Source of the DNA: Bacteroidota bacterium
GTDB lineage: Bacteria > Bacteroidota > Bacteroidia > B-17B0 > Aurantibacillaceae
Direction: 5' to 3'
DNA: 64,000 bases
Assembly: GCA_016194985.1 (NCBI GenBank)
Contig: JACQAK010000101.1
Span: 1-64,000 of the forward strand
The position numbers and the translations under genes were made by a program. The notes under the pieces were generated by a model. The model did not search any database. It saw nothing but the letters and a program-made list of their open reading frames with translations, and was not told the DNA's origin. Positions 1-64,000 of this stretch are shown in pieces (the stretch's first letter is position 1; each line of letters begins with the position of its first letter).

Positions 1-324
1 TTACTAAAAACAGATAGCACCTTTTGCGAGGGAGCTTTTAACTGCGGTTACCCAACAGGTATACCGGAGGCTGAGGCTCTCGAAGCAGGAGGGATCAATA
101 TATATCCCAATCCCGCAAAAGACATAGTACACATTGATTTTGAAAACGCCTACGAAAAAAGAAAAATAGAAATTTACGATGCCTTTGGAAAATTAGTATT
201 GAGTGAGGATATACCAACTCAACATGCATCACTCAACATGCATCACTTAAGTAGTGGTATTTATTTCTATAAAGCGGTAACGGGAAATAAAATCTATCAA
301 AATAAACTGGTTATTATTAAATAA
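1..324 (+). CDS. T9SS type A sorting domain protein, C-terminal fragment (5' end outside window)
   Basis: Reading frame 1 is open from the first base to a TAA at 322-324, giving 107 residues. It carries the 'INIYPNP' start of a type A T9SS C-terminal domain, then 'IEIYDAFGKLVLSEDI', a 'LSSGIYFYKA' turn and a terminal 'LVIIK'. Such domains are recognised by the type IX system and removed as the passenger is attached to the cell surface. The passenger lies upstream of the window. Bases 1-79 are identical to 1491-1569 in the next gene, and the following ~165 bases are about 93 per cent identical, so the two genes are tandem paralogues. The stop TAA shares its last A with the ATG of the next gene, which suggests translational coupling. 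Confidence 0.9.
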   Translation, partial: LLKTDSTFCEGAFNCGYPTGIPEAEALEAGGINIYPNPAKDIVHIDFENAYEKRKIEIYDAFGKLVLSEDIPTQHASLNMHHLSSGIYFYKAVTGNKIYQNKLVIIK

Positions 325-1814
325 TGAATGTTAAATATCTATATCTGGCGTTAGTGTGTTTAGCCTTCAGGCTAAACACCGCACAGATATATTTTAATAA
401 CAGGTACGATTTATTTACCAAAGCAGATGCTTCTGCCGACATTTTCTTAAAGGATAGTTCCTTTTTTGTAAGTTGCGGGGGATTAGATATAACCCAATCA
501 AATTTAAGTTTAAGTATTATTAAACTCAATAAATATGGAGTAATAACTAAGACTAAACATTACTTTAAAAATAATAATTGGTTTTATACAGGACTAGGTA
601 ATAGTACATGTCAATTAAATGATTCCATTTTAGTATCAACAGGATATAGGGTTGGCTCAGGCAGTTCAAAAAGTTATGTTTATTGGTATAAAGATAATTT
701 AGACAGCATCAGATACTTAGAGTATGGTTTTGTGAATAAAGAAAATGTTGTGTATAATGTTTTACATGATAGTATAGGACATCTATATCAAATAGGATAT
801 GTGGATAGTAGTTATACTAATTCGGATATACTATTAATCAAAACCGATACCTCCGGTAATGAAATCTGGAAAAAGAAAATTGGTTTATCCAATTATGATG
901 AAGGTGCATTTTGCATTAAACAATGTGCCAACGGTAATTTACTAATAGGAGGTTATAAGAAATTGCATGGCACATCCACACAAGGTCCGTTTGTTATGCG
1001 TGTGGATACTAGCGGAGCTATCTTATGGCAAAACTTTTATCCATCAGCAACCTATGCCAATGGTAGTTTTGATGTGATGGAGTTACCCAACGGAGATATT
1101 GTGTTTACAGGTGGTAAAGCATATAACATTACCTCGCAGGGAACCATGCGCCGCCCCATGCTCACTAAAGTGGATGCGGGAGGTAATTTAATTTGGCAAA
1201 AAGAATATGGAGAAAAAGCTGTAGCCCATGATTTTTTTACCTTTTTAATCAATGAGAAAAATAATTTTGTTGTTTCTGGTGTAAAAGCATTTATTGATAA
1301 TTCATGTAACGGCATGGTCTACGAAATAAACCAAAACGGAGATAGTTTATTTAGCCGGGAGTATGCTGTTGAATCGGGCAGCCAGAATTATTTCAGGGAT
1401 TTAGTGCAGGCCCCTGACAAAGGCTATGTATTTTCAGGTTTTATTACTCCTGTGTTTGCCAATGGTGGCACAGGCACACAGGATATCTGGTTACTAAAAA
1501 CAGATAGCACCTTTTGCGAGGGAGCTTTTAACTGCGGTTACCCAACAGGTATACCGGAGGCTGAGGCTCCCGAAGCCGTAGGAATCAATATATATCCCAA
1601 TCCCGTAAAAGACATAGTACACATTGATTTTGAAAACGCCTCCGAAAAAAGAAAAATAGAAATTTACGATGCTGTTGGAAAATTAATATTGAGTGAAGAT
1701 ATACTAACTCAACATGCATCACTCAACATGCATCATTTATGCGGTGGCGTATATGTTGTAAAAGTGATCCGGCCAATGGAGATAAGTATCATTAAAAAAA
1801 TAATTAAACAGTAG
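324..1814 (+). CDS. Secreted T9SS cargo protein with repeat-rich beta-propeller-like body
   Basis: 496 residues. The protein starts with a signal peptide (residues 1 to about 20, ending TAQ). The body has repeats of the form DxxGxxxWxxxxG, for example 'KTDTSGNEIWKKKIG', 'RVDTSGAILWQNFYP' and 'TKVDAGGNLIWQKEYG', typical of beta-propeller-like secreted proteins of Bacteroidota. A Cys-containing linker 'STFCEGAFNCGYPTGIPE' precedes a type A sorting domain starting 'INIYPNP' near residue 424. It is probably exported by Sec, moved across the outer membrane by T9SS and held on the surface or released. The passenger function is unknown. The start ATG overlaps the upstream stop by one base. The last ~25 residues differ from those of the upstream paralogue although the region before is nearly identical, which suggests a mosaic 3' end. 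Confidence 0.88.
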   Translation: MNVKYLYLALVCLAFRLNTAQIYFNNRYDLFTKADASADIFLKDSSFFVSCGGLDITQSNLSLSIIKLNKYGVITKTKHYFKNNNWFYTGLGNSTCQLNDSILVSTGYRVGSGSSKSYVYWYKDNLDSIRYLEYGFVNKENVVYNVLHDSIGHLYQIGYVDSSYTNSDILLIKTDTSGNEIWKKKIGLSNYDEGAFCIKQCANGNLLIGGYKKLHGTSTQGPFVMRVDTSGAILWQNFYPSATYANGSFDVMELPNGDIVFTGGKAYNITSQGTMRRPMLTKVDAGGNLIWQKEYGEKAVAHDFFTFLINEKNNFVVSGVKAFIDNSCNGMVYEINQNGDSLFSREYAVESGSQNYFRDLVQAPDKGYVFSGFITPVFANGGTGTQDIWLLKTDSTFCEGAFNCGYPTGIPEAEAPEAVGINIYPNPVKDIVHIDFENASEKRKIEIYDAVGKLILSEDILTQHASLNMHHLCGGVYVVKVIRPMEISIIKKIIKQ

Positions 1815-1820
1815 ACTTTT

Positions 1821-3146
1821 ATGAAAAAAATAATAGTATTGCTTTGTGTTTCGCTAACATATAATATGTTGGCACAAAATCCCAATTTTATCCTGTTCAA
1901 TCATACTAATGCACCCTTTGTAAACGATAGTATTACCTGGGTAGAAGTGGATACCAATAATGTAAAATGGATTGGAACACGAAACGGGCTTTATAGTTTT
2001 AATAACAATACCTGGACAGTTTACAACACCTCCAACTCAAACATTCCTGACAACAGAATTGATAAATTCAAAATTGCTTATGATAACACCATTTGGTTTG
2101 TCAATTATAATAAGGGTTTTATAAAATTTAAAAACAATGTATTTACCTTATTTAATAAAAACAACCTACCTGGTTTACCTACTGATAGTTTGGCAGGCTT
2201 AACTATTGACAGTAACGATGTGTTTTTTTGGAGCGACAATCATGGCATCGTTAAATTCAATTCTCTGAATAATGTTGCAGATACAATTAATTTATCCAAT
2301 TCGTATTTAAAAAAAATCGATCACCTGATAGCTCACGGGAACCACATGATATATGGATTAGCTAAAGGTGCTGTGGGTGGAGCCATGCCCCCTCAAACTC
2401 TTTCTGATAGCATACTATCTGTAAATGATTTCATTATTAGTAATACTGCAGGAATGCCCATCAGTTATTGTTTTGTAAATTGGTCTGATAACTGTAATTA
2501 TTTTCAGATAATGTCCGATCGATTTGGCAATAGATATGAAATGTCAATGGCAACACCAAGCAGTACTCTGCCCGCTCAAAGCATCAGAACTTATGATAAA
2601 AATAATACCCTGTTAAGCGACGTTCCCTATACTCAAAATCCCGAAAAACAAATAGCCAAAAACCTTTACGGTAGATACAGCTTAAATCATGGTGGAGTAG
2701 ATGAATTTCATGTAACAATTTTTAACCCGTCTTTTTCGGGGATGTTCGGAATATGGAACACTATTATACCTAGTGTTAGTATTATAAATTTTGACATTGA
2801 TACTTTAAACAATGTGTGGTTAGCTACCGGTGCAGGATTAGTAGGGTATAATGATTTAGGAGTTATTACAAAAGTCCATCAACCGGATCCTTTACCGACT
2901 ATTTCGATTTTCCCAAATCCTGCTTATCATCAATTAAGTATTCAATTCAATCATTCAGCAACAGAATTTGCAACTATGCAATTTACAGATATATTAGGAA
3001 GAGCCGTTGCAGAATATCAGTTGACAACAAACAACAATAACGAAACAAAAATTGATATAAGCATGCTACCCAATGGCATGTATTCTTATACTATTGAAGC
3101 AAATCATAAACAGTTGTTAAAAGGTAAAATAAGCATTATTAATTAG
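1821..3146 (+). CDS. Secreted T9SS cargo with two-component-regulator-type propeller repeats
   Basis: 441 residues, six bases after the previous gene. A signal peptide (MKKIIVLLCVSLTYNMLAQ) is followed by blades such as 'VKWIGTRNGLYSFNNNTW' and 'TIWFVNYNKGFIKFKNN', and a late blade 'NNVWLATGAGLVGYND'. These resemble the short Reg_prop propeller repeats known from Bacteroidota sensors and secreted proteins. No membrane segment or histidine kinase follows. Instead the protein ends in a type A sorting domain ('ISIFPNPAYHQLSI', then 'LPNGMYSYTI' and 'LLKGKISIIN'). It is therefore a secreted or surface propeller protein of unknown ligand, probably cotranscribed with the two preceding cargo genes. 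The TAG stop lies inside a hairpin. Confidence 0.87.
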   Translation: MKKIIVLLCVSLTYNMLAQNPNFILFNHTNAPFVNDSITWVEVDTNNVKWIGTRNGLYSFNNNTWTVYNTSNSNIPDNRIDKFKIAYDNTIWFVNYNKGFIKFKNNVFTLFNKNNLPGLPTDSLAGLTIDSNDVFFWSDNHGIVKFNSLNNVADTINLSNSYLKKIDHLIAHGNHMIYGLAKGAVGGAMPPQTLSDSILSVNDFIISNTAGMPISYCFVNWSDNCNYFQIMSDRFGNRYEMSMATPSSTLPAQSIRTYDKNNTLLSDVPYTQNPEKQIAKNLYGRYSLNHGGVDEFHVTIFNPSFSGMFGIWNTIIPSVSIINFDIDTLNNVWLATGAGLVGYNDLGVITKVHQPDPLPTISIFPNPAYHQLSIQFNHSATEFATMQFTDILGRAVAEYQLTTNNNNETKIDISMLPNGMYSYTIEANHKQLLKGKISIIN

Positions 3147-3163
3147 GGGGCAGCACCCTAATT
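3141..3163 (+). terminator. Hairpin over the stop codon, possible terminator and repeat copy
   Basis: AATTAGGG (3141-3148) pairs perfectly with CCCTAATT (3156-3163) around a 7-base loop. The stop codon of the preceding gene is inside the left arm. No strong T run follows, so its strength as a terminator is uncertain. A related hairpin with the same AATTAGGGGG start and CCCTAAT end lies at 12470-12492, also just after a T9SS cargo gene, so this may be a small dispersed repeat. Confidence 0.5.
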
Positions 3164-3227
3164 TGATGCTTATATTTTATAAATATTTGAGCTAAGTTTA
3201 ATTAGAATATATCATCGTTACTCTTAT

Positions 3228-3776
3228 TTGAAAACAGTTGTTATCATATTCTCCTTCGTATTAATTTCCCTGTTTTCTTTGGGCAGCTACTTTCTGCATA
3301 CTATACATCTTAACCACTATAAGAAAGAGTACCGGGAGTATATTTTCAAAAACAATCAGCAAGCGGCTCTGACAACACTTACAATTAGTCCCAGCGAATT
3401 ATATACTAACTCAGCCTCCGTTAGCTGGGAAGACGGGAACAAAGAAGTGGTTTACAAAGGAGTTTTGTATGATGTTATAAACATTAAAAGCAAAGGACGT
3501 ATTGTAGAATTAACTGCTATTTCAGATACTCAGGAAACGGCTCTGAATGACCAATTCTCGGTTATCTTCGATACATCAATATGTAACGATACAAATAAAA
3601 GCCCCTTGCGCATATTAAAGTCTTTTTTTGCGCTTAAATATATAGTAAGCGATAGTTTAATTGACTTTATTGGTTTTGAAGGAGATACAAATTTATGTTA
3701 CAATCCTTCATCAGTTAAAATAACTAATCACTTCATAAGTAAGGAATCACCACCCCCTGAAGTTTTATGTAATTAA
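3228..3776 (+). CDS. Small exported/membrane-anchored protein next to TonB receptor, function unknown
   Basis: 182 residues from a TTG start; no ATG is available upstream of the hydrophobic N-terminus (residues 2-24, 'VVIIFSFVLISLFSLGSYF'). The rest is a soluble exported domain with two cysteines (FDTSIC, NLC) and an unusual tail 'SKESPPPEVLCN'. I recognise no enzymatic motif. Small exported proteins with proline-rich 'PPPE' tails next to TonB-dependent receptors are a pattern I recall in other Bacteroidota, but that is memory, not something shown here. It lies about 110 bases upstream of the receptor gene in the same direction, so a role in the same uptake or regulation system is an inference. 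Confidence 0.7.
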   Translation: MKTVVIIFSFVLISLFSLGSYFLHTIHLNHYKKEYREYIFKNNQQAALTTLTISPSELYTNSASVSWEDGNKEVVYKGVLYDVINIKSKGRIVELTAISDTQETALNDQFSVIFDTSICNDTNKSPLRILKSFFALKYIVSDSLIDFIGFEGDTNLCYNPSSVKITNHFISKESPPPEVLCN

Positions 3777-3827
3777 AAGTCCCTTATTAAATTAAGAGTA
3801 AATCAGGTTATATAATTCTGTAACACC

Positions 3828-3837
3828 GTCATATGAC
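3828..3837. promoter_or_regulatory. Short perfect palindrome upstream of the TonB receptor gene, possible operator
   Basis: GTCATATGAC is a perfect 10-base palindrome 50 bases before the receptor start. A palindrome in the control region of an iron or heme receptor could be a repressor site, but it does not match a Fur box that I can recognise, and a 10-mer can occur by chance. Confidence 0.2.
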
Positions 3838-3886
3838 AGAGTCAAAGGGTGCTACAGGCATTTTTAATTTTCACTAAACTACAACT

Positions 3887-6082
3887 ATGAAAAAAATTAT
3901 TGCATTATGCATCGCAGCATGTGCTTTTACAAACATACAATCCCAGGAAACTGTAAAGGATACAACAAAAATAATTACCTTAACTGATGTAGATATCACA
4001 GATAGTCTGCATCCAAACAAAGCAATGCTAAATTTACCTGTTTCGGTAACAAAATTAGATATAACTGAAATAAAACGCGCAACCGGCCTGTACCTTGATG
4101 ATGCTATTAACACCAACGTTCCCGGAGTGTTTATGGAAAAAAGAACGATCTCTGCCGGACAACAATTTAATATCAGAGGTTATGGCAATGGCGTACGAGG
4201 TACCAATGGTGTCAATAGTAATTTTGACGGACAAGGGTCAAAGGTTTATTTAAATGGTATTCCGATTACCGATGCAGAAGGGATTACCCTGATGGACGAC
4301 ATCGACTTTGGATCGATCGGAAATGTAGAAGTTATCAAAGGGCCTTCGGGTTCATTATATGGATTAGCCATTGCAGGCGTTGTGAATCTTAAAACTGCCA
4401 AAGCAGAAAAAGGAAAAGTATCTATTGGCCAGGATTATTTAGCAGGAAGCTATGGATTACAAAGAATGACATCTCATGTTCAAATTGGCGGTAAGCACTC
4501 CTCCCTATTGGTAAATTATGGCAATCAACATTTTGGAGGCTATATGGGTCACACGGCAGCAAAAAAAGACTTTGTGAATGTGATGGGTGAATTTCAACCA
4601 AATGAAAAACAATCTATCAGCGTGTACTTTGGATATAGCAATAGCTATGAAGAAAGAAACGGCGAGCAAACGATAGGACAATACGACACGTTAAATTATT
4701 CCGGAAATCCTGCTTATATCAAAAATGATGCGCACTCCAATATTATTAGCTATCGGTCGGGTATTAGCCATACTTATAAATTGAACAAACACTTCTCCAA
4801 CACAACTTCTGTATTTGGCTCAGCGGTTGCCAATAATGCAAGCTCTGCTGGTGGATGGACAGACAAGTCACCCGTTAATTACGGGTTAAGATCCACCGTA
4901 GATATGGATTTCCAATTATCAAAAAACTTCAATTTATCCGGAACAGTAGGAGTTGAATTACAAAAACAACATGCGCAAACTATTGGATACAGCATGGTTG
5001 CCGATAGTGCTCACCTAAGCGGAAGCAATATTATAGGAGCAATGAACAGCAATAAGTACACCGTTACCAATACCTCATCGGTGTTTTCGCAATGGGTATT
5101 AAAAATGCCATATAGCATTTCATTAACCGCAGGACTTGGTATGAGTACAATGGGTATTGATCTGGAAGATCGATTTTATGTAGCGGCCAATAACAAACCT
5201 GTTACTAAAATCCCCACCAAATACAGTGCTTTTTATAAAGACATGTTCTCTCCCACTATTGCTGTAAATAAAGTATTTAGTAAACAATTATCCGTGTATG
5301 CCTCTTATAGCAAGGGATATAAAGCTCCAACCAGTTCTTATTTCTTTATCCCTACTACAGGACAAATGGTTACAGGTCTTAAACCAGAAGAAGGGACCCA
5401 ATATGAAATAGGAACAAAAGGGTCTTTATTAAAAGACAGATTGACCTATCAGGTAGCTGTGTTTGATGCTGTTTTTGCTAATAAAATGACAACCGTAGCG
5501 GTTCCCTTAAACCCTCCTGCTGTTGGAACTGCTTATTCATATGTAGCCAATGGCGGAAGTCAGGACAACAAAGGATTAGAAGTATTATTAAAATATACAG
5601 TATACCAATCCGACAAAGGATTCTTCAGAGCTATCAAGCCATTTGCTAATTGTGCCTACTCAGAATTCAGATATGTAAACTATAAATACCAGTCATTGGA
5701 TGCTACAAAGAAAAATGTAGTGGAAGTAGATTATAGCGGGAACCCTGTTGCAGGTGTACCTCCTATCACTGCCAACGTAGGATTAGACCTTCAAATGACC
5801 TATGGGATCTACTTCAATGTAAATTATAATTACAGAGATGGCATGCCTTTTACCTCTGATAATCTGAATAAAACAAAAGCTTACGATTTATTGAACAGTA
5901 AAGTAGGCATACACTATCTTCTTTTCAAGCATTTTGACATAGATGCTTTTTTTGGAGCTAATAATATAACCAGTACACAGTATTATTACATGGTATTCTT
6001 AAATCAATTACCGGATGCCTATTTACCTGCTCCTAATAAAATTAATTATTATGGCGGTATAAATTTTAAATTTATATTCTAA
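3887..6082 (+). CDS. TonB-dependent outer-membrane receptor, probably iron/heme
   Basis: 731 residues. A signal peptide (ends near 'NIQSQE') is followed by a plug domain (about residues 45-165: 'LPVSVTKLDI', 'FNIRGYGNGVRG', 'VYLNGIPITDAEG', 'NVEVIKGPSGSLYG') and a beta barrel with the conserved 'ASYSKGYKAPTSSYFF' and 'LKPEEGTQYEIGTKG' stretches, ending in an aromatic residue ('NFKFIF'). It lacks the N-terminal carboxypeptidase-D-like domain of SusC proteins, which favours small-ligand uptake over glycans. The downstream hmuTUV genes point to heme, though the classical FRAP/NPNL heme-receptor boxes are not obvious, so a siderophore or corrinoid is possible. It brings the ligand into the periplasm using TonB energy. 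Confidence 0.9.
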   Translation: MKKIIALCIAACAFTNIQSQETVKDTTKIITLTDVDITDSLHPNKAMLNLPVSVTKLDITEIKRATGLYLDDAINTNVPGVFMEKRTISAGQQFNIRGYGNGVRGTNGVNSNFDGQGSKVYLNGIPITDAEGITLMDDIDFGSIGNVEVIKGPSGSLYGLAIAGVVNLKTAKAEKGKVSIGQDYLAGSYGLQRMTSHVQIGGKHSSLLVNYGNQHFGGYMGHTAAKKDFVNVMGEFQPNEKQSISVYFGYSNSYEERNGEQTIGQYDTLNYSGNPAYIKNDAHSNIISYRSGISHTYKLNKHFSNTTSVFGSAVANNASSAGGWTDKSPVNYGLRSTVDMDFQLSKNFNLSGTVGVELQKQHAQTIGYSMVADSAHLSGSNIIGAMNSNKYTVTNTSSVFSQWVLKMPYSISLTAGLGMSTMGIDLEDRFYVAANNKPVTKIPTKYSAFYKDMFSPTIAVNKVFSKQLSVYASYSKGYKAPTSSYFFIPTTGQMVTGLKPEEGTQYEIGTKGSLLKDRLTYQVAVFDAVFANKMTTVAVPLNPPAVGTAYSYVANGGSQDNKGLEVLLKYTVYQSDKGFFRAIKPFANCAYSEFRYVNYKYQSLDATKKNVVEVDYSGNPVAGVPPITANVGLDLQMTYGIYFNVNYNYRDGMPFTSDNLNKTKAYDLLNSKVGIHYLLFKHFDIDAFFGANNITSTQYYYMVFLNQLPDAYLPAPNKINYYGGINFKFIF

Positions 6083-6089
6083 TGATTCT

Positions 6090-6125
6090 ATTAAGTGTGG
6101 CAGATAATCTGCCACACTTAATTTT
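6090..6125 (+). terminator. Strong intrinsic hairpin between receptor and hmuT
   Basis: A 15-base perfect stem (6090-6104 with 6108-6122) closes a 3-base loop and runs into TTTT. It begins seven bases after the receptor stop and ends about 16 bases before hmuT. This is a terminator or partial terminator, so the receptor is probably made in excess over the ABC transporter unless hmuT has its own promoter. Confidence 0.85.
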
Positions 6126-6140
6126 CATAAAAACACTCAT

Positions 6141-7022
6141 ATGAAAAAAATAATTCTCTTTGCCAATATATCTCTGATGGTGTCAGGCTGTGGACGGTTT
6201 GCTAACGAAGACAAAAAAGAAACTCATCATGAACGCATTGTTTGTATCTCCAAACAATACAGCGAAATTATCTTTGCCCTGCAGGCTCAAGACGATATAG
6301 TAGCCGTAGATGTGTCGAGCACCTACCCGGCTGAAGTCAAAAAACTTCCCACTGTTGGTTATCACAGAGCATTAAGCGCAGAAGCTATTCTGGCAATGAA
6401 ACCAACGCTCATTTTTCAGGATAATAATATCGGACCCGAACATGTTGTAAAACAATTGAACGATCTGAAGATTCCAATGAAAGATTTTGGGAAACATTCG
6501 AACACTATAGAAGGAACAGATTCTCTGATCAGGGAAATGGGGACATATTTTCATAAAGAACGCCAGGCCGATTCTCTTTGCTCGAAGCTTAAAAATGATA
6601 TGAAGCAAGCACTGGAAAGCGCTAAGCAATATAAAGATTCTGTAAGAGTTCTTGTTATTCACTACGGACAAGCTACTAACCATTATCTGGTAATGACAAA
6701 AAAAGGAACCGGCGGAAAAATGGTAGAATGGGCCGGCGGAAAAATGGCCGTTACCGACAAAAAGGGAATGAAAGATATTTCTCCAGAAGTTGTTGCAGAA
6801 TCTGACCCGGACGTGATATTACTTACAGATTTTGGATATGACAGATTAGGAGGCTCACCACAAAAAATCAAAGAACTGCCGGGCGTAGCATCTACCAAAG
6901 CATTCAGAAATAACCGCATTTATAGAATTGAAGAGCATGATTTGGTTTACATGGGGCCGCGTACAGGAGAAAATGTGATGTTGATTCAAAAACTGATACA
7001 TCAAAATGAACAAACAAAATAA
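6141..7022 (+). CDS. hmuT: Heme ABC transporter, periplasmic heme-binding protein HmuT
   Basis: 293 residues. The N-terminus 'LFANISLMVSGCGRF' has a lipobox-like Cys, so it is probably a lipoprotein on the periplasmic side. The body is the class III binding fold: 'ERIVCISKQYSEIIFAL', 'DVSSTYPAEVKKLPTVGY', then 'RALSAEAILAMKPTLI', a phrase characteristic of the HmuT group and distinct from BtuF or FhuD, and a C-terminal 'YMGPRTGENVMLIQKL'. It accepts heme delivered by the outer-membrane receptor and hands it to HmuUV. The reading frame overlaps hmuU by 17 bases. The heme assignment rests on family resemblance; a corrinoid ligand cannot be excluded. Confidence 0.87.
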   Translation: MKKIILFANISLMVSGCGRFANEDKKETHHERIVCISKQYSEIIFALQAQDDIVAVDVSSTYPAEVKKLPTVGYHRALSAEAILAMKPTLIFQDNNIGPEHVVKQLNDLKIPMKDFGKHSNTIEGTDSLIREMGTYFHKERQADSLCSKLKNDMKQALESAKQYKDSVRVLVIHYGQATNHYLVMTKKGTGGKMVEWAGGKMAVTDKKGMKDISPEVVAESDPDVILLTDFGYDRLGGSPQKIKELPGVASTKAFRNNRIYRIEEHDLVYMGPRTGENVMLIQKLIHQNEQTK

Positions 7023-8040
7023 ACCATACAAGGGCACTTTTTTAATTCTAACTATTCTGCTTACAGTAGTTCTATTGTTGTCAATGAAATATGGAGCAGT
7101 AAACATAAGCATCGGTGAAGTTTTTTCATCGATGCATAACTATTTTCAATCATCTGATGACCTGTCACTTAATGAACGCATCTTTTTGCAAATCCGTTTA
7201 CCCCGTGCCATTTTATGTGTCTTTGTAGGCGCTACATTAGCCGTAGGTGGTGTTCTCATGCAGGCGTTGTTTCGGAACCCCATTGTTGAGCCGGGACTTG
7301 TTGGAACATCGAGTGGAGCTGCTTTTGGAGCCGCACTCTATTTTGTACTTGGGTCCTTGTTTAAATTTAATGCCGGCGAATGGACACTTCCTTTAGCGGC
7401 TTGTGCGGGAGGAATTCTTTCTACCTCATTAGTATTTCTTTTGTCACGATCCAAACAAACAGGCAGGAGTTCTATTATTGCGTTATTACTAACAGGCATC
7501 GCCATCAACGCTTTGTTTATGAGCGGCGTAGGATTTCTATCATATATTGCCAGAGATCCTCAGGCGCGATCCATCACCTTTTGGAACCTCGGAACGTTAT
7601 CAGGCGCCAACTGGCATTCCGTAATTATTATAGGAACTGTAACGATCTTATGCATCATCATTGCCCTGAGATATGCCAAACAACTCAACGCGCTCATGAT
7701 AGGTGAAGAAGAAGCGCAATATCTTGGGATAAATATTAAGCAACTCAAACTAATTATTCTTCTGATCAATGTAACAATGGTAGCCATAGCCACCGCATTT
7801 GTAGGTGTTATAGGGTTCATTGGACTAATCGTTCCTCATGTGTTGCGCATGATGAATGGTTCGGATAATAGAGGTTTAATTATAAATGGTGCACTACTTG
7901 GCGCAATTCTTTTAAGTGTTTCCGACTTAACGGCAAGACTACTCTTAAGTCCGGCCGAATTGCCGATTGGCATCGTTACCTCTGTCATAGGTGTTCCGGT
8001 ATTTATTATTCTATTACGTAGAAAAAATTACTTCTTTTAA
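7006..8040 (+). CDS. hmuU: Heme ABC transporter permease HmuU (FecCD family)
   Basis: 344 residues with about ten membrane helices. Family landmarks include 'RLPRAILCVFVGATLAVGG', 'MQALFRNPIVEPGLVGTSS', 'GFIGLIVPHVLRMMNG' (the segment touching the ATPase) and a C-terminal 'PIGIVTSVIGVPVFIILL'. FecCD permeases form homodimers in the inner membrane and carry heme, siderophores or vitamin B12; 'EPGLVGTSSGAAFGAAL' is the form usual in HmuU. The start overlaps the end of hmuT, and the stop is one base before the hmuV ATG, so the three genes are translationally coupled. Confidence 0.9.
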   Translation: MNKQNKPYKGTFLILTILLTVVLLLSMKYGAVNISIGEVFSSMHNYFQSSDDLSLNERIFLQIRLPRAILCVFVGATLAVGGVLMQALFRNPIVEPGLVGTSSGAAFGAALYFVLGSLFKFNAGEWTLPLAACAGGILSTSLVFLLSRSKQTGRSSIIALLLTGIAINALFMSGVGFLSYIARDPQARSITFWNLGTLSGANWHSVIIIGTVTILCIIIALRYAKQLNALMIGEEEAQYLGINIKQLKLIILLINVTMVAIATAFVGVIGFIGLIVPHVLRMMNGSDNRGLIINGALLGAILLSVSDLTARLLLSPAELPIGIVTSVIGVPVFIILLRRKNYFF

Positions 8041-8041
8041 T

Positions 8042-8815
8042 ATGCTAAAAGCACAGAATATTACATATAGTGTTGGCAACAAAGTACTTCTTGATAATGT
8101 ATCCGTTGATTTTGAAGCAGGTAAACTCCATTTAATTATTGGTCCAAATGGTGCCGGCAAATCCACACTTATAAAAGTACTTTGTAATCAGCTTCAGCTA
8201 AAAAGCGGGTCGGTTTATTATGGTAATCATAACAGTATGCATTTGTCCATATCCGAACAAGCTCGCATGCGCGCTGTATTATCACAAAATATTGAATTGG
8301 CTTTCCCCTTAACAGTAAAGGAAATTGTGATGATGGGCAGATATCCGCATTTCACAGGACAACCAACATCCAAAGACGAGATAGCCTGTGAAGACGCGAT
8401 GCGATTTTTTGATGTCATAGATATGGCCAACAGAAACTATATGACCCTGAGTGGCGGCGAAAAGCAACGCGTTCATTTTGCCAGAGTTGTTGCCCAGATA
8501 TGGTATCCGGTTACAGATCAGTTTAGGTATTTAATCTTAGATGAACCCTTAACATTTCTGGATGTTCATTACCAGTTTGATTTCATGCATAAATTAATAG
8601 AACTTCTCAAGCATAAAGATATTATTATTGTAGGGGTTGTTCACGACCTTAACTTAGCTGCAAAATTTGCCGATAATATTGTATTATTACATCAGGGAAA
8701 ATTACTGGCTTCAGGCAATAGAGATTTTGTTCTGTCTGCAAAAAATATAAAAACCGCTTATCAACTTGAGCCGGTGATACATTACCACGAAGAAAACATG
8801 TACCTGTTTTTTTAA
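8042..8815 (+). CDS. hmuV: Heme ABC transporter ATP-binding protein HmuV
   Basis: 257 residues from the ATG at 8042, one base after the hmuU stop. An in-frame start 51 bases upstream would lie inside hmuU and add residues outside the fold. It has Walker A 'GPNGAGKSTL', signature 'LSGGEKQRVHFARVVAQIW', Walker B 'LILDEPLTFLD' and the switch His in 'VGVVHDLNLAAKFAD'. The stretch between signature and Walker B ('WYPVTDQFRY') is a few residues longer than in most ABC ATPases, which is usual for HmuV. It hydrolyses ATP in the cytoplasm to drive HmuU. The signature is LSGGE rather than LSGGQ, a common variant. Confidence 0.92.
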   Translation: MLKAQNITYSVGNKVLLDNVSVDFEAGKLHLIIGPNGAGKSTLIKVLCNQLQLKSGSVYYGNHNSMHLSISEQARMRAVLSQNIELAFPLTVKEIVMMGRYPHFTGQPTSKDEIACEDAMRFFDVIDMANRNYMTLSGGEKQRVHFARVVAQIWYPVTDQFRYLILDEPLTFLDVHYQFDFMHKLIELLKHKDIIIVGVVHDLNLAAKFADNIVLLHQGKLLASGNRDFVLSAKNIKTAYQLEPVIHYHEENMYLFF

Positions 8816-8825
8816 TTGATTCTTT

Positions 8826-9602
8826 ATGCAAGAATACCTTGTTATTGCCATCGTTTCATTCATTGGGTCCGGGCTAACCCTGTTTTCAGGATTTGGTCTC
8901 GGAACAATACTAGTGCCCGTCTTTACGTTGTTTTTTCCGGTAGATTTAGCAATTGTATTAACTGCCATTGTTCATTTTCTGAATAATATATTCAAGCTGT
9001 TTTTGTTAGGTAAAAAAGCAGATCAAAAAGTGATCCTTTATTTTGGTATCCCTTCGGTTATTGCTGCAATTATTGGAGCATATATTCTGTCAGGCATCAG
9101 TGATATTAAACCCATAGCAGAATATAGATTGTTTAACACCTTATTTTTTATCTCTCCCGTAAAATTAGTGATCGCCATTTTGATGTTCGTATTTGCCCTT
9201 TTCGATTTCATTCCACGATTTAAAAATCTAGAGATCCATTCAAAATATTTACCACTTGGAGGATTTTTAAGTGGCTTTTTTGGTGGGCTTTCAGGAAATC
9301 AGGGAGCTCTTAGAACTGCCTTTTTAATTAAAACCAATTTATCAAAAGAATCCTTTATAGCCACAGGTATTGTTTTAGCTTGTCTGATTGATATTTCGAG
9401 GCTAACGGTCTACTCCCATCAGATTATTCTTCAGCACTCCCGGTTAGATTATCAACTCATTGCCGTGGCTACATTAGCAGCCTTCCTGGGCGCTTTTATC
9501 GGAAGCAGATTATTGAAAAAAGTAACCATCACCATTGTTCAGCATATAGTAGGTGCAATGTTAGTATTGTTTGCCGTTTTTTTAGGTTTAGGGATTATTT
9601 AG
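8826..9602 (+). CDS. TauE/SafE-family membrane permease
   Basis: 258 residues with seven or eight hydrophobic segments. The repeated half-motif is seen as 'FIGSGLTLFSGFGLGTILVP' near the N-terminus and 'FLSGFFGGLSGNQGALRTAF' in the middle, as in TauE/SafE (DUF81) proteins, which export sulfite, sulfoacetate and other small anions. The substrate here is unknown. It starts 10 bases after hmuV and so probably belongs to the same transcript. A link to heme is not established for this family, so sharing an operon may only reflect close packing. Confidence 0.85.
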   Translation: MQEYLVIAIVSFIGSGLTLFSGFGLGTILVPVFTLFFPVDLAIVLTAIVHFLNNIFKLFLLGKKADQKVILYFGIPSVIAAIIGAYILSGISDIKPIAEYRLFNTLFFISPVKLVIAILMFVFALFDFIPRFKNLEIHSKYLPLGGFLSGFFGGLSGNQGALRTAFLIKTNLSKESFIATGIVLACLIDISRLTVYSHQIILQHSRLDYQLIAVATLAAFLGAFIGSRLLKKVTITIVQHIVGAMLVLFAVFLGLGII

Positions 9603-9761
9603 CAATACACTTTCTAAATTATACCAACGGGTTATTCAAGAAATTCTTGCCAGACATTCACACCAGTTTACTCAAGGAATGTGCATTCTTATGTTATTTA
9701 CTGATTTTTTAATAATTTAGCGTATCCCTTTGTCATTTAGCACCCTAAGCAACTACAAATC

Positions 9762-12419
9762 ATGAAAACACTTTTACATCTTATTCTTTTAATTTCATTT
9801 TATTTATTAGAAGGGCCATATCAACAATTAATGGCTCAACCCGGCAAAACTTTATCTTGGTCAGCAAAATTTGGGTATCAAAAAGCGTTCATTGAAAACA
9901 AAGGACAGTTTACCATTTCAGATCGGTTTGGAAACACCTCCCCTGTTTTATTTGCTGTAGATCAGGGCGGTACTAAAATTTTTTTTACCAAAAAGGGGAT
10001 TACCTACACTCTACTGGAAGTTTTTAAAAAACAAAAAAATATTCGTGAAGCAGAACGCGAACGTCGAGAAGAATTCAACCTTTCTCCCGAAGAATTTGCA
10101 CGCCATGAAAAAGAAGAACATCAACTAAGAACAAGAGCAGACAAGGTCAGCATGCTTTGGCAAAATGCCAACGATCATGTGCAAATTGAAGCAAGTGATT
10201 TAACTTCTGATTATCATAACTATAGTTTTCACGACGAGTTTGGCACTATTAAAAACCTAAGCCATATCCATTCGTATAAGAAAATTACTTACAAAAACTT
10301 GTATCCAAACATTGATGTAGAATATGTATTTGCTGAAAAAGGTGGATTAAAATATTCTTTAATTCTTCACCCGGGGGCAGATCCTTCACAAGTAAAAATG
10401 TTATACGATGCGAATGTTTCTCTTAATAATAATGGGGAGATTCATATAAAAACAAGCTTCGGAGATATTATTGATCATGCTCCTTTATCTTTCTATCAAC
10501 AACAGTCTTCTTCTATTATTACTTCCAGTTTTGTCAAATCAGGAAAAACAGTTTCTTTTCAATTAAGCAATTATGATGCTAACAAAACTGTAATTATTGA
10601 TCCGTGGACTCAATTGCCGGGCTTTACCAGTAACTGGGATTGCGTGTGGGAGTGTGAAAAAGATGGGTCAGGCAATGTTTATTTAATTGGAGGAGTAACA
10701 CCTATGCAATTACTAAAATATAATTCGATGGGAGCCTTACAGTGGACCTATAATACGCCGTACGATACAACCGCATGGCTTGGTACATTTGCTGTTGACA
10801 ATGCCGGAAATTCATATGTAACACTAGGTTCTGAAGCTAAAATTGAAAAAATATCAACAGCAGGAACACTTATATGGAGTAATGGAACCCCTAATGGAGC
10901 ATACAGCTTAACCGAATTTTGGAGCATTGCATTTAATTGCGATCAAACCAAGATGATAATTGGCGGTACAGGAGGGGCAACTCCTCCTCCTTTACCATAC
11001 GTTTATGAAATGGATATGACTGCAGGAACGATTGTTAGTAGCGTTCAAGTAACCTCTGCAACTTTATTTCCTACTCAGGAAATAAGATCAATAACCTCTT
11101 GCGGAAATGGCAAATATTATTTTTTAACTCATGATTCAATAGGGGACATCCATCAAAACTTTAGTTCCTGCTTATCCCCACAGGCCGGCATTTACAAATC
11201 CACAAATACGTATAGTTTATCTTACAAATGTGAAAATTTCAGATATGACAATACAGGAATTGCAGCCATTAAAGCAAATGGCTCGTTCGTATTTGTCAAT
11301 AGAGGAAATAGGTTGGATAAACGAGATATTAATTCCACCATAATTATTGATTCTATAGCTATTCCCGGAGGAGGATTTGTGAATGGTGCTGTTCAAAATA
11401 GCGGAATTGATATCGATGATTGTGGAAATATATATGTAGGGTCAACAAATGCCGTTTATAAATTTGACTCCAATTTAAATCAACTAGCCTCTTATCCAAC
11501 AAGCTATAACGTATATGACCTAACCATAAATACGGATGGTAATGTTATCATTTGTGGATCAACCGGCTCTTCTACAACATCCATCAGAACAGGTTTCATA
11601 GAAGCAGCCAGTATGAGCTCCTGTGGGCTAATGACTCAAACATGCTGCGATGCCAGTATTTGTAGTTTGAATCATATTTGTATCAGCGATCCCGCTGTTA
11701 CATTACAAGCTTCTAACGCCGGAGGTACCTGGAGCGGAAATGGGATTACCAATGTATCTACCGGAGTTTTTGACCCGTCAATTGCCGGTATTGGCAGCCA
11801 CACCATAAAATATTCCTTACCATGCGGTATCGATTCAATAAATATTTTAGTCGGAAGCTGCGGTACCGTTTCTGTCTGCACAAGTTCTGCATCATTAACA
11901 GCTTTCGGGGGCGATGGGCCTTACAAATGGTCAAGTACAATTACAACCACTAACTGCTCAAGTTGTCCGGGAGGCAATTGTTTGCCTCCGCTTTGCTCAG
12001 GGATAGCAGCTCCCTTGTGGACAGCCACCGGAACAATTGTTACAGCGCCATCATCAACCGTATTCCCAATTATAGTAACGGATCTTGCGTCTGCAAAAAC
12101 CTTTACATTTACTACTTTAGTCTCACTTCCTATCTGCGGTACTACCAAAATAAATGAACAGGATTTAACAAACAATAATATCTCCATTTACCCAAATCCA
12201 AATACCGGAGAATTTAATATTGATTACACTTTCACAAACAATGGCCAGGAATTAGTTTTATTTGATGTACTAGGAAAAGAGTTAAAACAGTTTTTACTGG
12301 AAAATAATAAAGGCACAAAAAACATTCATGTATCAGATTTAAGTAATGGCGTTTATTTATACAAAATTCAAAACAAAACAAAAGTTCTGTTTATCGGAAA
12401 ACTAAGCATTAACCGATAA
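9762..12419 (+). CDS. Large surface protein with 'IENKGQF' N-terminal module and T9SS type A sorting domain
   Basis: 885 residues. A signal peptide (about 1-26, ending MAQ) is followed by the 'YQKAFIENKGQFTI' module, a domain I recall as DUF7948 and often found at the N-terminus of large Bacteroidota surface proteins. It has a charged helical insert ('EAERERREEFNLSPEEF') and the 'NLYPNIDVEYVFAEKGGLKY' stretch. A propeller-like region with many 'GNVYLIGG' type strands follows, then Cys-rich and Ig-like segments ('AGGTWSGNGITNVSTGVF'). It ends in a type A sorting domain ('ISIYPNPNTGEFNI', 'LSNGVYLYKI'). The first ~640 residues are closely similar to the next gene, but the C-terminal sorting domains differ. 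It is a T9SS cargo of unknown passenger function. Confidence 0.88.
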   Translation: MKTLLHLILLISFYLLEGPYQQLMAQPGKTLSWSAKFGYQKAFIENKGQFTISDRFGNTSPVLFAVDQGGTKIFFTKKGITYTLLEVFKKQKNIREAERERREEFNLSPEEFARHEKEEHQLRTRADKVSMLWQNANDHVQIEASDLTSDYHNYSFHDEFGTIKNLSHIHSYKKITYKNLYPNIDVEYVFAEKGGLKYSLILHPGADPSQVKMLYDANVSLNNNGEIHIKTSFGDIIDHAPLSFYQQQSSSIITSSFVKSGKTVSFQLSNYDANKTVIIDPWTQLPGFTSNWDCVWECEKDGSGNVYLIGGVTPMQLLKYNSMGALQWTYNTPYDTTAWLGTFAVDNAGNSYVTLGSEAKIEKISTAGTLIWSNGTPNGAYSLTEFWSIAFNCDQTKMIIGGTGGATPPPLPYVYEMDMTAGTIVSSVQVTSATLFPTQEIRSITSCGNGKYYFLTHDSIGDIHQNFSSCLSPQAGIYKSTNTYSLSYKCENFRYDNTGIAAIKANGSFVFVNRGNRLDKRDINSTIIIDSIAIPGGGFVNGAVQNSGIDIDDCGNIYVGSTNAVYKFDSNLNQLASYPTSYNVYDLTINTDGNVIICGSTGSSTTSIRTGFIEAASMSSCGLMTQTCCDASICSLNHICISDPAVTLQASNAGGTWSGNGITNVSTGVFDPSIAGIGSHTIKYSLPCGIDSINILVGSCGTVSVCTSSASLTAFGGDGPYKWSSTITTTNCSSCPGGNCLPPLCSGIAAPLWTATGTIVTAPSSTVFPIIVTDLASAKTFTFTTLVSLPICGTTKINEQDLTNNNISIYPNPNTGEFNIDYTFTNNGQELVLFDVLGKELKQFLLENNKGTKNIHVSDLSNGVYLYKIQNKTKVLFIGKLSINR

Positions 12420-12470
12420 ATATATAATTCCACTCCATTTGCTTCCGATTTTATGTTAAACCAGGGGGGA

Positions 12471-12492
12471 ATTAGGGGGTCAGCCCCCTAAT
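12471..12492 (+). terminator. Hairpin downstream of cargo gene, repeat-like
   Basis: ATTAGGGGG (12471-12479) pairs perfectly with CCCCCTAAT (12484-12492) around loop TCAG, 50 bases after the preceding stop. The sequence around it resembles the hairpin at 3141-3163, including a following TTGATG, so both could be copies of one intergenic element that also serves as a terminator. No uninterrupted T run follows. Confidence 0.5.
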
Positions 12493-12557
12493 ATTTTGAT
12501 GAGAATTTTTTGATATTTGTTACTAATCCTAAAAGTACAAATTTTCAATTTTTCTAA

Positions 12558-15392
12558 ATGAAATCAATTTTACGTCTTTCTTTTTATAACATTTTATGTT
12601 TACTGGCTTTAGCCTGTGGAAAACTGAACGCTCAAAACAGTAATGGTGCTTCATGGTCTGTAAAATATGGCTATCAAAAAGCATTTATTGAAAACAAGGG
12701 GCAATTTACCATTCCCGGCTCATTTGGCAACACCGATCCTGTGTTATTTGCTGTTGACCAGGGAGGAACAAAGATTTATTTTACCAAAAAGGGAATTACC
12801 TATACGTTTTTAGAAGTTACAAAAAAGCCAAAAGATGACCGTGAAATGGAACGTGAACGCAAGGAGACATTTAGTGATCCTGAAGAGTTTGCACGCCATG
12901 AAAAAAAAGAACATCAACTGAAAACGAAGGCTGATCAAGTAACCATGCTATGGCAAAATTCAAATCCAAATACAAAAATAGAGGCAAGCGATATTACATC
13001 TGATTATCATAGTTATCATTTTAAACAAGAATCCGGTCAATATAAAAACCTTTGCTACGTAAAAGGCTACAAAAAAATTACCTATAAAAATATTTACCCC
13101 AATATCGATATTGAATACGTGTTTGCCGAAAAAGGAGGTCTGAAATATTCGTTAATCCTCTATCCGGGTGCAGATCCTTCTCAGGTAAAAATGGTTTACG
13201 ACAGCCATGTGGATTTAAATAGTGCCGGGGAAATACATATCAGCACACGTTTTGGAGACATCATTGATCATGCCCCTTTGTCTTTCTATCAACATAATAA
13301 CAGTTCTACAATCACTTCCAACTTTGTTAAAACAGGGAAAACAGTGTCGTTTCTTTTGGGAAATTATGATCATACAAAAAAAGTAATTATTGATCCATGG
13401 ACTCAAACACCGGCCTTTGCAACAAACTGGGACTGTGTTTGGGAATGTGAAAAAGACGGAGCAGGAAATGTATACATTATTGGAGGCGTAAGCCCTATGC
13501 AGCTATTAAAATACAATTCTGCCGGAACCCTACAATGGACCTATAATACCCCTTACGATACAACGGCATGGCTTGGTACATTTGCAGTTGACAATGCGGG
13601 AAATTCATATGTAACACAAGGTTCATCGGCCGCCATGGTAAAAGTATCCACTGCAGGAGCCATAGTTTGGAACAATGCCAGTCCGGGAGGTATATTCGGT
13701 CTAACTGAATTTTGGTGTATTACTTTTAACTGTGACCAAACCAGACTAATTGTTGGAGGAACCGGAGGGTCAGGACTCACTCCTCTGCCATACATTTATG
13801 AAATGAATATGGCTAATGGAAATGTAGTCAGCAGTCTTCAGGTAACGCCGGGAGCCTTGTTCCCAACTCAGGAAATAAGATCCATTGCGCCTTGTGGTAA
13901 TGGCAAATATTACTTTTTAACACATGACTCGATAGGTTATATTAATCAAAATTTTTCTGCCTGCTCTACTCCCAATTCTGCTATTTATAAAGCTAATAAT
14001 ACATACGCATTATCTTATAAATGTGAGAATTTCAGGTATGATAATACGGGGATTATGGCTGTTAAAGCTAATACCTCTTTTGTTTATGTCAACAGAGGGA
14101 ACCGACTTGATCAACGTAACTTAATGACGGGTGCTATCATTAGCTCTGCAACTATTCCAGGCGGAGGCTTTGCCAGTGGTGGTGTTCAAAATAGCGGTAT
14201 CGATATTGATGACTGCGGAAATATATATGTTGGTTCAAAAAATGCGGTCTATAAATTTGATGCCAGTCTTGCTCAGGTAGCTTCCTACCCTACTAGTTTT
14301 AATGTTTATGATGTACATGTAACCACCGGAGGGAATATCATTGCCTGTGGTTCTACCGGAACTTCAGGCACCAACTCCCGAACAGGAACTATTCAACATA
14401 TCAACGCAGGAGCTTGTAATACGATAAGCCTTACTTGTTGCGACGCCAACATTTGTAAGCCACCAATCAAATGTACAAGTGACCCTGCTTTTAATTTATC
14501 TGCTTCCACTGCCGGAGGAACGTGGAGTGGAACAGGTATTACCAACGCGTCTTCCGGAACATTTAATCCGGCAACAGCAGGAGTGGGATCGCATGTCATA
14601 ACATATAGTCTGGCTTGTGGAGTAGGTACAACAACTGTTACAGTAAGTGCCTGCATTCCTCTATCAGTATGTAATAATGGCAATGGCTTCACTGTATCTG
14701 GTGGTACAGGACCATATAACTGGCAAAGCGGAAGTACTTCCAGTGGCGGTGGTTATTCATGGACGACATACGCAACCAACACCATCAGTGTTGGAACCCC
14801 TACCAGTTATCCGATCCGTGTACTTGATGCTGCGGGAGGAACATTCTCCATATCCAGTGCTGCTTCTGTACCAAACTGTACCAATACTTCCTGCCCTACC
14901 TTAACCATGTCTGTTACATCTCAAACTAATGTGAATTGTTTTGGTGCCAACACAGGTTCGGCAACCGTTAGTACAACCGGAGGGGCAAGTGCTTATTCGT
15001 ATACCTGGTCGCCCGGAAATTTAAACGGTGCCAGTCAATCGGGATTAAACGCAGGGGTGTATACAATTTCCATAAAAGATGCAAATGCCTGCACCGGAAG
15101 TGGAACCGTCACGATCACACAACCAACAAACTCATTGAGTGCCGTCATTTCAGGGACAACTTCGGCAGGATGTGGTACCAGCACAGGTGGCGCCACCGTA
15201 ACAGCCAGTGGTGGAACAGCCGGTTATACCTATAGCTGGACGCCAAGTGGAGGAACTACAGCAGGAGTTTCAAATCTTGGAGCAGGTGCTAATACTGTTA
15301 AAGTAACAGATGCGAAAGGCTGTGAAGCGCCACTATTAATGCGAGTGGAGGTTCAGGGGCTATTTCTTATACCTGGTCGCCGGGGAACTTAA
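12558..15392 (+). CDS. N-terminal part of a frameshifted surface protein (paralogue of the 9762 gene) entering SprB-like repeats
   Basis: 944 residues as read. It has a signal peptide (ending LNAQ), the 'YQKAFIENKGQFTI' module and a propeller region strongly similar to the gene at 9762. From about residue 785 it enters tandem repeats such as 'NCFGANTGSATVSTTGGAS' and 'TYSWTPSGG', the SprB-like type of gliding and adhesion proteins. The frame derails after 'KVTDAKGCE': the last ~20 residues ('APLLMRVEV...') are out of register, and the repeat resumes in another frame from 15326. With 15413-17161 it is therefore one gene of about 1,550 residues, broken by a deletion or an assembly error between repeat units. 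If the break is real, the product has a signal peptide but no sorting domain. Confidence 0.85.
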   Translation: MKSILRLSFYNILCLLALACGKLNAQNSNGASWSVKYGYQKAFIENKGQFTIPGSFGNTDPVLFAVDQGGTKIYFTKKGITYTFLEVTKKPKDDREMERERKETFSDPEEFARHEKKEHQLKTKADQVTMLWQNSNPNTKIEASDITSDYHSYHFKQESGQYKNLCYVKGYKKITYKNIYPNIDIEYVFAEKGGLKYSLILYPGADPSQVKMVYDSHVDLNSAGEIHISTRFGDIIDHAPLSFYQHNNSSTITSNFVKTGKTVSFLLGNYDHTKKVIIDPWTQTPAFATNWDCVWECEKDGAGNVYIIGGVSPMQLLKYNSAGTLQWTYNTPYDTTAWLGTFAVDNAGNSYVTQGSSAAMVKVSTAGAIVWNNASPGGIFGLTEFWCITFNCDQTRLIVGGTGGSGLTPLPYIYEMNMANGNVVSSLQVTPGALFPTQEIRSIAPCGNGKYYFLTHDSIGYINQNFSACSTPNSAIYKANNTYALSYKCENFRYDNTGIMAVKANTSFVYVNRGNRLDQRNLMTGAIISSATIPGGGFASGGVQNSGIDIDDCGNIYVGSKNAVYKFDASLAQVASYPTSFNVYDVHVTTGGNIIACGSTGTSGTNSRTGTIQHINAGACNTISLTCCDANICKPPIKCTSDPAFNLSASTAGGTWSGTGITNASSGTFNPATAGVGSHVITYSLACGVGTTTVTVSACIPLSVCNNGNGFTVSGGTGPYNWQSGSTSSGGGYSWTTYATNTISVGTPTSYPIRVLDAAGGTFSISSAASVPNCTNTSCPTLTMSVTSQTNVNCFGANTGSATVSTTGGASAYSYTWSPGNLNGASQSGLNAGVYTISIKDANACTGSGTVTITQPTNSLSAVISGTTSAGCGTSTGGATVTASGGTAGYTYSWTPSGGTTAGVSNLGAGANTVKVTDAKGCEAPLLMRVEVQGLFLIPGRRGT

Positions 15393-15412
15393 ATGGTGCC
15401 AGCCAAACAGGA

Positions 15413-17161
15413 TTGACCGCAGGAACATATACTATCAATGCCACAGATGCAGGACAATGTGCCAGCTCCATTACAGTAGCTATTACACAGCCAACAGCTG
15501 CGCTCAGTGGTATTATTTCCAACACTGTTGCTCCGGGTTGTGGTTCTAGTAGTGGTAGCGCTTCTGTAACTGCCAGTGGAGGAACACCGGCCTACACTTA
15601 CAGCTGGAGCCCAAATGGAGGAACAGCAAGCTCAGCAACAAATTTATCTGCCGGAAACAATACCATTACCATCACTGACTCTAAAGGATGTTCAACTTCT
15701 TCTGTTATCACACTAAATGCTACCAGTGGACCAACATTATCTGTTTCTCAGGCAAGCATTAATTGTTTTGGTGCTAATACCGGAACGGCAACCGTTAATG
15801 CCGTAGGCGGAACGGGGTCTTATACATACACATGGTCTCCCGGAAATTTATCGGGCTCCAGTCAAACCTCATTAAGTGCAGGTATTTATACTGTTAATGT
15901 TAAAGATGCCGCACAATGTATTGTCACAACAACTGTTTCTATTACTCAACCTACTGCCGGCATCACAGGTAGCATTTCAACAACGCCAACAGGCTGCGGA
16001 ACAAGTGTAGGAAGTGCTACCGTATCAGCCAGTGGAGGAACACCTGCTTACACCTATAGTTGGGGTCCAACTGCAGGTTCAGGAACTTCAATCTCCGGTT
16101 TGGCGCCGGGAAATTACTCTGTAATTATCACAGATTCGAAAGGTTGTAAAACAACTGTCAATACAGCTATTACAACTACGGGAACAGGTCCAGCCTTATC
16201 CATTTCTTCTCAAACTAATGCTGTTTGTTTCTCATCTACTAATGCAGGAGCAACAATCTCTGCTTCAGGAACAGGTCCATTTAGCTATACTTGGTCGCCA
16301 ATTGGTGGAAATAATGCTTCAGCAAACGGATTAACGGGAGGAACATATACAGTATTTGTTTCAGATGCTTCATTATGCTTAAGCACAATCACTGTCAATA
16401 TTACACAACCTCCGGCCATTGCTCTTACTATTACCAATACACCGGCCAGTTGTGGAAATTATGATGGAAGTGCAACTGCCATTACAAGCGGGGGTACCGG
16501 TTCCCTGACCATATTATGGAGCGTTAACAGCAATAGCGCCCACGTTTCCGGTTTATCGGCCGGCACCTACAGTGTGTTAGTAACCGATGCCAATGGTTGT
16601 ACCGCTACCGGATTTACAAATGTCAACTCTGTTGGTACGTTAACCGTGAGTATTGGCACTAATGCTACTATTCATTCGGGTGAAAGTGCTCCCTTAGTTG
16701 CCTATGCCCCAAATGGTGCTACGGTTATCTGGACGCCCACCACAGGCCTTAGTTGTTCAACCTGCACCAACCCTATTGCTTCGCCAACAGTAACTACAAA
16801 TTACTGTGCTTACACTTATATTGGTTCATGTGCTGATACTTCTTGTGTTTTAATAACTGTTGATTTTGATTGTGCCAGCAATACTGATTATTCTACACCA
16901 ACAGCCTTCAGTCCAAACGGAGATGGCATCAATGATGAATTTTGTTTAAAGGGCTGGGATCAATGTATTACGACTTTTTATATAGCCATATATAACCGAT
17001 GGGGAGAAAAAGTGTATGACTCAAGCGACAAAGGATTTTGCTGGGATGGAAAATATATGGGAAATCCTTTAAACTCGGCTGTATTTGCATATTATATCAA
17101 AGCTACCGTAAAAGATCTTGGAGAAATAGTTAGAAAAGGAAATATCACATTAGTAAAATAA
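15413..17161 (+). CDS. C-terminal part of the frameshifted surface protein: SprB-like repeats and type B (gliding-associated) sorting domain
   Basis: 582 residues from the first ATG, but coding similarity begins earlier, at 15326, where 'SATINASGGSGAISYTWSPG' continues the repeat; an in-frame TGA at 15323 blocks further extension. Repeats of about 70-75 residues ('SGGTPAYTYSWSPNGG', 'LSAGIYTVNVKDAAQC', 'VSITQPTAG') fill residues 1-480. The last ~85 residues are a gliding-motility-associated C-terminal domain ('TAFSPNGDGINDEFCLKG', 'IYNRWGEKVYDSSDKGF', 'GNITLVK'), the type B T9SS signal. This piece has no signal peptide, so it needs the upstream piece to be exported. A PorP/SprF-type gene starts nine bases after the stop, as is usual for type B cargo. 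Confidence 0.85.
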   Translation: MTAGTYTINATDAGQCASSITVAITQPTAALSGIISNTVAPGCGSSSGSASVTASGGTPAYTYSWSPNGGTASSATNLSAGNNTITITDSKGCSTSSVITLNATSGPTLSVSQASINCFGANTGTATVNAVGGTGSYTYTWSPGNLSGSSQTSLSAGIYTVNVKDAAQCIVTTTVSITQPTAGITGSISTTPTGCGTSVGSATVSASGGTPAYTYSWGPTAGSGTSISGLAPGNYSVIITDSKGCKTTVNTAITTTGTGPALSISSQTNAVCFSSTNAGATISASGTGPFSYTWSPIGGNNASANGLTGGTYTVFVSDASLCLSTITVNITQPPAIALTITNTPASCGNYDGSATAITSGGTGSLTILWSVNSNSAHVSGLSAGTYSVLVTDANGCTATGFTNVNSVGTLTVSIGTNATIHSGESAPLVAYAPNGATVIWTPTTGLSCSTCTNPIASPTVTTNYCAYTYIGSCADTSCVLITVDFDCASNTDYSTPTAFSPNGDGINDEFCLKGWDQCITTFYIAIYNRWGEKVYDSSDKGFCWDGKYMGNPLNSAVFAYYIKATVKDLGEIVRKGNITLVK

Positions 17162-17170
17162 TAAAGAGAG

Positions 17171-18250
17171 ATGAGATCAACGATATTAACTTTTATAGTA
17201 GGATGCCTGATGTTTCACACATCTTATTCTCAGGACTTTCATTTCTCACAGTATAATGAAAATCCACTGCTGATTAATCCCGCTATGGCAGGTGCTTCTC
17301 AATCCATGAGAGCATCCATTGTTTTCAAGGATCAATGGAGCAGTGTTACTACTCCATTCAGAAGCTACGGGTTTTCTTTTGAGTCAAGATTCAAAACCAG
17401 TAACTGGGAAAAAGCAGATAAGAGAAGGGGTATGATCTTCAAAAAATCAAAAAACCGGATGTCAGGGGGTCTCAGTATTTATAATGATAAAGCCGGTGAC
17501 TCCAAAATGGGAACGCTTAATACCAGCCTTACTTATGCTATGTTTTTTCCGCTTAGCCAGTATAGTAATTTATCGTTTGGATTGCAAGGTGGTTTTGTAC
17601 AACGAAAAATGGATGGCACCAGTTTGATTTACGGCGCTCAGTACAATGGTTCTACCTATGATCCAAATTTGCCTTCGGGAGAATACTACACGCGCCAGAG
17701 TTTTATGTATGGCGACATGAGTAGTGGTGCTTTATATACATACATGCGTGATGAAAAATCCATAGCCGCCAACGATCAGATTAATGCACAGGTAGGATTC
17801 TCTGTATACCATTTAACGCGCCCGCAACAAAATTTTTTATATGGCGAATCTGACAGATTATATAGAAAATATGTCTTTCATGGCAATTTGTTATTTGGCG
17901 TTCCAAACAGCAAAGTGGGCATTGCTCCAAGCTGGCTGGTTCAGGTACAAGGTCCGTCAAAAGAGATATTAGCCGGAATGATGTTTAAATACTACATAAA
18001 AGATAATACCAAATATACAGGCTTTATCAAACGTTCATCTGTTGGCATTGGTGTATACTATAGATCAGGAGATGCCATCATTACCTCTTTATTAGTTGAA
18101 TTAGGAAAGTTTGCGGTTGGGTTTAGTTATGATGTCAACATGTCGAAATTAGCTACCGTTAGTAAAGGCAGAGGTGGGCCTGAAATCACATTACGAATGA
18201 TGACGCCAAGCGCCTTCCTTTATCAACGACGATCAAAAGCCATGTACTAA
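17171..18250 (+). CDS. PorP/SprF-family outer-membrane protein, partner of type B T9SS cargo
   Basis: 359 residues. A signal peptide ends at 'SYSQ' and is followed by the family hallmark 'DFHFSQYNENPLLINPAMAG', then a barrel-like body ('YGFSFESRF', 'MSGGLSIYNDKAGDSKMG', 'GFSYDVNMSKL') and a short tail. In Flavobacterium johnsoniae, SprF-like proteins are needed for secretion or attachment of type B sorting-domain cargo encoded just upstream. The gene lies nine bases after the type B domain at 15413-17161, so the pair very probably functions together. It is distinct from core PorP of the T9SS machinery operon, none of whose other genes are in the window. Confidence 0.92.
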   Translation: MRSTILTFIVGCLMFHTSYSQDFHFSQYNENPLLINPAMAGASQSMRASIVFKDQWSSVTTPFRSYGFSFESRFKTSNWEKADKRRGMIFKKSKNRMSGGLSIYNDKAGDSKMGTLNTSLTYAMFFPLSQYSNLSFGLQGGFVQRKMDGTSLIYGAQYNGSTYDPNLPSGEYYTRQSFMYGDMSSGALYTYMRDEKSIAANDQINAQVGFSVYHLTRPQQNFLYGESDRLYRKYVFHGNLLFGVPNSKVGIAPSWLVQVQGPSKEILAGMMFKYYIKDNTKYTGFIKRSSVGIGVYYRSGDAIITSLLVELGKFAVGFSYDVNMSKLATVSKGRGGPEITLRMMTPSAFLYQRRSKAMY

Positions 18251-18304
18251 TTGCCTGAACACTTTAGCTGTTTTAAAAGAGTTTTTTTTCTTTACCTTTA
18301 AAAC

Positions 18305-18718
18305 ATGTTAGAGAAATGCTCCCTGATTTTATTACGAGGTCTTCCCGGTAGTGGCAAAACCACACTGGCAAAGCTGTTGAGTGAACAGGAAACATATCCT
18401 GTGTATTCGGTGGATGATTATTTTACAGATAGCACTACCGGTACTTATCATTTCGATTTCAGGAAAAACCATCTGGCTTATAAACAATGCGAAGAGCGTG
18501 TTAAAGAAGCCATGCAACACGGCACATCAAAAGTAATTGTTCATAATACATTTACCATTGCCTGGGAATTAGAAGCTTATTTTAAACTCGCCGAAGAATT
18601 CAATTATCAGTTGTTTGTGGTTACCGTTGAAAATTATCATCAACACAAAAACAGTCACGGTATAACCCATGAGCAACTGCAAAAAATGGCCGAAAAATAT
18701 AAAGTAAAACTGTTTTAA
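18305..18718 (+). CDS. Small P-loop kinase-like ATP-binding protein
   Basis: 137 residues. Walker A 'LLRGLPGSGKTTLAKLL' is at residues 8-24. It is followed by 'VYSVDDYFTDSTTGTYHFDF', the DD motif seen in polynucleotide-kinase and NEDD4-binding-protein-2-like P-loop proteins, and by 'VIVHNTFTIAWELEAYF', which fits the lid/substrate region. It probably phosphorylates a nucleic-acid end or small molecule in the cytoplasm; the substrate is unknown. It stands alone, with a bidirectional terminator just after it. A TACCTTTA sequence ten bases before the ATG resembles the Bacteroidota -7 box TAnnTTTG. Confidence 0.82.
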   Translation: MLEKCSLILLRGLPGSGKTTLAKLLSEQETYPVYSVDDYFTDSTTGTYHFDFRKNHLAYKQCEERVKEAMQHGTSKVIVHNTFTIAWELEAYFKLAEEFNYQLFVVTVENYHQHKNSHGITHEQLQKMAEKYKVKLF

Positions 18719-18748
18719 AAAATAGTATTGTACAATAGTCTTAAAATT

Positions 18749-18780
18749 AAAAGAGCCTTCTGATGTTAGAAGGCTCTTTT
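18749..18780. terminator. Bidirectional intrinsic terminator between convergent genes
   Basis: A 13-base perfect stem (18749-18761 with 18768-18780) has loop GATGTT. The stem ends are AAAA on the left and TTTT on the right, so it works on both strands, for the kinase gene (+) and the peptide-binding protein gene (-). Confidence 0.95.
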
Positions 18781-18799
18781 AATAATCCGGGTTTCAGAT

Positions 18800-20566
18800 T
18801 TATTTTTTAGGCATTTTATCTTTAGGCACTAAGTACACTACTGATAAATCCATATAATTCATGGCATTTTCAGGGAAGTTACGAACGTTTAACTGTTCCA
18901 GACGGAAATTCTCATCATAGAATATTGGCATGAATGGAGCTTCATCCAACACGATTTGTTCTGCCTGAGATAAGATCGCATAACGTTTTGCTAAATCAGG
19001 TTCTGTAAAAGAAGAGGCGAATAACGAATCGAAACGTGCATTCTTAAAACGGAACATATTAATAAATGATTTTTCTGTTGGATTAGCAGGAACATGTTTT
19101 CCGTAGAATAATGTTAAGAATGTCTCAGGATCCGGATAATCCGCTATCCAGGCGAAACGGAAGAAATCTGCTTTACCGGCTGTAATTTGCTCAATATGCT
19201 CAGCAAAAGGAACGGTATTGATCTCGATATCCACATTCAGGTTTTCTTTCAACATTTTTTGTACAACCTCAGCAATTAAGATATTGTTTCCTCCTCCGCT
19301 ATTAATTTGCAAGGTCACTTTCGGGAATCCTTTTCCGTCAGGGTATCCGGCTTTCTTTAAATAGTCTTTTGCTTTTGCTACATCAAATGTATAGCCTTTC
19401 AGTCCTTTAAAGTTATATCCTTCTTTTTCAAACGCCTCTACATAAGGCACCATTCCATAATCGGCAGGCGAACCTTCTCCCTGAATGGTAAAGTCAGATA
19501 TTTTATGTCTGTCGATGGCATAGTTAAATGCTAAACGCACTTCTTTTTTATTAAATACGGTGCTAATGCAATTAAATCCTAAATAACTGGTGTTGAATGC
19601 CGGTGAGTTCAAAATCTGGAATTCTGTTTTACGATCTTTCGCATGTTCCAGATCTCCCATGATTTCCGGGAAAATTTCAACCGGTAAACGGTAAACCATA
19701 TCTAAATTACCTGATTTGAATTCCAGGATTTCAGCTTTTTTCTCACGGATAAAGGTATATTTCAATCCATCCAAATACGGCAATTTATTTCCGTCTTTGT
19801 CAACGCCATAGTAATAAGGGTTTTTCTTCATGATCAGTACTTCACCTTCTTTAACTGTTTCCAGTTGGAAAGGGCCTGTACCTACAGGATGAACGCGCAA
19901 ATCCAAACCATATTTATCCAAGGCTTCTTTTGGATAAATCCAACATCCCGGCATAGCCACGATATTAAGGAAGCCTGCAAAAGGCGTTTTTAAAGAAATG
20001 GTTATCGTTGTATCATTGATCACTTTAATTCCTGAAACAGGCAGGTTTTTTCCGGTTTTAGAGGCTTCAAACGATTCGTTGGCTCCAACCACGCGATCTT
20101 TGAATGTTACATCAAACTGCGCATTATTAGGATCGGCTGTACATAATTTATCAAAACATAATTTCACATCATTGGCTACCAGCGCTCTTCCTTTTCCCTC
20201 AGGAAAACAGGCATCCGGATGGAACATTACACCCTGACGTAAATGAAAGGTCCACTCTGTCTGGTTTTCGTTGATATCCCAAGAACGGGCTATCGCAGGT
20301 TTAATGGATAAGTCATTTTGATCGAATTTCACCAATCCTTCAAATAATTGAGATCCTAAGTGGAATCCAACAATTTCATTAACTGCAATAGGGTTCAAGC
20401 TTTTAAACGCCTCAACTTCATTCATGCGCATGACACCGCCCATAAAAACGCCCCCTTTTCCTTCAGAACCATCGTGATTGTCTTTATTTTTGTCTGAACA
20501 CGATGAACATGAAGCCAAGCCAAGTGTTAACACGCTCGCTACTAGTGGAATAAATATTTTTCTCAT
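18800..20566 (-). CDS. Lipoprotein peptide-binding protein of an ABC transporter (SBP_bac_5 / DppA-OppA family)
   Basis: 588 residues starting at the ATG at 20566. This start gives a lipoprotein signal peptide 'MRKIFIPLVASVLTLGLASC' and lies downstream of a TATATTTG promoter box; an upstream in-frame start at 20674 would add 36 residues that do not fit and would precede that promoter. Family features are 'SQLFEGLVKFDQNDLSI', 'EWTFHLRQGVMFHPD', 'LAFNYAIDRHKISDFTI' and 'FFRFAWIADYPDPETFL'. It binds peptides or similar ligands at the membrane and delivers them to a permease. No permease or ATPase gene is adjacent, so it is an orphan binding protein here, as is common in Bacteroidota. Confidence 0.9.
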   Translation of the reverse strand: MRKIFIPLVASVLTLGLASCSSCSDKNKDNHDGSEGKGGVFMGGVMRMNEVEAFKSLNPIAVNEIVGFHLGSQLFEGLVKFDQNDLSIKPAIARSWDINENQTEWTFHLRQGVMFHPDACFPEGKGRALVANDVKLCFDKLCTADPNNAQFDVTFKDRVVGANESFEASKTGKNLPVSGIKVINDTTITISLKTPFAGFLNIVAMPGCWIYPKEALDKYGLDLRVHPVGTGPFQLETVKEGEVLIMKKNPYYYGVDKDGNKLPYLDGLKYTFIREKKAEILEFKSGNLDMVYRLPVEIFPEIMGDLEHAKDRKTEFQILNSPAFNTSYLGFNCISTVFNKKEVRLAFNYAIDRHKISDFTIQGEGSPADYGMVPYVEAFEKEGYNFKGLKGYTFDVAKAKDYLKKAGYPDGKGFPKVTLQINSGGGNNILIAEVVQKMLKENLNVDIEINTVPFAEHIEQITAGKADFFRFAWIADYPDPETFLTLFYGKHVPANPTEKSFINMFRFKNARFDSLFASSFTEPDLAKRYAILSQAEQIVLDEAPFMPIFYDENFRLEQLNVRNFPENAMNYMDLSVVYLVPKDKMPKK

Positions 20567-20594
20567 ACCTAAGTACATAAGTTTATAGTAATCA

Positions 20595-20602
20595 CAAATA
20601 TA
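20595..20602 (-). promoter_or_regulatory. -7 promoter box of the peptide-binding lipoprotein gene
   Basis: On the minus strand the sequence is TATATTTG, an exact match to the Bacteroidota -7 consensus TAnnTTTG, 29 bases before the chosen ATG at 20566. A clear -33 TTG was not identified. It supports the shorter start of the lipoprotein. Confidence 0.55.
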
Positions 20603-20643
20603 ACCTAAAAAACTAAAAAAACTAAAAAAATCAGATGATTTTG

Positions 20644-21408
20644 TTAAAAATCGATTTCCAATAAAACAGGGCAATGGTCGCTATGCATAGCATCCGGTAA
20701 AATAACGGCTCTCTTTAGCTTATCGTTCATGTGATTGGCAACCAAATTATAATCAATTCGCCAACCCAAATTTTTGCCTCGTGCTCCTGCTCTGTAGCTC
20801 CACCAGCTGTATTGATGAGGCTCCTGATTGAAATGCCTGAACGAATCTGTAAACCCTGATTGGATAAATTGCTCCATCCATTCGCGCTCTTCCGGTAAAA
20901 ATCCGGATGTATTGGCATTGGATTTAGGATTATGGATATCGATCGGTTTATGGCAGATATTATAATCTCCACATAGTATTAAATTAGGGATCTTTGTCTT
21001 CAATGCATCTATGTATTTCTGAAAATCAGACAGCCACTTCATTTTAAACGCTTGTCGGTCATCCCCGCTGCTTCCACTCGGATGATACACGCTCATGACA
21101 GAACAGTTGTCAAAATCTGCCCGGATCACCCTTCCTTCAAAATCATATTCCTCAATGCCACATCCATATTCCACATGCTTAGGTTTTATTTTTGTGAAAA
21201 TAGCCACGCCACTGTACCCTTTTTTTTGTGCCGGATACCAGTACAAATGATACCCTAATGCTTCAAACTGAGCAACATCAACCTGATCAGGGGTTGCTTT
21301 AATTTCCTGTAAACACAACACATCAGGATTAGACGCTTTTAACCATCCAACCAGATCTTTGCCCATGGCGGCACGAATGCCATTCACGTTATAGGTGATA
21401 ATCTTCAT
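20644..21408 (-). CDS. xth: Exodeoxyribonuclease III (AP endonuclease)
   Basis: 254 residues, the normal length for XthA/ExoA. Motifs in order: 'ITYNVNGIRAAM' (catalytic Asn), 'DVLCLQEIKATPDQV' (metal-binding Glu), 'GYSGVAIFTK', 'MSVYHPSG', 'LILCGDYNICHKPIDI' (GDxN), 'FTDSFRHF', 'SWWSYRAGARGKNLGWRIDY' and the C-terminal 'SDHCPVLLEIDF' with the catalytic His. It cuts DNA at abasic sites and trims 3' ends in base-excision repair in the cytoplasm. It is divergent from the barrel gene at 21468; 59 bases separate the starts and hold both promoters. Confidence 0.95.
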   Translation of the reverse strand: MKIITYNVNGIRAAMGKDLVGWLKASNPDVLCLQEIKATPDQVDVAQFEALGYHLYWYPAQKKGYSGVAIFTKIKPKHVEYGCGIEEYDFEGRVIRADFDNCSVMSVYHPSGSSGDDRQAFKMKWLSDFQKYIDALKTKIPNLILCGDYNICHKPIDIHNPKSNANTSGFLPEEREWMEQFIQSGFTDSFRHFNQEPHQYSWWSYRAGARGKNLGWRIDYNLVANHMNDKLKRAVILPDAMHSDHCPVLLEIDF

Positions 21409-21467
21409 ATGAAATACTATTTATGGCTTTAAAAATACAATTTCTATATTTATAAACCGTTATAAGC

Positions 21468-24400
21468 ATGGTGAGTTTTAGATTTATTTTTATAGTGTCG
21501 TTTTTGTGTGGATGTTTTATGCACGCCCAATCTCAAACGAACCTAAAACAAAAATATTACTTCATCAAATCCGATACGCTTTTTTTGGACACCCTGAGTT
21601 TAATGCCAGGAACTATCCGGATTTCTGCTAAAAATAATCCTCTGGATTCATCCACTTACCGTATCAACTATCCCTTAAAGGCCATCATTTTTAAAGTAAA
21701 GCCAACCGACCCCATTTTTGTTAGTTACAAAAGTTTCCCCTACAATTTCGAAAAATCATATTATCACCAAAGTACTTCACAGCTTACCAAAGACCTGTCT
21801 CTTCCTGCCAATCCTTTAACACTGGCCTTTGCCGGTTCAGCACCTGCCAGCGAATCCTTTGTGTCGGACGGATTAAACAAAAACGGAAGTATCAGTCGTG
21901 GGATCAGTTTTGGGAATAACCAGGATGTGGTGGTAAATTCCAGTTTAAACCTACAGGTTAGCGGGAAATTAACCCAGGAAGTAGACCTGTTATTGGCGGC
22001 CACCGACGATAATATTCCGTTTCAGGCAGATGGAACAACCGCACAGTTGCAGGAATTTGATAAAGTATTTGTGCAGTTATCCAATAAAAACTCAAAGTTA
22101 ATTGTGGGTGATTTTCAGTTACAGCGTCCCAACAGCTACTTCATGAATTTTTACAAACGTTCGCAGGGGGCATATTTTGCCAATAATTATTACGACACGA
22201 TCAACAAAAAAACGGTCACTTTTAAAACGCAGGTAAGTGGCGCTGTGAGCAAAGGGAAATTTGCCCGCAATATCATTCAGGGGGTAGAAAACAATCAGGG
22301 ACCTTATCGCTTACATGGTGCCGATAATGAGCAATTTATTATTGTATTATCAGGAACAGAACGGATATACGTGGATGGAAGGCAACTACAGCGTGGGCAG
22401 GAAAACGATTATATTATAGACTATAATACCGCCGAGATCACATTTACTGCCAAACAAATCATTACCAAGGATAAGCGTATCATTGCCGAGTTTCAGTATG
22501 CTGAACGAAATTACGCCCGATCGCTTTACTTTTTTAGCGAAGAGATAGAAGCCAATAAATTAAAGGTACGACTCAATTTTTTTGGGGAACAGGACAACAA
22601 AAATAAAACCCTGCAGCAATCACTTACCGATGCTCAAAAATTAACCATGTTCAATATTGGCGACACCCTTAGCAAAGCGGTAACCAGCGGTGCGGAACTG
22701 GTTGCTTATAATTCGACCGATGTGTTTTATTGGAAAAAAGATACGGTTGTTTCTGCCATTGTGTATCAGGGTATTTATGTTAATTCTACAAATCCGGATA
22801 GTGCCAAATACAGAGTTAAATTCAGTTATGTTGGCGAGAATAATGGTTATTATATTCAGGTATCCACCACGGCCAACGGAAAAGTATATAAGTGGGTAGC
22901 TCCTGTAGGTGGTGTTTTACAAGGGAATTATGAACCCATCATTCCATTGGTAACTCCCAAGAAAAAACAAATGTTCACCGCCGGAGCTAATTACGAATTC
23001 AATAAAAATCATGTATTGGATGTAGAAGGCGTGTATACAAAAAACGATATCAATACGTTTAGTAAATACAATTCGGGGAATGATGATGGCTATGGACTAA
23101 GGATAAACAGCAACAACCAAAGCGTTATAAAAAAAGATACCGTGAAAAAGGAATCGCTGAGTGCTATTTACAACCTGAGTTATGAATATGTGCAACAAAA
23201 TTTCAATCCTATTGAGCGTTACAGGGCTATTGAATTTGAACGTGACTGGAACAGACCGACCAGTGCACCAATCAATACCGACCAGCATGTTGGATTAGCC
23301 CAGGTGGGAATCCAAAAAAACAATCGCTTAAAATTATTGTACGGCATCAGTTTTTTTGACGAAGGTGTTTTTTATAAAGGATTGAAACACAGTATTCAGA
23401 GTTTTTACAATACTAAAACCAATAGTATTTCCTATAACGGTTCGTACCTTACCAGCGATTACAATTCACAACTCAGTAATTTTTACAGGCACAAAACTTC
23501 TTTTTCGCAATCTATAGGACGATTAAAGTTTAATTATCTGGACGAATTTGAGCAAAATAAATTCCGTAAAAACTCTTCGGACAGTTTATTGCCCCGTAGT
23601 TATCAGTTTTGGGAATGGGAAGGAAACATTACCAATAAAGACACTACCGGTAATTTATATAAATTGTTTTATCGCGAGCGCAGGGATAAACAAGCCTATC
23701 GTTCCATTTTAAAAGATTCTACCTATGCCAAAAATATGGGATTTTCAGCAAATATTAATAGCATTCGAAATCATCCGTTTTCTGTCATATTCACATACCG
23801 TGAACTAAAATTAAAAAGAGATTCAATGACCATTAAGCCCGATAATACTTTATTAAGCCGTGTAGAGTATTCGCCCCGCATGATCAAAGGATTTATTACA
23901 TCGAGCATGTTCTACGAAACGGGCTATGGTTTAGAAAACAAGAAAGAATATTATTATTTGCTGGTGGCTGCCGGACAGGGGACCTATGCCTGGAAAGATT
24001 ACAACAATAATGGCATTGCCGAGTTAAATGAATTTGAAATTGCACAGTTTTCGGACCAGGCGCTCTATATCAGGGTATATACACCTACCAATCAATATGT
24101 GAAAGTCTTACATGATCAGTTTAGTTTTTCCTTGAATCTGCGCCCTGCGGTTTTTTTGAAAGATAGCTCCGGCAAGGCTTTAAAATTTATTAGTCGCTTT
24201 GCGTCGCAATCGGTTTATCGCGTGGATAAAAAATCATACGATGAAGGCAAGCTGTTTACTTTTAATCCGGTAAATATTAATTTGAAAGATTCTTTTTTAA
24301 CTGCGCTGAATTATTCGCTCCGTCAAAGTTTATTCTTCAATCAAAGCGCCGCGGTATTTGGTACCGACTATACGTATCAAAGTAATCTGAGTAAACAATT

Positions 24401-24953
24401 ACTAACCAATGGTTATGAGACCCGCGAAAATACAACGCACGAATGGAGATGGCGGTGGAATGTTACCAGATCCTGGAGTTTAAACAGTACCAATATTTAC
24501 GGGATTAAATCAACCCAATCATTGTTTTTATCGACACGTAATTATAAGATCGAATCGTATGATCTGGAACAAAAACTAAGCTATCAGCCAAACACCGCTT
24601 TCAGGGTAAGCTTACTGTATAAACATAATAAAAAACAAAACATCATCCTTGAAGGGTTCGAGAAAGCAGAATTAAATGATGTTGGACTGGAGTTCAAATT
24701 CAATCAGGTAGAAAAAGGCAGCATCACCGGAAAAGCAGATTTTATAACGATCTCCTATAATGCTGAGCAAAACACGCCTGTGGCTTATGAAATGCTCAAT
24801 GCTTTAAAAACCGGCTATAACTACACCTGGGAAATAAGCTACCAGCGTAATCTTACCAATAACATCCAGATTAGTATCAACTACAACGGGCGAAAATCTC
24901 CTAATAGTAAAATCATAAATATTGGAGGAGCACAGGTAAGAGCGTTTTTCTAA
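21468..24953 (+). CDS. Very large outer-membrane beta-barrel protein of unknown function
   Basis: 1161 residues with a signal peptide (ends near 'HAQSQ'). The N-terminal ~150 residues are periplasm-type sequence. A conserved-looking stretch follows, 'GSISRGISFGNNQDVVVNSS', then 'LLLAATDDNIPFQADGTTAQ' and 'LQEFDKVFVQLS'. The remaining ~900 residues have alternating strands rich in Tyr, Phe and Asn with turns such as 'WKDYNNNGIAELNEFEIAQF', ending 'QVRAFF' with a terminal Phe as in outer-membrane barrels. I do not recognise a named family. The size suggests a barrel of 20 or more strands with a large periplasmic part. It is monocistronic between divergent xth and ribE, with TATATTTA upstream as a likely -7 box. 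Confidence 0.8.
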   Translation: MVSFRFIFIVSFLCGCFMHAQSQTNLKQKYYFIKSDTLFLDTLSLMPGTIRISAKNNPLDSSTYRINYPLKAIIFKVKPTDPIFVSYKSFPYNFEKSYYHQSTSQLTKDLSLPANPLTLAFAGSAPASESFVSDGLNKNGSISRGISFGNNQDVVVNSSLNLQVSGKLTQEVDLLLAATDDNIPFQADGTTAQLQEFDKVFVQLSNKNSKLIVGDFQLQRPNSYFMNFYKRSQGAYFANNYYDTINKKTVTFKTQVSGAVSKGKFARNIIQGVENNQGPYRLHGADNEQFIIVLSGTERIYVDGRQLQRGQENDYIIDYNTAEITFTAKQIITKDKRIIAEFQYAERNYARSLYFFSEEIEANKLKVRLNFFGEQDNKNKTLQQSLTDAQKLTMFNIGDTLSKAVTSGAELVAYNSTDVFYWKKDTVVSAIVYQGIYVNSTNPDSAKYRVKFSYVGENNGYYIQVSTTANGKVYKWVAPVGGVLQGNYEPIIPLVTPKKKQMFTAGANYEFNKNHVLDVEGVYTKNDINTFSKYNSGNDDGYGLRINSNNQSVIKKDTVKKESLSAIYNLSYEYVQQNFNPIERYRAIEFERDWNRPTSAPINTDQHVGLAQVGIQKNNRLKLLYGISFFDEGVFYKGLKHSIQSFYNTKTNSISYNGSYLTSDYNSQLSNFYRHKTSFSQSIGRLKFNYLDEFEQNKFRKNSSDSLLPRSYQFWEWEGNITNKDTTGNLYKLFYRERRDKQAYRSILKDSTYAKNMGFSANINSIRNHPFSVIFTYRELKLKRDSMTIKPDNTLLSRVEYSPRMIKGFITSSMFYETGYGLENKKEYYYLLVAAGQGTYAWKDYNNNGIAELNEFEIAQFSDQALYIRVYTPTNQYVKVLHDQFSFSLNLRPAVFLKDSSGKALKFISRFASQSVYRVDKKSYDEGKLFTFNPVNINLKDSFLTALNYSLRQSLFFNQSAAVFGTDYTYQSNLSKQLLTNGYETRENTTHEWRWRWNVTRSWSLNSTNIYGIKSTQSLFLSTRNYKIESYDLEQKLSYQPNTAFRVSLLYKHNKKQNIILEGFEKAELNDVGLEFKFNQVEKGSITGKADFITISYNAEQNTPVAYEMLNALKTGYNYTWEISYQRNLTNNIQISINYNGRKSPNSKIINIGGAQVRAFF

Positions 24954-24962
24954 TTATTATTG

Positions 24963-25023
24963 TCATGCTGAACGTGTTTCAGTATCTCTATCAGACACTG
25001 ATCCACCAGCTGGCGGACAGGGT
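24963..25023. repeat. Dispersed intergenic repeat, copy 1
   Basis: A 61-base stretch that aligns along its whole length with 27333-27394, roughly three quarters of the bases being the same, including the last 17 or so (CTGATCC.CCAGC.GGCGGACAGGGT). The end part forms a hairpin (CTGATCC.CC with GGCGGACAGG). It sits between the barrel gene and the ribE promoter. Confidence 0.7.
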
Positions 25024-25038
25024 GACTTATACTAAAAT

Positions 25039-25068
25039 TTTGAGTACAAATAATTAAATCTACCTTTG
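25039..25068 (+). promoter_or_regulatory. Promoter of riboflavin synthase gene
   Basis: TTTG at 25039-25042 and TACCTTTG at 25061-25068 are separated by 18 bases, an excellent match to the Bacteroidota consensus (TTTG, spacer about 17-20, TAnnTTTG). The -7 box ends only four bases before the ATG at 25073, so the transcript should begin at or very near the start codon. Confidence 0.75.
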
Positions 25069-25072
25069 TAAC

Positions 25073-25663
25073 ATGTTTACAGGAATTATAGAAGGCCTCT
25101 CAAAAGTAGAAGCGATCGAAAAAGAAAATAGTAATGTGCATTTTACATTCAGTTGTGCTTTTACACATGAACTAAAAATAGATCAAAGCGTGGCACATAA
25201 TGGTGTATGCTTAACTGTTGTTAAAATTAACGGGCATCAGTATACCGTAACAGCTATTGATGAAACGCTTCAAAAAACCAATCTGGGAACTTTAAAAATT
25301 GGCGATGAAGTTAATTTAGAACGTTGCATGCCTGCTAATGGCCGATTTGACGGACATATCGTACAGGGCCATGTTGACCAAACCGGTATCGTTTCTTCTA
25401 TTATGGATAATAACGGGAGCTGGACGTATACCATTGAATATAATAACAAATTAGGTAATGTTACGGTTGAGAAAGGCAGCATCACTATTAACGGAACAAG
25501 CCTCACAGTGGTAGATTCGAAAGATGATGCATTTTCGGTGTGCATCATTCCTTATACATTTGAGAACACCGTTTTTAAACATTTAAAAGTCAACGATGTT
25601 GTTAACCTAGAGTTTGACATAGTTGGAAAATATGTCGCCAGGCTTTTAGGAAAAAACAAATAA
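25073..25663 (+). CDS. ribE: Riboflavin synthase, alpha chain
   Basis: 196 residues. It begins with the family hallmark 'MFTGIIEGLSKVEAIE' and is built of two similar halves; the second starts near 'GHIVQGHVDQTGIVSSI'. Other features are 'VAHNGVCLTVVKI', 'ANGRFDGHIVQGHVD' and 'SITINGTSLTVV' with 'IIPYTFENTVF' near the C-terminus. It makes riboflavin from two molecules of 6,7-dimethyl-8-ribityllumazine, the last step of vitamin B2 synthesis, in the cytoplasm. Other rib genes are not nearby. The start is fixed by the conserved MFTGII N-terminus and may be translated from a leaderless mRNA. The gene is also called ribC in some species. Confidence 0.96.
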   Translation: MFTGIIEGLSKVEAIEKENSNVHFTFSCAFTHELKIDQSVAHNGVCLTVVKINGHQYTVTAIDETLQKTNLGTLKIGDEVNLERCMPANGRFDGHIVQGHVDQTGIVSSIMDNNGSWTYTIEYNNKLGNVTVEKGSITINGTSLTVVDSKDDAFSVCIIPYTFENTVFKHLKVNDVVNLEFDIVGKYVARLLGKNK

Positions 25664-25687
25664 AAATATTAACCATAAAATATTTGT

Positions 25688-25732
25688 CACTTCGAGCGCT
25701 GCGCCCAACAACTGGCAGGTAGTTGAGAAGTG
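25688..25732. repeat. Small palindromic intergenic repeat (CACTTC...GAAGTG)
   Basis: CACTTC (25688-25693) and GAAGTG (25727-25732) form the ends of an imperfect inverted repeat between ribE and nadB. The wording 'GTCACTTCGAGCGC...GAGAAGTG' resembles a dispersed intergenic element I recall from many Bacteroidota genomes; only one copy is seen in this window. Confidence 0.45.
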
Positions 25733-25758
25733 ATTAACTATAATTTCGTAATCGTAGC

Positions 25759-27330
25759 ATGCAACAAAAAGTAGATTTCCTCATTATTGGTAGCGGTATT
25801 GCCGGTTTAAGCTATGCCCTTAAAGTAGCAGAACATGGCTCTGTATACATTGTTACCAAAAGCAACGAAGACGAGTCCAATACCAAATATGCACAAGGCG
25901 GCATTGCTGCTGTGTGGCATGACAAGGACACCATTGAAAAACACATTCAGGACACACTCATTGCAGGAGCCGGATTGTGTGATGAAGAAACCGTGCGTGT
26001 AGTGGTAACGGAAGGCACAGAACGTGTACGCGAATTAATTGAACTGGGAGCTAATTTTGATAAGAATAAAGAAGGTACTTACGATTTGGCAAAAGAAGGA
26101 GGACACTCTGAGCACCGCATTCTTCATTATAAAGATATCACAGGTTACGAGATAGAACGGGCCTTAATTGCACAGATCCGTAAGCATAAAAACATTACGG
26201 TGCTTGATCATCACTATGCTATTGATATTATCACACAACATCATCTGGGTGAAGTAGTCACTTCTCATTCAAAGGATATACATTGTTTTGGTGCCTATAT
26301 TTTAAATACCAAAACTCAGAAAATAGAAACCGTTCTTTCTAAAATTACCCTTATGGCCACGGGTGGTGCAGGACATGTATATGCCACTACTACTAATCCC
26401 ACTATCGCTACAGGCGATGGTATTGCAATGGTTTACAGAGCAAAAGGACTGGTAAAGGATATGGAATTTGTGCAGTTTCATCCTACTTCTTTATACAATC
26501 CAGGAGAGCATCCCAGCTTTTTAATTACAGAAGCTATTCGTGGTTTTGGAGCCGTATTAAAAACCATGGACGGCAAAGAGTTCATGCAGAAATATGATGA
26601 GCGTTTATCATTGGCACCACGCGATATTGTTGCCAGAGCCATTGATAACGAACTAAAAACACGCGGTGAGGATTTTGTATATCTGGATTGCCGTCATATC
26701 GACCGAAAGGCTTTTATCGAACATTTTCCAAACATCTACGAAAAATGTATGAAACTGGGTATTGACCCTTTCATCAAGATGATTCCTGTAGTACCAGCCA
26801 TGCATTATTTATGCGGTGGTATCTTAGTGGATAAAGAAGGCCAATCTACCCTTGGCAACTTATTTGCTGTTGGCGAATGCGCCTGCACCGGGCTTCACGG
26901 TGCTAACCGATTGGCCAGTAATTCATTGCTGGAAGCCGTGGTATTTGCCCATCGCGCTGCTAAAACAGGGATCGAAAAGTTATCCGGGATCTCCTTCAAA
27001 GACGGGATTCCTAACTGGGACGCTGAAGGAACCGAGCATGCCGAAGAAATGATTTTAATTACCCAATCTCAACGCGAAGTGCAACAGATTATGAGTAATT
27101 ATGTAGGCATTGTGCGTTCCGAACTACGCTTAAAACGCGCCTTCGACCGTTTGGAAATTTTATATAAGGAGAACGAAGCGCTTTACGAACAAACCACCGT
27201 TACCCAAAAGTTGTGCGAACTCCGTAATCTGATCTGTATTGGCTATTTAATTATCAAGCATGCCATCCGGCGAAAGGAGTCTGTAGGCTTGCATTATATG
27301 GTGCATTACGACAAACAACTTACAAAGTAA
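25759..27330 (+). CDS. nadB: L-aspartate oxidase
   Basis: 523 residues, close to the usual ~530. An N-terminal FAD fold 'IIGSGIAGLSYALKVAEHG' is followed by 'KYAQGGIAAVW', 'KEGGHSEHRILHYKDITGYE' (substrate and FAD region), 'MEFVQFHPTSLY', the catalytic region 'RDIVARAIDNEL' and the FAD-binding end 'LFAVGECACTGLHGANRLAS'. The C-terminal helical domain completes the fumarate-reductase/succinate-dehydrogenase family pattern, while the absence of a partner iron-sulfur subunit gene argues for NadB. It oxidises aspartate to iminoaspartate, the first step of NAD synthesis, in the cytoplasm; nadA and nadC are not in the window. Confidence 0.94.
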   Translation: MQQKVDFLIIGSGIAGLSYALKVAEHGSVYIVTKSNEDESNTKYAQGGIAAVWHDKDTIEKHIQDTLIAGAGLCDEETVRVVVTEGTERVRELIELGANFDKNKEGTYDLAKEGGHSEHRILHYKDITGYEIERALIAQIRKHKNITVLDHHYAIDIITQHHLGEVVTSHSKDIHCFGAYILNTKTQKIETVLSKITLMATGGAGHVYATTTNPTIATGDGIAMVYRAKGLVKDMEFVQFHPTSLYNPGEHPSFLITEAIRGFGAVLKTMDGKEFMQKYDERLSLAPRDIVARAIDNELKTRGEDFVYLDCRHIDRKAFIEHFPNIYEKCMKLGIDPFIKMIPVVPAMHYLCGGILVDKEGQSTLGNLFAVGECACTGLHGANRLASNSLLEAVVFAHRAAKTGIEKLSGISFKDGIPNWDAEGTEHAEEMILITQSQREVQQIMSNYVGIVRSELRLKRAFDRLEILYKENEALYEQTTVTQKLCELRNLICIGYLIIKHAIRRKESVGLHYMVHYDKQLTK

Positions 27331-27332
27331 AG

Positions 27333-27394
27333 TCATTCTAAACTTGTGTCAGCACTTCCTGTGAGACCCTGATCCGCCAGCCGGCGGACAGGGT
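27333..27394. repeat. Dispersed intergenic repeat, copy 2
   Basis: A 62-base relative of 24963-25023 in the same orientation, starting just after the nadB stop. The hairpin-forming CTGATCCGCCAGCCGGCGGACAGG end is better paired here than in copy 1. The two copies therefore bracket the ribE-nadB segment as direct repeats. Confidence 0.7.
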
Positions 27395-27453
27395 AGCAAA
27401 CACATCAAAAATCGTATTTATACCTAAAAACACTTTTTTCGTTCAATTTTTTC

Positions 27454-27480
27454 TTGAAATCAAATATTTTATTACATTTG
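27454..27480 (+). promoter_or_regulatory. Promoter of the tRNA-His gene
   Basis: TTG at 27454-27456 and TACATTTG at 27473-27480 (exact TAnnTTTG) are 16 bases apart, and the -7 box ends 12 bases before the tRNA 5' end. The spacer is slightly short. Confidence 0.65.
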
Positions 27481-27492
27481 TAGCCCTTAAAC

Positions 27493-27567
27493 GGTAGGTA
27501 TAGCTCAGTTGGTTAGAGCACCAGATTGTGGTTCTGGGGGTCGCCGGTTCGAACCCGGTTACTTACC
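27493..27567 (+). tRNA. tRNA-His (anticodon GTG)
   Basis: The acceptor stem GTAGGTA (27494-27500) pairs with TACTTAC (27560-27566, one G-T pair). An extra G at 27493 faces the discriminator C at 27567, the G-1:C73 pair specific to tRNA-His. The D arm has GCTCAGTTGGTTAGAGC. The anticodon stem CCAGA/TCTGG encloses loop TTGTGGT with anticodon GTG, and the T arm contains GGTTCGAACCC. CCA is not encoded. It reads both CAC and CAU codons. Confidence 0.97.
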
Positions 27568-27573
27568 CTTCTT

Positions 27574-27608
27574 AAAGGCTGTTTGCTAGCTAGCGGACAG
27601 CCTTTTTT
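27574..27608 (+). terminator. Intrinsic terminator of the tRNA-His gene
   Basis: AAGGCTGT (27575-27582) pairs with ACAGCCTT (27597-27604). Two T-G pairs and GC/GC continue the stem to a TAGCTA loop, and a run of six T (27603-27608) follows. It begins seven bases after the tRNA 3' end. With the repeat, the promoter and the tRNA it accounts for most of the non-coding stretch 27331-27646. Confidence 0.88.
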
Positions 27609-27621
27609 GTTTTGTATTCGT

Positions 27622-27629
27622 TATATTTG
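27622..27629 (+). promoter_or_regulatory. -7 box before the DoxX-like gene cluster
   Basis: TATATTTG is an exact match to TAnnTTTG, 17 bases before the ATG at 27647 and downstream of the tRNA terminator. No good -33 TTG lies at the expected distance. It is the likely promoter of the five-gene run 27647-31065. Confidence 0.5.
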
Positions 27630-27646
27630 ATTAGCATTTGTAACCT

Positions 27647-28036
27647 ATGGGCAGACAAAAATTATATAAAATTCTGATCTATTGCATTGCTACAGTCTGG
27701 TTCATTAATGGGCTTTTTTGTAAAGTATTAAACCTAGTTCCAAGACATGAGCAAATTGTTTCTGAAATTATAGGAGCCGAACACGCAGTTCTATTTACAA
27801 AACTCATTGGCATCTCTGAAATATTAATGGCAATATGGATCTTATCAGGTATCAGATCACGATTCAATGCTATTGCACAAATACTCATTATTGCAACCAT
27901 GAATACAATGGAATTCATATTAGTTCCTGATCTATTATTGTGGGGCAAGTTCAATTCATTATTCGCTTTTGGTTTCATTTGCATTATTTTCTGTAACGGA
28001 TTTATTGTACATAAAAAATTAATTCAACATACTTAA
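27647..28036 (+). CDS. DoxX-like small membrane protein
   Basis: 129 residues with four predicted helices: 'ILIYCIATVWFINGLFCKV', 'LFTKLIGISEILMAIWIL', 'IAQILIIATMNTMEFIL' and 'LFAFGFICIIFCNGFIV'. The 'WFINGLFCKVLNLVPRHEQI' stretch after helix 1 and the short loops fit the DoxX-like family, inner-membrane proteins with diverse partners and mostly unknown activity. It ends one base before the next ATG, so it is translationally coupled to the DUF2071 gene and heads a five-gene run. No catalytic residue pattern is evident. The family assignment is by overall pattern. Confidence 0.75.
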   Translation: MGRQKLYKILIYCIATVWFINGLFCKVLNLVPRHEQIVSEIIGAEHAVLFTKLIGISEILMAIWILSGIRSRFNAIAQILIIATMNTMEFILVPDLLLWGKFNSLFAFGFICIIFCNGFIVHKKLIQHT

Positions 28037-28037
28037 C

Positions 28038-28775
28038 ATGCTTTCATTCCTCAAAGATCATCCGTTTGCTGTGGAAGCTTTTTTTGAAAGCTCTCTTGTG
28101 TTAACTTTTGCAATTCCTAAAGACGAAATAAAACACCTGATTCCGGAATGTTTGGAGTTAGACACATTCAACGATCAATGGGCTTTTATTGCTGTGGCTA
28201 TGGTTCAAACCAAAGAGCTTAGACCAAAGGGTTTTCCGAAATTTATGGGTAATGATTTCTTTTTAATTGGTTACAGGGTTTTTGTAAGGTATACCAACAA
28301 TGCAGGTAAACGATTAAGAGGATTGTATATTCTTAAATCGCAAACCGACAAACAGAAAATGGAATTCTTTGGAAACCTGTTTACTCATTATAATTATACA
28401 ACTACCGATATTCAGCAAACTAAAAATAATAATAGTGAGCAGATCACATCTAATCTGTCAGGTTTGAATATAGAATATGAAACAGAAAACGAAAATGCCT
28501 CCTTACCGGAATATTCTCCTTTTGCAGATTGGAAAGAAGCGAGAAGGTTTGCAGGCCCCTTGCCGTTTACATTTACTTATAATAAAGAGAAGAAAGAAGT
28601 GTTGATCATTGAAGGTGTTCGTGAAAACTGGACGCCAAGCCCTGTGCATATAAAAAATTATTCGGTTTCTTTCATTGAAAAATTAAATCTTAAAAAGATC
28701 GTATTAGCAAATGCATTCATTATTAAAAATATTCCATACTATTGGAAAAAAGGAAAGGTAGAACAATGGAAATAA
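28038..28775 (+). CDS. DUF2071-family protein
   Basis: 245 residues, soluble, without signal peptide. The N-terminus 'HPFAVEAFFESSLVLTFAIP' and 'LIPECLELDTFNDQWAFIAV' with 'MGNDFFLIGYRVFVRY' is the pattern of DUF2071 (acetoacetate-decarboxylase-like fold). A central Lys or Arg could be important, but I cannot point to a catalytic residue. Neighbours on both sides are membrane or lipid-type proteins, so an enzymatic role on a small carbonyl or lipid-linked compound is possible but inferred. It starts one base after the DoxX-like gene and overlaps the methyltransferase gene by 10 bases. Confidence 0.8.
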   Translation: MLSFLKDHPFAVEAFFESSLVLTFAIPKDEIKHLIPECLELDTFNDQWAFIAVAMVQTKELRPKGFPKFMGNDFFLIGYRVFVRYTNNAGKRLRGLYILKSQTDKQKMEFFGNLFTHYNYTTTDIQQTKNNNSEQITSNLSGLNIEYETENENASLPEYSPFADWKEARRFAGPLPFTFTYNKEKKEVLIIEGVRENWTPSPVHIKNYSVSFIEKLNLKKIVLANAFIIKNIPYYWKKGKVEQWK

Positions 28776-29518
28776 AAAGAAGAAGCTTTCAGGGAGTACT
28801 AAATATTTTAAGTTTTAACAGGCATTTTTATGTATTAGGCCTTGGGGCTTTAGCTTTAATAATATTCAGTTACATAGTGTTTCAATGGTCTGATATTTTG
28901 TTTTGGGTAATCTTCGCTTCATTTATGTATGGCCTTACCATGCCATTGATTGTTTCTGCTTATGTTTATGATTTTTCGGGATATTATAATTTTGACTGGT
29001 TAAAAAAACATTCTGTAAATGTTTCTGAGTCTAAACAACTCTTAAACATTAATGCAGGCTTCGATGAAACAAGTTTTATTATTCAAAACAATTTTCCTAA
29101 CGCCAATTTAAAAGTATTTGATTTTTATAATCCAAAACAGCATACGGAACCAGCCATTATAAGAGCCCGAAAAGTAAGTCTGGTATTTCCAGACACCCAA
29201 CAAATAAAAACAAATCACATTCCTTTGGAAGATCGATCCATTGATATTATCTTTCTCCTATCTGCCGCCCATGAAATAAGGTCGCAGGAAGAAAAAATAC
29301 AATTTCTAAAAGAATGTTATAGACTATGTAAACCAACCGGAAAGGTAATTATGGCGGAACACTTGCGGGACTTTCCTAATTTCTTAGCATTCTCGGTGGG
29401 TTTTACTCATTTTTTTTCAAGAGCGGTTTGGAAAAAATCATTTGAAAGTGCCGGGTTCACTTCATTTGAAGAAACTAAATTCACTCCGTTTATATCTATC
29501 TTTGAATGTTGTCCTTAA
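28766..29518 (+). CDS. Membrane-anchored class I SAM methyltransferase
   Basis: 250 residues from the ATG at 28766, preceded by GGAAAGG; an alternative ATG at 28742 would add eight residues. Two hydrophobic helices ('FYVLGLGALALIIFSYIVF', 'ILFWVIFASFMYGLTMPLIV') precede the catalytic domain. The glycine loop is unusual ('LLNINAGFDETSFII' in place of GxGxG). It is followed by an acidic strand end 'LKVFDFYNP', 'PLEDRSIDIIFLLSAAHEIR' and 'CYRLCKPTGKVIMAEHLRDF', which fit motifs II-IV and the post-IV helix of class I methyltransferases. It probably methylates a membrane-borne lipid or quinone. It is embedded in the 27647-31065 run. Confidence 0.82.
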   Translation: MEIKRRSFQGVLNILSFNRHFYVLGLGALALIIFSYIVFQWSDILFWVIFASFMYGLTMPLIVSAYVYDFSGYYNFDWLKKHSVNVSESKQLLNINAGFDETSFIIQNNFPNANLKVFDFYNPKQHTEPAIIRARKVSLVFPDTQQIKTNHIPLEDRSIDIIFLLSAAHEIRSQEEKIQFLKECYRLCKPTGKVIMAEHLRDFPNFLAFSVGFTHFFSRAVWKKSFESAGFTSFEETKFTPFISIFECCP

Positions 29519-29528
29519 TTTATATAGT

Positions 29529-29924
29529 ATGGAACTACACCTTAAAATAATTGGTTATTTATTAATCATTTTGGCATTCGTTCATGTAATTTTTCCTAAA
29601 AGATTCGATTGGAAAAAAGAATGTGGTTCTCTGTCTTTAATTAATAAACAGATGATGTATATACACACCTTTTTTATTGCTTTAATAGTTTTATTGATGG
29701 GAATATTATGTATTAGTTCCTATTCAGAATTAATTGAAACGCCACTAGGACATAAAATATCATTAGGTCTTTTTATATTCTGGTTCATGAGGTTCTTTGT
29801 CCAGTTTTTTGGTTACTCTTCTGAACTTTGGAAAGGAAAAAGATTTGAAACAGTAGTCCATATTGTCTTTTCCATTTTCTGGACTTATGTGAGTATCGTA
29901 TTTTTTATGGTATATTGGAGGTAA
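29529..29924 (+). CDS. Small four-helix membrane protein, unknown
   Basis: 131 residues from the ATG at 29529, ten bases after the methyltransferase stop. An upstream in-frame start at 29442 lies inside that gene and is unlikely. Four hydrophobic stretches: 'IIGYLLIILAFVHVIF', 'YIHTFFIALIVLLMGILCI', 'ISLGLFIFWFMRFFVQFFG' and 'IVFSIFWTYVSIVFFMVYW'. Conserved-looking His residues sit in helix 1 (FVHVIF), helix 2 (YIHTFF) and before helix 4 (TVVHIVF); this could allow heme or metal binding, but that is speculation. I do not recognise a family. It ends four bases before the next ATG. Confidence 0.78.
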   Translation: MELHLKIIGYLLIILAFVHVIFPKRFDWKKECGSLSLINKQMMYIHTFFIALIVLLMGILCISSYSELIETPLGHKISLGLFIFWFMRFFVQFFGYSSELWKGKRFETVVHIVFSIFWTYVSIVFFMVYWR

Positions 29925-29928
29925 TTAA

Positions 29929-31065
29929 ATGCAACAATTCGACGTTATTATATGCGGAGCAGGCCCGGCCGGAAGTACCTGTGCTTTGGGGCTCTTTGAT
30001 GCAGGGTTACACGTGGCCTTGTTGGATAAGCAATCTTTTCCAAGAGAAAAAATATGCGGGGATGCCTATGGAGGTTATACGTATAAAATATTAAATACCA
30101 TCTCGCCAAGGTTTGGAGCCCGGCTATTAGCTCTGAATCAGGGCGCTATGATCAAACGGGCTCAATTTGTATCCCCAAAAGGACATCTGGTAGAACTAAG
30201 ACTGAAAGGGTCTTTCACAAGTTTACCCCGTCATGTTTTTGATAATTTTTTATTGACGATGGTAAAAGAAGAAACCAATACCAGTGTTTTTGAAAATACC
30301 ACGGCACAAAAAATCTCCATTGAAAAGGATCATATACTGGTTACAACTCATGAAGGAAAAGAACTAAAAGCAAAAATGGTTATTGGCTGTGATGGTGCTC
30401 ACTCTATTGTGCAATCGGCCTTAACCAACACACGTGAAACGTTAACGGAAACTTATCCCGGTATTCGTGCCTATTATAAAAATGTGAAAGGATTGGAACC
30501 TGATTGTCTGGAAATTCATTTTTTGCCCAATATTCCCAAAGGTTATTTCTGGATCTTTCCTTCTACTAACGGGTTGAGCAATGTGGGCATTGCCGCTAAT
30601 AAAAAGATGCTGGCCAAACACAACATCAATATGCGCAAGGAGTTTCATTATTTAATGAATGAATCACCGCAATTTAAAGAACGCTTTGCCGAAGCCGAAT
30701 TGGTGGGAGAAGAAAAAGGATGGTCTATCCCTATAGGATACTTTGATAGTACATTACCTATCTCAGGCAACCGGGTAATACTTTGCGGAGATGCGGCAGC
30801 ACTTGTAGAGCCTGCTACCGGCGAAGGCATTGGACCTGCGATGTCATCAGGGCGTTATGCCGCCTGGCAGATCAAAAAGTGCTTTGCGCAAAACAATTTC
30901 TCTGCTGATTTTATGAAAGGCTATGATAAAGCCATTCGTAAAAAATATGTACGCAATTATTTTTTCAAAACCAGTATTACGAATCTCTATTATAGAATGC
31001 CTTTCTTAATGGATTGGGTCATCGGCTTCTTTTCGGTATTGCATCGTTTGCAGGGGAGACGCTGA
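29929..31065 (+). CDS. Geranylgeranyl-reductase-like FAD oxidoreductase
   Basis: 378 residues. An N-terminal FAD-binding site 'DVIICGAGPAGSTCALGLFD' is followed by 'LLDKQSFPREKICGDAYGG' (the P-R-x-K-x-C-G-D motif typical of geranylgeranyl reductases and related tryptophan halogenases) and 'VILCGDAAALVEPATGEGIG' (second FAD motif). Members reduce double bonds in prenyl chains or oxidise aromatic and polyketide compounds. There is no separate reductase partner. As the last gene of the run with a membrane methyltransferase, it suggests modification of an isoprenoid or quinone lipid, which is an inference. It converges on the DUF4846 gene with one base between the stops. Confidence 0.87.
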   Translation: MQQFDVIICGAGPAGSTCALGLFDAGLHVALLDKQSFPREKICGDAYGGYTYKILNTISPRFGARLLALNQGAMIKRAQFVSPKGHLVELRLKGSFTSLPRHVFDNFLLTMVKEETNTSVFENTTAQKISIEKDHILVTTHEGKELKAKMVIGCDGAHSIVQSALTNTRETLTETYPGIRAYYKNVKGLEPDCLEIHFLPNIPKGYFWIFPSTNGLSNVGIAANKKMLAKHNINMRKEFHYLMNESPQFKERFAEAELVGEEKGWSIPIGYFDSTLPISGNRVILCGDAAALVEPATGEGIGPAMSSGRYAAWQIKKCFAQNNFSADFMKGYDKAIRKKYVRNYFFKTSITNLYYRMPFLMDWVIGFFSVLHRLQGRR

Positions 31066-31066
31066 T

Positions 31067-31876
31067 CTAAAATCTTCTTAGCTGGGTTTCTGCAAAGGGC
31101 CATTCAGGTGTTTCAATAAGAGTTGCTGTCTCATCGAGCTCATACCAGGGAGAAATGGTCGGCTTGTGTTCGTTGATCAATACATGAATGTCCTGCGCCG
31201 GCATATAACTTTGGGCAATCATGAATAATTTTTTATGGGTTGTTGTATGGATTGCCATATCTACAATAATGACTGCATGTCCCGGGGAACCTCCTTTAAT
31301 AAACACATCACCAATTTGCATCTGAGATAATGTGATGGGCTTTAATTCTTTAGCTAACGATGCAGTTCCTGCGTACATAAACACTATATTGAGATACTCT
31401 CTGAAAGACTGATAGGACGTACTTTCTTTAGTAGTTGCTATCCAATTTACTGAATTTCCTTTCACCGCTATCCGATAGCCACTTCTCCACTTACTATAAG
31501 CGGCATTAAAGCCGTTCGTGAAATTAAAATGCAGGGCCTCATATTGCTTTGTACTATATAAGTATTCTGCTCTCAAGCGCATCACGGCATCGGCACATTG
31601 TTGCAAATCTTTCAATCCCACATCATAATTTAAAACGGCGGCAGCTACATGATTGGGTTTTTCTTCTCCACTATAATAATGTACTTTGGTGCCATACGGC
31701 TTTAAAGCGGTATTTTGTAAAAATCCGGCAAATGAATTTTTTTCTGACTTTACCCTTACATAATTAGCAGGTGTTAAAAAGCGTTCCGAAATAGTAGCCC
31801 CTGATGAATTTATCAAAGGCGATCCCTGTTGTTTGCGAAAAGAGAATACAACTATCAAACAGGTAAGAATACCCAA
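31067..31876 (-). CDS. Exported DUF4846-family protein
   Basis: 269 residues as read from a TTG at 31876; no ATG is available in this frame upstream, so the start is uncertain. A hydrophobic N-terminus ('ILTCLIVVFSF') is followed by 'RFLTPANYVRVKSEKNSFAG', 'VAAAVLNYDVGLKDLQQCAD', 'RLRAEYLYSTKQYEALHFNF', 'FNAAYSKWRSGYRI' and 'VFIKGGSPGHAVIIVDMAIH', the pattern of DUF4846. The last stretch with its 'GHA' and the earlier conserved Cys (QQCAD) hint at a papain/NlpC-like fold, which is an inference. It follows ftsX by 31 bases on the same strand. Function is unknown. Confidence 0.75.
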   Translation of the reverse strand: MGILTCLIVVFSFRKQQGSPLINSSGATISERFLTPANYVRVKSEKNSFAGFLQNTALKPYGTKVHYYSGEEKPNHVAAAVLNYDVGLKDLQQCADAVMRLRAEYLYSTKQYEALHFNFTNGFNAAYSKWRSGYRIAVKGNSVNWIATTKESTSYQSFREYLNIVFMYAGTASLAKELKPITLSQMQIGDVFIKGGSPGHAVIIVDMAIHTTTHKKLFMIAQSYMPAQDIHVLINEHKPTISPWYELDETATLIETPEWPFAETQLRRF

Positions 31877-31907
31877 CTTTACATATGTGTTATGGAGTTG
31901 AATGGGA

Positions 31908-32798
31908 TTAGAAATATAAATCGTCTGTTTTTAAGCGCAGATAGCGGCTTACAGAAAGTGCGGCGCTTAACCCGGAAATCAAAACACCTAAGAGTACAAT
32001 GCCCGCAAATAAAGCAGCCAGTAAGTTAGGATCCTGCAATTGTAACAGATCTGGGATATAATTGGTGCTTAGTATTAAAAACCCTGCCAATAAAAAACCT
32101 GCCAATAATCCGGCAATAACTCCCTGACGAATCCCTTTAAAAATAAACGGTTTACGAATAAAGCCCTGCGTAGCGCCAACCAGATACATGGTTCTGATCA
32201 AAAAGCGTTTAGCATAAATAGACAGACGAATGGTATTATTAATTAATGCAATAGCAACTACCAATAACAAACCGCTAAAAATCAGGATATAAAGACTGAT
32301 CACTTTGGCATTATCATTCACTTGTTTGATCATGTCTTTATGATAAATCACTTCTTTTACGAAATGTTTTTGCATGATCTGTTTTTCAAAACCTGCGAGG
32401 CTATCCACATTGGCATACTCCGAATTTAATTTCACATCTAAAGAAGACAACAAAGGATTATACCCTAAAAAGGAAATAAAGTCTTCTCCCAGATCTTTTT
32501 GTAATTTTTTAGCGGCCGCGTCTTTACTAATATAATCCACCTGTTTGGTAAAGGCAGATGAACTGATTTCCTGTTTTAATATATCCAGTTCGGCTGAAGT
32601 GGTAGTATCTTTAAGCACGACCTGAAATCCAACATTCTCCTTAATATGATTGGATAATTTTTTTGCATTGATCACTACCAATCCCAAAAGCCCTAACATA
32701 AATAATACTAATGCCAAACTAATGACAACGGTAACGGAAGAAGTTTTTAATTTTTGAGTAGCTGTTCTATTAGACACAATGATGTAATTTATATTCAA
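31908..32798 (-). CDS. ftsX: Cell division protein FtsX
   Basis: 296 residues with the four-helix FtsX layout: an N-terminal helix 'VTVVISLALVLFMLGLLGLV', a ~120-residue periplasmic domain ('VGFQVVLKDTTTSAELDIL', 'FISFLGYNPLLSSLDVKLN'), then three C-terminal helices ('LYILIFSGLLLVVAIALI', 'GVIAGLLAGFLLAGFLIL', 'ALFAGIVLLGVLISGLSAAL'). FtsX works with the ATPase FtsE to switch on peptidoglycan hydrolases at the division site. ftsE is not adjacent, as is usual in Bacteroidota. The DUF4846 gene follows it. Confidence 0.92.
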   Translation of the reverse strand: MNINYIIVSNRTATQKLKTSSVTVVISLALVLFMLGLLGLVVINAKKLSNHIKENVGFQVVLKDTTTSAELDILKQEISSSAFTKQVDYISKDAAAKKLQKDLGEDFISFLGYNPLLSSLDVKLNSEYANVDSLAGFEKQIMQKHFVKEVIYHKDMIKQVNDNAKVISLYILIFSGLLLVVAIALINNTIRLSIYAKRFLIRTMYLVGATQGFIRKPFIFKGIRQGVIAGLLAGFLLAGFLILSTNYIPDLLQLQDPNLLAALFAGIVLLGVLISGLSAALSVSRYLRLKTDDLYF

Positions 32799-32878
32799 CT
32801 AAAATAAGGGAAATATAAACCACATGCTGTTTTTTAAAAAGGAATAATTAACAGGTGAATGTTTGTATAACTCTTGCC

Positions 32879-32907
32879 ATTGTTCAACCCCAAAGGGGTT
32901 GAACAAT
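32879..32907. repeat. Perfect 13-base-pair hairpin, REP-like
   Basis: ATTGTTCAACCCC (32879-32891) and GGGGTTGAACAAT (32895-32907) form a perfect stem with loop AAA between trmD and ftsX. The orientation is symmetric and no T run follows directly, so it is more likely a small dispersed palindrome or a transcript-stabilising hairpin than a classical terminator. A shorter cousin, CCCCGAAGGGG, is found at 34687-34697. Confidence 0.6.
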
Positions 32908-32952
32908 CAACGTTTATTTTTTGCAAAATCTATCTCCCTGAAAGGGTTATAT

Positions 32953-33627
32953 TCAAAGTAACAAATCTGGGCGGCGCAATTTTGTTCTCTCCAGAGATTG
33001 CTCATGCCGCCATTCTTCCACCTTTTTAGTGTTTCCACTGGTTAGTATCTCGGGTATTTTCCAGCCATTATAATCTGCAGGGCGCGTATACACCGGTGGT
33101 GATAATAAATTATCCTGAAACGAGTCCGACAGAGCGGAAGTTTCGTCATTCAATACTCCGGGAATCAAACGAATAACCGCATCACACAAAACAGCTGCCG
33201 GTAGTTCTCCTCCACTTAAAACATAGTCTCCTATCGAAATTTCTTTGGTAATAAAGTGTTCACGGATACGCTCATCAATGCCTTTGTAATGACCGCATAA
33301 AATAATGAGGTTGTTTAACGTTGACAAATGATTACAGGTGTTCTGTTTCAACGTTTCTCCATCCGGGGTCATGTATATGATTTCGTCGTAAGTACGTTGA
33401 CTTTTTAAATCGTTAATGCAATTGGCAATCGGTTCGATCATCATCACCATACCGGCACCGCCTCCAAAGGCATAATCGTCTACTTTTTTATGAGGCTCAA
33501 TCCCATAGGCTCTCAGGTCGACTACATTAACCGAAACAAGCCCCTTTTGGGCGGCACGTTTTAAAATACTGTGGCTAAAAGGACTTTCGAGCAATGGCGG
33601 GTGAACCGTAATGATATCAATATGCAT
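32953..33627 (-). CDS. trmD: tRNA (guanine37-N1)-methyltransferase
   Basis: 224 residues. It has TrmD hallmarks: '[20 protein letters not shown]', '[18 protein letters not shown]' (linking to the trefoil knot), '[15 protein letters not shown]' and '[18 protein letters not shown]', which form the SAM-binding knot, and the C-terminal '[16 protein letters not shown]'. It methylates G37 next to the anticodon and prevents +1 frameshifts. It lies apart from the usual rpsP-rimM-rplS neighbours. Its start codon touches a long palindromic element that fills the upstream region. Confidence 0.95.
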
Positions 33628-33796
33628 TTTAGAAGCTGTTTAAAATTTATCTACTAATTTTGTTACGTATCTTTTTGGCTACAAATTCGTTAAATTTTTC
33701 GAGATAGTAGCCAACTATCTCTGCAAAATTTGGCTTTTTTCGCTCAAAAATACACCGTAACAAATTTTACAATATAAATTCAAACAGCTTCTCAAA
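33628..33796. repeat. Long imperfect palindromic element upstream of trmD (MITE-like)
   Basis: The arms 33632-33642 (GAAGCTGTTTA) and 33781-33791 (CAAACAGCTTC) are near-perfect complements. Pairing continues with gaps along both sides, including GTTACG near 33665 with CGTAAC near 33755, to a centre GAGATAGT/ACTATCTC. The whole ~165 bases can fold as one hairpin. It holds no gene. The size and ends fit a miniature palindromic repeat, but no second copy is in the window. Confidence 0.7.
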
Positions 33797-33844
33797 ATTA
33801 ACAAAAAATTTAGGAATTATGAGGCTTTAGTTCTATCTATCCGT

Positions 33845-33852
33845 TATATTTG
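33845..33852 (+). promoter_or_regulatory. -7 box before the exported protein gene at 33871
   Basis: TATATTTG is an exact TAnnTTTG match, 18 bases before the ATG at 33871. It supports that ATG over an in-frame start at 33850, which would lie inside the promoter box. Confidence 0.55.
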
Positions 33853-33870
33853 TTTATCAAAAATAAACAC

Positions 33871-34668
33871 ATGAAGCACATTTTATTAGCGGTAACTTTG
33901 TTAATTGGGTTACATTCTTTTTCGCAAAAAAAGGAAGAAAAAAAAGAGGGCGAAAAGGTTTTTTACAAAGAAGCGACTGTAGAAACCGACGATTATAAAA
34001 TTTATATCATTGATGCTGTTGCCAATGTTAAGCAAGCCAAATTCAAGATCAAGATTTTTAATAAGACCAATGATTATTTATTGATTAAACCAACGGAGTT
34101 TAAATACCTTGCCGGTGATAAGACATTATTAGGAAAAGATAAAACCTACGTAGTATCGCCAAACGAAGAAGAAACCGAAGTTATTGATTTTAGAGGTGCA
34201 GATATGCTTGCTGAAAAATATACGGTTGAGTTTAAAGGCATCTATAAAGCATCTGCAGGTGGCAAAGCTTCCACTGTTCCTGACTTTGATCTGCCAGCCA
34301 GTAAAAATGATTTTACGGTTGGAAATTTTACCTGTGATTTGAAGAAAGCTGATCTAAAAACAGATAAATCCGTTGTTAAATTTGATTGTGTATATGTTGG
34401 CGATGGCGTAGGCTTAATTATGCCAACTAAATCAACACTGATTATGCCGGACGGAAAAGAAAATCCAAACTCTAAAAAAACGAAACCTATTATTTTAGAG
34501 AGAGGGAAGCGAGATGATTTTACAATGATCTATCCTGAGTTACCCGGTTCGGGCGATATGCAAAAGCAAGCTACCAAAGTGAAATGGAATACTACGTTCA
34601 AAGAGTCTAAATTAACGGCTATTGGTGATGCTAAATTAGAACTGGTAAAGGATACCGAGAAAAAGTAA
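33871..34668 (+). CDS. Exported protein of unknown function
   Basis: 265 residues from the ATG at 33871. A clear signal peptide 'MKHILLAVTLLIGLHSFSQ' is followed by a lysine/glutamate-rich stretch. Two similar-looking beta-rich halves follow: 'YKIYIIDAVANVKQAKFKIK' with 'IFNKTNDYLLIKPTEFKY' in the first, and 'LKKADLKTDKSVVKFDCVYV' with 'GLIMPTKSTLIMPDG' in the second. There is no sorting domain, lipobox or enzymatic motif, so it is probably periplasmic. I do not recognise the family. Its gene is divergent from trmD and convergent with the methyltransferase gene at 34794. Confidence 0.82.
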   Translation: MKHILLAVTLLIGLHSFSQKKEEKKEGEKVFYKEATVETDDYKIYIIDAVANVKQAKFKIKIFNKTNDYLLIKPTEFKYLAGDKTLLGKDKTYVVSPNEEETEVIDFRGADMLAEKYTVEFKGIYKASAGGKASTVPDFDLPASKNDFTVGNFTCDLKKADLKTDKSVVKFDCVYVGDGVGLIMPTKSTLIMPDGKENPNSKKTKPIILERGKRDDFTMIYPELPGSGDMQKQATKVKWNTTFKESKLTAIGDAKLELVKDTEKK

Positions 34669-34793
34669 TTGTAGATTCTGCGTTCGCCCCCGAAGGGGTC
34701 GTATATTTAAGCTCAATGTGAAATGCTATGATTATTAACTTGTTTCATTGATTATTATTTATAGTATTAACTATTGAGCCTCGGTCATCCACA

Positions 34794-35678
34794 TTATTTC
34801 TTTTCCAATCTACCCCAAACACCCAGCGGTAATTCAACACCGCTTTTGGCATGTAAGTACAGCTCGCCAATACTTAATTGCGATTTATGTTTTGTGGCAA
34901 AAGGCTGTAACAGATTTTGAGGCACCAACGCTGAGAATCCCAGAGAATAAGCATTCAAAATCAATAAATGCTGTTTAGTATCCAGTATCTGCAATACACT
35001 ATCAATCATTTCCAAAATATTGTCTTCCAGTTTCCATTTTTCACCGTTAGGTCCATGCCCAAAAGCCGGAGGATCCAGAATAATTCCCTGATAAAAATTT
35101 CCACGACGCTGTTCTTTCTTTACAAATTTCAAGGCGTCATCAATCATCCAGCGGATATTATCGAGATTGGATTTTTGCATGTTTTCATTGGCCCAATTCA
35201 CAACCTGCTTAATGCTATCCACGTGCGTTACATCAGCTCCGGCTGCTCTGGCCACAACAGATGCGCCGCCCGTATAGGCAAATAAATTTAAAAACTTAGG
35301 CTTATCCAGATTCACCAAATAATCAAAGATCACATCCCAGTTACAGGCTTGTTCAGGAAAAACACCTACATGTTTAAAGGATGTTAATCCTAAACGCAAG
35401 GTTATTTCTTTCTGATTTTTTTTATCCCCTAATGGATAATTGATGGTCCATTGATCGGGCATTTTTTTGAGCATTTTCCATTCTCCGCTCGAACTGCTTT
35501 TAGGAACAAATCTCACATGGGCTTGTTTTTCCCACTCGGCATTGGAGTATATTTTCTTCCAAACAGCCTGTGGTTCAGGGCGAATGGTAATGTATTTTCC
35601 AAAGCGTTCCAGCTTTTCAAAATCACCACAATCCAGTAATTCGTAGTCTTGCCAATGGGTAGGAGTAAGTAGTTGCAT
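34794..35678 (-). CDS. Class I SAM-dependent methyltransferase, RlmI/RlmK-like
   Basis: 294 residues. An N-terminal beta-rich part ('YELLDCGDFEKLERFGKYIT', 'IRPEPQAVWKK') precedes the catalytic domain with 'FLNLFAYTGGASVVARAAGA' (SAM loop), 'VTHVDSIKQVVNWANENMQ' and 'YQGIILDPPAFGHGPNGE' (motif IV, DPPAFG). These are the features of the Methyltrans_SAM group that includes the 23S rRNA C5-cytosine methyltransferase RlmI and the m7G enzyme RlmK. The target here is most likely rRNA, but the exact base is unknown. The short N-terminal region lacks a PUA domain. It is monocistronic. Confidence 0.88.
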   Translation of the reverse strand: MQLLTPTHWQDYELLDCGDFEKLERFGKYITIRPEPQAVWKKIYSNAEWEKQAHVRFVPKSSSSGEWKMLKKMPDQWTINYPLGDKKNQKEITLRLGLTSFKHVGVFPEQACNWDVIFDYLVNLDKPKFLNLFAYTGGASVVARAAGADVTHVDSIKQVVNWANENMQKSNLDNIRWMIDDALKFVKKEQRRGNFYQGIILDPPAFGHGPNGEKWKLEDNILEMIDSVLQILDTKQHLLILNAYSLGFSALVPQNLLQPFATKHKSQLSIGELYLHAKSGVELPLGVWGRLEKK

Positions 35679-35686
35679 TTGGTGAA

Positions 35687-35714
35687 GTTATGAGTTATGG
35701 GTCATGGGTTATGA
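35687..35714. repeat. Tandem 7-base repeat (GTTATGA/G x4)
   Basis: Four consecutive heptamers, GTTATGA, GTTATGG, GTCATGG and GTTATGA, lie just upstream of the methyltransferase start. Similar 'gttatgagttatgggt' runs are something I recall from other Bacteroidota spacers. It is non-coding. Confidence 0.6.
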
Positions 35715-35820
35715 GTTTTTTAAAAGAAATAGTAAAAAGAAGGTTGTTAATAAAAGGGTTTAGTGATGAAAAAGAGCCCAAACTAAAACATCTATCTTAG
35801 ATACTTATTAAACCTATTTT

Positions 35821-37233
35821 ATGCAAAAATTACAGTCATCGTTTGTTGCGCTTATTAGTGTGTTTTTCTTCTGGGGTTTTGTGGCAGCCAGCAATGGAAT
35901 ACTCATTCCTTTATTTAAAGATAAATTCACTTTAAGCCAATTTCAATCGCAACTTGTAGATTTAGCATTTTACGCCGCCTATGCTGTTGGCTCTATAATA
36001 TACTTTTTTACTTCCCGCGCCATTGGGGACCCAATAAACAAAATTGGTTATAAGAAAGCATTGATAGTTGGGTTGCTAATTTCGTCCATTGGTTCTTTGT
36101 TTTTTATTCCGGCAGCCAGTTTAAATTCTTATCCATTGTTATTATGTGCATTGTTTGTAATTGGTCTGGGCTTTGCTATTCAACAAATTGTGGCTAATCC
36201 ATTTGTCATAAATTTTGGAGCCAAAGAAACAGGAGCTCAACGCTTAAACTTAGCGGGTGGCATAAATTCTTTTGGAACAACTATTGGTCCTGTAATTTTA
36301 AGTTATGCATTATTTGGAAATATTAGTGGCCCTGCAGCGGCAGATAGTAGTTTAGAAGCTGTAAAACTTCCCGCATTAATTTTATTTGCTTTATTTATTT
36401 TATGTGCGGGTATTTTATGGTTTTCAAAATTACCAGAAGTCACTAATTCCGAAAAATTAGATAAAGATTTAGGCGCCCTGAAATATCCTCAATTAACTTT
36501 AGGGATGATTGCCATTTTTGTGTATGTTGGAGTAGAAGTTTCTATACAAAGTAATATGGGCGCTCTCTTAGCCATGCCGGAAATTAAAGGAATTGATCAC
36601 ACTAAAATATCGCATTTTATTTCGTTGTATTGGGGTAGTTTAATGATTGGTCGATGGACAGGAGCTTTAGCCGTTTTTAATTTTAGCAAAACAGTAAAAA
36701 TCATCATGCAGTTTGTAACACCATTTATAGCATTTGGCGTAATATGTGGCGTAAATTATTTAAGAGGAAGTCATATAGAAGATTACTTGTTTTATATCCC
36801 TTACATTCTATTAGCAACTCTGATTTTTATTTTTTCAGGAGATAATCCGGCGCGCACATTAATGATATTAAGTTTAACTGCTTGTACTATGATGATTATT
36901 GGTTTGGTGAGCACAGGTAATTTAGCGCTCTATTCATTTATTAGCGGTGGATTATTTTGTTCTGTTATGTGGCCATGCATTTTTGCTTTAGCCATTAATG
37001 GATTGGGTAAATATACCAATCAAGGCTCTTCATTATTAGTAATGATGATTTTAGGAGGAGCGCTTATTCCTCCATTTCAAGGATATTTAGTAGATATCAT
37101 TAATCCACACAGATCCTATATTGTTACTGTATTTTGTTTTGCTTACTTAGCATGGTATGCATTCAAAGTAACATCTATTTTCAAACAACAGGGAGTTGAA
37201 CTAGAATCATCTAATTCAAACACTGGCCATTAA
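35821..37233 (+). CDS. Sugar MFS transporter (FucP/GlcP-type proton symporter)
   Basis: 470 residues, 12 membrane helices. Landmarks include 'FFWGFVAASNGILIPLFKD', 'LSQFQSQLVDLAFYAAYAVG', 'IGYKKALIVGLLISSIGSLF', 'GLGFAIQQIVANPFVINFG' and 'LNLAGGINSFGTTIGPVIL', all typical of the FucP/glucose-galactose subfamily. It imports a hexose such as glucose, galactose or fucose with protons across the inner membrane. It is followed at 14 bases by a small acidic protein gene and then by a GH92 mannosidase gene, so mannose or a related sugar released from glycans is a plausible substrate, by inference. Confidence 0.9.
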   Translation: MQKLQSSFVALISVFFFWGFVAASNGILIPLFKDKFTLSQFQSQLVDLAFYAAYAVGSIIYFFTSRAIGDPINKIGYKKALIVGLLISSIGSLFFIPAASLNSYPLLLCALFVIGLGFAIQQIVANPFVINFGAKETGAQRLNLAGGINSFGTTIGPVILSYALFGNISGPAAADSSLEAVKLPALILFALFILCAGILWFSKLPEVTNSEKLDKDLGALKYPQLTLGMIAIFVYVGVEVSIQSNMGALLAMPEIKGIDHTKISHFISLYWGSLMIGRWTGALAVFNFSKTVKIIMQFVTPFIAFGVICGVNYLRGSHIEDYLFYIPYILLATLIFIFSGDNPARTLMILSLTACTMMIIGLVSTGNLALYSFISGGLFCSVMWPCIFALAINGLGKYTNQGSSLLVMMILGGALIPPFQGYLVDIINPHRSYIVTVFCFAYLAWYAFKVTSIFKQQGVELESSNSNTGH

Positions 37234-37247
37234 TTAAAAAATATATC

Positions 37248-37697
37248 ATGATAGTAACCGTAAATGTAAAGCTTGTAAATTCAAAGTTCAATCAGGCTTA
37301 CGCCGATAAAGAGAATGAAGGCGAAGAAACAGAAGACAATATCAAATACCTGTGGGAAGATGAATTCGATGTTCAGGGCAATGTTGCTACCTTTAAAGTT
37401 GTAAATAATACTACCTATTTACTGAAAGGGTTGTACCCCAACGACGACGAATTTTGTTTCGAGATTCCGGATATGACTATCCTGGAATGTACCATGGATA
37501 ATGGCTCCATAACACAATTTCCATTTTCAAAAAAGGCCATTAGCAAAACAGAAAAGAAAGAAACCAAAAAAGGATTGACCTTTTACGTTCAGCTAAAAAG
37601 TATTCGCGAAGTGGTAAATCCCATGACCGGCGTTTACATTCTCAAAGATGATTATCCAAAAGAGTTGTTGGAATTATACAGCGATGAAGAAGAATAG
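37248..37697 (+). CDS. Small acidic cytoplasmic protein, unknown
   Basis: 149 residues, no signal peptide, and strongly acidic at both ends ('ENEGEETEDNIKYLWEDEF', 'LLELYSDEEE'), with a basic centre ('KKAISKTEKKETKKG'). Alternating hydrophobic strands suggest a beta-rich fold ('MIVTVNVKLVNSKFNQAY', 'LTFYVQLKSIREVV'). I do not recognise the family. Its position between a sugar transporter and a GH92 enzyme, with spacers of 14 and 22 bases, indicates cotranscription; a regulatory or chaperone role is only a guess. Confidence 0.8.
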   Translation: MIVTVNVKLVNSKFNQAYADKENEGEETEDNIKYLWEDEFDVQGNVATFKVVNNTTYLLKGLYPNDDEFCFEIPDMTILECTMDNGSITQFPFSKKAISKTEKKETKKGLTFYVQLKSIREVVNPMTGVYILKDDYPKELLELYSDEEE

Positions 37698-37719
37698 TTG
37701 ATGTTTTAAATTGTACCTC

Positions 37720-40659
37720 ATGAATTTTAAACGGTATAAATCCTGTCTGTTATTATTTCAGTTAATTGGCGTTTTAAGCGTTTCTCAAACCACTAACTAT
37801 GCCAGATATGTCAATCCGTTTATTGGCACAGGAGGTACCGGCCATACATTTCCGGGCGCACTCGTGCCGTTTGGAATGGTACAATTAAGCCCGGATACCA
37901 GAATTGACGGGAGCTGGGACGGGTGTGGCGGATACCATTATTCCGATTCTTTAATATACGGGTTTTCTCACACGCATTTAAGCGGAACCGGCGTCAGCGA
38001 TTATGGAGATATTCTGATTATGCCAACACCGGCTGTAACAGGATTCAAAAGTAAAGACTACGTCTCCAAATTTTCACATCTCAGAGAAAAAGCGGCTGCC
38101 GGCTTTTATAAGGTAACATTAGACAATAATATAGAAGTCCAATTAACAGCTACACCAAGAGTAGGCATTCACCAATATACATTTCCAAAAGGAGAAAAAG
38201 GGCACATTATTATCGACCTGTTGCACCGCGATAAAACATTGAAATGTTCTGTAAAACTCATAGATAGTGTTACTGCAGTGGGCTATCGTGTAAGTGAAGC
38301 ATGGGCTGCCGAACAGTATGTATATTTCATCATGAAGTTCAGCAAAGCTGTTACTGTTCAAAAAACGAATGTGATCAACAACGCTCAAAAAAAACCTAAT
38401 GAAGAAGAAAAAACAGGCGGTATGGTCTTACAGTTTGATATCTCGGATGATAAACCGCTGCTGATAAAAACTGGCATTTCTCAAACAAGTATTGAAGGTG
38501 CTACCAAAAATATGGAAGCAGAAGCAACACATTGGAACTTTGATCTCTACCGGCAGGACGCTGAAAAGAGCTGGAACAAAGAGTTATCAAAAATAGACAT
38601 CAAAACTTCTGATCCCGAAAAAGCAACTATATTTTATACTGCACTCTATCATTGCTTCACGCATCCATCCTTAGCAGGTGATGTGGATGGTAAATACAGA
38701 GGCCGCGACCTGAAAGTGCACCAGGCCAATGGCTTTACGCCCTATACGGTATTTTCTTTATGGGATACCTTCAGAGCTTTACATCCCTTGTTTACCATTA
38801 TTGAACAAAAACGTACCGTAGATATTCTTAACACCTTTTTACAGCAATATAAAGAAAGTGGCCGTTTACCCATGTGGGAACTCTCCGGTAATGAAACCAA
38901 TTGCATGATTGGTTTTCATAGCGTTTCGGTTATTGCCGACGCTATGACTAAAAATATAAGTGGCATCAACAAAAATGCCCTTTACGAAGCCATGGTAGCT
39001 GCGTCTAATTATACAAATCTTAGCATTCCTATATTTAATCAAAATAACTATTTACAAATAGACGACGAATCGGAAAGTGTTTCTAAAACATTGGAATATG
39101 CCTATGATAACTGGTGCATTGCCCAGGTAGCAAAAAAATTAAATAAAAAAACCGATTATGATCTGTTCATCAAACGGGCACAAGCATACAAAAATGTGTA
39201 CGATAAAAAAACAGGATTTATGCGCCCACGCAAAAATGGAAACTGGCTGTCGCCCTTTGAGCCAAGGGAAGTCAACAATTATTATACAGAAGCCAATAGC
39301 TGGCAGTATAGCTTTTTTGTGCCACAGGATGTTTCAGGACTAATCACATTAATGGGAGGGAACAAAAAAATGGAACAAAAATTAGACGACCTGTTTAAAG
39401 CCAGTACAGAAACTGTAGGCAGAACGCAGGTTGATATCACGGGCCTGATAGGCCAGTATGCTCATGGTAATGAGCCCAGTCATCATATGGCCTATTTGTA
39501 TAATTACGTGAGCAAGCCCAATAAGACCCAGGAAAAAATCTACCAGATAGTAACGGAGTTTTACAAAAACGATCCCGATGGTTTAATCGGCAATGAAGAT
39601 TGCGGTCAAATGAGCGCCTGGTATGTATTAAGCTCTATGGGTTTTTATCAGGTTTGCCCCGGGAAGCCGGAATATACCATTGGCTCTCCATTGTTTGACG
39701 ATGTTACTATTCATTTAGAAAACGGAAAAACGTTCGAGATTAAAAAACAAAATCCGGATTCCGGATTCCAATATATTCAATCCTCCACACTCAACGGCAA
39801 ACTATCCAATAGCTCTGCCATTACTCACAGCACTATTATGAACGGAGGAATATTACAATTGATAATGACTGAAAAAGCAGATGACAAAAGTCTTTTCGGA
39901 AGATCAGAAGCCTTGCAACCAAAAACGATCATCACAGACAAACCAATCGTGCCATCTCCCATTATCAACGCACCCACTAAAATAACGGAAACATCAAAAA
40001 CAATCAGTATTGAACATCCTGATAGTAAAGCCACATTGGTTTATACATTGGATGGCACAGAACCAACAGCAACATCCAAAAAATATACAGGTCCCTTCAT
40101 CTGTGATTCATCGGCAATCATCAAAGCAAAAGCAATTATTAATAATGAAAGCAGTACCACTACGACCTGTCATCTTTACAAAAAACCAAATAGCTGGACC
40201 ATCAGCCTGCAAAGCAGTTATTCCAAACAATATGATGCCGGAGGTGATGATGGTCTTATTGACGGACAGCATGGTACCACTAACTGGAAAAGTGGCGGAT
40301 GGCAAGGTTATCAGGGGCAAGACTTTAATTGTATCGTAGATCTTGGAAAAATCACCTCTATCCAATTCGTGAATACCAGTTTCCTACAGGATACTCGATC
40401 ATGGATTATTTATCCCAAACAAGTAGAGTACTCCATTTCGGAAGACGGTATTAATTATATGCCATTCGGTATCATCGAAAACGGTATTGCGGCTGATGAT
40501 TATAATTTACAAATGCGTACTTTCTTTAAGAATGAAGTCAACAGGGTAAATACACGCTACATAAAGATCAAAGCCACAAATTTCGGTAAGCTTCCCGACT
40601 GGCATCAGGGAAGAGGCGGAGATGCCTTCATCTTTGTTGATGAAATAGAAGTAAGATAA
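37720..40659 (+). CDS. GH92 family alpha-mannosidase with C-terminal accessory domains
   Basis: 979 residues from the ATG at 37720; an in-frame TTG three codons earlier is less likely. A signal peptide (ends VSQ) precedes the GH92 fold: 'YVNPFIGTGGTGHTFPGALV', 'FGMVQLSPDT', 'FSHTHLSGTG', 'FSLWDTFRALHPLFT', 'ELSGNETNCMIGFHS', 'AHGNEPSHHMAYLYNY' (catalytic acid region) and 'GNEDCGQMSAWYVLSSMGF' (catalytic base region). A chitobiase-like strand domain follows ('ATLVYTLDGTEPTATSKKYT'), then an F5/8-type discoidin/CBM32-like domain. GH92 enzymes are calcium-dependent exo-mannosidases that trim alpha-linked mannose from N-glycans or yeast mannan. It is exported and probably periplasmic; no T9SS domain is seen. 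Confidence 0.93.
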   Translation: MNFKRYKSCLLLFQLIGVLSVSQTTNYARYVNPFIGTGGTGHTFPGALVPFGMVQLSPDTRIDGSWDGCGGYHYSDSLIYGFSHTHLSGTGVSDYGDILIMPTPAVTGFKSKDYVSKFSHLREKAAAGFYKVTLDNNIEVQLTATPRVGIHQYTFPKGEKGHIIIDLLHRDKTLKCSVKLIDSVTAVGYRVSEAWAAEQYVYFIMKFSKAVTVQKTNVINNAQKKPNEEEKTGGMVLQFDISDDKPLLIKTGISQTSIEGATKNMEAEATHWNFDLYRQDAEKSWNKELSKIDIKTSDPEKATIFYTALYHCFTHPSLAGDVDGKYRGRDLKVHQANGFTPYTVFSLWDTFRALHPLFTIIEQKRTVDILNTFLQQYKESGRLPMWELSGNETNCMIGFHSVSVIADAMTKNISGINKNALYEAMVAASNYTNLSIPIFNQNNYLQIDDESESVSKTLEYAYDNWCIAQVAKKLNKKTDYDLFIKRAQAYKNVYDKKTGFMRPRKNGNWLSPFEPREVNNYYTEANSWQYSFFVPQDVSGLITLMGGNKKMEQKLDDLFKASTETVGRTQVDITGLIGQYAHGNEPSHHMAYLYNYVSKPNKTQEKIYQIVTEFYKNDPDGLIGNEDCGQMSAWYVLSSMGFYQVCPGKPEYTIGSPLFDDVTIHLENGKTFEIKKQNPDSGFQYIQSSTLNGKLSNSSAITHSTIMNGGILQLIMTEKADDKSLFGRSEALQPKTIITDKPIVPSPIINAPTKITETSKTISIEHPDSKATLVYTLDGTEPTATSKKYTGPFICDSSAIIKAKAIINNESSTTTTCHLYKKPNSWTISLQSSYSKQYDAGGDDGLIDGQHGTTNWKSGGWQGYQGQDFNCIVDLGKITSIQFVNTSFLQDTRSWIIYPKQVEYSISEDGINYMPFGIIENGIAADDYNLQMRTFFKNEVNRVNTRYIKIKATNFGKLPDWHQGRGGDAFIFVDEIEVR

Positions 40660-40694
40660 TAGGTTTTAACAAAAAATAATTTTTATTTCGTATC

Positions 40695-41915
40695 ATGAAA
40701 TCTTTAGTCACTCTCTTTATTCTTGTCACTACCCTTATGAATGCACAAATTAAAACCGGTATCTGGCGAGGAGTCTTTTTACTCAATCCTGAAAAACAAT
40801 TGGAGCTTCCGTTCAACTTCGATGTAAAAAACACTAACGGTAAAATTACTTTGGTTATTCATAACGCACAGGAACGTATTACCGTAGATGAAGTAGAATT
40901 AAAAAAAGATTCTTTCAACTTTAAAATGCCGGTTTTTGATACAGAGTTCAGAACACGATTAACTGACGATGGCACTATAAAAGGAGTGTGGATCAATCAT
41001 ACCAAAAAAGAAAATAATACGATCGCATTTACAGCACAGTTTGATAACAAAAACCGTTTTATTGTTCCAACAGAAAAGCCACATCATTTTTACGATGGCA
41101 AATGGGAAACAACCTTTAGTCCGGGTACCGCAGATAGCAGTAAAGCTATAGGCGTATTCAAACATATTACAGGCACAAGTATTGTAGAAGGCACTTTTAT
41201 GACAGAAACCGGTGATTACCGTTATCTGGAAGGGACTGAGCATAATGGAAAACTTTACCTGTCATGCTTTGATGGCTCACATGCTTTTTTGTTTCTTGCC
41301 AGTCATGATGAAGGAGATATGATAAAAGGAGATTTTTACTCAGGCTCTAGCTGGCATGAAACATGGATAGCCAGGCGTAATGACAAATTTGAATTACAGG
41401 ATCCGGAAAGCTTAACGTATTTAAAAAATCCCAATGAAAAAATTGATTTTTCGTTTTTCAATTCCAAAAATGAAAAGATCAGTTTAAGTGATCCAAAATA
41501 TAAGAACAAAGCCATCATCATTCAGATCATGGGAAGCTGGTGCCCTAATTGCATGGATGAAAGCGCTTATTTATCCAAGCTTTACAAACAATATAACAAA
41601 GCAGGATTAGAAATTATTGGATTAGCTTATGAAAGAACTTCCGATAATGAAAAAGCAAAAGCAAATATTTTACGCTTAACCAAACGCTTTGACATTGGCT
41701 ATGATATTTTATTGCCAGGCGTTACCGGAAAAGATAAAGCTTCTGAAACCTTACCTTTCTTAAATAAAGTCATGGCTTTTCCAACGACTATTTTCCTGGA
41801 TAAGAATCACATCGTTAAATCCATTTACACCGGATTTAACGGGCCGGCCACAGGCAAGGCTTATGAAGAATATACCATTAAGACAGAGAAGTTAATTGGA
41901 GAACTGCTTAAATAA
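40695..41915 (+). CDS. TlpA-like thioredoxin-fold protein with N-terminal extension
   Basis: 406 residues. It has a signal peptide (ends MNAQ), then ~230 residues of beta-rich domain starting 'IKTGIWRGVFLLNPEKQLEL'. A thioredoxin fold follows, with active site 'IIQIMGSWCPNCMDESAYLS' (CPNC) and the cis-proline region 'MAFPTTIFLDKNHIVKSIYT'. Such proteins act as periplasmic thiol-disulfide reductases or peroxiredoxin-like enzymes. The family with this N-terminal extension is common in Bacteroidota; its substrate is unknown. It may be cotranscribed with the mannosidase gene, 35 bases upstream. Confidence 0.88.
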   Translation: MKSLVTLFILVTTLMNAQIKTGIWRGVFLLNPEKQLELPFNFDVKNTNGKITLVIHNAQERITVDEVELKKDSFNFKMPVFDTEFRTRLTDDGTIKGVWINHTKKENNTIAFTAQFDNKNRFIVPTEKPHHFYDGKWETTFSPGTADSSKAIGVFKHITGTSIVEGTFMTETGDYRYLEGTEHNGKLYLSCFDGSHAFLFLASHDEGDMIKGDFYSGSSWHETWIARRNDKFELQDPESLTYLKNPNEKIDFSFFNSKNEKISLSDPKYKNKAIIIQIMGSWCPNCMDESAYLSKLYKQYNKAGLEIIGLAYERTSDNEKAKANILRLTKRFDIGYDILLPGVTGKDKASETLPFLNKVMAFPTTIFLDKNHIVKSIYTGFNGPATGKAYEEYTIKTEKLIGELLK

Positions 41916-41929
41916 ATAACAATTAAGCT

Positions 41930-42083
41930 TTGGGCGTATCGGCAATTATAAAATTAAATTTCAAATTTACATAGGATTTGCGTAAGGGATTGTAGTGGAA
42001 AGCCCACAGCCATGAGGTACGAATGGCGAGGACTTGCAACGAAAGCCCGACCCCGCCTGCCTCTTTGGTGGGGGGACGCCCAA
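41930..42083. repeat. Structured intergenic element with inverted ends (TTGGGCGT...ACGCCCAA)
   Basis: The 206 bases between the TlpA-like gene and hflX hold a GC-richer block whose ends are perfect complements: TTGGGCGT (41930-41937) and ACGCCCAA (42076-42083). Inside are GGATTTGCGTAAGGGATTG, GTGGAAAGCCCAC and a CCCCGCC...GGTGGGG arm (42050-42075). The content differs sharply from the AT-rich surroundings. It resembles a GGGCGT...ACGCCC element I recall from many Bacteroidota intergenic regions. It could be a repeat or a structured RNA; no ORF is supported. Confidence 0.6.
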
Positions 42084-42121
42084 TAAACATTACTTCTAAA
42101 ATGCTTTAAAAACATTTAAGA

Positions 42122-43321
42122 CTAATAAAATAAATTATTATAAGGGAATCTTACCACGTGCACTTTCTTAACCGTATCGTACACCAGCTTTTTGAAATCA
42201 GTGATATTCTCTTTGTTTTTTGCACTGATATACACACAGGTTTGATTTAAATTGGTCATCCAGGTTTTTTTCAATTCATCCAATGACAAATTCTCTCTGG
42301 TCATGGGAGTCAAATCATCCTCTTCTTTCTTCACATATTTAAACGCATCGATCTTATTAAACACTAAAATGGTTTCTTTATCTCCTGCTCCAATATCAAT
42401 TAATGTTTGACGTACAACATTGATATGATCTTCGAAATTAGGATGCGAAATATCCACTACGTGCAATAAGATATCCGCTTCACGCACCTCATCCAACGTG
42501 CTTTTAAAGCTCTCGATCAATTGTGTGGGTAGCTTTCTGATAAAACCTACGGTATCCGTTAATAAAAAAAACAAATTATCGATGGTCACTTTTCTAACCG
42601 TAGTATCCAGGGTTGCAAACAGTTTATTCTCTGCAAATACTTCACTCTTACTAATCATATTCATGATGGTAGATTTACCAACATTGGTATAACCCACCAA
42701 AGCCACACGTACAAATTCACCACGGTTTTTACGCTGCGTAGCCATTTGCTTATCAATTACTTTCAGGTCTTCTTTTAGCTGAGCAATCTTATCACGGGTA
42801 ATTCGTCTATCGGTCTCAATTTCCTTCTCCCCGGCTCCACCGCGCGTACCGGTGCCTCCACGCTGACGTTCCAAGTGAGTCCACATACCGGTTAAACGGG
42901 GCAATAAATATTGATATTGTGCTAATTGCACCTGTGTTTTGGCATGAGCTGTTTGAGCGCGTTGCGAGAATATTTCAAGAATCAGAGTGGTTCTGTCCAA
43001 TATTTTCTTCCCTAATTCCTTTTCTAAATTCCGTTGTTGAGAGGGAGATAATTCATCATCAAAAATAACAACACTAATGTTATTCTCTTTCACAAAAGTT
43101 TTTACATCGCTGAGTTTCCCCTTTCCTATAAAGGTTGCTTTATCAGGTTTTTCGAGTTTTTGCGTAAATACTTTTTTAGTTTCAACACCGTAGGTCTCAG
43201 CTAAAAAAGCCAGCTCATCCAGATACTCAAATGCTAATTCTTCGTTTTGTTGCTTATTGATAACGCCTATTAAAACAGCCGTTGGTGCTTGTATTTCGGT
43301 AGAGTGCGTGTCTGGTTTCAA
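42122..43321 (-). CDS. hflX: GTPase HflX
   Basis: 399 residues. The N-terminal HflX domain has 'ATFIGKGKLSDVKTFVKE' and 'VVIFDDELSPSQQRNLEKEL'. The coiled linker carries the glycine-rich 'RQRGGTGTRGGAGEKEIETD'. The GTPase domain follows with G1 'ALVGYTNVGKSTI', G3 'LTDTVGFIRKLPTQL', G4 'FNKID' and a short C-terminal domain. HflX binds the ribosome and splits stalled 70S particles under stress. The gene is five bases downstream of the cytochrome c gene on the same strand, so the two probably share a transcript. Confidence 0.95.
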   Translation of the reverse strand: MKPDTHSTEIQAPTAVLIGVINKQQNEELAFEYLDELAFLAETYGVETKKVFTQKLEKPDKATFIGKGKLSDVKTFVKENNISVVIFDDELSPSQQRNLEKELGKKILDRTTLILEIFSQRAQTAHAKTQVQLAQYQYLLPRLTGMWTHLERQRGGTGTRGGAGEKEIETDRRITRDKIAQLKEDLKVIDKQMATQRKNRGEFVRVALVGYTNVGKSTIMNMISKSEVFAENKLFATLDTTVRKVTIDNLFFLLTDTVGFIRKLPTQLIESFKSTLDEVREADILLHVVDISHPNFEDHINVVRQTLIDIGAGDKETILVFNKIDAFKYVKKEEDDLTPMTRENLSLDELKKTWMTNLNQTCVYISAKNKENITDFKKLVYDTVKKVHVVRFPYNNLFY

Positions 43322-43326
43322 TGGTA

Positions 43327-43932
43327 TTATTTCCCTTTTAAATCCGTTTCAATATAGGAAGCAACTGCTTCAATCTGTTCAGTAGTTAATGAAGATTTGT
43401 AAGACGCCATGGTGTTTTTACCATTGGTAATGATCTCTACAATGCCTTCGTGAGGTAATTGTGTAACCGATAGGTCCTTGGCTCCGCTCATTCCTAATTT
43501 ACCATCATCGCCATGGCATAGTGCACATTTTTCTGTAAAAATTTCTTTACCACTCACAGCAACAGTTACCCCACCTGCTTTAGCAGCCTTTGATTTATAT
43601 GCCAATGAAAATGAAACAACGATGAAGAAAAAAGATAAGGTCGCAAGAATTTTATTTTTCTTTTTGAAGCCAATTACAGCCAATGGAATAGATAAGCCAA
43701 CCAACACCAGTTTAATGATGAGGAACTTATTGATCTCCGGAACTTGTGTTATTAAAAACACACCGGTTGCCAAAAAGCCAAAGCTTACGATCATCTCAAC
43801 AACTTTGGTTTTCTTTTTAAATTTCTCTAATATTTCTTCTTTATCACTTAATAATAAAATTGTTTTTATTAAATAGATCAATGTAAATAACACCACAAAT
43901 AAGGTGTGTGAATGAAGCATGCCTGTAGCCAT
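43327..43932 (-). CDS. SirB2-like membrane domain fused to a c-type cytochrome
   Basis: 201 residues. Four hydrophobic helices ('LFVVLFTLIYLIKTILLL', 'MIVSFGFLATGVFLIT', 'LIIKLVLVGLSIPLAVIGF', 'ILATLSFFFIVVSFSLAY') are followed by a single mono-heme cytochrome c domain: 'FTEKCALCHGDDGKLGMSG' (CxxCH) and 'NTMASYKSSLTTEQIEAVAS' with the distal Met. The membrane part resembles the SirB family. A c-type heme requires the cytochrome domain to face the periplasm. The electron partner is unknown. It precedes hflX with a 5-base gap. The helix-cytochrome fusion is compact and the start ATG is clear. Confidence 0.85.
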   Translation of the reverse strand: MATGMLHSHTLFVVLFTLIYLIKTILLLSDKEEILEKFKKKTKVVEMIVSFGFLATGVFLITQVPEINKFLIIKLVLVGLSIPLAVIGFKKKNKILATLSFFFIVVSFSLAYKSKAAKAGGVTVAVSGKEIFTEKCALCHGDDGKLGMSGAKDLSVTQLPHEGIVEIITNGKNTMASYKSSLTTEQIEAVASYIETDLKGK

Positions 43933-44017
43933 TGTATTAATTTTAAATTATTCCAAAATTAACAATTTATCTTTAATTAAAAGCCACAAACTAATTTTTA
44001 TAAATAAGCCATAATGT

Positions 44018-44025
44018 TATATTTG
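44018..44025 (+). promoter_or_regulatory. -7 box before the amidohydrolase gene
   Basis: TATATTTG is an exact TAnnTTTG match, 19 bases before the ATG at 44045. No clear -33 TTG was found. Confidence 0.5.
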
Positions 44026-44044
44026 TTATACTTAACTATTGATC

Positions 44045-47000
44045 ATGCGTAAATTATTTTTTCTGTTATCTCCTGTTTTTATTATCAGCTACTGTTTGAA
44101 AGGTCAAACGACTTTCCCTGTAAACGGTGCACCAAATATTATGCATACGGTGTATGCCTTTACCAATTGTACATTACATGTAGATGCTGATGTTACTATT
44201 GTGAATGCTACATTAATTGTTCAGGACGGTAAAGTTTTAAGGACAGGTGAAAAAGCAGAAGCGCCAAAAGATGCTATTACCATTGATCTCAAAGGCAAAC
44301 ATATCTATCCCGCATTTATTGATCTGTACAGCGATTATGGGATGCCGGAAGTAAAACGCACGGATTATACAGACGCGCCTAAAAAGGGAGCCTATGGATG
44401 GAACCAGGCCATAAAAAGTGAGGTAGAATCTTACAAACTCTTTCTTACTAATCAACAAAAAGCAGACGAATTAAGAAAAATAGGCTTTGGAGCTGTTGTT
44501 ACATCACAAAAAGATGGCATTGTGAGAGGAAGTGGCGCTTTGGTAAATTTAACCAATACCAAAGAAAACGAAAGCATTATTAAAGACCGAGCCGCTGCAT
44601 TTTATTCTTTCAATAAAGGTAGCTCTCCACAGGATTATCCGTCGTCACTAATGGGGGCTGTTGCTTTGTTAAGACAAACCTATTATGATGCAGCATGGTA
44701 TAAAAACAATGAAACAAAAACAGAATTTAATATCACGCTGGATGCTTTTAATAAATTACAGGAATTACCGTCGGTGTTTGAAGGGAACGATAAGTATAAT
44801 GATCTTCGTGGAAAAAAAATAGGTGATGAGTTTAAAGTAAAATACATTATTAAAGGTGGCGGTAATGAATACCAACGCATGTATGATATTCAGAATACAT
44901 TTTCGAAATACATTATTCCTGTTAATTTCCCGGATGCCATTGATGTAGAAGATCCCTATGATGCAGAACAGGCCTCGCTTACCGATTTAAAACACTGGGA
45001 AATGGCACCAGCCAATTTAGCAGAACTCGAAAAAAATTATGTGCAGTTTTGTATTACCACTGCCGACCTCAAAGATAAATCTGTGTTCTTAAAAAATGTG
45101 CGTAAAGCGATTGCCTATGGATTATCCGAAAAAACAGCCTTGAGAGCCTTAACATACAACCCTGCCAATTTTATTGGTGTACAAGACAAAATAGGAAGCC
45201 TTAAGCAAGGTATGTTTGCTAATTTCTTTATCTCCTCCAAGTCTATTTTCGAAGAAGATGCTATCATTTACGAAACCTGGAGTAATGGCTTAAAAAATGC
45301 ATATAATGATTTATCTCTTCCCGAAATCACTGGTTCCTACCAGTTATTATATAACTCCGCCAGCTACAAAGTAACCATCAATAAAGAGCAGGATAATTAT
45401 ACCGGGCTTGTTCTTTTAAAAGACAGTATGAGGGCAAAAGCAAATGTGGCTTTTAAAAACAACCTGCTGACTCTTAGCTTTCCTTACGACTCTACATTTA
45501 CATTACGCTTATCGGGTAACTACAATGAGCAGGAGAGATCATTTGTTGGTTCCGGCCAGTATTCAGATGGCACATGGGTAGATTTTAAAATGAATTATAT
45601 ATCTGTAACAGATACTGCCAAACAAAAAACAGCCGCCAAAAAACCGGCTCAAAAAATAAACTACGGTAAAGTATATTATCCGTTTGGCGCATATGGAGAG
45701 CCTGAAGCGGAAAGCAACGGATTAATCAAAGACACCTGGGCAAAATTCAAAAAACGCTACGATGCCATATTGATCAAGAATGCCACGATGTGGACGAATG
45801 AAACAGACTCTATTTTAAAAGATCAGGATATTTATATTGTGGATGGCAAAATTGTGCGTATTGCGCCTAATATTGATGCGCCTAAAACTGCTTTTGCCAA
45901 AATCATTGACGGGAAAGGCATGCACCTAACACCGGGAATCATTGATGAGCATTCGCACATTGCATTATTCAGCGTAAATGAAGGGGCCGACGCCAGTAGT
46001 GCTGAAGTGAGAATGGGCGATGTGATTAATCCGGATGATATCAATATTTATCGCCAATTGGCAGGAGGCGTTACTACCGCTCAGTTACTTCATGGTTCTG
46101 CGAATCCTATTGGAGGACAAAGTTGTTTAATTAAATTACGCTGGGGGAAAAATCCTGAAGAATTAAAATATGAAAAAGCACCGGCGTTTATAAAATTTGC
46201 CCTTGGAGAAAACGTTAAACACTCTAACGGTCTGAATCCTGACCAGGTGCGATTCCCGCAAACACGTATGGGAGTGGAACAATTATATTATGATTATTTT
46301 ACAAGGGCTGCCGCTTACAAAAAACAAATGGAAGGCTTTGGTAAATTAACCCCTAAACAAATTGAAAAAGACAAAGTCGTATCTCCGCGCAAAGACCTGG
46401 ATCTGGAAGCTTTAGCAGAAATACTGGATGGTAAACGTTTTATTACCTGCCACAGCTATGTACAAAGTGAGGTGAACATGTTAATGCATGTGGCAGATAG
46501 CATGAAGTTCAAAGTAAATACCTTTACCCATATTTTAGAAGGCTATAAAGTAGCCGATAAGATGAAGGCCCATGGTGCCAATGCATCTACCTTTGCCGAC
46601 TGGTGGGCTTATAAACTGGAAGTTATGGATGCCATTCCGTATAACGCAGCGATGTTAACCAAAGCCGATGTCAATACCGCTATCAATTCGGATGATGCCG
46701 AAATGGGAAGACGCTTAAATCAGGAGGCTGCCAAAACCATTAAATATGGAGGCTTAACAGAAGTTCAGGCCTTAAAATTAGTCACCCTGAACCCGGCTAA
46801 AATGTTACATATAGATGATAAAGTGGGCAGTATTAAAGTTGGCAAAGTAGCCGATCTGGTTCTTTGGACAGACAATCCTTTGAGCATCTATGCCAAAGTA
46901 AATACTACCATTATTGACGGGCAAATTTATTACGACAAGGACGAAGATGCCAAACTACAAGAAGATATTAAAAAGGAACGCGCCCGCATTATTGCCAAAC

Positions 47001-47095
47001 TAATTGCAGAGAAAAACAAAGGTGCCAAAGTAGTTAAACCTCAGCCTAAAAAACAAAACCGTTTTCATTGCGATAGCGAAGAGAGCGGGTTGTAA
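44045..47095 (+). CDS. Exported two-domain amidohydrolase, first domain apparently inactive
   Basis: 1016 residues from the ATG at 44045; an in-frame TTG lies two codons upstream. A signal peptide (ends KGQ) precedes two amidohydrolase modules. In the first, the expected HxH metal site is replaced ('YPAFIDLYSDYGMPEVKRT') and the later metal residues are not evident, although 'NPANFIGVQDKIGSLKQGM' keeps the fold's end. The second has intact motifs: 'TPGIIDEHSHIALF' (HxH), 'ITCHSYVQSEVNMLMH' , 'VNTFTHILEGYK' and 'AINSDDAEMGRRL', followed by 'NPAKMLHIDDKVGSIKVGK'. It belongs to the imidazolonepropionase/prolidase-like group and acts outside the cytoplasm, probably on a peptide or cyclic amide. 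Confidence 0.88.
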   Translation: MRKLFFLLSPVFIISYCLKGQTTFPVNGAPNIMHTVYAFTNCTLHVDADVTIVNATLIVQDGKVLRTGEKAEAPKDAITIDLKGKHIYPAFIDLYSDYGMPEVKRTDYTDAPKKGAYGWNQAIKSEVESYKLFLTNQQKADELRKIGFGAVVTSQKDGIVRGSGALVNLTNTKENESIIKDRAAAFYSFNKGSSPQDYPSSLMGAVALLRQTYYDAAWYKNNETKTEFNITLDAFNKLQELPSVFEGNDKYNDLRGKKIGDEFKVKYIIKGGGNEYQRMYDIQNTFSKYIIPVNFPDAIDVEDPYDAEQASLTDLKHWEMAPANLAELEKNYVQFCITTADLKDKSVFLKNVRKAIAYGLSEKTALRALTYNPANFIGVQDKIGSLKQGMFANFFISSKSIFEEDAIIYETWSNGLKNAYNDLSLPEITGSYQLLYNSASYKVTINKEQDNYTGLVLLKDSMRAKANVAFKNNLLTLSFPYDSTFTLRLSGNYNEQERSFVGSGQYSDGTWVDFKMNYISVTDTAKQKTAAKKPAQKINYGKVYYPFGAYGEPEAESNGLIKDTWAKFKKRYDAILIKNATMWTNETDSILKDQDIYIVDGKIVRIAPNIDAPKTAFAKIIDGKGMHLTPGIIDEHSHIALFSVNEGADASSAEVRMGDVINPDDINIYRQLAGGVTTAQLLHGSANPIGGQSCLIKLRWGKNPEELKYEKAPAFIKFALGENVKHSNGLNPDQVRFPQTRMGVEQLYYDYFTRAAAYKKQMEGFGKLTPKQIEKDKVVSPRKDLDLEALAEILDGKRFITCHSYVQSEVNMLMHVADSMKFKVNTFTHILEGYKVADKMKAHGANASTFADWWAYKLEVMDAIPYNAAMLTKADVNTAINSDDAEMGRRLNQEAAKTIKYGGLTEVQALKLVTLNPAKMLHIDDKVGSIKVGKVADLVLWTDNPLSIYAKVNTTIIDGQIYYDKDEDAKLQEDIKKERARIIAKLIAEKNKGAKVVKPQPKKQNRFHCDSEESGL

Positions 47096-47101
47096 CAGCA
47101 T

Positions 47102-47587
47102 TTAGTAGAAATTAAAACTCACCACTAAATCTCTTTGTCCTGACTGAGCATGGCAACTTGTGCAAACGGATGGATCTTTATTAACACTATACGCAGAGCT
47201 TCCATCTGCATTAATTTCTGCCCATAACCAGGTTCCTTCTTTTTTAAACATTAGTGCATACATTCCATTTGATTGCACTTCCTTAACGATCATTGATCCA
47301 TTTGGAAATTGTTGACCAACCGGAAGTTTGCCGTTGTCGGTTAAACTGGTTGTTGCAATTTTATTAAATTTTAATTTAAATGCGCCATGTGGGCCATTTG
47401 TTCCCGGATAAATCATTCCGGGGGCATTTTTGTAATAGGTAAAAGCTGTTGCATTTTTACAACTATCAAACAGGGCCTTGTCGCTGTAGGCTAACAGGGG
47501 ATTTTTAGCCACGTCTTTAGTGCATGAATAAAAAACACCCGAAGTGATTGTAAGAATACTTATACCAACTAATAGTGTTGCTCGCAT
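47102..47587 (-). CDS. P460-like c-type cytochrome
   Basis: 161 residues. A lipoprotein-type signal peptide ('ISILTITSGVFYSC') puts it on the periplasmic face or outer membrane. The body has 'NGPHGAFKLKFN', 'GQQFPNGSMIVKE', 'YALMFKKEGTWLWAEINADG' and a C-terminal heme site 'SVCTSCHAQSGQRDLVV' (CxxCH), the pattern of the cytochrome P460 family. In some bacteria P460 proteins oxidise hydroxylamine or detoxify NO; the special Lys-heme link cannot be seen from sequence. The gene follows the 47603 gene by 15 bases on the same strand and converges with the amidohydrolase gene. Confidence 0.8.
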   Translation of the reverse strand: MRATLLVGISILTITSGVFYSCTKDVAKNPLLAYSDKALFDSCKNATAFTYYKNAPGMIYPGTNGPHGAFKLKFNKIATTSLTDNGKLPVGQQFPNGSMIVKEVQSNGMYALMFKKEGTWLWAEINADGSSAYSVNKDPSVCTSCHAQSGQRDLVVSFNFY

Positions 47588-47602
47588 TTTTTTCTTGGAT
47601 TA

Positions 47603-48055
47603 CTATAAATACTTAGCAAGCCAGGTAGAACGCAACGGTTGCTTCCATTTTGTATTTAACTCTGTGGACTGTGTAATGGTATTATCAAAAACCAATGTGT
47701 TTTCAGTAATTGAATTTGAAGAAAGCAATTCTTTGATTTGAGAAGATTTGACAACCTCAACATGGGTATTATTCTCGTAGGCTACCAATAAGCGGTTTAA
47801 CAATTCAACTGCAAATGCCTGCTCCAATTCTTTGACGAATCTTAATTGCTTATCAATGCTACAGCCACTGGCGTTGTATTTTTCTTCGTTCACTTTAAAG
47901 ATCAATAAACGGTTTTGGTATAATTCAAACGAAGCGTCTAAACTTACATCGTGAGCCGTCCATGTACTTACAAAATTTTGACAACGGGTTTTAAAATCAA
48001 CTAACTGCTCAGTCGTTAATTCTTTGCTTAATGTATAAATCCAAATACGTTCCAT
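47603..48055 (-). CDS. Conserved hypothetical cytoplasmic protein
   Basis: 150 residues, no signal or membrane segment. 'MERIWIYTLSKELTTEQLVD' and 'FKTRCQNFVSTWTAHDVSLD' start an alpha/beta sequence with 'ELYQNRLLIFKVNEEKYNAS' and 'GCSIDKQLRFVKELEQAF', ending 'LRSTWLAKYL'. I recall close relatives in many Bacteroidota that are labelled, without support, as ABC-transporter ATPase; no Walker motifs are present, so that label should not be copied. It is the first gene of a two-gene unit with the P460-like cytochrome. Confidence 0.83.
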   Translation of the reverse strand: MERIWIYTLSKELTTEQLVDFKTRCQNFVSTWTAHDVSLDASFELYQNRLLIFKVNEEKYNASGCSIDKQLRFVKELEQAFAVELLNRLLVAYENNTHVEVVKSSQIKELLSSNSITENTLVFDNTITQSTELNTKWKQPLRSTWLAKYL

Positions 48056-48137
48056 ACTAATTTTGAGTTATTGTGTTGATGAATTATAGACTAAAATAAA
48101 TCACATTCTTTGTCTCAACTATTCACCAAATCAGTCA

Positions 48138-49556
48138 TTAAATAAATTTACATTTACGGCTTGCAAAAGCACACATGCGTAATAAAATAATACCATGCTT
48201 AAATCTGGAAATGTTGGTACTTCCATAAGTACGCTCTCTGTAACGAATAGGAATCTCTACAATCTTTAAGTTTAATTTGTGTGCGCCAAATAACAAATCA
48301 AAATCTCCAAAAGGATCGAATTCTCCAAAATATTTTCTGTTCTTCGTGAGTTTAATATAGTCCTCTCTAAACATCACTTTTGTTCCACACAAGGTGTCTT
48401 TAAAGCGTTGATCCAATAACCAGGTAAAAGCCCAGCTAAAGAAATGATTCCCCAGGTAATTCAAAAAACGCATGGCTTCTTTATCCATAGGATACACCAA
48501 ACGGGTTCCGTTAATAAAATCGCCTTTGCTTCCGGCTATCGCATCATAAAATTTCGGAATATCTTCCGGTGGCACTGTCAGGTCAGCGTCCAGAATCATT
48601 AAAATATCGCCGGTAGCCATTTTATAACCTTCCCGTACGGCATCTGCTTTCCCTTTTCCTTTTTGCTGTCCGATTTTTATATCATGCGTTGCTGCATATT
48701 TTTGTTGTATCTCCTGGATTTTTTGCCAGGTATCGTCGGTGCTGTTACCCTCAATAAAGATGATCTCCACATGCTTTCCAAACTCAGGTAAACGCGTTAT
48801 CGCGTTTTCAATATTACCGCTTTCATTTCTGGCAGGGATCACCACCGTGGTTGAATATTTTGTTTTATATTCTTCCGGATTGCTGATCGGCAAAGGTTTG
48901 GCAAACGAGTATGTGTTTAAACTAAAGAATCTGAAAAATGGAAATTTAGCCAATACCAGGTTAAACAGCTCCGCAATTATTGGAATATAAAACGGAAAAA
49001 TAAAGCGTTTACTGTTTCTGTAGACATCAAAACCTGAAACAAATAATAAATTATTTACATCTTTTGTATTTAACCAGTTTTGAGTGGGTGTTTTTGTTTT
49101 TAATCCAATTAGTTCGGCAAACTTTAAAACAGGCTCCCATAAAGAGTTATAATACTGAACAATGATCTTTGTATTAGGATGAGAGACTTTTTTAAGCTGC
49201 TCAAACACTACTTGTATATCTTCAACGAACCCAATTAAATTACTTAAGATAATAAAGTCATATGTTTCGGAAAGACTTATGTTATTAGCGTCCATTAAGA
49301 TGAACTCTATATCTTTACCGGCATGCTTTTCTTTTGCCCAGGCAATTTGTCCTTCGCTGAAATCGATCCCTGTTTTTTTACTGCCGGCAATTCCCGCTAA
49401 CAAATCCCCGCTACCGCAACCTATTTCTAACACAGAGCTATCTTCGTGAGAAAAATAATTACAATAATTAGTGATTTCTTTCCAATAGTAATTTGTTAGT
49501 CCACGTCCTTTTCTTTTGGAAGCAAGTATGTTAAAATATTCCTTTATGTTTTGCAA
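48138..49556 (-). CDS. Fusion of a SAM methyltransferase and a family 2 glycosyltransferase
   Basis: 472 residues. Residues about 1-160 are a class I methyltransferase: 'SSVLEIGCGSGDLLAGIAGS' and 'IEFILMDANNISLSETYDFI'. After a linker, residues from about 230 are a GT2 domain: 'TVVIPARNESGNIENAI', 'VEIIFIEGNSTDDTWQKI', 'MATGDILMILDADLTVPPED' (DxD-like metal site), then 'LCGTKVMFREDYIKL' and 'IPIRYRERTYGSTNISRFKH', as in dolichyl-phosphate-mannose-synthase-like enzymes. It probably transfers a sugar to a lipid carrier at the membrane face, and the methyltransferase may modify the same product. It is monocistronic or the second gene after 49614 on this strand. Confidence 0.88.
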   Translation of the reverse strand: MQNIKEYFNILASKRKGRGLTNYYWKEITNYCNYFSHEDSSVLEIGCGSGDLLAGIAGSKKTGIDFSEGQIAWAKEKHAGKDIEFILMDANNISLSETYDFIILSNLIGFVEDIQVVFEQLKKVSHPNTKIIVQYYNSLWEPVLKFAELIGLKTKTPTQNWLNTKDVNNLLFVSGFDVYRNSKRFIFPFYIPIIAELFNLVLAKFPFFRFFSLNTYSFAKPLPISNPEEYKTKYSTTVVIPARNESGNIENAITRLPEFGKHVEIIFIEGNSTDDTWQKIQEIQQKYAATHDIKIGQQKGKGKADAVREGYKMATGDILMILDADLTVPPEDIPKFYDAIAGSKGDFINGTRLVYPMDKEAMRFLNYLGNHFFSWAFTWLLDQRFKDTLCGTKVMFREDYIKLTKNRKYFGEFDPFGDFDLLFGAHKLNLKIVEIPIRYRERTYGSTNISRFKHGIILLRMCAFASRKCKFI

Positions 49557-49613
49557 AATGTGATTTTTTAAGAAAGCTAATTTACAAGTTTAATTTTAAA
49601 TTAGAACGCAGAA

Positions 49614-50819
49614 TTATTCAACGGTTGAATTTAATGTATCTGCTAAAAACTTTCCCATACTAAAACAGGCCTGAAGCAAATACCCGCCTGTTGGAGCATC
49701 CCAATCAAGCATTTCGCCTATGCAGTAGTGGTTGGGAAGTTTTTTCAGTTCCAGTTTGTTGTTTACTTCGTTTATAGAAATTCCTCCTACCGTAGAGATC
49801 GCATCATCGATAGGCGCAAAATCCGTAAGCTCAACCGGGAATTCCTTTATCAAACGGCTCATCATGGCCGGATGGTGATACTCTTCTTTTGTTGTTTGGT
49901 ATTTTAATAAGTGAATTTGAACAGCCGAAAGATGAACTTCTTTTTCCAATGCATCTTTGATACTCAACCTACCTCTGTTCTCCAGTCTGCTTTGAATCTC
50001 TGTTATACTTAATTCCGGTTTAAAATCAATCCGAACCTCGGCTCTCTTTTTATGAATCAATTGCTCCCTGATTTCTTTGCTTAATGCATAAATGCCACTT
50101 CCTTCGATGCCAAATTCGGTCAATACAACCTCTCCTTTTTTATGCCTATAACCGCAAGAAAACGTACAATTTTTTAACGCTTGTCCCGAAATATGTTTCA
50201 TTAGTTCCTCATCCCACTCTATTTTATAGGCGCAGTTGGAAGGATAAAATGCAGGCGTTTGAACTCCCTTTTCCTTAAAAAATGATCTCCAGCTCCCATT
50301 ACTACCGGTAACCTTCCAGCTGGTACCACCCAAAGCAAATACAGTGATGTCGGGTGATATGGTTTTCGTTTCTTTGCCATCGTAAAACATCAGATCGTTT
50401 TCGTGCCAGCCCCGCCATTCGTGATCATAAAATACCGAAACCTTGTTCTTTTTAAGTGCCTTTTCAATCGCCTTCAATACTTCAATGGGCTTAATGCCTT
50501 TAACCGGAAATACCCTTTTACTGGTACCAATGTAGGTTTCAATACCAATAGATTTTAGCCAGATCCTGAAATCCGGTTGAGAGAAATGATCCAAAAACGG
50601 CGTCATGAATTCTTTGGGATAATAACGTTCTGAGAACTGCTCTTTATCTTCGGAATGCGTTAAATTAAATCCTCCTTTACCTGCTACTAAAAATTTACGC
50701 CCCAGTGCCGCATTTTTTTCATAAATACAGATGTTATAAAGATTGTTATCCAGCGAACAGGCTAACATCAAGGCAGATGCTCCTCCCCCGATAATTGCTA
50801 TTGATTTTTTTTGTTTCAT
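49614..50819 (-). CDS. HI0933-like FAD-dependent oxidoreductase (BaiN family)
   Basis: 401 residues. An N-terminal FAD fold 'SIAIIGGGASALMLACSLDN' is followed by 'EKNAALGRKFLVAGKGGFNL', a motif specific to the HI0933/BaiN family, a middle domain with 'TVFALGGTSWKVTGSNGSW' and the C-terminal 'HYCIGEMLDWDAPTGGYLLQ'. These are soluble flavoproteins of broad distribution; some relatives act in bile-acid or aromatic reduction, but the physiological substrate is generally unknown. It has no operon partner with an obvious functional link; the methyltransferase-glycosyltransferase gene lies 57 bases downstream. Confidence 0.88.
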   Translation of the reverse strand: MKQKKSIAIIGGGASALMLACSLDNNLYNICIYEKNAALGRKFLVAGKGGFNLTHSEDKEQFSERYYPKEFMTPFLDHFSQPDFRIWLKSIGIETYIGTSKRVFPVKGIKPIEVLKAIEKALKKNKVSVFYDHEWRGWHENDLMFYDGKETKTISPDITVFALGGTSWKVTGSNGSWRSFFKEKGVQTPAFYPSNCAYKIEWDEELMKHISGQALKNCTFSCGYRHKKGEVVLTEFGIEGSGIYALSKEIREQLIHKKRAEVRIDFKPELSITEIQSRLENRGRLSIKDALEKEVHLSAVQIHLLKYQTTKEEYHHPAMMSRLIKEFPVELTDFAPIDDAISTVGGISINEVNNKLELKKLPNHYCIGEMLDWDAPTGGYLLQACFSMGKFLADTLNSTVE

Positions 50820-50911
50820 TTTTTTAACACAGAGCTAAGCGTTCGGGAGGAAACAGCGTTGTGTTTTTCCTCTGTATACCTTACTCTCCTTAACTTTGTG
50901 TTGAAACCTTT

Positions 50912-52297
50912 TTAGGCTGTAAAATATTTATAAAACAAAGGAATGGTTTCAATGCCTTTATAATAATTAAAGATGCCATAATGCTCGTTCGGCGAATGCA
51001 ATGCATCGCTGTCTAAACCAAATCCAAACAAAATGCTATCCATCCCTAACTCTTTTTTAAATAACGCAACAATAGGAATACTTCCACCGCTACGAGTAGG
51101 CACCGGTTTTTTACCGTATGTTTCTTCCATAGCTTTGCTGGCTGCTAAAAATCCTTTGGATGTTGTCGGAACAACAACAGGTTCTCCCCCATGATGAGCA
51201 GTAACTTTTACGGTCACTGATTTAGGTGCTATGCTTTCAAAATGTTTCTTGAATAGTTCGCTGATCTCATGCGAATCCTGATGAGGAACCAGGCGCATCG
51301 AGATCTTGGCAAATGCTTTGGATGGCAATACGGTTTTAGCGCCTTCGCCGGTATAGCCTCCCCAAATACCGTTCACATCCAGCGTTGGACGAATGCCGGT
51401 TCTCTCGTTAGTGCTATATCCTTTTTCTCCACGTTCTTCTGCTATATTCAGATCCTTTTTAAAATCGTCGAGATTAAATGGTGCCTTTGCCATTTCTGCT
51501 CTTTCTTCGGTGCTTAGTTCCTGTACTTTGTCGTAAAATGCCGGAATAGTGATATGGTTGTTCTCATCATGGCAAGACGCAATCATTTTACATAAAATAT
51601 TGATTGGATTGGCTACTGCCCCGCCATACACACCACTGTGCAAGTCTCTGTTAGGACCGGTGACTTCTACTTCCATATAGGCAAGACCTCTCAATCCGGC
51701 ATCTATACTGGGAATATCATTAGCAATGATGGAGGTATCTGAAATTAAAATAATATCCCCTTTCAATTTTTCTTTGTTTTCAATGATCCATGGGCCCAGG
51801 CTTGGCGAACCAACTTCCTCTTCTCCTTCGATCATGAACTTTACGTTACACGGAAGTGTATTTGTTTTCATCATGGTTTCAAAGGCTTTCACGTGCATAT
51901 ACATCTGGCCTTTATCATCACAGCTCCCACGGGCAAAAATGGCACCTTCGGGATGAATATCTGTTTTTTTAATCACCGGTTCAAACGGAGGAGAGTCCCA
52001 TAAATCCAATGGTTCTGCAGGCTGCACATCATAATGACCATATACAACCACAGTAGGTTTTGCGGGGTCAATTATTTTTTCGCCATATACAACCGGATAC
52101 CCTTTTGTCTGGCAGATTTCTACATTATCTGCTCCAGCCTCTGTTAATCGCTGTTTCACGGCTTCTGCCGTTTTTTGCATATCCGGTTTATGTTCTGGTT
52201 TGGCGCTAATTGAAGGGATTTTTAACAGATCTAACAATTCGTTCAGGAATCTGTCTTTATTTGAGTTAAGGTAAGTTTGGATTTGATTTCGTTCCAT
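50912..52297 (-). CDS. M20-family dipeptidase (zinc metallopeptidase)
   Basis: 461 residues, cytoplasmic. Metal ligands in order are the His/Asp site 'VVYGHYDVQPAEPLDLWD', the bridging Asp in 'IFARGSCDDKGQMYMHVKAF', the general-base Glu pair in 'VKFMIEGEEEVGSPSLG', the Asp in 'IILISDTSI' and the C-terminal His in 'LDSDALHSPNEHYGIFNYYK'. An inserted dimerisation domain lies between about residues 215 and 380 ('LRGLAYMEVEVTGPNRDLHS'). It is of the type that hydrolyses dipeptides or similar small peptides. It reads divergently from the PKD adhesin gene, with 93 bases between. Confidence 0.93.
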   Translation of the reverse strand: MERNQIQTYLNSNKDRFLNELLDLLKIPSISAKPEHKPDMQKTAEAVKQRLTEAGADNVEICQTKGYPVVYGEKIIDPAKPTVVVYGHYDVQPAEPLDLWDSPPFEPVIKKTDIHPEGAIFARGSCDDKGQMYMHVKAFETMMKTNTLPCNVKFMIEGEEEVGSPSLGPWIIENKEKLKGDIILISDTSIIANDIPSIDAGLRGLAYMEVEVTGPNRDLHSGVYGGAVANPINILCKMIASCHDENNHITIPAFYDKVQELSTEERAEMAKAPFNLDDFKKDLNIAEERGEKGYSTNERTGIRPTLDVNGIWGGYTGEGAKTVLPSKAFAKISMRLVPHQDSHEISELFKKHFESIAPKSVTVKVTAHHGGEPVVVPTTSKGFLAASKAMEETYGKKPVPTRSGGSIPIVALFKKELGMDSILFGFGLDSDALHSPNEHYGIFNYYKGIETIPLFYKYFTA

Positions 52298-52390
52298 TAT
52301 TGTAGAATTTTGGTACTAATGTACTTTTTTTATTCAAATGGCCGTTTGAGTGATTAAAATAATTGATAATTAGTTGATTTATAGGTATTT

Positions 52391-55300
52391 TTGATAGTAA
52401 TTTTTAGTTTTTTGATCATTAGAAACTTATTAAGAACATATCTATTGGTTTCTTTTTTTCTGCTATGCAAACTGGCGGATGCAACCCACATTGTTGGAGG
52501 GGAAATATATTACGATGATTTAGGAGGTGGCAACTATAAACTTTATATGAAAGTTTACAGGGATTGCATCAATGGTGTTCCTCCTTTTGATGGGTTTCCG
52601 GATAGTAACGGGAACATTTCTGACGCCGTTTTTACCATATTTGATGCTGCCGGAAATGTTATACAAACAGGCATCTTCGATACAATAGCCTCTTCAAAGG
52701 TTCCTCCAACCATAAATAGCCCCTGTGCTCCGGCAACAGCAGGTACGGCATGTGTGGAAGAAGCAAAATATGAAGCCTTTGTTCATTTGCCTCCAATACC
52801 CGGTGGCTATTATATTGCTTATCAAAGATGTTGCAGAAACGGAACTATTTTGAATTTAATTAATCCGGGATCTGTTGGCGCTACTTATTGGGAACATATT
52901 CCGGGGCCCGAAGTTGTGACCGTTAATAGCAGTCCTCGTTTTACTAACCGTCCGCCAATATACATTTGTACCAACTTCCCTATTGCGTTTGATCATGTGG
53001 CAACCGATCCGGACGGAGATTCGCTTGTTTACAGTATTTGTGAGCCATTTAACGGATTAAGTTCTTCCTGCCCTATTGTTGGTCAGGGTTGCGCCAGCGT
53101 AAATGAGCCCCCACCATACATCGGCGTCCCTTTTGTATCACCTTATACACCAAGCTATCCCATGTCTTCCAATCCGGCTATTAATATCAATATAAATTCG
53201 GGGTTTTTAAATGGTACACCGGATATGGTTGGACAATGGGTGGTAGGTATTTGTGTGAGCGAGTACCGACACGGACAGCTTATTGGGGTACATCATCGGG
53301 ATTTTCAATTTAATGTTATTACGTGTCCTTTACTTGGAGTTGCAGGTATTGAGGGGGAAACAACTACAAATAACGGTGCAGGTACAGGCTATTGCAATGG
53401 TTTTACTATATCCTACCATAATACCAGTTATGGTAATAATACAAGCTATTATTGGGATTTCGGGGATCCTTCCACTTTGGCCGATACCTCGAGATTACAA
53501 AATCCAACATACACATTCCCGCATGTTGGTACATATACGGTAACGCTGATTACCAACCCCGGCAATCCTTGTGCCGATACGGCCACCGATGTTTTTCATG
53601 TATACCCATTATTATCTCCGGATTACATAACCCCCAGTGCTCAGTGCTTTGCAGGTAATAGCTTTAATTTTAGTGGTGCCGGTACTTTTCAGGGAAATGG
53701 TACGTTTAATTGGGATTTTGGAGCCAATGCCAATCCTTCATCGGCCACAACACAATCCGTCTCAAATGTCACATTCAATACGTTTGGGTTGTTCCCCGTG
53801 AAGTTTACAGTCAGTGAAAATGGATGTACTGCCACCTCCACCAAAACAATTCAGGTTTGGCAAAGTCCGGTTGCTGCTATAGGAAATTACATCACCAGCG
53901 GTTGTGTGCCATTAACAGTTAGTTTCCCTAATTTAAGTACGGCCGGAACCAGCATGAGCTATGTATGGAACTTTAGTGATGGTACAACATCTACTGCTCA
54001 AAGCCCGGTAAAAACATTTACAACTCCGGGCATATATACTGCCTCCTTAACAGTTATGACCAATCAGCAATGTATAGATACCACTCAGGTAACTGCTGTA
54101 AACAGTATTACGGTGGCCCCTGTTCCTACGTCATTGTTTAACCTATCATCAGCAACAGGGTTATGTTTTGCTAATAATAGCTTTAATTTTACCAACAATA
54201 GTACTACGCAAGGCCCTGCCACTTACAGCTGGGATTTTGGCGCGGGAGCTTCTCCGCAAACAGCCACATCGTTCAATGTTAATCATGTTTCCTACTCGAC
54301 TCCTGGATCACATCAGGTAATTCTTACTGTAGATCAGTCAGGATGTGTTAATACCTCTACTCAAACGATTGTACTATATACGGATCCCGTAGCCGGTATC
54401 GGCGCTTTTCCAACGAAGGGATGTTCTCCATTCACGGTTGCCTTTTTAAATCAAAGCACAGCCGGTAATGCCATGAATTACCAATGGAACTTTAGCGACG
54501 GCACTAATTCAACGCTTGAAAATCCTGTAAAGGTATTTTCTACCGAGGGAGTTTATACGGTTACGTTAACGGTAACTACAACCACCGGTTGTGTGAGTAC
54601 CAATTCTATTTCGGCTATCAATAGTATTACGGTAACAGAAACGCCTGTTGCTTCTTTTAATGCAATTTCTTCTACCGGTTTATGCTTTAATAATAACTCG
54701 TTTAATTTTATTAATAGCAGCTCATTCTTTGGAAATGTGAGTCATTTTTGGGATTTTGGCAGTCATGCCAACCCTTCCAGCTCAACCAGTTTAAATGTAT
54801 CCAACGTTTCTTTTAATGAGCCTAATAGCTATACCGTAACCTTAACGGAAAATAAAAATGGCTGTATAGATAAGGCCACACAGGTAGTTGAGCTATATAG
54901 TAATCCAGTAGCCAATATCGGCGATTTTACTTATTCGGGTTGCGATCCTTTAACGATTACATTTGCCAACCAAAGCACATCGGCATCAGCGATGAGTTAT
55001 TTATGGACATTTAGTGACGGCACCACTTCTACACTCGCCAATCCAACCCATGTATTTACTCCTTATGGTACTTATGGTGTTAATTTAACTGTATCTACCA
55101 GTAGTAAATGTATAGATGTGAGCAGCATGTCGTCTGTACATCCCATTGTTGTTTATCCTCTGCCAACAGCGGGGTTTGATATTGCAACCGATAATCAGTC
55201 TTATGTTAATTGTTCGGATTTTTCCTCTTCGGATGTTGTGGCATGGCATTATGATTTTGGTGACGGAGGGCGTCCTTCTTCGGACGAAAATCCTACTCAT

Positions 55301-55678
55301 TTTTACTATAGCGTGGATATTTTTAATATTGTGCAAACCGTCACTAATTCTTATGGCTGCTCAGCGTCATACACAGTGCCTGTTTTGATCATTCCTGACT
55401 TTGGCTTCTGGGTACCAAATGCATTTACCCCTGAAAAAAATGATGGATTGAATGATATCTTTAAACCTATTGTGTTTGGTGTTGAAGAATATAAGTTCAT
55501 GGTTTTTAACCGATGGGGTGAAATGATCTACCAAACAGATGACACAAATGCAGGCTGGGATGGAACATACAAGAATGCGAAAAGCCCACAGGATGTATAT
55601 ATCTGGAAATGTGAATTTAAAAACACGGTGTCAAAAGAGTACGAATCGCATGTTGGACACGTAACGTTAATACGTTAG
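52391..55678 (+). CDS. Large PKD-repeat surface protein with T9SS type B sorting domain
   Basis: 1095 residues from a TTG at 52391; a second TTG at 52412 is equally possible and gives a better signal peptide ('IIRNLLRTYLLVSFFLLCKL', then ADATHIVGGEIYY). No ATG is available. An N-terminal ~320-residue domain has many Cys and 'DPDGDSLVYSICEPF'. One PKD domain follows, then three long repeats of ~173 residues, each made of two PKD domains ('NYQWNFSDGTNSTLENPVKV' style). The last ~90 residues are a gliding-associated type B domain: 'FWVPNAFTPEKNDGLNDIFK' and 'FNRWGEMIYQTDD'. It is a likely adhesin exported by T9SS. No PorP/SprF gene is adjacent, unlike at 17171. Confidence 0.86.
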   Translation: MIVIFSFLIIRNLLRTYLLVSFFLLCKLADATHIVGGEIYYDDLGGGNYKLYMKVYRDCINGVPPFDGFPDSNGNISDAVFTIFDAAGNVIQTGIFDTIASSKVPPTINSPCAPATAGTACVEEAKYEAFVHLPPIPGGYYIAYQRCCRNGTILNLINPGSVGATYWEHIPGPEVVTVNSSPRFTNRPPIYICTNFPIAFDHVATDPDGDSLVYSICEPFNGLSSSCPIVGQGCASVNEPPPYIGVPFVSPYTPSYPMSSNPAINININSGFLNGTPDMVGQWVVGICVSEYRHGQLIGVHHRDFQFNVITCPLLGVAGIEGETTTNNGAGTGYCNGFTISYHNTSYGNNTSYYWDFGDPSTLADTSRLQNPTYTFPHVGTYTVTLITNPGNPCADTATDVFHVYPLLSPDYITPSAQCFAGNSFNFSGAGTFQGNGTFNWDFGANANPSSATTQSVSNVTFNTFGLFPVKFTVSENGCTATSTKTIQVWQSPVAAIGNYITSGCVPLTVSFPNLSTAGTSMSYVWNFSDGTTSTAQSPVKTFTTPGIYTASLTVMTNQQCIDTTQVTAVNSITVAPVPTSLFNLSSATGLCFANNSFNFTNNSTTQGPATYSWDFGAGASPQTATSFNVNHVSYSTPGSHQVILTVDQSGCVNTSTQTIVLYTDPVAGIGAFPTKGCSPFTVAFLNQSTAGNAMNYQWNFSDGTNSTLENPVKVFSTEGVYTVTLTVTTTTGCVSTNSISAINSITVTETPVASFNAISSTGLCFNNNSFNFINSSSFFGNVSHFWDFGSHANPSSSTSLNVSNVSFNEPNSYTVTLTENKNGCIDKATQVVELYSNPVANIGDFTYSGCDPLTITFANQSTSASAMSYLWTFSDGTTSTLANPTHVFTPYGTYGVNLTVSTSSKCIDVSSMSSVHPIVVYPLPTAGFDIATDNQSYVNCSDFSSSDVVAWHYDFGDGGRPSSDENPTHFYYSVDIFNIVQTVTNSYGCSASYTVPVLIIPDFGFWVPNAFTPEKNDGLNDIFKPIVFGVEEYKFMVFNRWGEMIYQTDDTNAGWDGTYKNAKSPQDVYIWKCEFKNTVSKEYESHVGHVTLIR

Positions 55679-55761
55679 GCTCACATAAAATTAATAGGCT
55701 TTTGTTCATAAACCTTATTTCTTTTTTCTTTTAGTGGATAAAAAATACTTTCTTTTGTTAC

Positions 55762-57756
55762 GTGAATAGCCTGTTTACAAAAATAAGAGATAAGCATGCC
55801 CTTTGGTACAAAGGGATCATTTTTGCTGTTTGTGTTTTATTCTGTGTTTATTTACTACCAAAACATAGCTCTACACAAATCCCACAGCCTCCTGTAGGCG
55901 ATGCCTGGTTAAATGCTGACTTAGTTTCTCCTTTTGATTTTTTGATTAAAAAATCCAACAACGAATTATTGCTGGAAAAACAAACTTCCAAAAAACATAT
56001 TGCGTATTTTAAAAAAACAAACATCTCTTTTAACACCCTGCTTTCGGGGCTACCTAAAATTACGGATGAGGAAGAAGCCAAACTCACATTTTGTTTGGAT
56101 AGTATTTATAAAACGGGTGTTTACTTTTCCTCTATTCCTGCTTCTTATCAGGATTCGATCATGTACATTGTAGATAACAATGAAGTGACTCTTGTGCCCA
56201 AACAAAAATTATTTGATTACGAAAAGTCCAAAAAATTATTTTCTTTATACGTACAGAATGAATCTATAGTGAACGCTGTTATATCCAAACTACAACCTAA
56301 TATTGCTTTTGACGATATCTTGTCTGATGAGATGGCTAATAGCAGTGGGCCTGATAATGCGTACATCTACAAATCCAAGATAGAAAAAGGAGAGGTTGTG
56401 ATTCATAAAAATGAAATCGTAACAGAAGAACTGCATAATATTTTAGCAAGCTATTCATATGAACTGGCAGAGCAGGAAGCAAAAACATCTCAGCTTGGTA
56501 TTATTGCAGGGCAATTTTTGGTTTGCATATTGGTGTTAGGAATTATGATGTTGTTTTTGGCGTTTTTCAGAAAGCCCATTTTTAGCCAAAACTCTCAGGT
56601 GACATTTATTTTTTTAATTATCATTTTGATGGTATTAGTTACAAGTATTGTTGTGCGGTATAATATTCATTACATCTATGCCGTCCCTTTTTGTCTGGTG
56701 CCTATTTTAATACGGGTGTTTTTTGATAGCAGAACATCCTTGTTTAATTTTCTAAATATCATTTTATTATGTGCCTTTTTTACACCTGATAAATTTGAGT
56801 TTGTGTTTGTACAACTTATTGCGGGAATAGGAACCATCTTTAGCGTGGCGGATATGGGACAGCGTTCAAAATTATTTGTATCAGCATTGTTGACTTTTGT
56901 GTTTTACGTATTGTCTTTTGTAGCGTATCATTTGGTTAATAATACCTCACAGGCCATCAGTGATGTTCAGAATTATATTCCTTTTCTTATTAGTAGTGTG
57001 TGTGTATTGTTTTCATTTCCTTTAATTTACTTATTTGAAAAATTATTTGGCTTCATCTCTGATTTTACGCTGCTTGAACTATGTGATTTAAATTCTCCCC
57101 TGTTGCGTCAGTTATCTCAAAAAATCCCGGGAACTTTCCAACACTCATTGCAGGTAGCAAATTTGGCCGAAGAAGCCTGTTATAAAATTGGAGGAAATCC
57201 TTTGCTGGTAAGAACCGGTGCTATGTATCATGATATTGGCAAAATGAGCAATCCCCGCTTTTTTACCGAAAATCAAGTGGGAGAAGTAAGTCCGCATGAA
57301 GACTTAAGTTCTGAAGAAAGTGCTCAGATCATCATCGATCATGTGATCAAAGGGGTAGAAATAGCTAAAGAAAATAAACTGCCTGAAACTGTTATTGATT
57401 TTATCAGAACGCATCATGGTACAACAACCACACGTTATTTTCTGCATAATTATAAAAAGGAACATGAAGGCGAAATCATCAATGAAGATCTGTTTCGTTA
57501 TCCCGGACCGATTCCGTTTAGCAAAGAAACGGCCATCCTAATGATGGCAGACGGCGTGGAGGCTTCTTCCCGCAGTTTAAAAAAATACGATGCTGTTGCC
57601 ATTGATGAATTAGTGGATAAAATCATTAATCACCAAATCAATGAAAATCAATTTATGAACGCTGATATTACTTTTAGAGATATTAATCAGATCAAAAAGA
57701 TTTTCAAAAAGCGGCTCATGAACATCTATCATGTCAGGATTGAATATCCAAGATAA
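55762..57756 (+). CDS. Membrane HD-domain phosphohydrolase (PgpH / 7TMR-HD type)
   Basis: 664 residues from a GTG start. One N-terminal helix is followed by a ~220-residue extracytoplasmic domain, then seven helices (from 'LGIIAGQFLVCILVLGIMML' to 'YIPFLISSVCVLFSFPLIYL'), then a C-terminal HD domain: 'KIPGTFQHSLQVANLAEEAC', 'VRTGAMYHDIGKMSNPRFF' (HD pair), 'IIIDHVIKGVEIAKENKLP' and 'DFIRTHHGTTTTRYF'. This layout is that of PgpH, which degrades the messenger cyclic di-AMP. Its length is normal for the family. It reads alone, with the PKD gene 83 bases upstream and the DUF1801 gene converging. Confidence 0.9.
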   Translation: MNSLFTKIRDKHALWYKGIIFAVCVLFCVYLLPKHSSTQIPQPPVGDAWLNADLVSPFDFLIKKSNNELLLEKQTSKKHIAYFKKTNISFNTLLSGLPKITDEEEAKLTFCLDSIYKTGVYFSSIPASYQDSIMYIVDNNEVTLVPKQKLFDYEKSKKLFSLYVQNESIVNAVISKLQPNIAFDDILSDEMANSSGPDNAYIYKSKIEKGEVVIHKNEIVTEELHNILASYSYELAEQEAKTSQLGIIAGQFLVCILVLGIMMLFLAFFRKPIFSQNSQVTFIFLIIILMVLVTSIVVRYNIHYIYAVPFCLVPILIRVFFDSRTSLFNFLNIILLCAFFTPDKFEFVFVQLIAGIGTIFSVADMGQRSKLFVSALLTFVFYVLSFVAYHLVNNTSQAISDVQNYIPFLISSVCVLFSFPLIYLFEKLFGFISDFTLLELCDLNSPLLRQLSQKIPGTFQHSLQVANLAEEACYKIGGNPLLVRTGAMYHDIGKMSNPRFFTENQVGEVSPHEDLSSEESAQIIIDHVIKGVEIAKENKLPETVIDFIRTHHGTTTTRYFLHNYKKEHEGEIINEDLFRYPGPIPFSKETAILMMADGVEASSRSLKKYDAVAIDELVDKIINHQINENQFMNADITFRDINQIKKIFKKRLMNIYHVRIEYPR

Positions 57757-57766
57757 ATGGATACTA

Positions 57767-58108
57767 TCAATAAGTACTCTTCAATAGCTTACATATAGCC
57801 ATAAGCTCTTTGGCATTAATGTCTTTTTCAGGATTGACTTTATACACTTTAATTTGTTTCCGCCCTTCTGCAACCAACTTGGGGTGAGACACAAGATATC
57901 CTTTCACAAAACCTATATAAATATCCCTCTTTTTTTTGCCATAGCTTAAATAACAAAACCACTTATTATTATAGTAATAAAATGGGGTATTGAATTTCCA
58001 GTTTTCCTGTAATTGAATTTCGTTGGTGAAAAAATGGCGAAGAAATAACAAAGCGGATTGTTCAGGCTCCGGTAATGATAAAAAGTAATTATCCAGTTGA
58101 GATTCCAA
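57767..58108 (-). CDS. DUF1801-family protein
   Basis: 113 residues, cytoplasmic. 'MESQLDNYFLSLPEPEQSAL' and 'WKFNTPFYYYNNKWFCYLSY' with 'IYIGFVKGYLVSHPKLVAEG' match the DUF1801 (YdhG-like) pattern, a small single-domain fold of unknown function. The start lies one base after the stop of the RemB-like gene on the same strand, so it is the last gene of the polysaccharide-region run. Confidence 0.85.
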   Translation of the reverse strand: MESQLDNYFLSLPEPEQSALLFLRHFFTNEIQLQENWKFNTPFYYYNNKWFCYLSYGKKKRDIYIGFVKGYLVSHPKLVAEGRKQIKVYKVNPEKDINAKELMAICKLLKSTY

Positions 58109-58109
58109 A

Positions 58110-59732
58110 TTAATAATCTCTGTAAAAATTATGGATACTTGTTTTTACTCCCAGATAAATATAAGGAGATTGAAGACGATAATATTGATCATCGGCCATA
58201 CTGCGTTGAATATAGCCCAATTCAACCCTTAAATTCATTTGAGGTAATACATAGTAGGTGAATTTAATATCGCTTTGCATCATTCGTAATTTATTACCCT
58301 GTGTTGTTTTATGCCCGTATTCATATGGACGGGTCGTATAACTTAAAAATATATTTTGCCCCATATTAGAGCCTAATGTATCCATTCCTATAATAGCCGA
58401 CATTCCCTGAAAACTTAACATCCAACGATTTGCCCTATAGCTTACAAAGCCTAAATACTCTTTAAAATTAGCACCAAAAGGATGCGCCAGTGCCTGTCCG
58501 TAATTAGCATAGTTTTGCTGAACACTACCGTGTGAGTATGTATAAGGGCGCACTTCGTTATACTCTACCTGCAACGTCAATCCTTTTACTTTAAAGGCAT
58601 TGATGTATTTTGCTCCAAACTGCCAGCCTTGCTTATTTGCCCACCAACCCCTGTGCGCCTTAATCTCTTTAAAATAAAACTCATCCGCTACGGCCTGCGC
58701 ATACAATTTTAACGTTTTAAATAGCTTAACGGAGGCATTTAATCCCATCATCGAGTTATCTGGCGAACCAACAGAGTACTCCTGAGGTCTGTAAAAAACA
58801 ATAGGGTTCAAATAATTAACATCAAATGTTCTTACCCGATTGGTATCTGTACCTTGCCATACCACGTTTTCGAAAAAAGAAATATTAAATTCCTTCAGGG
58901 CATTAAAGCTTAAATAATGAAAGGTGCCATATTTGTTTTGCAGGCTTTTTTGAGACCCGTCATAGCGCGAAAAATCCTGCATCCACGAGTACCATACATT
59001 ATATTGTATTCGCCATATATTGGCATTAATTGCAAAATACGGGTTACTATTAGAAAAATCAGATAGTAACAATGAACGATAGCCATCGCCAATAAAATGT
59101 TTGTCTTTACCCAACTGAAAATTAAATGTTTTATTAGGACTGTAGGACAAATAGCCTGTCAGATTAGAAAAATTATAGCTTCCATCCTTATTTTTGAATG
59201 CTCTTCCTAAACCCGGAATCAATCCGGTTGTTTGCACAGTTGTATCTATAAATCCGGGATAGGATACTCTGCCGCCCATAGCTGTAAGAGCAAATGTAAA
59301 ATCATTATTGATGTTGAGCTTAGCATGCGCTCCTCCAAATGTTTCTGATACAAACTTCGACGCCAGCATATCATATCCTCCCTGCAAATCTATAATAGGA
59401 AGTACTTGTAAGTTGTATTGATTATGTTTGTTAGGGCCCTCGTTAAATGTTTTACTTAAAAAGAAATTTTTAACAGGATAATGCAAATAACCAAGCATTG
59501 TATCCGAAAAATTTTCAAGTGTAGAGGACAAATATGGCTTGAAAGAAGAATGAAATTCAATGTTCGGATTCTTGATATCCAGCATATCCATATTATGCTG
59601 ATTCTCGAAATTAATAAACTGATTTTGAGCCTGGGGATCGTCTTGTGAGAATCCATGCAAGGCGATAGTGCAAAGTATTAATATTGCTATGCGCTGTATC
59701 GAAATTAAACTTATGTCCGTAATCTTCTTCAA
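58110..59732 (-). CDS. RemB/Wzi-like outer-membrane protein (copy 1)
   Basis: 540 residues from a TTG two bases after the stop of the upstream WecA-type gene; the N-terminus 'IQRIAILILCTIALHGFSQ' is a signal peptide. The body is a beta-barrel pattern with the diagnostic 'KTFNFQLGKDKHFIGDGYRS' followed by LLLSDFSNSNPYF, then 'VEYNEVRPYTYSHGSVQQNY' and the C-terminal strand 'YIYLGVKTSIHNFYRDY'. This is the family annotated in flavobacteria as gliding protein RemB and related to the capsule-assembly porin Wzi. It is probably an outer-membrane anchor for surface polysaccharide or adhesin. A second copy lies at 60843-62393, on the other side of the WecA-type gene. Confidence 0.85.
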   Translation of the reverse strand: MKKITDISLISIQRIAILILCTIALHGFSQDDPQAQNQFINFENQHNMDMLDIKNPNIEFHSSFKPYLSSTLENFSDTMLGYLHYPVKNFFLSKTFNEGPNKHNQYNLQVLPIIDLQGGYDMLASKFVSETFGGAHAKLNINNDFTFALTAMGGRVSYPGFIDTTVQTTGLIPGLGRAFKNKDGSYNFSNLTGYLSYSPNKTFNFQLGKDKHFIGDGYRSLLLSDFSNSNPYFAINANIWRIQYNVWYSWMQDFSRYDGSQKSLQNKYGTFHYLSFNALKEFNISFFENVVWQGTDTNRVRTFDVNYLNPIVFYRPQEYSVGSPDNSMMGLNASVKLFKTLKLYAQAVADEFYFKEIKAHRGWWANKQGWQFGAKYINAFKVKGLTLQVEYNEVRPYTYSHGSVQQNYANYGQALAHPFGANFKEYLGFVSYRANRWMLSFQGMSAIIGMDTLGSNMGQNIFLSYTTRPYEYGHKTTQGNKLRMMQSDIKFTYYVLPQMNLRVELGYIQRSMADDQYYRLQSPYIYLGVKTSIHNFYRDY

Positions 59733-59734
59733 GT

Positions 59735-60832
59735 TTATTCCGCTTTGTTTACTTTTTTGTTTTGGACTGATTGATAGGAGAAATGTACAAACAGAATAAA
59801 TAGTCCACTACATACCAAAACAGCCAATAAGGATAAGCTAGGATTCAGGTAATAACTTAACAAGGAGACTCCTACTGTTAGCACACTATATATATATATA
59901 ATAATTACTGTTTTAACATGCGAGTACCCGCAATCCAATAATCGATGATGTAAATGGTTTCTGTCGGCAGCAAAGGGCGATTGCCCCCTGGCGGCCCTGA
60001 TGACAAAAATTCTTAATGTATCGGTTAAAGGATAGGTTAATGCAGCAATGACGATAATTGGTTTAGAAATATGGATCCAGAATTCATCCAAGCGGTTCAA
60101 CGGATACTCTATTAACTTAATACTCAACACACATATAAACATGCCTATAATTAATGATCCGCTATCGCCCATAAATATTTTGGCAGGTGAAAAATTAAAG
60201 ATCAAAAAACCCAACAAAGCTCCTGACAAAGAGAAGGAAAGAGACGCTAAGGTATACTCGTCGGCAAAAACAAACCAGATACCAAAAACAGAGGAAGCAA
60301 TGAATCCAACACCCGCTGCCAATCCATCGATTCCATCTATTAAATTCATTGCGTTTACAACAACTATATACGTAAACAATGATAAAAATACACTTCCCCA
60401 CTGAGGAATTTCATTCACTCCGAAAACACCATGTAACCCGGTGATTCTGATATCTCCCATCAATACCAGAATTAATCCTACCAGAATATTAGCAAATAAT
60501 TTTTTTACGGGAGATGTTCCTATAATGTCATCTTTAACGCCCACAAAAAATAACACTAAGCTCGTAGCTACCAATATTTTAAATTCTTTTACGGATTCAT
60601 AAATCTGGTCGTACTCATGTAAATCATCAATATTATACCAAAGAGAAAAAGAAAACAGGGTTGCCGCATAAATAATAATTCCACCGATCGTTGGAATTGC
60701 CCGTTTATGAATCTTTCTGTCTTCGGAAGGTAAATCTATTAATCGTTTCAAAACCGCCACTTTAATAAGTGCCGGTGTTGAATACAGAACAACTGCAAAG
60801 GCTGTAATAAATACTAAAACTAATATAGCCAT
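59735..60832 (-). CDS. Polyprenyl-phosphate N-acetylaminosugar-1-phosphate transferase (WecA/TagO type)
   Basis: 365 residues with about ten helices. Motifs: 'DLPSEDRKIHKRAIPTIGG', 'FVGVKDDIIGTSPVKKLFAN', 'VVNAMNLIDGIDGLAAGVGF' (catalytic Asp cluster), 'FSPAKIFMGDSGSLIIGMF' and 'AADRNHLHHRLLDCGYSHVK'. The HxHH loop and the 'NLIDGIDG' block mark the WecA/TagO/WbcO group rather than MraY, which uses UDP-MurNAc-pentapeptide. It joins an amino-sugar phosphate to undecaprenyl phosphate as the first step of surface-polysaccharide assembly at the inner membrane. It lies between two RemB-like genes in a same-strand run. Confidence 0.92.
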   Translation of the reverse strand: MAILVLVFITAFAVVLYSTPALIKVAVLKRLIDLPSEDRKIHKRAIPTIGGIIIYAATLFSFSLWYNIDDLHEYDQIYESVKEFKILVATSLVLFFVGVKDDIIGTSPVKKLFANILVGLILVLMGDIRITGLHGVFGVNEIPQWGSVFLSLFTYIVVVNAMNLIDGIDGLAAGVGFIASSVFGIWFVFADEYTLASLSFSLSGALLGFLIFNFSPAKIFMGDSGSLIIGMFICVLSIKLIEYPLNRLDEFWIHISKPIIVIAALTYPLTDTLRIFVIRAARGQSPFAADRNHLHHRLLDCGYSHVKTVIIIYIYSVLTVGVSLLSYYLNPSLSLLAVLVCSGLFILFVHFSYQSVQNKKVNKAE

Positions 60833-60842
60833 GGTTTATATT

Positions 60843-62393
60843 TTAAAAATCGTAATAAGTGTTATATAAATTTGATTTAATACTGATCGTATAAAATGTT
60901 GTTTTATTATTTGAGGCATTAAATCCTAAAAAGTCCTGAAATCTATAATTATAGCCTAAAGATACATTAAAATTATATGCCGTATTAATCGTGTATCCTA
61001 ATTGTAATTTGGTAATGGTGTTGTTATACAATGCATATTTATTCAGAGTTAACCACTGGAGATTTAGCTTGGCGTCTAAAAAAACTCTTTTATATTTAAA
61101 GTCGCCCAACAATACCAATTCTTTACCATATCCGGGTGTATAGGCCAAATTTTGATTGTACTGAGAATAGCTCTGATCGCTATACGTTCCTAATGGTTTA
61201 TTATACGACCCTTCCGCAACATCATTATATTCTACCTGCAGCATCAGGTTTTTCAATTTAAATGCATCAAAATATTTTGCGCCAACCTGATACCCGAATG
61301 CATTTCCTAAAGATGTTTTATTACTAAAATCATCTCCCATAAATTGGCCATAAACAGATATCTTATGAGTAATCTTCACATTGGCTGTTGCTCCTATCAC
61401 AATATTATTTTTATTATTCAACCCATAAAATCCAAGATTGGTGAATATTACAGGATTAAAGTATTGCCAATCCAGATGTTGTCTGTTCATACTATCTGCA
61501 GCGTTCCATATCATTCCCTGAAACAATCCGATATTAATTCGTTTATTGACATTATAGCTTAAATATTGAAAAGACACGGCCTTTTTTTGAAATAACGGCT
61601 CCGTGTTTTTTGGAGTTTTTGCCCCTCCAGTTGTAAGATTCATCAACACCGCATAGATGTTGGTGTATTGTAATCTGCCTTTTAGCCATTCGGATGTTAC
61701 ACGCAGATAAGGATAATTAAATGCATTATCACTCAATAATAACGAACGATACCCATTTCCGATTTTTTGTTTACCATGTCCCAGCTGAATATTTAATCGC
61801 TTAATAGGTTGATAGGAAACAAAGCCGGATGAGAAAGCGTAATCATAGCCTGTTGTTTTAAATACCTTATATCTGCCTTGTCCGGGAACGATCTTTGTTT
61901 GATTGTTATATGAGGAAATATAATGCGGGAACTGACTCTGGTTTTCGGCAAATAGTGTCTCAAAATACAAATCCTTTCCGATGGTACCACTGGCAATAAA
62001 ACCACGTGTGTTCGTGGATGTTTTTTGCATTTTTGCAGTATCATACATAGCTCTGCCAAATTCAAAATTAAGTAACGGATCTACTTTAAATTCGTATTTC
62101 CCTGTTTTTGATTTAACATGAATCAGATGATCGAAGAATACTTTATCGATAATAGGGTCGTCGGAGATGAATTTAAACACCTTGTAGCTGTCGGCTACAA
62201 ATTCATATTTTTTATTAAAGAAAGGAATGTACGGTTGTATGGCAGGATGCGTTTGTTCTGAATCAATTTGTGCTAATTGTCGCTGTGTAAAGGTGCCAAA
62301 AAAATAATCGTTTGGTAAATTGTAGAATTGAGACTTTAAAGAACCAGATAAAAGATAGAAGATAAAAGATAGAAGATACTTATATCTATTCAA
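60843..62393 (-). CDS. RemB/Wzi-like outer-membrane protein (copy 2)
   Basis: 517 residues from a TTG at 62393, which gives a compact signal peptide 'MNRYKYLLSFIFYLLSGSLK'; the frame is open as far as a TTG at 62474, but that would overlap fcl and read through simple repeats. Barrel hallmarks match copy 1: 'INIQLGHGKQKIGNGYRSLL' with LSDNAFNYPYL, 'LMLQVEYNDVAEGSYNKPLG' and a C-terminal 'TISIKSNLYNTYYDF'. The signal peptide is encoded by a 14-base tandem repeat (62347-62378). It is likely an outer-membrane protein for surface glycans or motility. The start is uncertain. Confidence 0.78.
   Translation of the reverse strand: MNRYKYLLSFIFYLLSGSLKSQFYNLPNDYFFGTFTQRQLAQIDSEQTHPAIQPYIPFFNKKYEFVADSYKVFKFISDDPIIDKVFFDHLIHVKSKTGKYEFKVDPLLNFEFGRAMYDTAKMQKTSTNTRGFIASGTIGKDLYFETLFAENQSQFPHYISSYNNQTKIVPGQGRYKVFKTTGYDYAFSSGFVSYQPIKRLNIQLGHGKQKIGNGYRSLLLSDNAFNYPYLRVTSEWLKGRLQYTNIYAVLMNLTTGGAKTPKNTEPLFQKKAVSFQYLSYNVNKRINIGLFQGMIWNAADSMNRQHLDWQYFNPVIFTNLGFYGLNNKNNIVIGATANVKITHKISVYGQFMGDDFSNKTSLGNAFGYQVGAKYFDAFKLKNLMLQVEYNDVAEGSYNKPLGTYSDQSYSQYNQNLAYTPGYGKELVLLGDFKYKRVFLDAKLNLQWLTLNKYALYNNTITKLQLGYTINTAYNFNVSLGYNYRFQDFLGFNASNNKTTFYTISIKSNLYNTYYDF
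62347..62378. repeat. 14-base tandem repeat inside the RemB-like signal peptide region
   Basis: GATAAAAGATAGAA is repeated exactly at 62347-62360 and 62361-62374, with four bases of a third copy. On the coding (minus) strand it reads as TTCTATCTTTTATC units, which code for hydrophobic residues in more than one frame. It lies in the signal-peptide region of the gene ending at 60843. Confidence 0.8.
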
Positions 62394-62467
62394 TAATATG
62401 CTGGCGTTATTGGTAATGACCACTTTTGAATAATCTTTTATCTTATGTCTTGTATCTTGTGTCAATA

Positions 62468-63409
62468 CTACCAAGCTTTCACTCCTTCTTTTTTCTTAAA
62501 ATCCTCATATACTTGTTTTATTCCTTCCGGTAATTCAATTTTGTGTTTCCACCCTAAAGAATGCAAATAGGATACATCCATTAGTTTACGAGGGGTTCCG
62601 TCAGGCTTCGACAAATCATGCGTAATATCTCCTTCGTAGCCAACAATCTTTTTAATGAGTAGCGCCAGGTCTTTTATCGTTAAATCAATTCCTGATCCGA
62701 TGTTTACAAACTGTTCGCCGTCATAAGTATTCATCAAAAACACACAGGCATCTCCCAAATCATCCGCATGCAAAAATTCGCGCATGGGTGTTCCTGTTCC
62801 CCACATTTCTACAGACGGCAAATTATTTTCTTTTGCGTCATGAAACTTTCGGATTAAAGCAGGCAATACATGAGAATTATTTAAGTTGTAATTATCATTA
62901 GGGCCATACATGTTAGTTGGCATCACTGAAATAAAATTGCACCCATACTGACGCTTATAGCTCTCGCACATTTTAATGCCTGCTATTTTTGCAATGGCAT
63001 AAGGCTCGTTGGTTTCCTCTAATAATCCTGTTAGTAAATACTCTTCTTTTAACGGCTGAGGGGCCATTTTAGGATAGATGCAAGAACTGCCAAGAAACAT
63101 GAGTTTTTTTACACCATTCAAATACGAATTATGAATCACATTATTCTGAATCATTAAATTCTCATAAATAAAGTCAGCCCTGTAAATATTGTTAGCTTGT
63201 ATGCCCCCTACTTTTGCTGCTGCTAAAAAAACATACTCCGGTCTTTCTGTAGTAAAAAAATCACTAACGGCTTGCGAATTGCGCAAATCCAACTCTTTAG
63301 AACTACGAGTGATGATGTTGTTGTAGCCCTTATTTTGCAAATTACGCATGATAGCCGAGCCAACCATTCCACGATGACCTGCAATAAATATTTTGGAATT
63401 AAGTTCCAT
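62468..63409 (-). CDS. fcl: GDP-L-fucose synthase
   Basis: 313 residues from the ATG at 63409 ([20 protein letters not shown]). An in-frame ATG at 63439 falls in the loop of the terminator between this gene and gmd, so it is rejected. It has the NADP-binding GxxGxxG '[12 protein letters not shown]', catalytic '[11 protein letters not shown]' (Ser) and '[17 protein letters not shown]' (YxxxK), and '[20 protein letters not shown]'. It converts GDP-4-keto-6-deoxymannose to GDP-L-fucose by epimerisation and reduction in the cytoplasm. With the adjacent gmd it supplies GDP-fucose for surface glycans. Confidence 0.95.
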
Positions 63410-63425
63410 GTCTGTTTTCTGCTTT

Positions 63426-63452
63426 AAAAAAGCCCCCATAAATCGGAGGCTT
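63426..63452 (-). terminator. Intrinsic terminator after gmd
   Basis: On the minus strand AAGCCTCC (63452-63445) pairs with GGGGGCTT (63437-63430), with one G-T pair, around a 7-base loop. A T run follows (63431-63426). It begins eight bases after the gmd stop. It may reduce fcl expression relative to gmd, or fcl may have its own promoter. Confidence 0.82.
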
Positions 63453-63460
63453 TATATTTT

Positions 63461-64000
63461 TTACTCTTTGTAATTTAAAATTTTATGCCCACCATCCAAC
63501 AAATACTTGTCTCTTTTAAACAGTTCCACATCAGCGGCTACCATTTCTTTACACAAGTCTGATACTGTATACGTTGGTTTCCATCCCATTTGTGTTCTTG
63601 CTTTTGTCGAATCTCCAACTAATAAATCAACCTCTGCCGGGCGATAATATTTAGGATCGATCTCTACCAATACTTTTCCGGAAGAGATATCAATTCCTTT
63701 TTCGTTTTCGGCCTTGCCTTCCCATTTTAAAATAATCCCAACTTCTGCAAATGCCATATTGATAAACTCTCTTACGGTAATTTTAATTCCTGTAGCCAAC
63801 ACATAGTCTTCCGCCACATCCTGTTGCAACATGCGCCACATGCCTTCTACATAATCCTTGGCATGACCCCAATCTCTTTCAGAATCAATATTTCCCATAA
63901 ATAACTTGTCTTGCAGGCCCAGGCTGATTTTTGCAGCTGCACGGGTGATCTTGCGGGTTACGAACGTTTCGCCACGCAAAGGACTCTCATGATTAAATAA
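63461..64000 (-). CDS. gmd: GDP-mannose 4,6-dehydratase, C-terminal part (5' end outside window)
   Basis: 179 residues are visible; the frame is open through the last base of the window and reads '...[18 protein letters not shown]', so the N-terminal Rossmann part with the catalytic triad lies outside. The C-terminal part is diagnostic: '[20 protein letters not shown]', '[20 protein letters not shown]' and '[20 protein letters not shown]' are the nucleotide-sugar binding and C-terminal features of Gmd. It makes GDP-4-keto-6-deoxymannose from GDP-mannose, the substrate of fcl just downstream. The terminal 'DRDW' region is well conserved in this copy. Confidence 0.94.

Follow-up and report, generated by a model that had tools for sequence, protein, structure and literature searches.

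Among the protein families that meet at the locus described here, DUF2071 has been assigned to the acetoacetate-decarboxylase-like (ADC-like) fold, and the Schiff-base lysine is not conserved in the family (PMC4520260). In the literature that we searched, DUF2071 was encountered in a single paper, and the search likewise yielded no description of a methyltransferase operon of the present kind in Bacteroidetes; a description of the four-gene cassette considered below was found neither there nor in the family libraries. The cassette lies in a window (the whole stretch of DNA analyzed, 64,000 nucleotides) from a Bacteroidota bacterium of the family Aurantibacillaceae (assembly GCA_016194985.1, contig JACQAK010000101.1).

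The five-gene run and its upstream region

Five open reading frames were confirmed in place and order at 27647-31065 on the forward strand, and the five packed genes reported by a first-pass annotation, with gaps of 1-10 bases and one overlap, were thus recovered. Gene A (27647-28036, +; PF13781) encodes a DoxX_3 four-helix membrane protein and is separated by 1 base from gene B (28038-28775, +; PF09844), which encodes a DUF2071 protein with an acetoacetate-decarboxylase-like fold. Gene C (28766-29518, +; PF08241) starts with ATG, overlaps gene B by 10 bases, and encodes a class I methyltransferase that has a hydrophobic hairpin at its N terminus and whose loop reads NINAGFDETS. After a gap of 10 bases comes gene D (29529-29924, +), which encodes a four-helix membrane protein without a Pfam family; 4 bases further on begins the gene of a geranylgeranyl-reductase-like flavoprotein (29929-31065, +; TIGR02032), a resident of the slot that stands outside the cassette.

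The left border of this variable slot is a tRNA-His gene with anticodon GTG (27494-27568, +; ARAGORN). It is followed by a hairpin and T-run (27574-27608, +), the terminator of the tRNA-His transcript, with a perfect 9-bp stem (AAAGGCTGT/ACAGCCTTT) and then TTT; a similar hairpin stands 3' of tRNA-His in three other genomes (G006, G012, and G019). The -7 box that had been placed before the run does exist, as the promoter-like TAnnTTTG sequence TATATTTG (27622-27629, +) between the hairpin and the cassette, but such boxes are frequent by chance in this DNA and one alone is not significant, and a TTTG partner at -33, sought at a distance of 17-21 bases, was not found.

A co-inherited cassette and a resident flavoprotein

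The DoxX_3, DUF2071, methyltransferase, and four-helix protein genes are a real, co-inherited unit. The order A-B-C-D and the common strand are kept at all 18 other Bacteroidota loci, which fall into 12 families, two of them outside the class of the window's organism; gene A comes first at each of the 17 loci whose contig extends to it (at the remaining one the contig ends before gene A), and gene B is second and gene D last at all 18, an order far beyond chance. The joints between the cassette genes are tight or overlapping at every one of these loci, with the B-C overlap always present and measuring 4-13 bases. In a co-occurrence sample of 396 Bacteroidota genomes, the window's own included, the B and C subfamilies were found in the identical 12 of the 395 others. 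That gene order and joints persist in 12 Bacteroidota families and on into Streptomyces implies strong selection for joint action.

Composition, identity, and context indicate clearly that the cassette has spread horizontally, and that it has done so across phyla, since related cassettes are carried on Streptomyces plasmids. These plasmids hold B-C-D, one of them together with a DoxX_3 gene (PF13781, 62.8 bits); the Streptomyces methyltransferases score 37.0 and 33.2 bits for Methyltransf_11 and align with that of the window over nearly the full length (30% identity, E=4e-33), and the DUF2071 proteins share 36-37% identity. Within the Bacteroidota, the methyltransferase of the window shares 66-71% identity with some from other families and only 41% with that of G006, which belongs to its own genus. 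The cassette genes have a G+C content of 29-34%, against 35-43% in the flanking genes, and their surroundings differ at almost all loci. A search of 299 Pseudomonadota genomes with the methyltransferase or DUF2071 profile, run without a positive control, returned no carrier.

The flavoprotein is independent of the cassette, a slot resident beside which the cassette landed. The slot is bounded on one side by an amidase–FtsX–TrmD block and on the other by tRNA-His, which precedes it in most of the sister genomes that we inspected. In sister genomes the slot is empty or contains the flavoprotein alone or the cassette alone; the flavoprotein gene stands directly 3' of tRNA-His in G019 (which appears to be one record with L011) and behind other genes in G005 and G013. 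Its packing against the cassette is peculiar to the present genome and conserved nowhere else examined, which illustrates that unrelated elements may be taken for a single one when they happen to be closely packed in a given genome.

Two readings of the run would nevertheless keep the flavoprotein in play. The first-pass annotation had taken all five genes as one membrane-lipid or quinone modification system with an isoprenoid reductase, and the start of the flavoprotein gene only 4 bases after the cassette, with which it is probably co-transcribed in this genome, speaks for that view; we nonetheless judge it very improbable, given that none of the 18 other cassette loci has a flavoprotein match, that four genomes (G003, G006, G020, and G033) have the cassette only and two (G005 and G013) the flavoprotein only, that G019 has them on different contigs, and that the G+C content of the flavoprotein gene (41.5%) fits the resident genes and not the cassette. 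The scattering among relatives that had been named beforehand as counting against a five-gene system is thus what we observe for the flavoprotein, while the four cassette genes stay together. Still harder to credit is a type III polyketide synthase cluster (alkylresorcinol-quinone, srsABC-like) that has decayed or been split and lacks its synthase: a flavoprotein does occur in each of the eight synthase loci of relatives examined, but these flavoproteins are only 21-25% identical to that of the window, none of the eight loci contains a cassette gene, and no chalcone-synthase-family gene (PF00195, PF02797) was found in the genome, of which the assembly lacks about 6%.

The cassette proteins and their proposed action

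The methyltransferase matches Methyltransf_11 (PF08241) with 32.5 bits against a cut-off of 21.2, and it departs from the canonical glycine-rich loop [DE]xGxGxG, of which one of the three glycines is kept. The loop reads [NTS][IV][NHST]AGFDE in Bacteroidota and [SA]TGLDE in Streptomyces, and a canonical copy is found in none of the 19 Bacteroidota and 2 Streptomyces sequences. The atypical SAM loop to which the first-pass annotation drew attention is accordingly real and conserved across two phyla, a signature of the family and not noise. Invariant in all 21 sequences are G98, D100, E101, D119, Y121, H169, and E170, as well as R172, E198, R201, N205, H215, and W222; D119 is the acidic residue that ends strand 2, the expected holder of the SAM ribose, and aligns with the strand-2 aspartate of 3mgg. 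Because two canonical SAM-loop glycines are missing, we only infer that the protein uses SAM. A single-sequence model of it (mean pLDDT 42) was unusable.

The DoxX-like protein scores 64.3 bits for PF13781 (cut-off 25) and the DUF2071 protein 59.9 bits for PF09844 (cut-off 27). An acetoacetate decarboxylase enzyme was considered for gene B and rejected: the 21 cassette DUF2071 proteins have no invariant Lys or Glu, and with them no conserved Schiff-base lysine or pocket glutamate, and the ADC profile reaches 13.9 against 29.8. Four-helix protein D gave no Pfam match, and H19, H46, R88, and H111 are invariant in it; its single-sequence model consists of four long helices (mean pLDDT 67) and found no match in the PDB with Foldseek. 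The search of solved structures with proteins A, B, and D returned nothing credible, and no homology was found between the two four-helix proteins.

The reading towards which we lean, if by a modest degree, is that of a horizontally spread four-gene cassette beside a resident flavoprotein, coding for a membrane-bound SAM-enzyme complex with a hydrophobic small-molecule substrate. The cassette would have landed between tRNA-His and the resident flavoprotein gene, and proteins A-D would form one membrane-bound enzyme complex, in which the N-terminal hairpin may hold the methyltransferase at the membrane, the four-helix proteins A and D may make a membrane pocket with conserved polar residues, and the DUF2071 protein could bind or process the substrate's polar portion by means other than Schiff-base lysine chemistry; the methyltransferase would then modify a small molecule of hydrophobic or amphiphilic nature with a methyl group or another group derived from SAM. 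What the first-pass annotation had described as a membrane-associated, compact, self-contained, and uncharacterised methyltransferase system stands for these four genes, as does its remark that no known pathway gene is mixed in.

That the cassette would instead serve detoxification or a stress response, modifying a toxic hydrophobic compound (antibiotic, organometal, or oxidised lipid) and not a cell component, seems to us somewhat unlikely. Its sporadic presence in the Bacteroidota sample, its mobility, and its location on Streptomyces plasmids would suit such a role, as would an ArsR/SmtB-type regulator directly upstream in S. lavendulae and S. yangpuensis and an HTH-WCX regulator at L056; these regulators, however, are not conserved neighbours and are absent at most loci, and no defence family was matched, nor do Pfam and NCBIfam name a resistance family. 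A known anti-phage defence system was rejected separately, PADLOC giving no match and only two marginal scores (E 0.02-0.09). It is unlikely, to a greater degree, that the methyltransferase-like protein has lost its methylating activity, its changed loop binding another ligand and the complex acting as a transporter, sensor, or other enzyme. The loss of two of three canonical glycines in all 21 sequences and the membrane segments in three of the four cassette products lend this idea some weight, against which stand the invariant D119, the Methyltransf_11 score above its cut-off, and the existence of LCM-type methyltransferases with the locally similar loop GAG[FYL]D.

Within the favoured reading of a membrane-bound SAM-enzyme complex, lipid is perhaps the likeliest substrate class, though its lead over a hydrophobic compound undergoing detoxification is slight. 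At one locus (L057), a sphingolipid Delta4-desaturase-like gene overlaps the start of the DoxX gene, and at another, that of Streptomyces sp. Caat 7-52, genes A and B are separated by a DUF3419 (BtaA-like) gene. Against a lipid stands that at the other loci the genes preceding the cassette are unrelated (regulators of the WCX and ArsR types, carbonic anhydrase, nuclease). The betaine-lipid (BtaA/BtaB) pathway was considered and rejected: DUF3419 adjoins the cassette on that one Streptomyces plasmid only and does not track it (3 of 19 carrier versus 2 of 28 non-carrier genomes), and no literature linking DoxX with DUF3419 was found. The quinone or isoprenoid chemistry put forward earlier rested mainly on the flavoprotein and loses its main support because that protein is not in the cassette. 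Tentatively, the cassette may represent an undescribed membrane-embedded SAM complex of Bacteroidota and Streptomyces, with a new SAM-loop signature, GxDE...DxYDP...TE...RAR...HExR...EHxRD, in the methyltransferase, which would act with A, B, and D on an uncatalogued lipid. It offers a small, testable target toward a new membrane-associated modification.

Comparison with known families

Likeness to the geranylgeranyl reductase family is confined to the fifth gene, which alone passes the cut-offs of TIGR02032 (GG-red-SF; 206.3 against 158.8) and of the GGR catalytic domain (GGR_cat; 34.3 bits against 27). Its product also matches FAD_binding_3 and has 3oz2 as its closest solved chain (E=1e-23), but among the matches listed it falls under every equivalog cut-off, and it is unlinked to the cassette. 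The known partners of other DoxX proteins are all lacking at the cassette, whose DoxX_3 subtype differs from those proteins in being tied to DUF2071 and a methyltransferase. The LCM-type methyltransferases (leucine carboxyl/PPM-like, PF04072) resemble gene C locally, their V[NI][LI]GAG[FYL]D and acidic-x-D-x-P recalling its LNINAGFD...DFYDP; membership in that family was rejected, with no Pfam LCM match and, in one profile comparison, a probability of 12% (E 0.0025). With UbiE/MenG-type and other Methyltransf_11 proteins, gene C shares the Rossmann-type C-terminal half (IPLxDxSxDxIFxxxAxHE...FxxExxRxLKPxGxxxxxE). An identity as a MenG/UbiE quinone methyltransferase was rejected, TIGR01934 giving 24.4 against 158.35 and all NCBIfam equivalogs lying far below cut-off, and gene C differs from the UbiE/MenG type in its N-terminal two-helix membrane anchor and in having AGFDE instead of GxGxG.

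The gene run and its conserved core

The window holds five open reading frames where the first-pass annotation had placed them, spaced by 1, 10 and 4 bases and, at one joint, overlapping by 10 bases: the four genes that we call the cassette (27647-29924, + strand), and the gene for a geranylgeranyl-reductase-like flavoprotein (29929-31065, + strand). The products of cassette genes A, B and C exceed the Pfam cut-offs for DoxX_3, DUF2071 and Methyltransf_11, respectively, the four-helix membrane protein encoded by gene D matches no Pfam family, and the flavoprotein contains Pfam GGR_cat and FAD_binding_3 and also passes the NCBIfam GG-red-SF cut-off. A tRNA-His gene with its own terminator hairpin lies immediately 5' of the run. 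The TATATTTG box behind it (27622-27629) only weakly suggests a promoter, since such boxes are frequent in the AT-rich DNA here. The genome itself is 93.9% complete in 236 contigs.

A methyltransferase query against 41 near genomes returned full-length matches in six relatives (G003, G006, G019, G020, G025 and G033), all of which keep the order DoxX_3, DUF2071, methyltransferase, four-helix protein, with the flavoprotein adjoining the cassette in none, and a phylum-wide sample of 396 genomes added 12 further carriers; the carriers span 12 families (2/12 outside the window's class). The four genes are co-stranded in 18/18 other loci (one, L054, has lost its first gene to a contig end), DUF2071 and methyltransferase genes overlap by 4 to 13 bases in every one of them, and the flavoprotein query finds no match in any. 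A separate DUF2071 subfamily profile search recovered the identical 12 genomes and one remote relative, G371, with no DoxX, methyltransferase or four-helix protein near its DUF2071 match. The proposal of a five-gene system stands for four of the genes and fails for the flavoprotein.

The tRNA-His slot and the spread of the cassette

In the window's genus, NadB and tRNA-His are followed by a variable gap and then usually by an amidase-like gene, FtsX and TrmD. What this slot (window 27494-31876; loci L114-L131) contains differs among sister genomes, which have nothing there, the flavoprotein, the cassette, a TPR protein or other cargo. In G012 and G007 about 40 bases separate tRNA-His from the amidase gene, with no gene between them; G019 has just the flavoprotein in the slot, G005 and G013 have it together with other genes, and G006 has the cassette without it. 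Only in the window does the slot hold both. Cassette and flavoprotein lie on separate contigs in G019, which is apparently one record with G437 (locus L011; cassette match at C435:1088-1837 in both), and G+C content is 41.5% in the flavoprotein gene, as in resident genes, and 28.8 to 33.9% in the cassette genes. Slot contents, separate contigs and G+C therefore identify the flavoprotein as a resident of the slot, beside which the cassette was inserted. Four cassette carriers (G003, G006, G020 and G033) have no flavoprotein match at E 1e-30, and the G005 orthologue (L012 7989-9122) carries an internal stop, so the flavoprotein is apparently dispensable there. Another cassette directly behind a tRNA gene is found in G197 (L053 7742-8243), beginning 43 bases 3' of tRNA-Ala. 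In relatives, each of the eight loci for a type III polyketide synthase (L032-L039) holds a flavoprotein of the same broad superfamily at 21-25% identity; this is a separate system, absent from the window genome.

The window methyltransferase is 78% identical to those of G003 and G019 and 66 to 71% identical to those of G317, G197 and G103, from other families, but only 41% identical to that of G006, from the same genus. In quick trees, window genes A and D cluster with G006 (support 0.86 and 0.95) and gene C with the G003/G317 clade, and because these genes group with different clades it is probable that genes inside the cassette were reshuffled, besides the transfer of the cassette itself. 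Among 72,556 plasmids searched by tblastn, only those of Streptomyces carry the cassette, as a contiguous series of DUF2071, methyltransferase and four-helix genes. Upstream of this series S. lavendulae and S. yangpuensis have an ArsR-type regulator, and Streptomyces sp. Caat 7-52 has DoxX_3 and DUF3419 protein genes; the Streptomyces methyltransferase aligns with that of the window over nearly its full length (E 4e-33), and the DoxX profile of the cassette recognises the Streptomyces DoxX_3 protein (E 1e-13). A search of 299 Pseudomonadota genomes, run without a positive control, gave no cassette match. Both f63 genomes have HTH-WCX regulator genes close upstream of the cassette (L056 8123-9019; L059 8076-9652), with a C92 papain-like amidase gene in between in L059.

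Function of the cassette

We infer all that is said here of function, and our best reading is that the cassette would encode a complex bound to the membrane, whose substrate is a small hydrophobic molecule that it methylates or modifies with SAM in some other way. Quinone chemistry, which the first-pass annotation had considered, retains no positive support, because the methyltransferase falls below all quinone-methyltransferase cut-offs and the reductase lies outside the cassette. A lipid is hinted at by one locus each of two kinds, namely a sphingolipid Delta4-desaturase-like gene overlapping the cassette DoxX start by 4 bases (L057 7496-8877, G185) and the DUF3419 (BtaA-like) gene between DoxX_3 and DUF2071 on the Caat 7-52 plasmid (L133 8066-8995); DUF3419 does not co-occur with the cassette (3/19 carriers vs 2/28 non-carriers). 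Given its patchy distribution and the varied regulators, the cassette may alternatively serve in detoxification.

DUF2071 has an ADC-like fold (PMC4520260). No lysine or glutamate is invariant in the cassette DUF2071 proteins, so their chemistry would not be that of an ADC-type decarboxylase. The four-helix protein has invariant H19, W28, H46, R88, W101 and H111, and the helix limits of its model suggest that H19, H46, R88 and H111 would lie closer to one common membrane face.

The methyltransferase and its SAM loop

The methyltransferase consists of two hydrophobic N-terminal helices followed by a Rossmann-type domain; structure prediction used single-sequence input only, and the model of this protein was uninformative. 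The atypical SAM loop reported earlier is genuine rather than noise, reading AGFDE in 19/19 Bacteroidota sequences and TGLDE in Streptomyces. Residues invariant among 21 sequences include G98, D100, E101, D119, Y121, T127, E128, R133, R135, H169, E170, R172, E198, R201, N205, H215 and W222. Alignment to the solved methyltransferase 3mgg places the loop at motif I and D119 at the strand-2 acidic residue, which contacts the SAM ribose. Profile comparison was too weak to place the protein in the LCM-type family. The unusual feature is the loss of the first glycine; the absent third glycine has precedent, since LCM-type methyltransferases show GAG[FYL]D at this position and lack it too.
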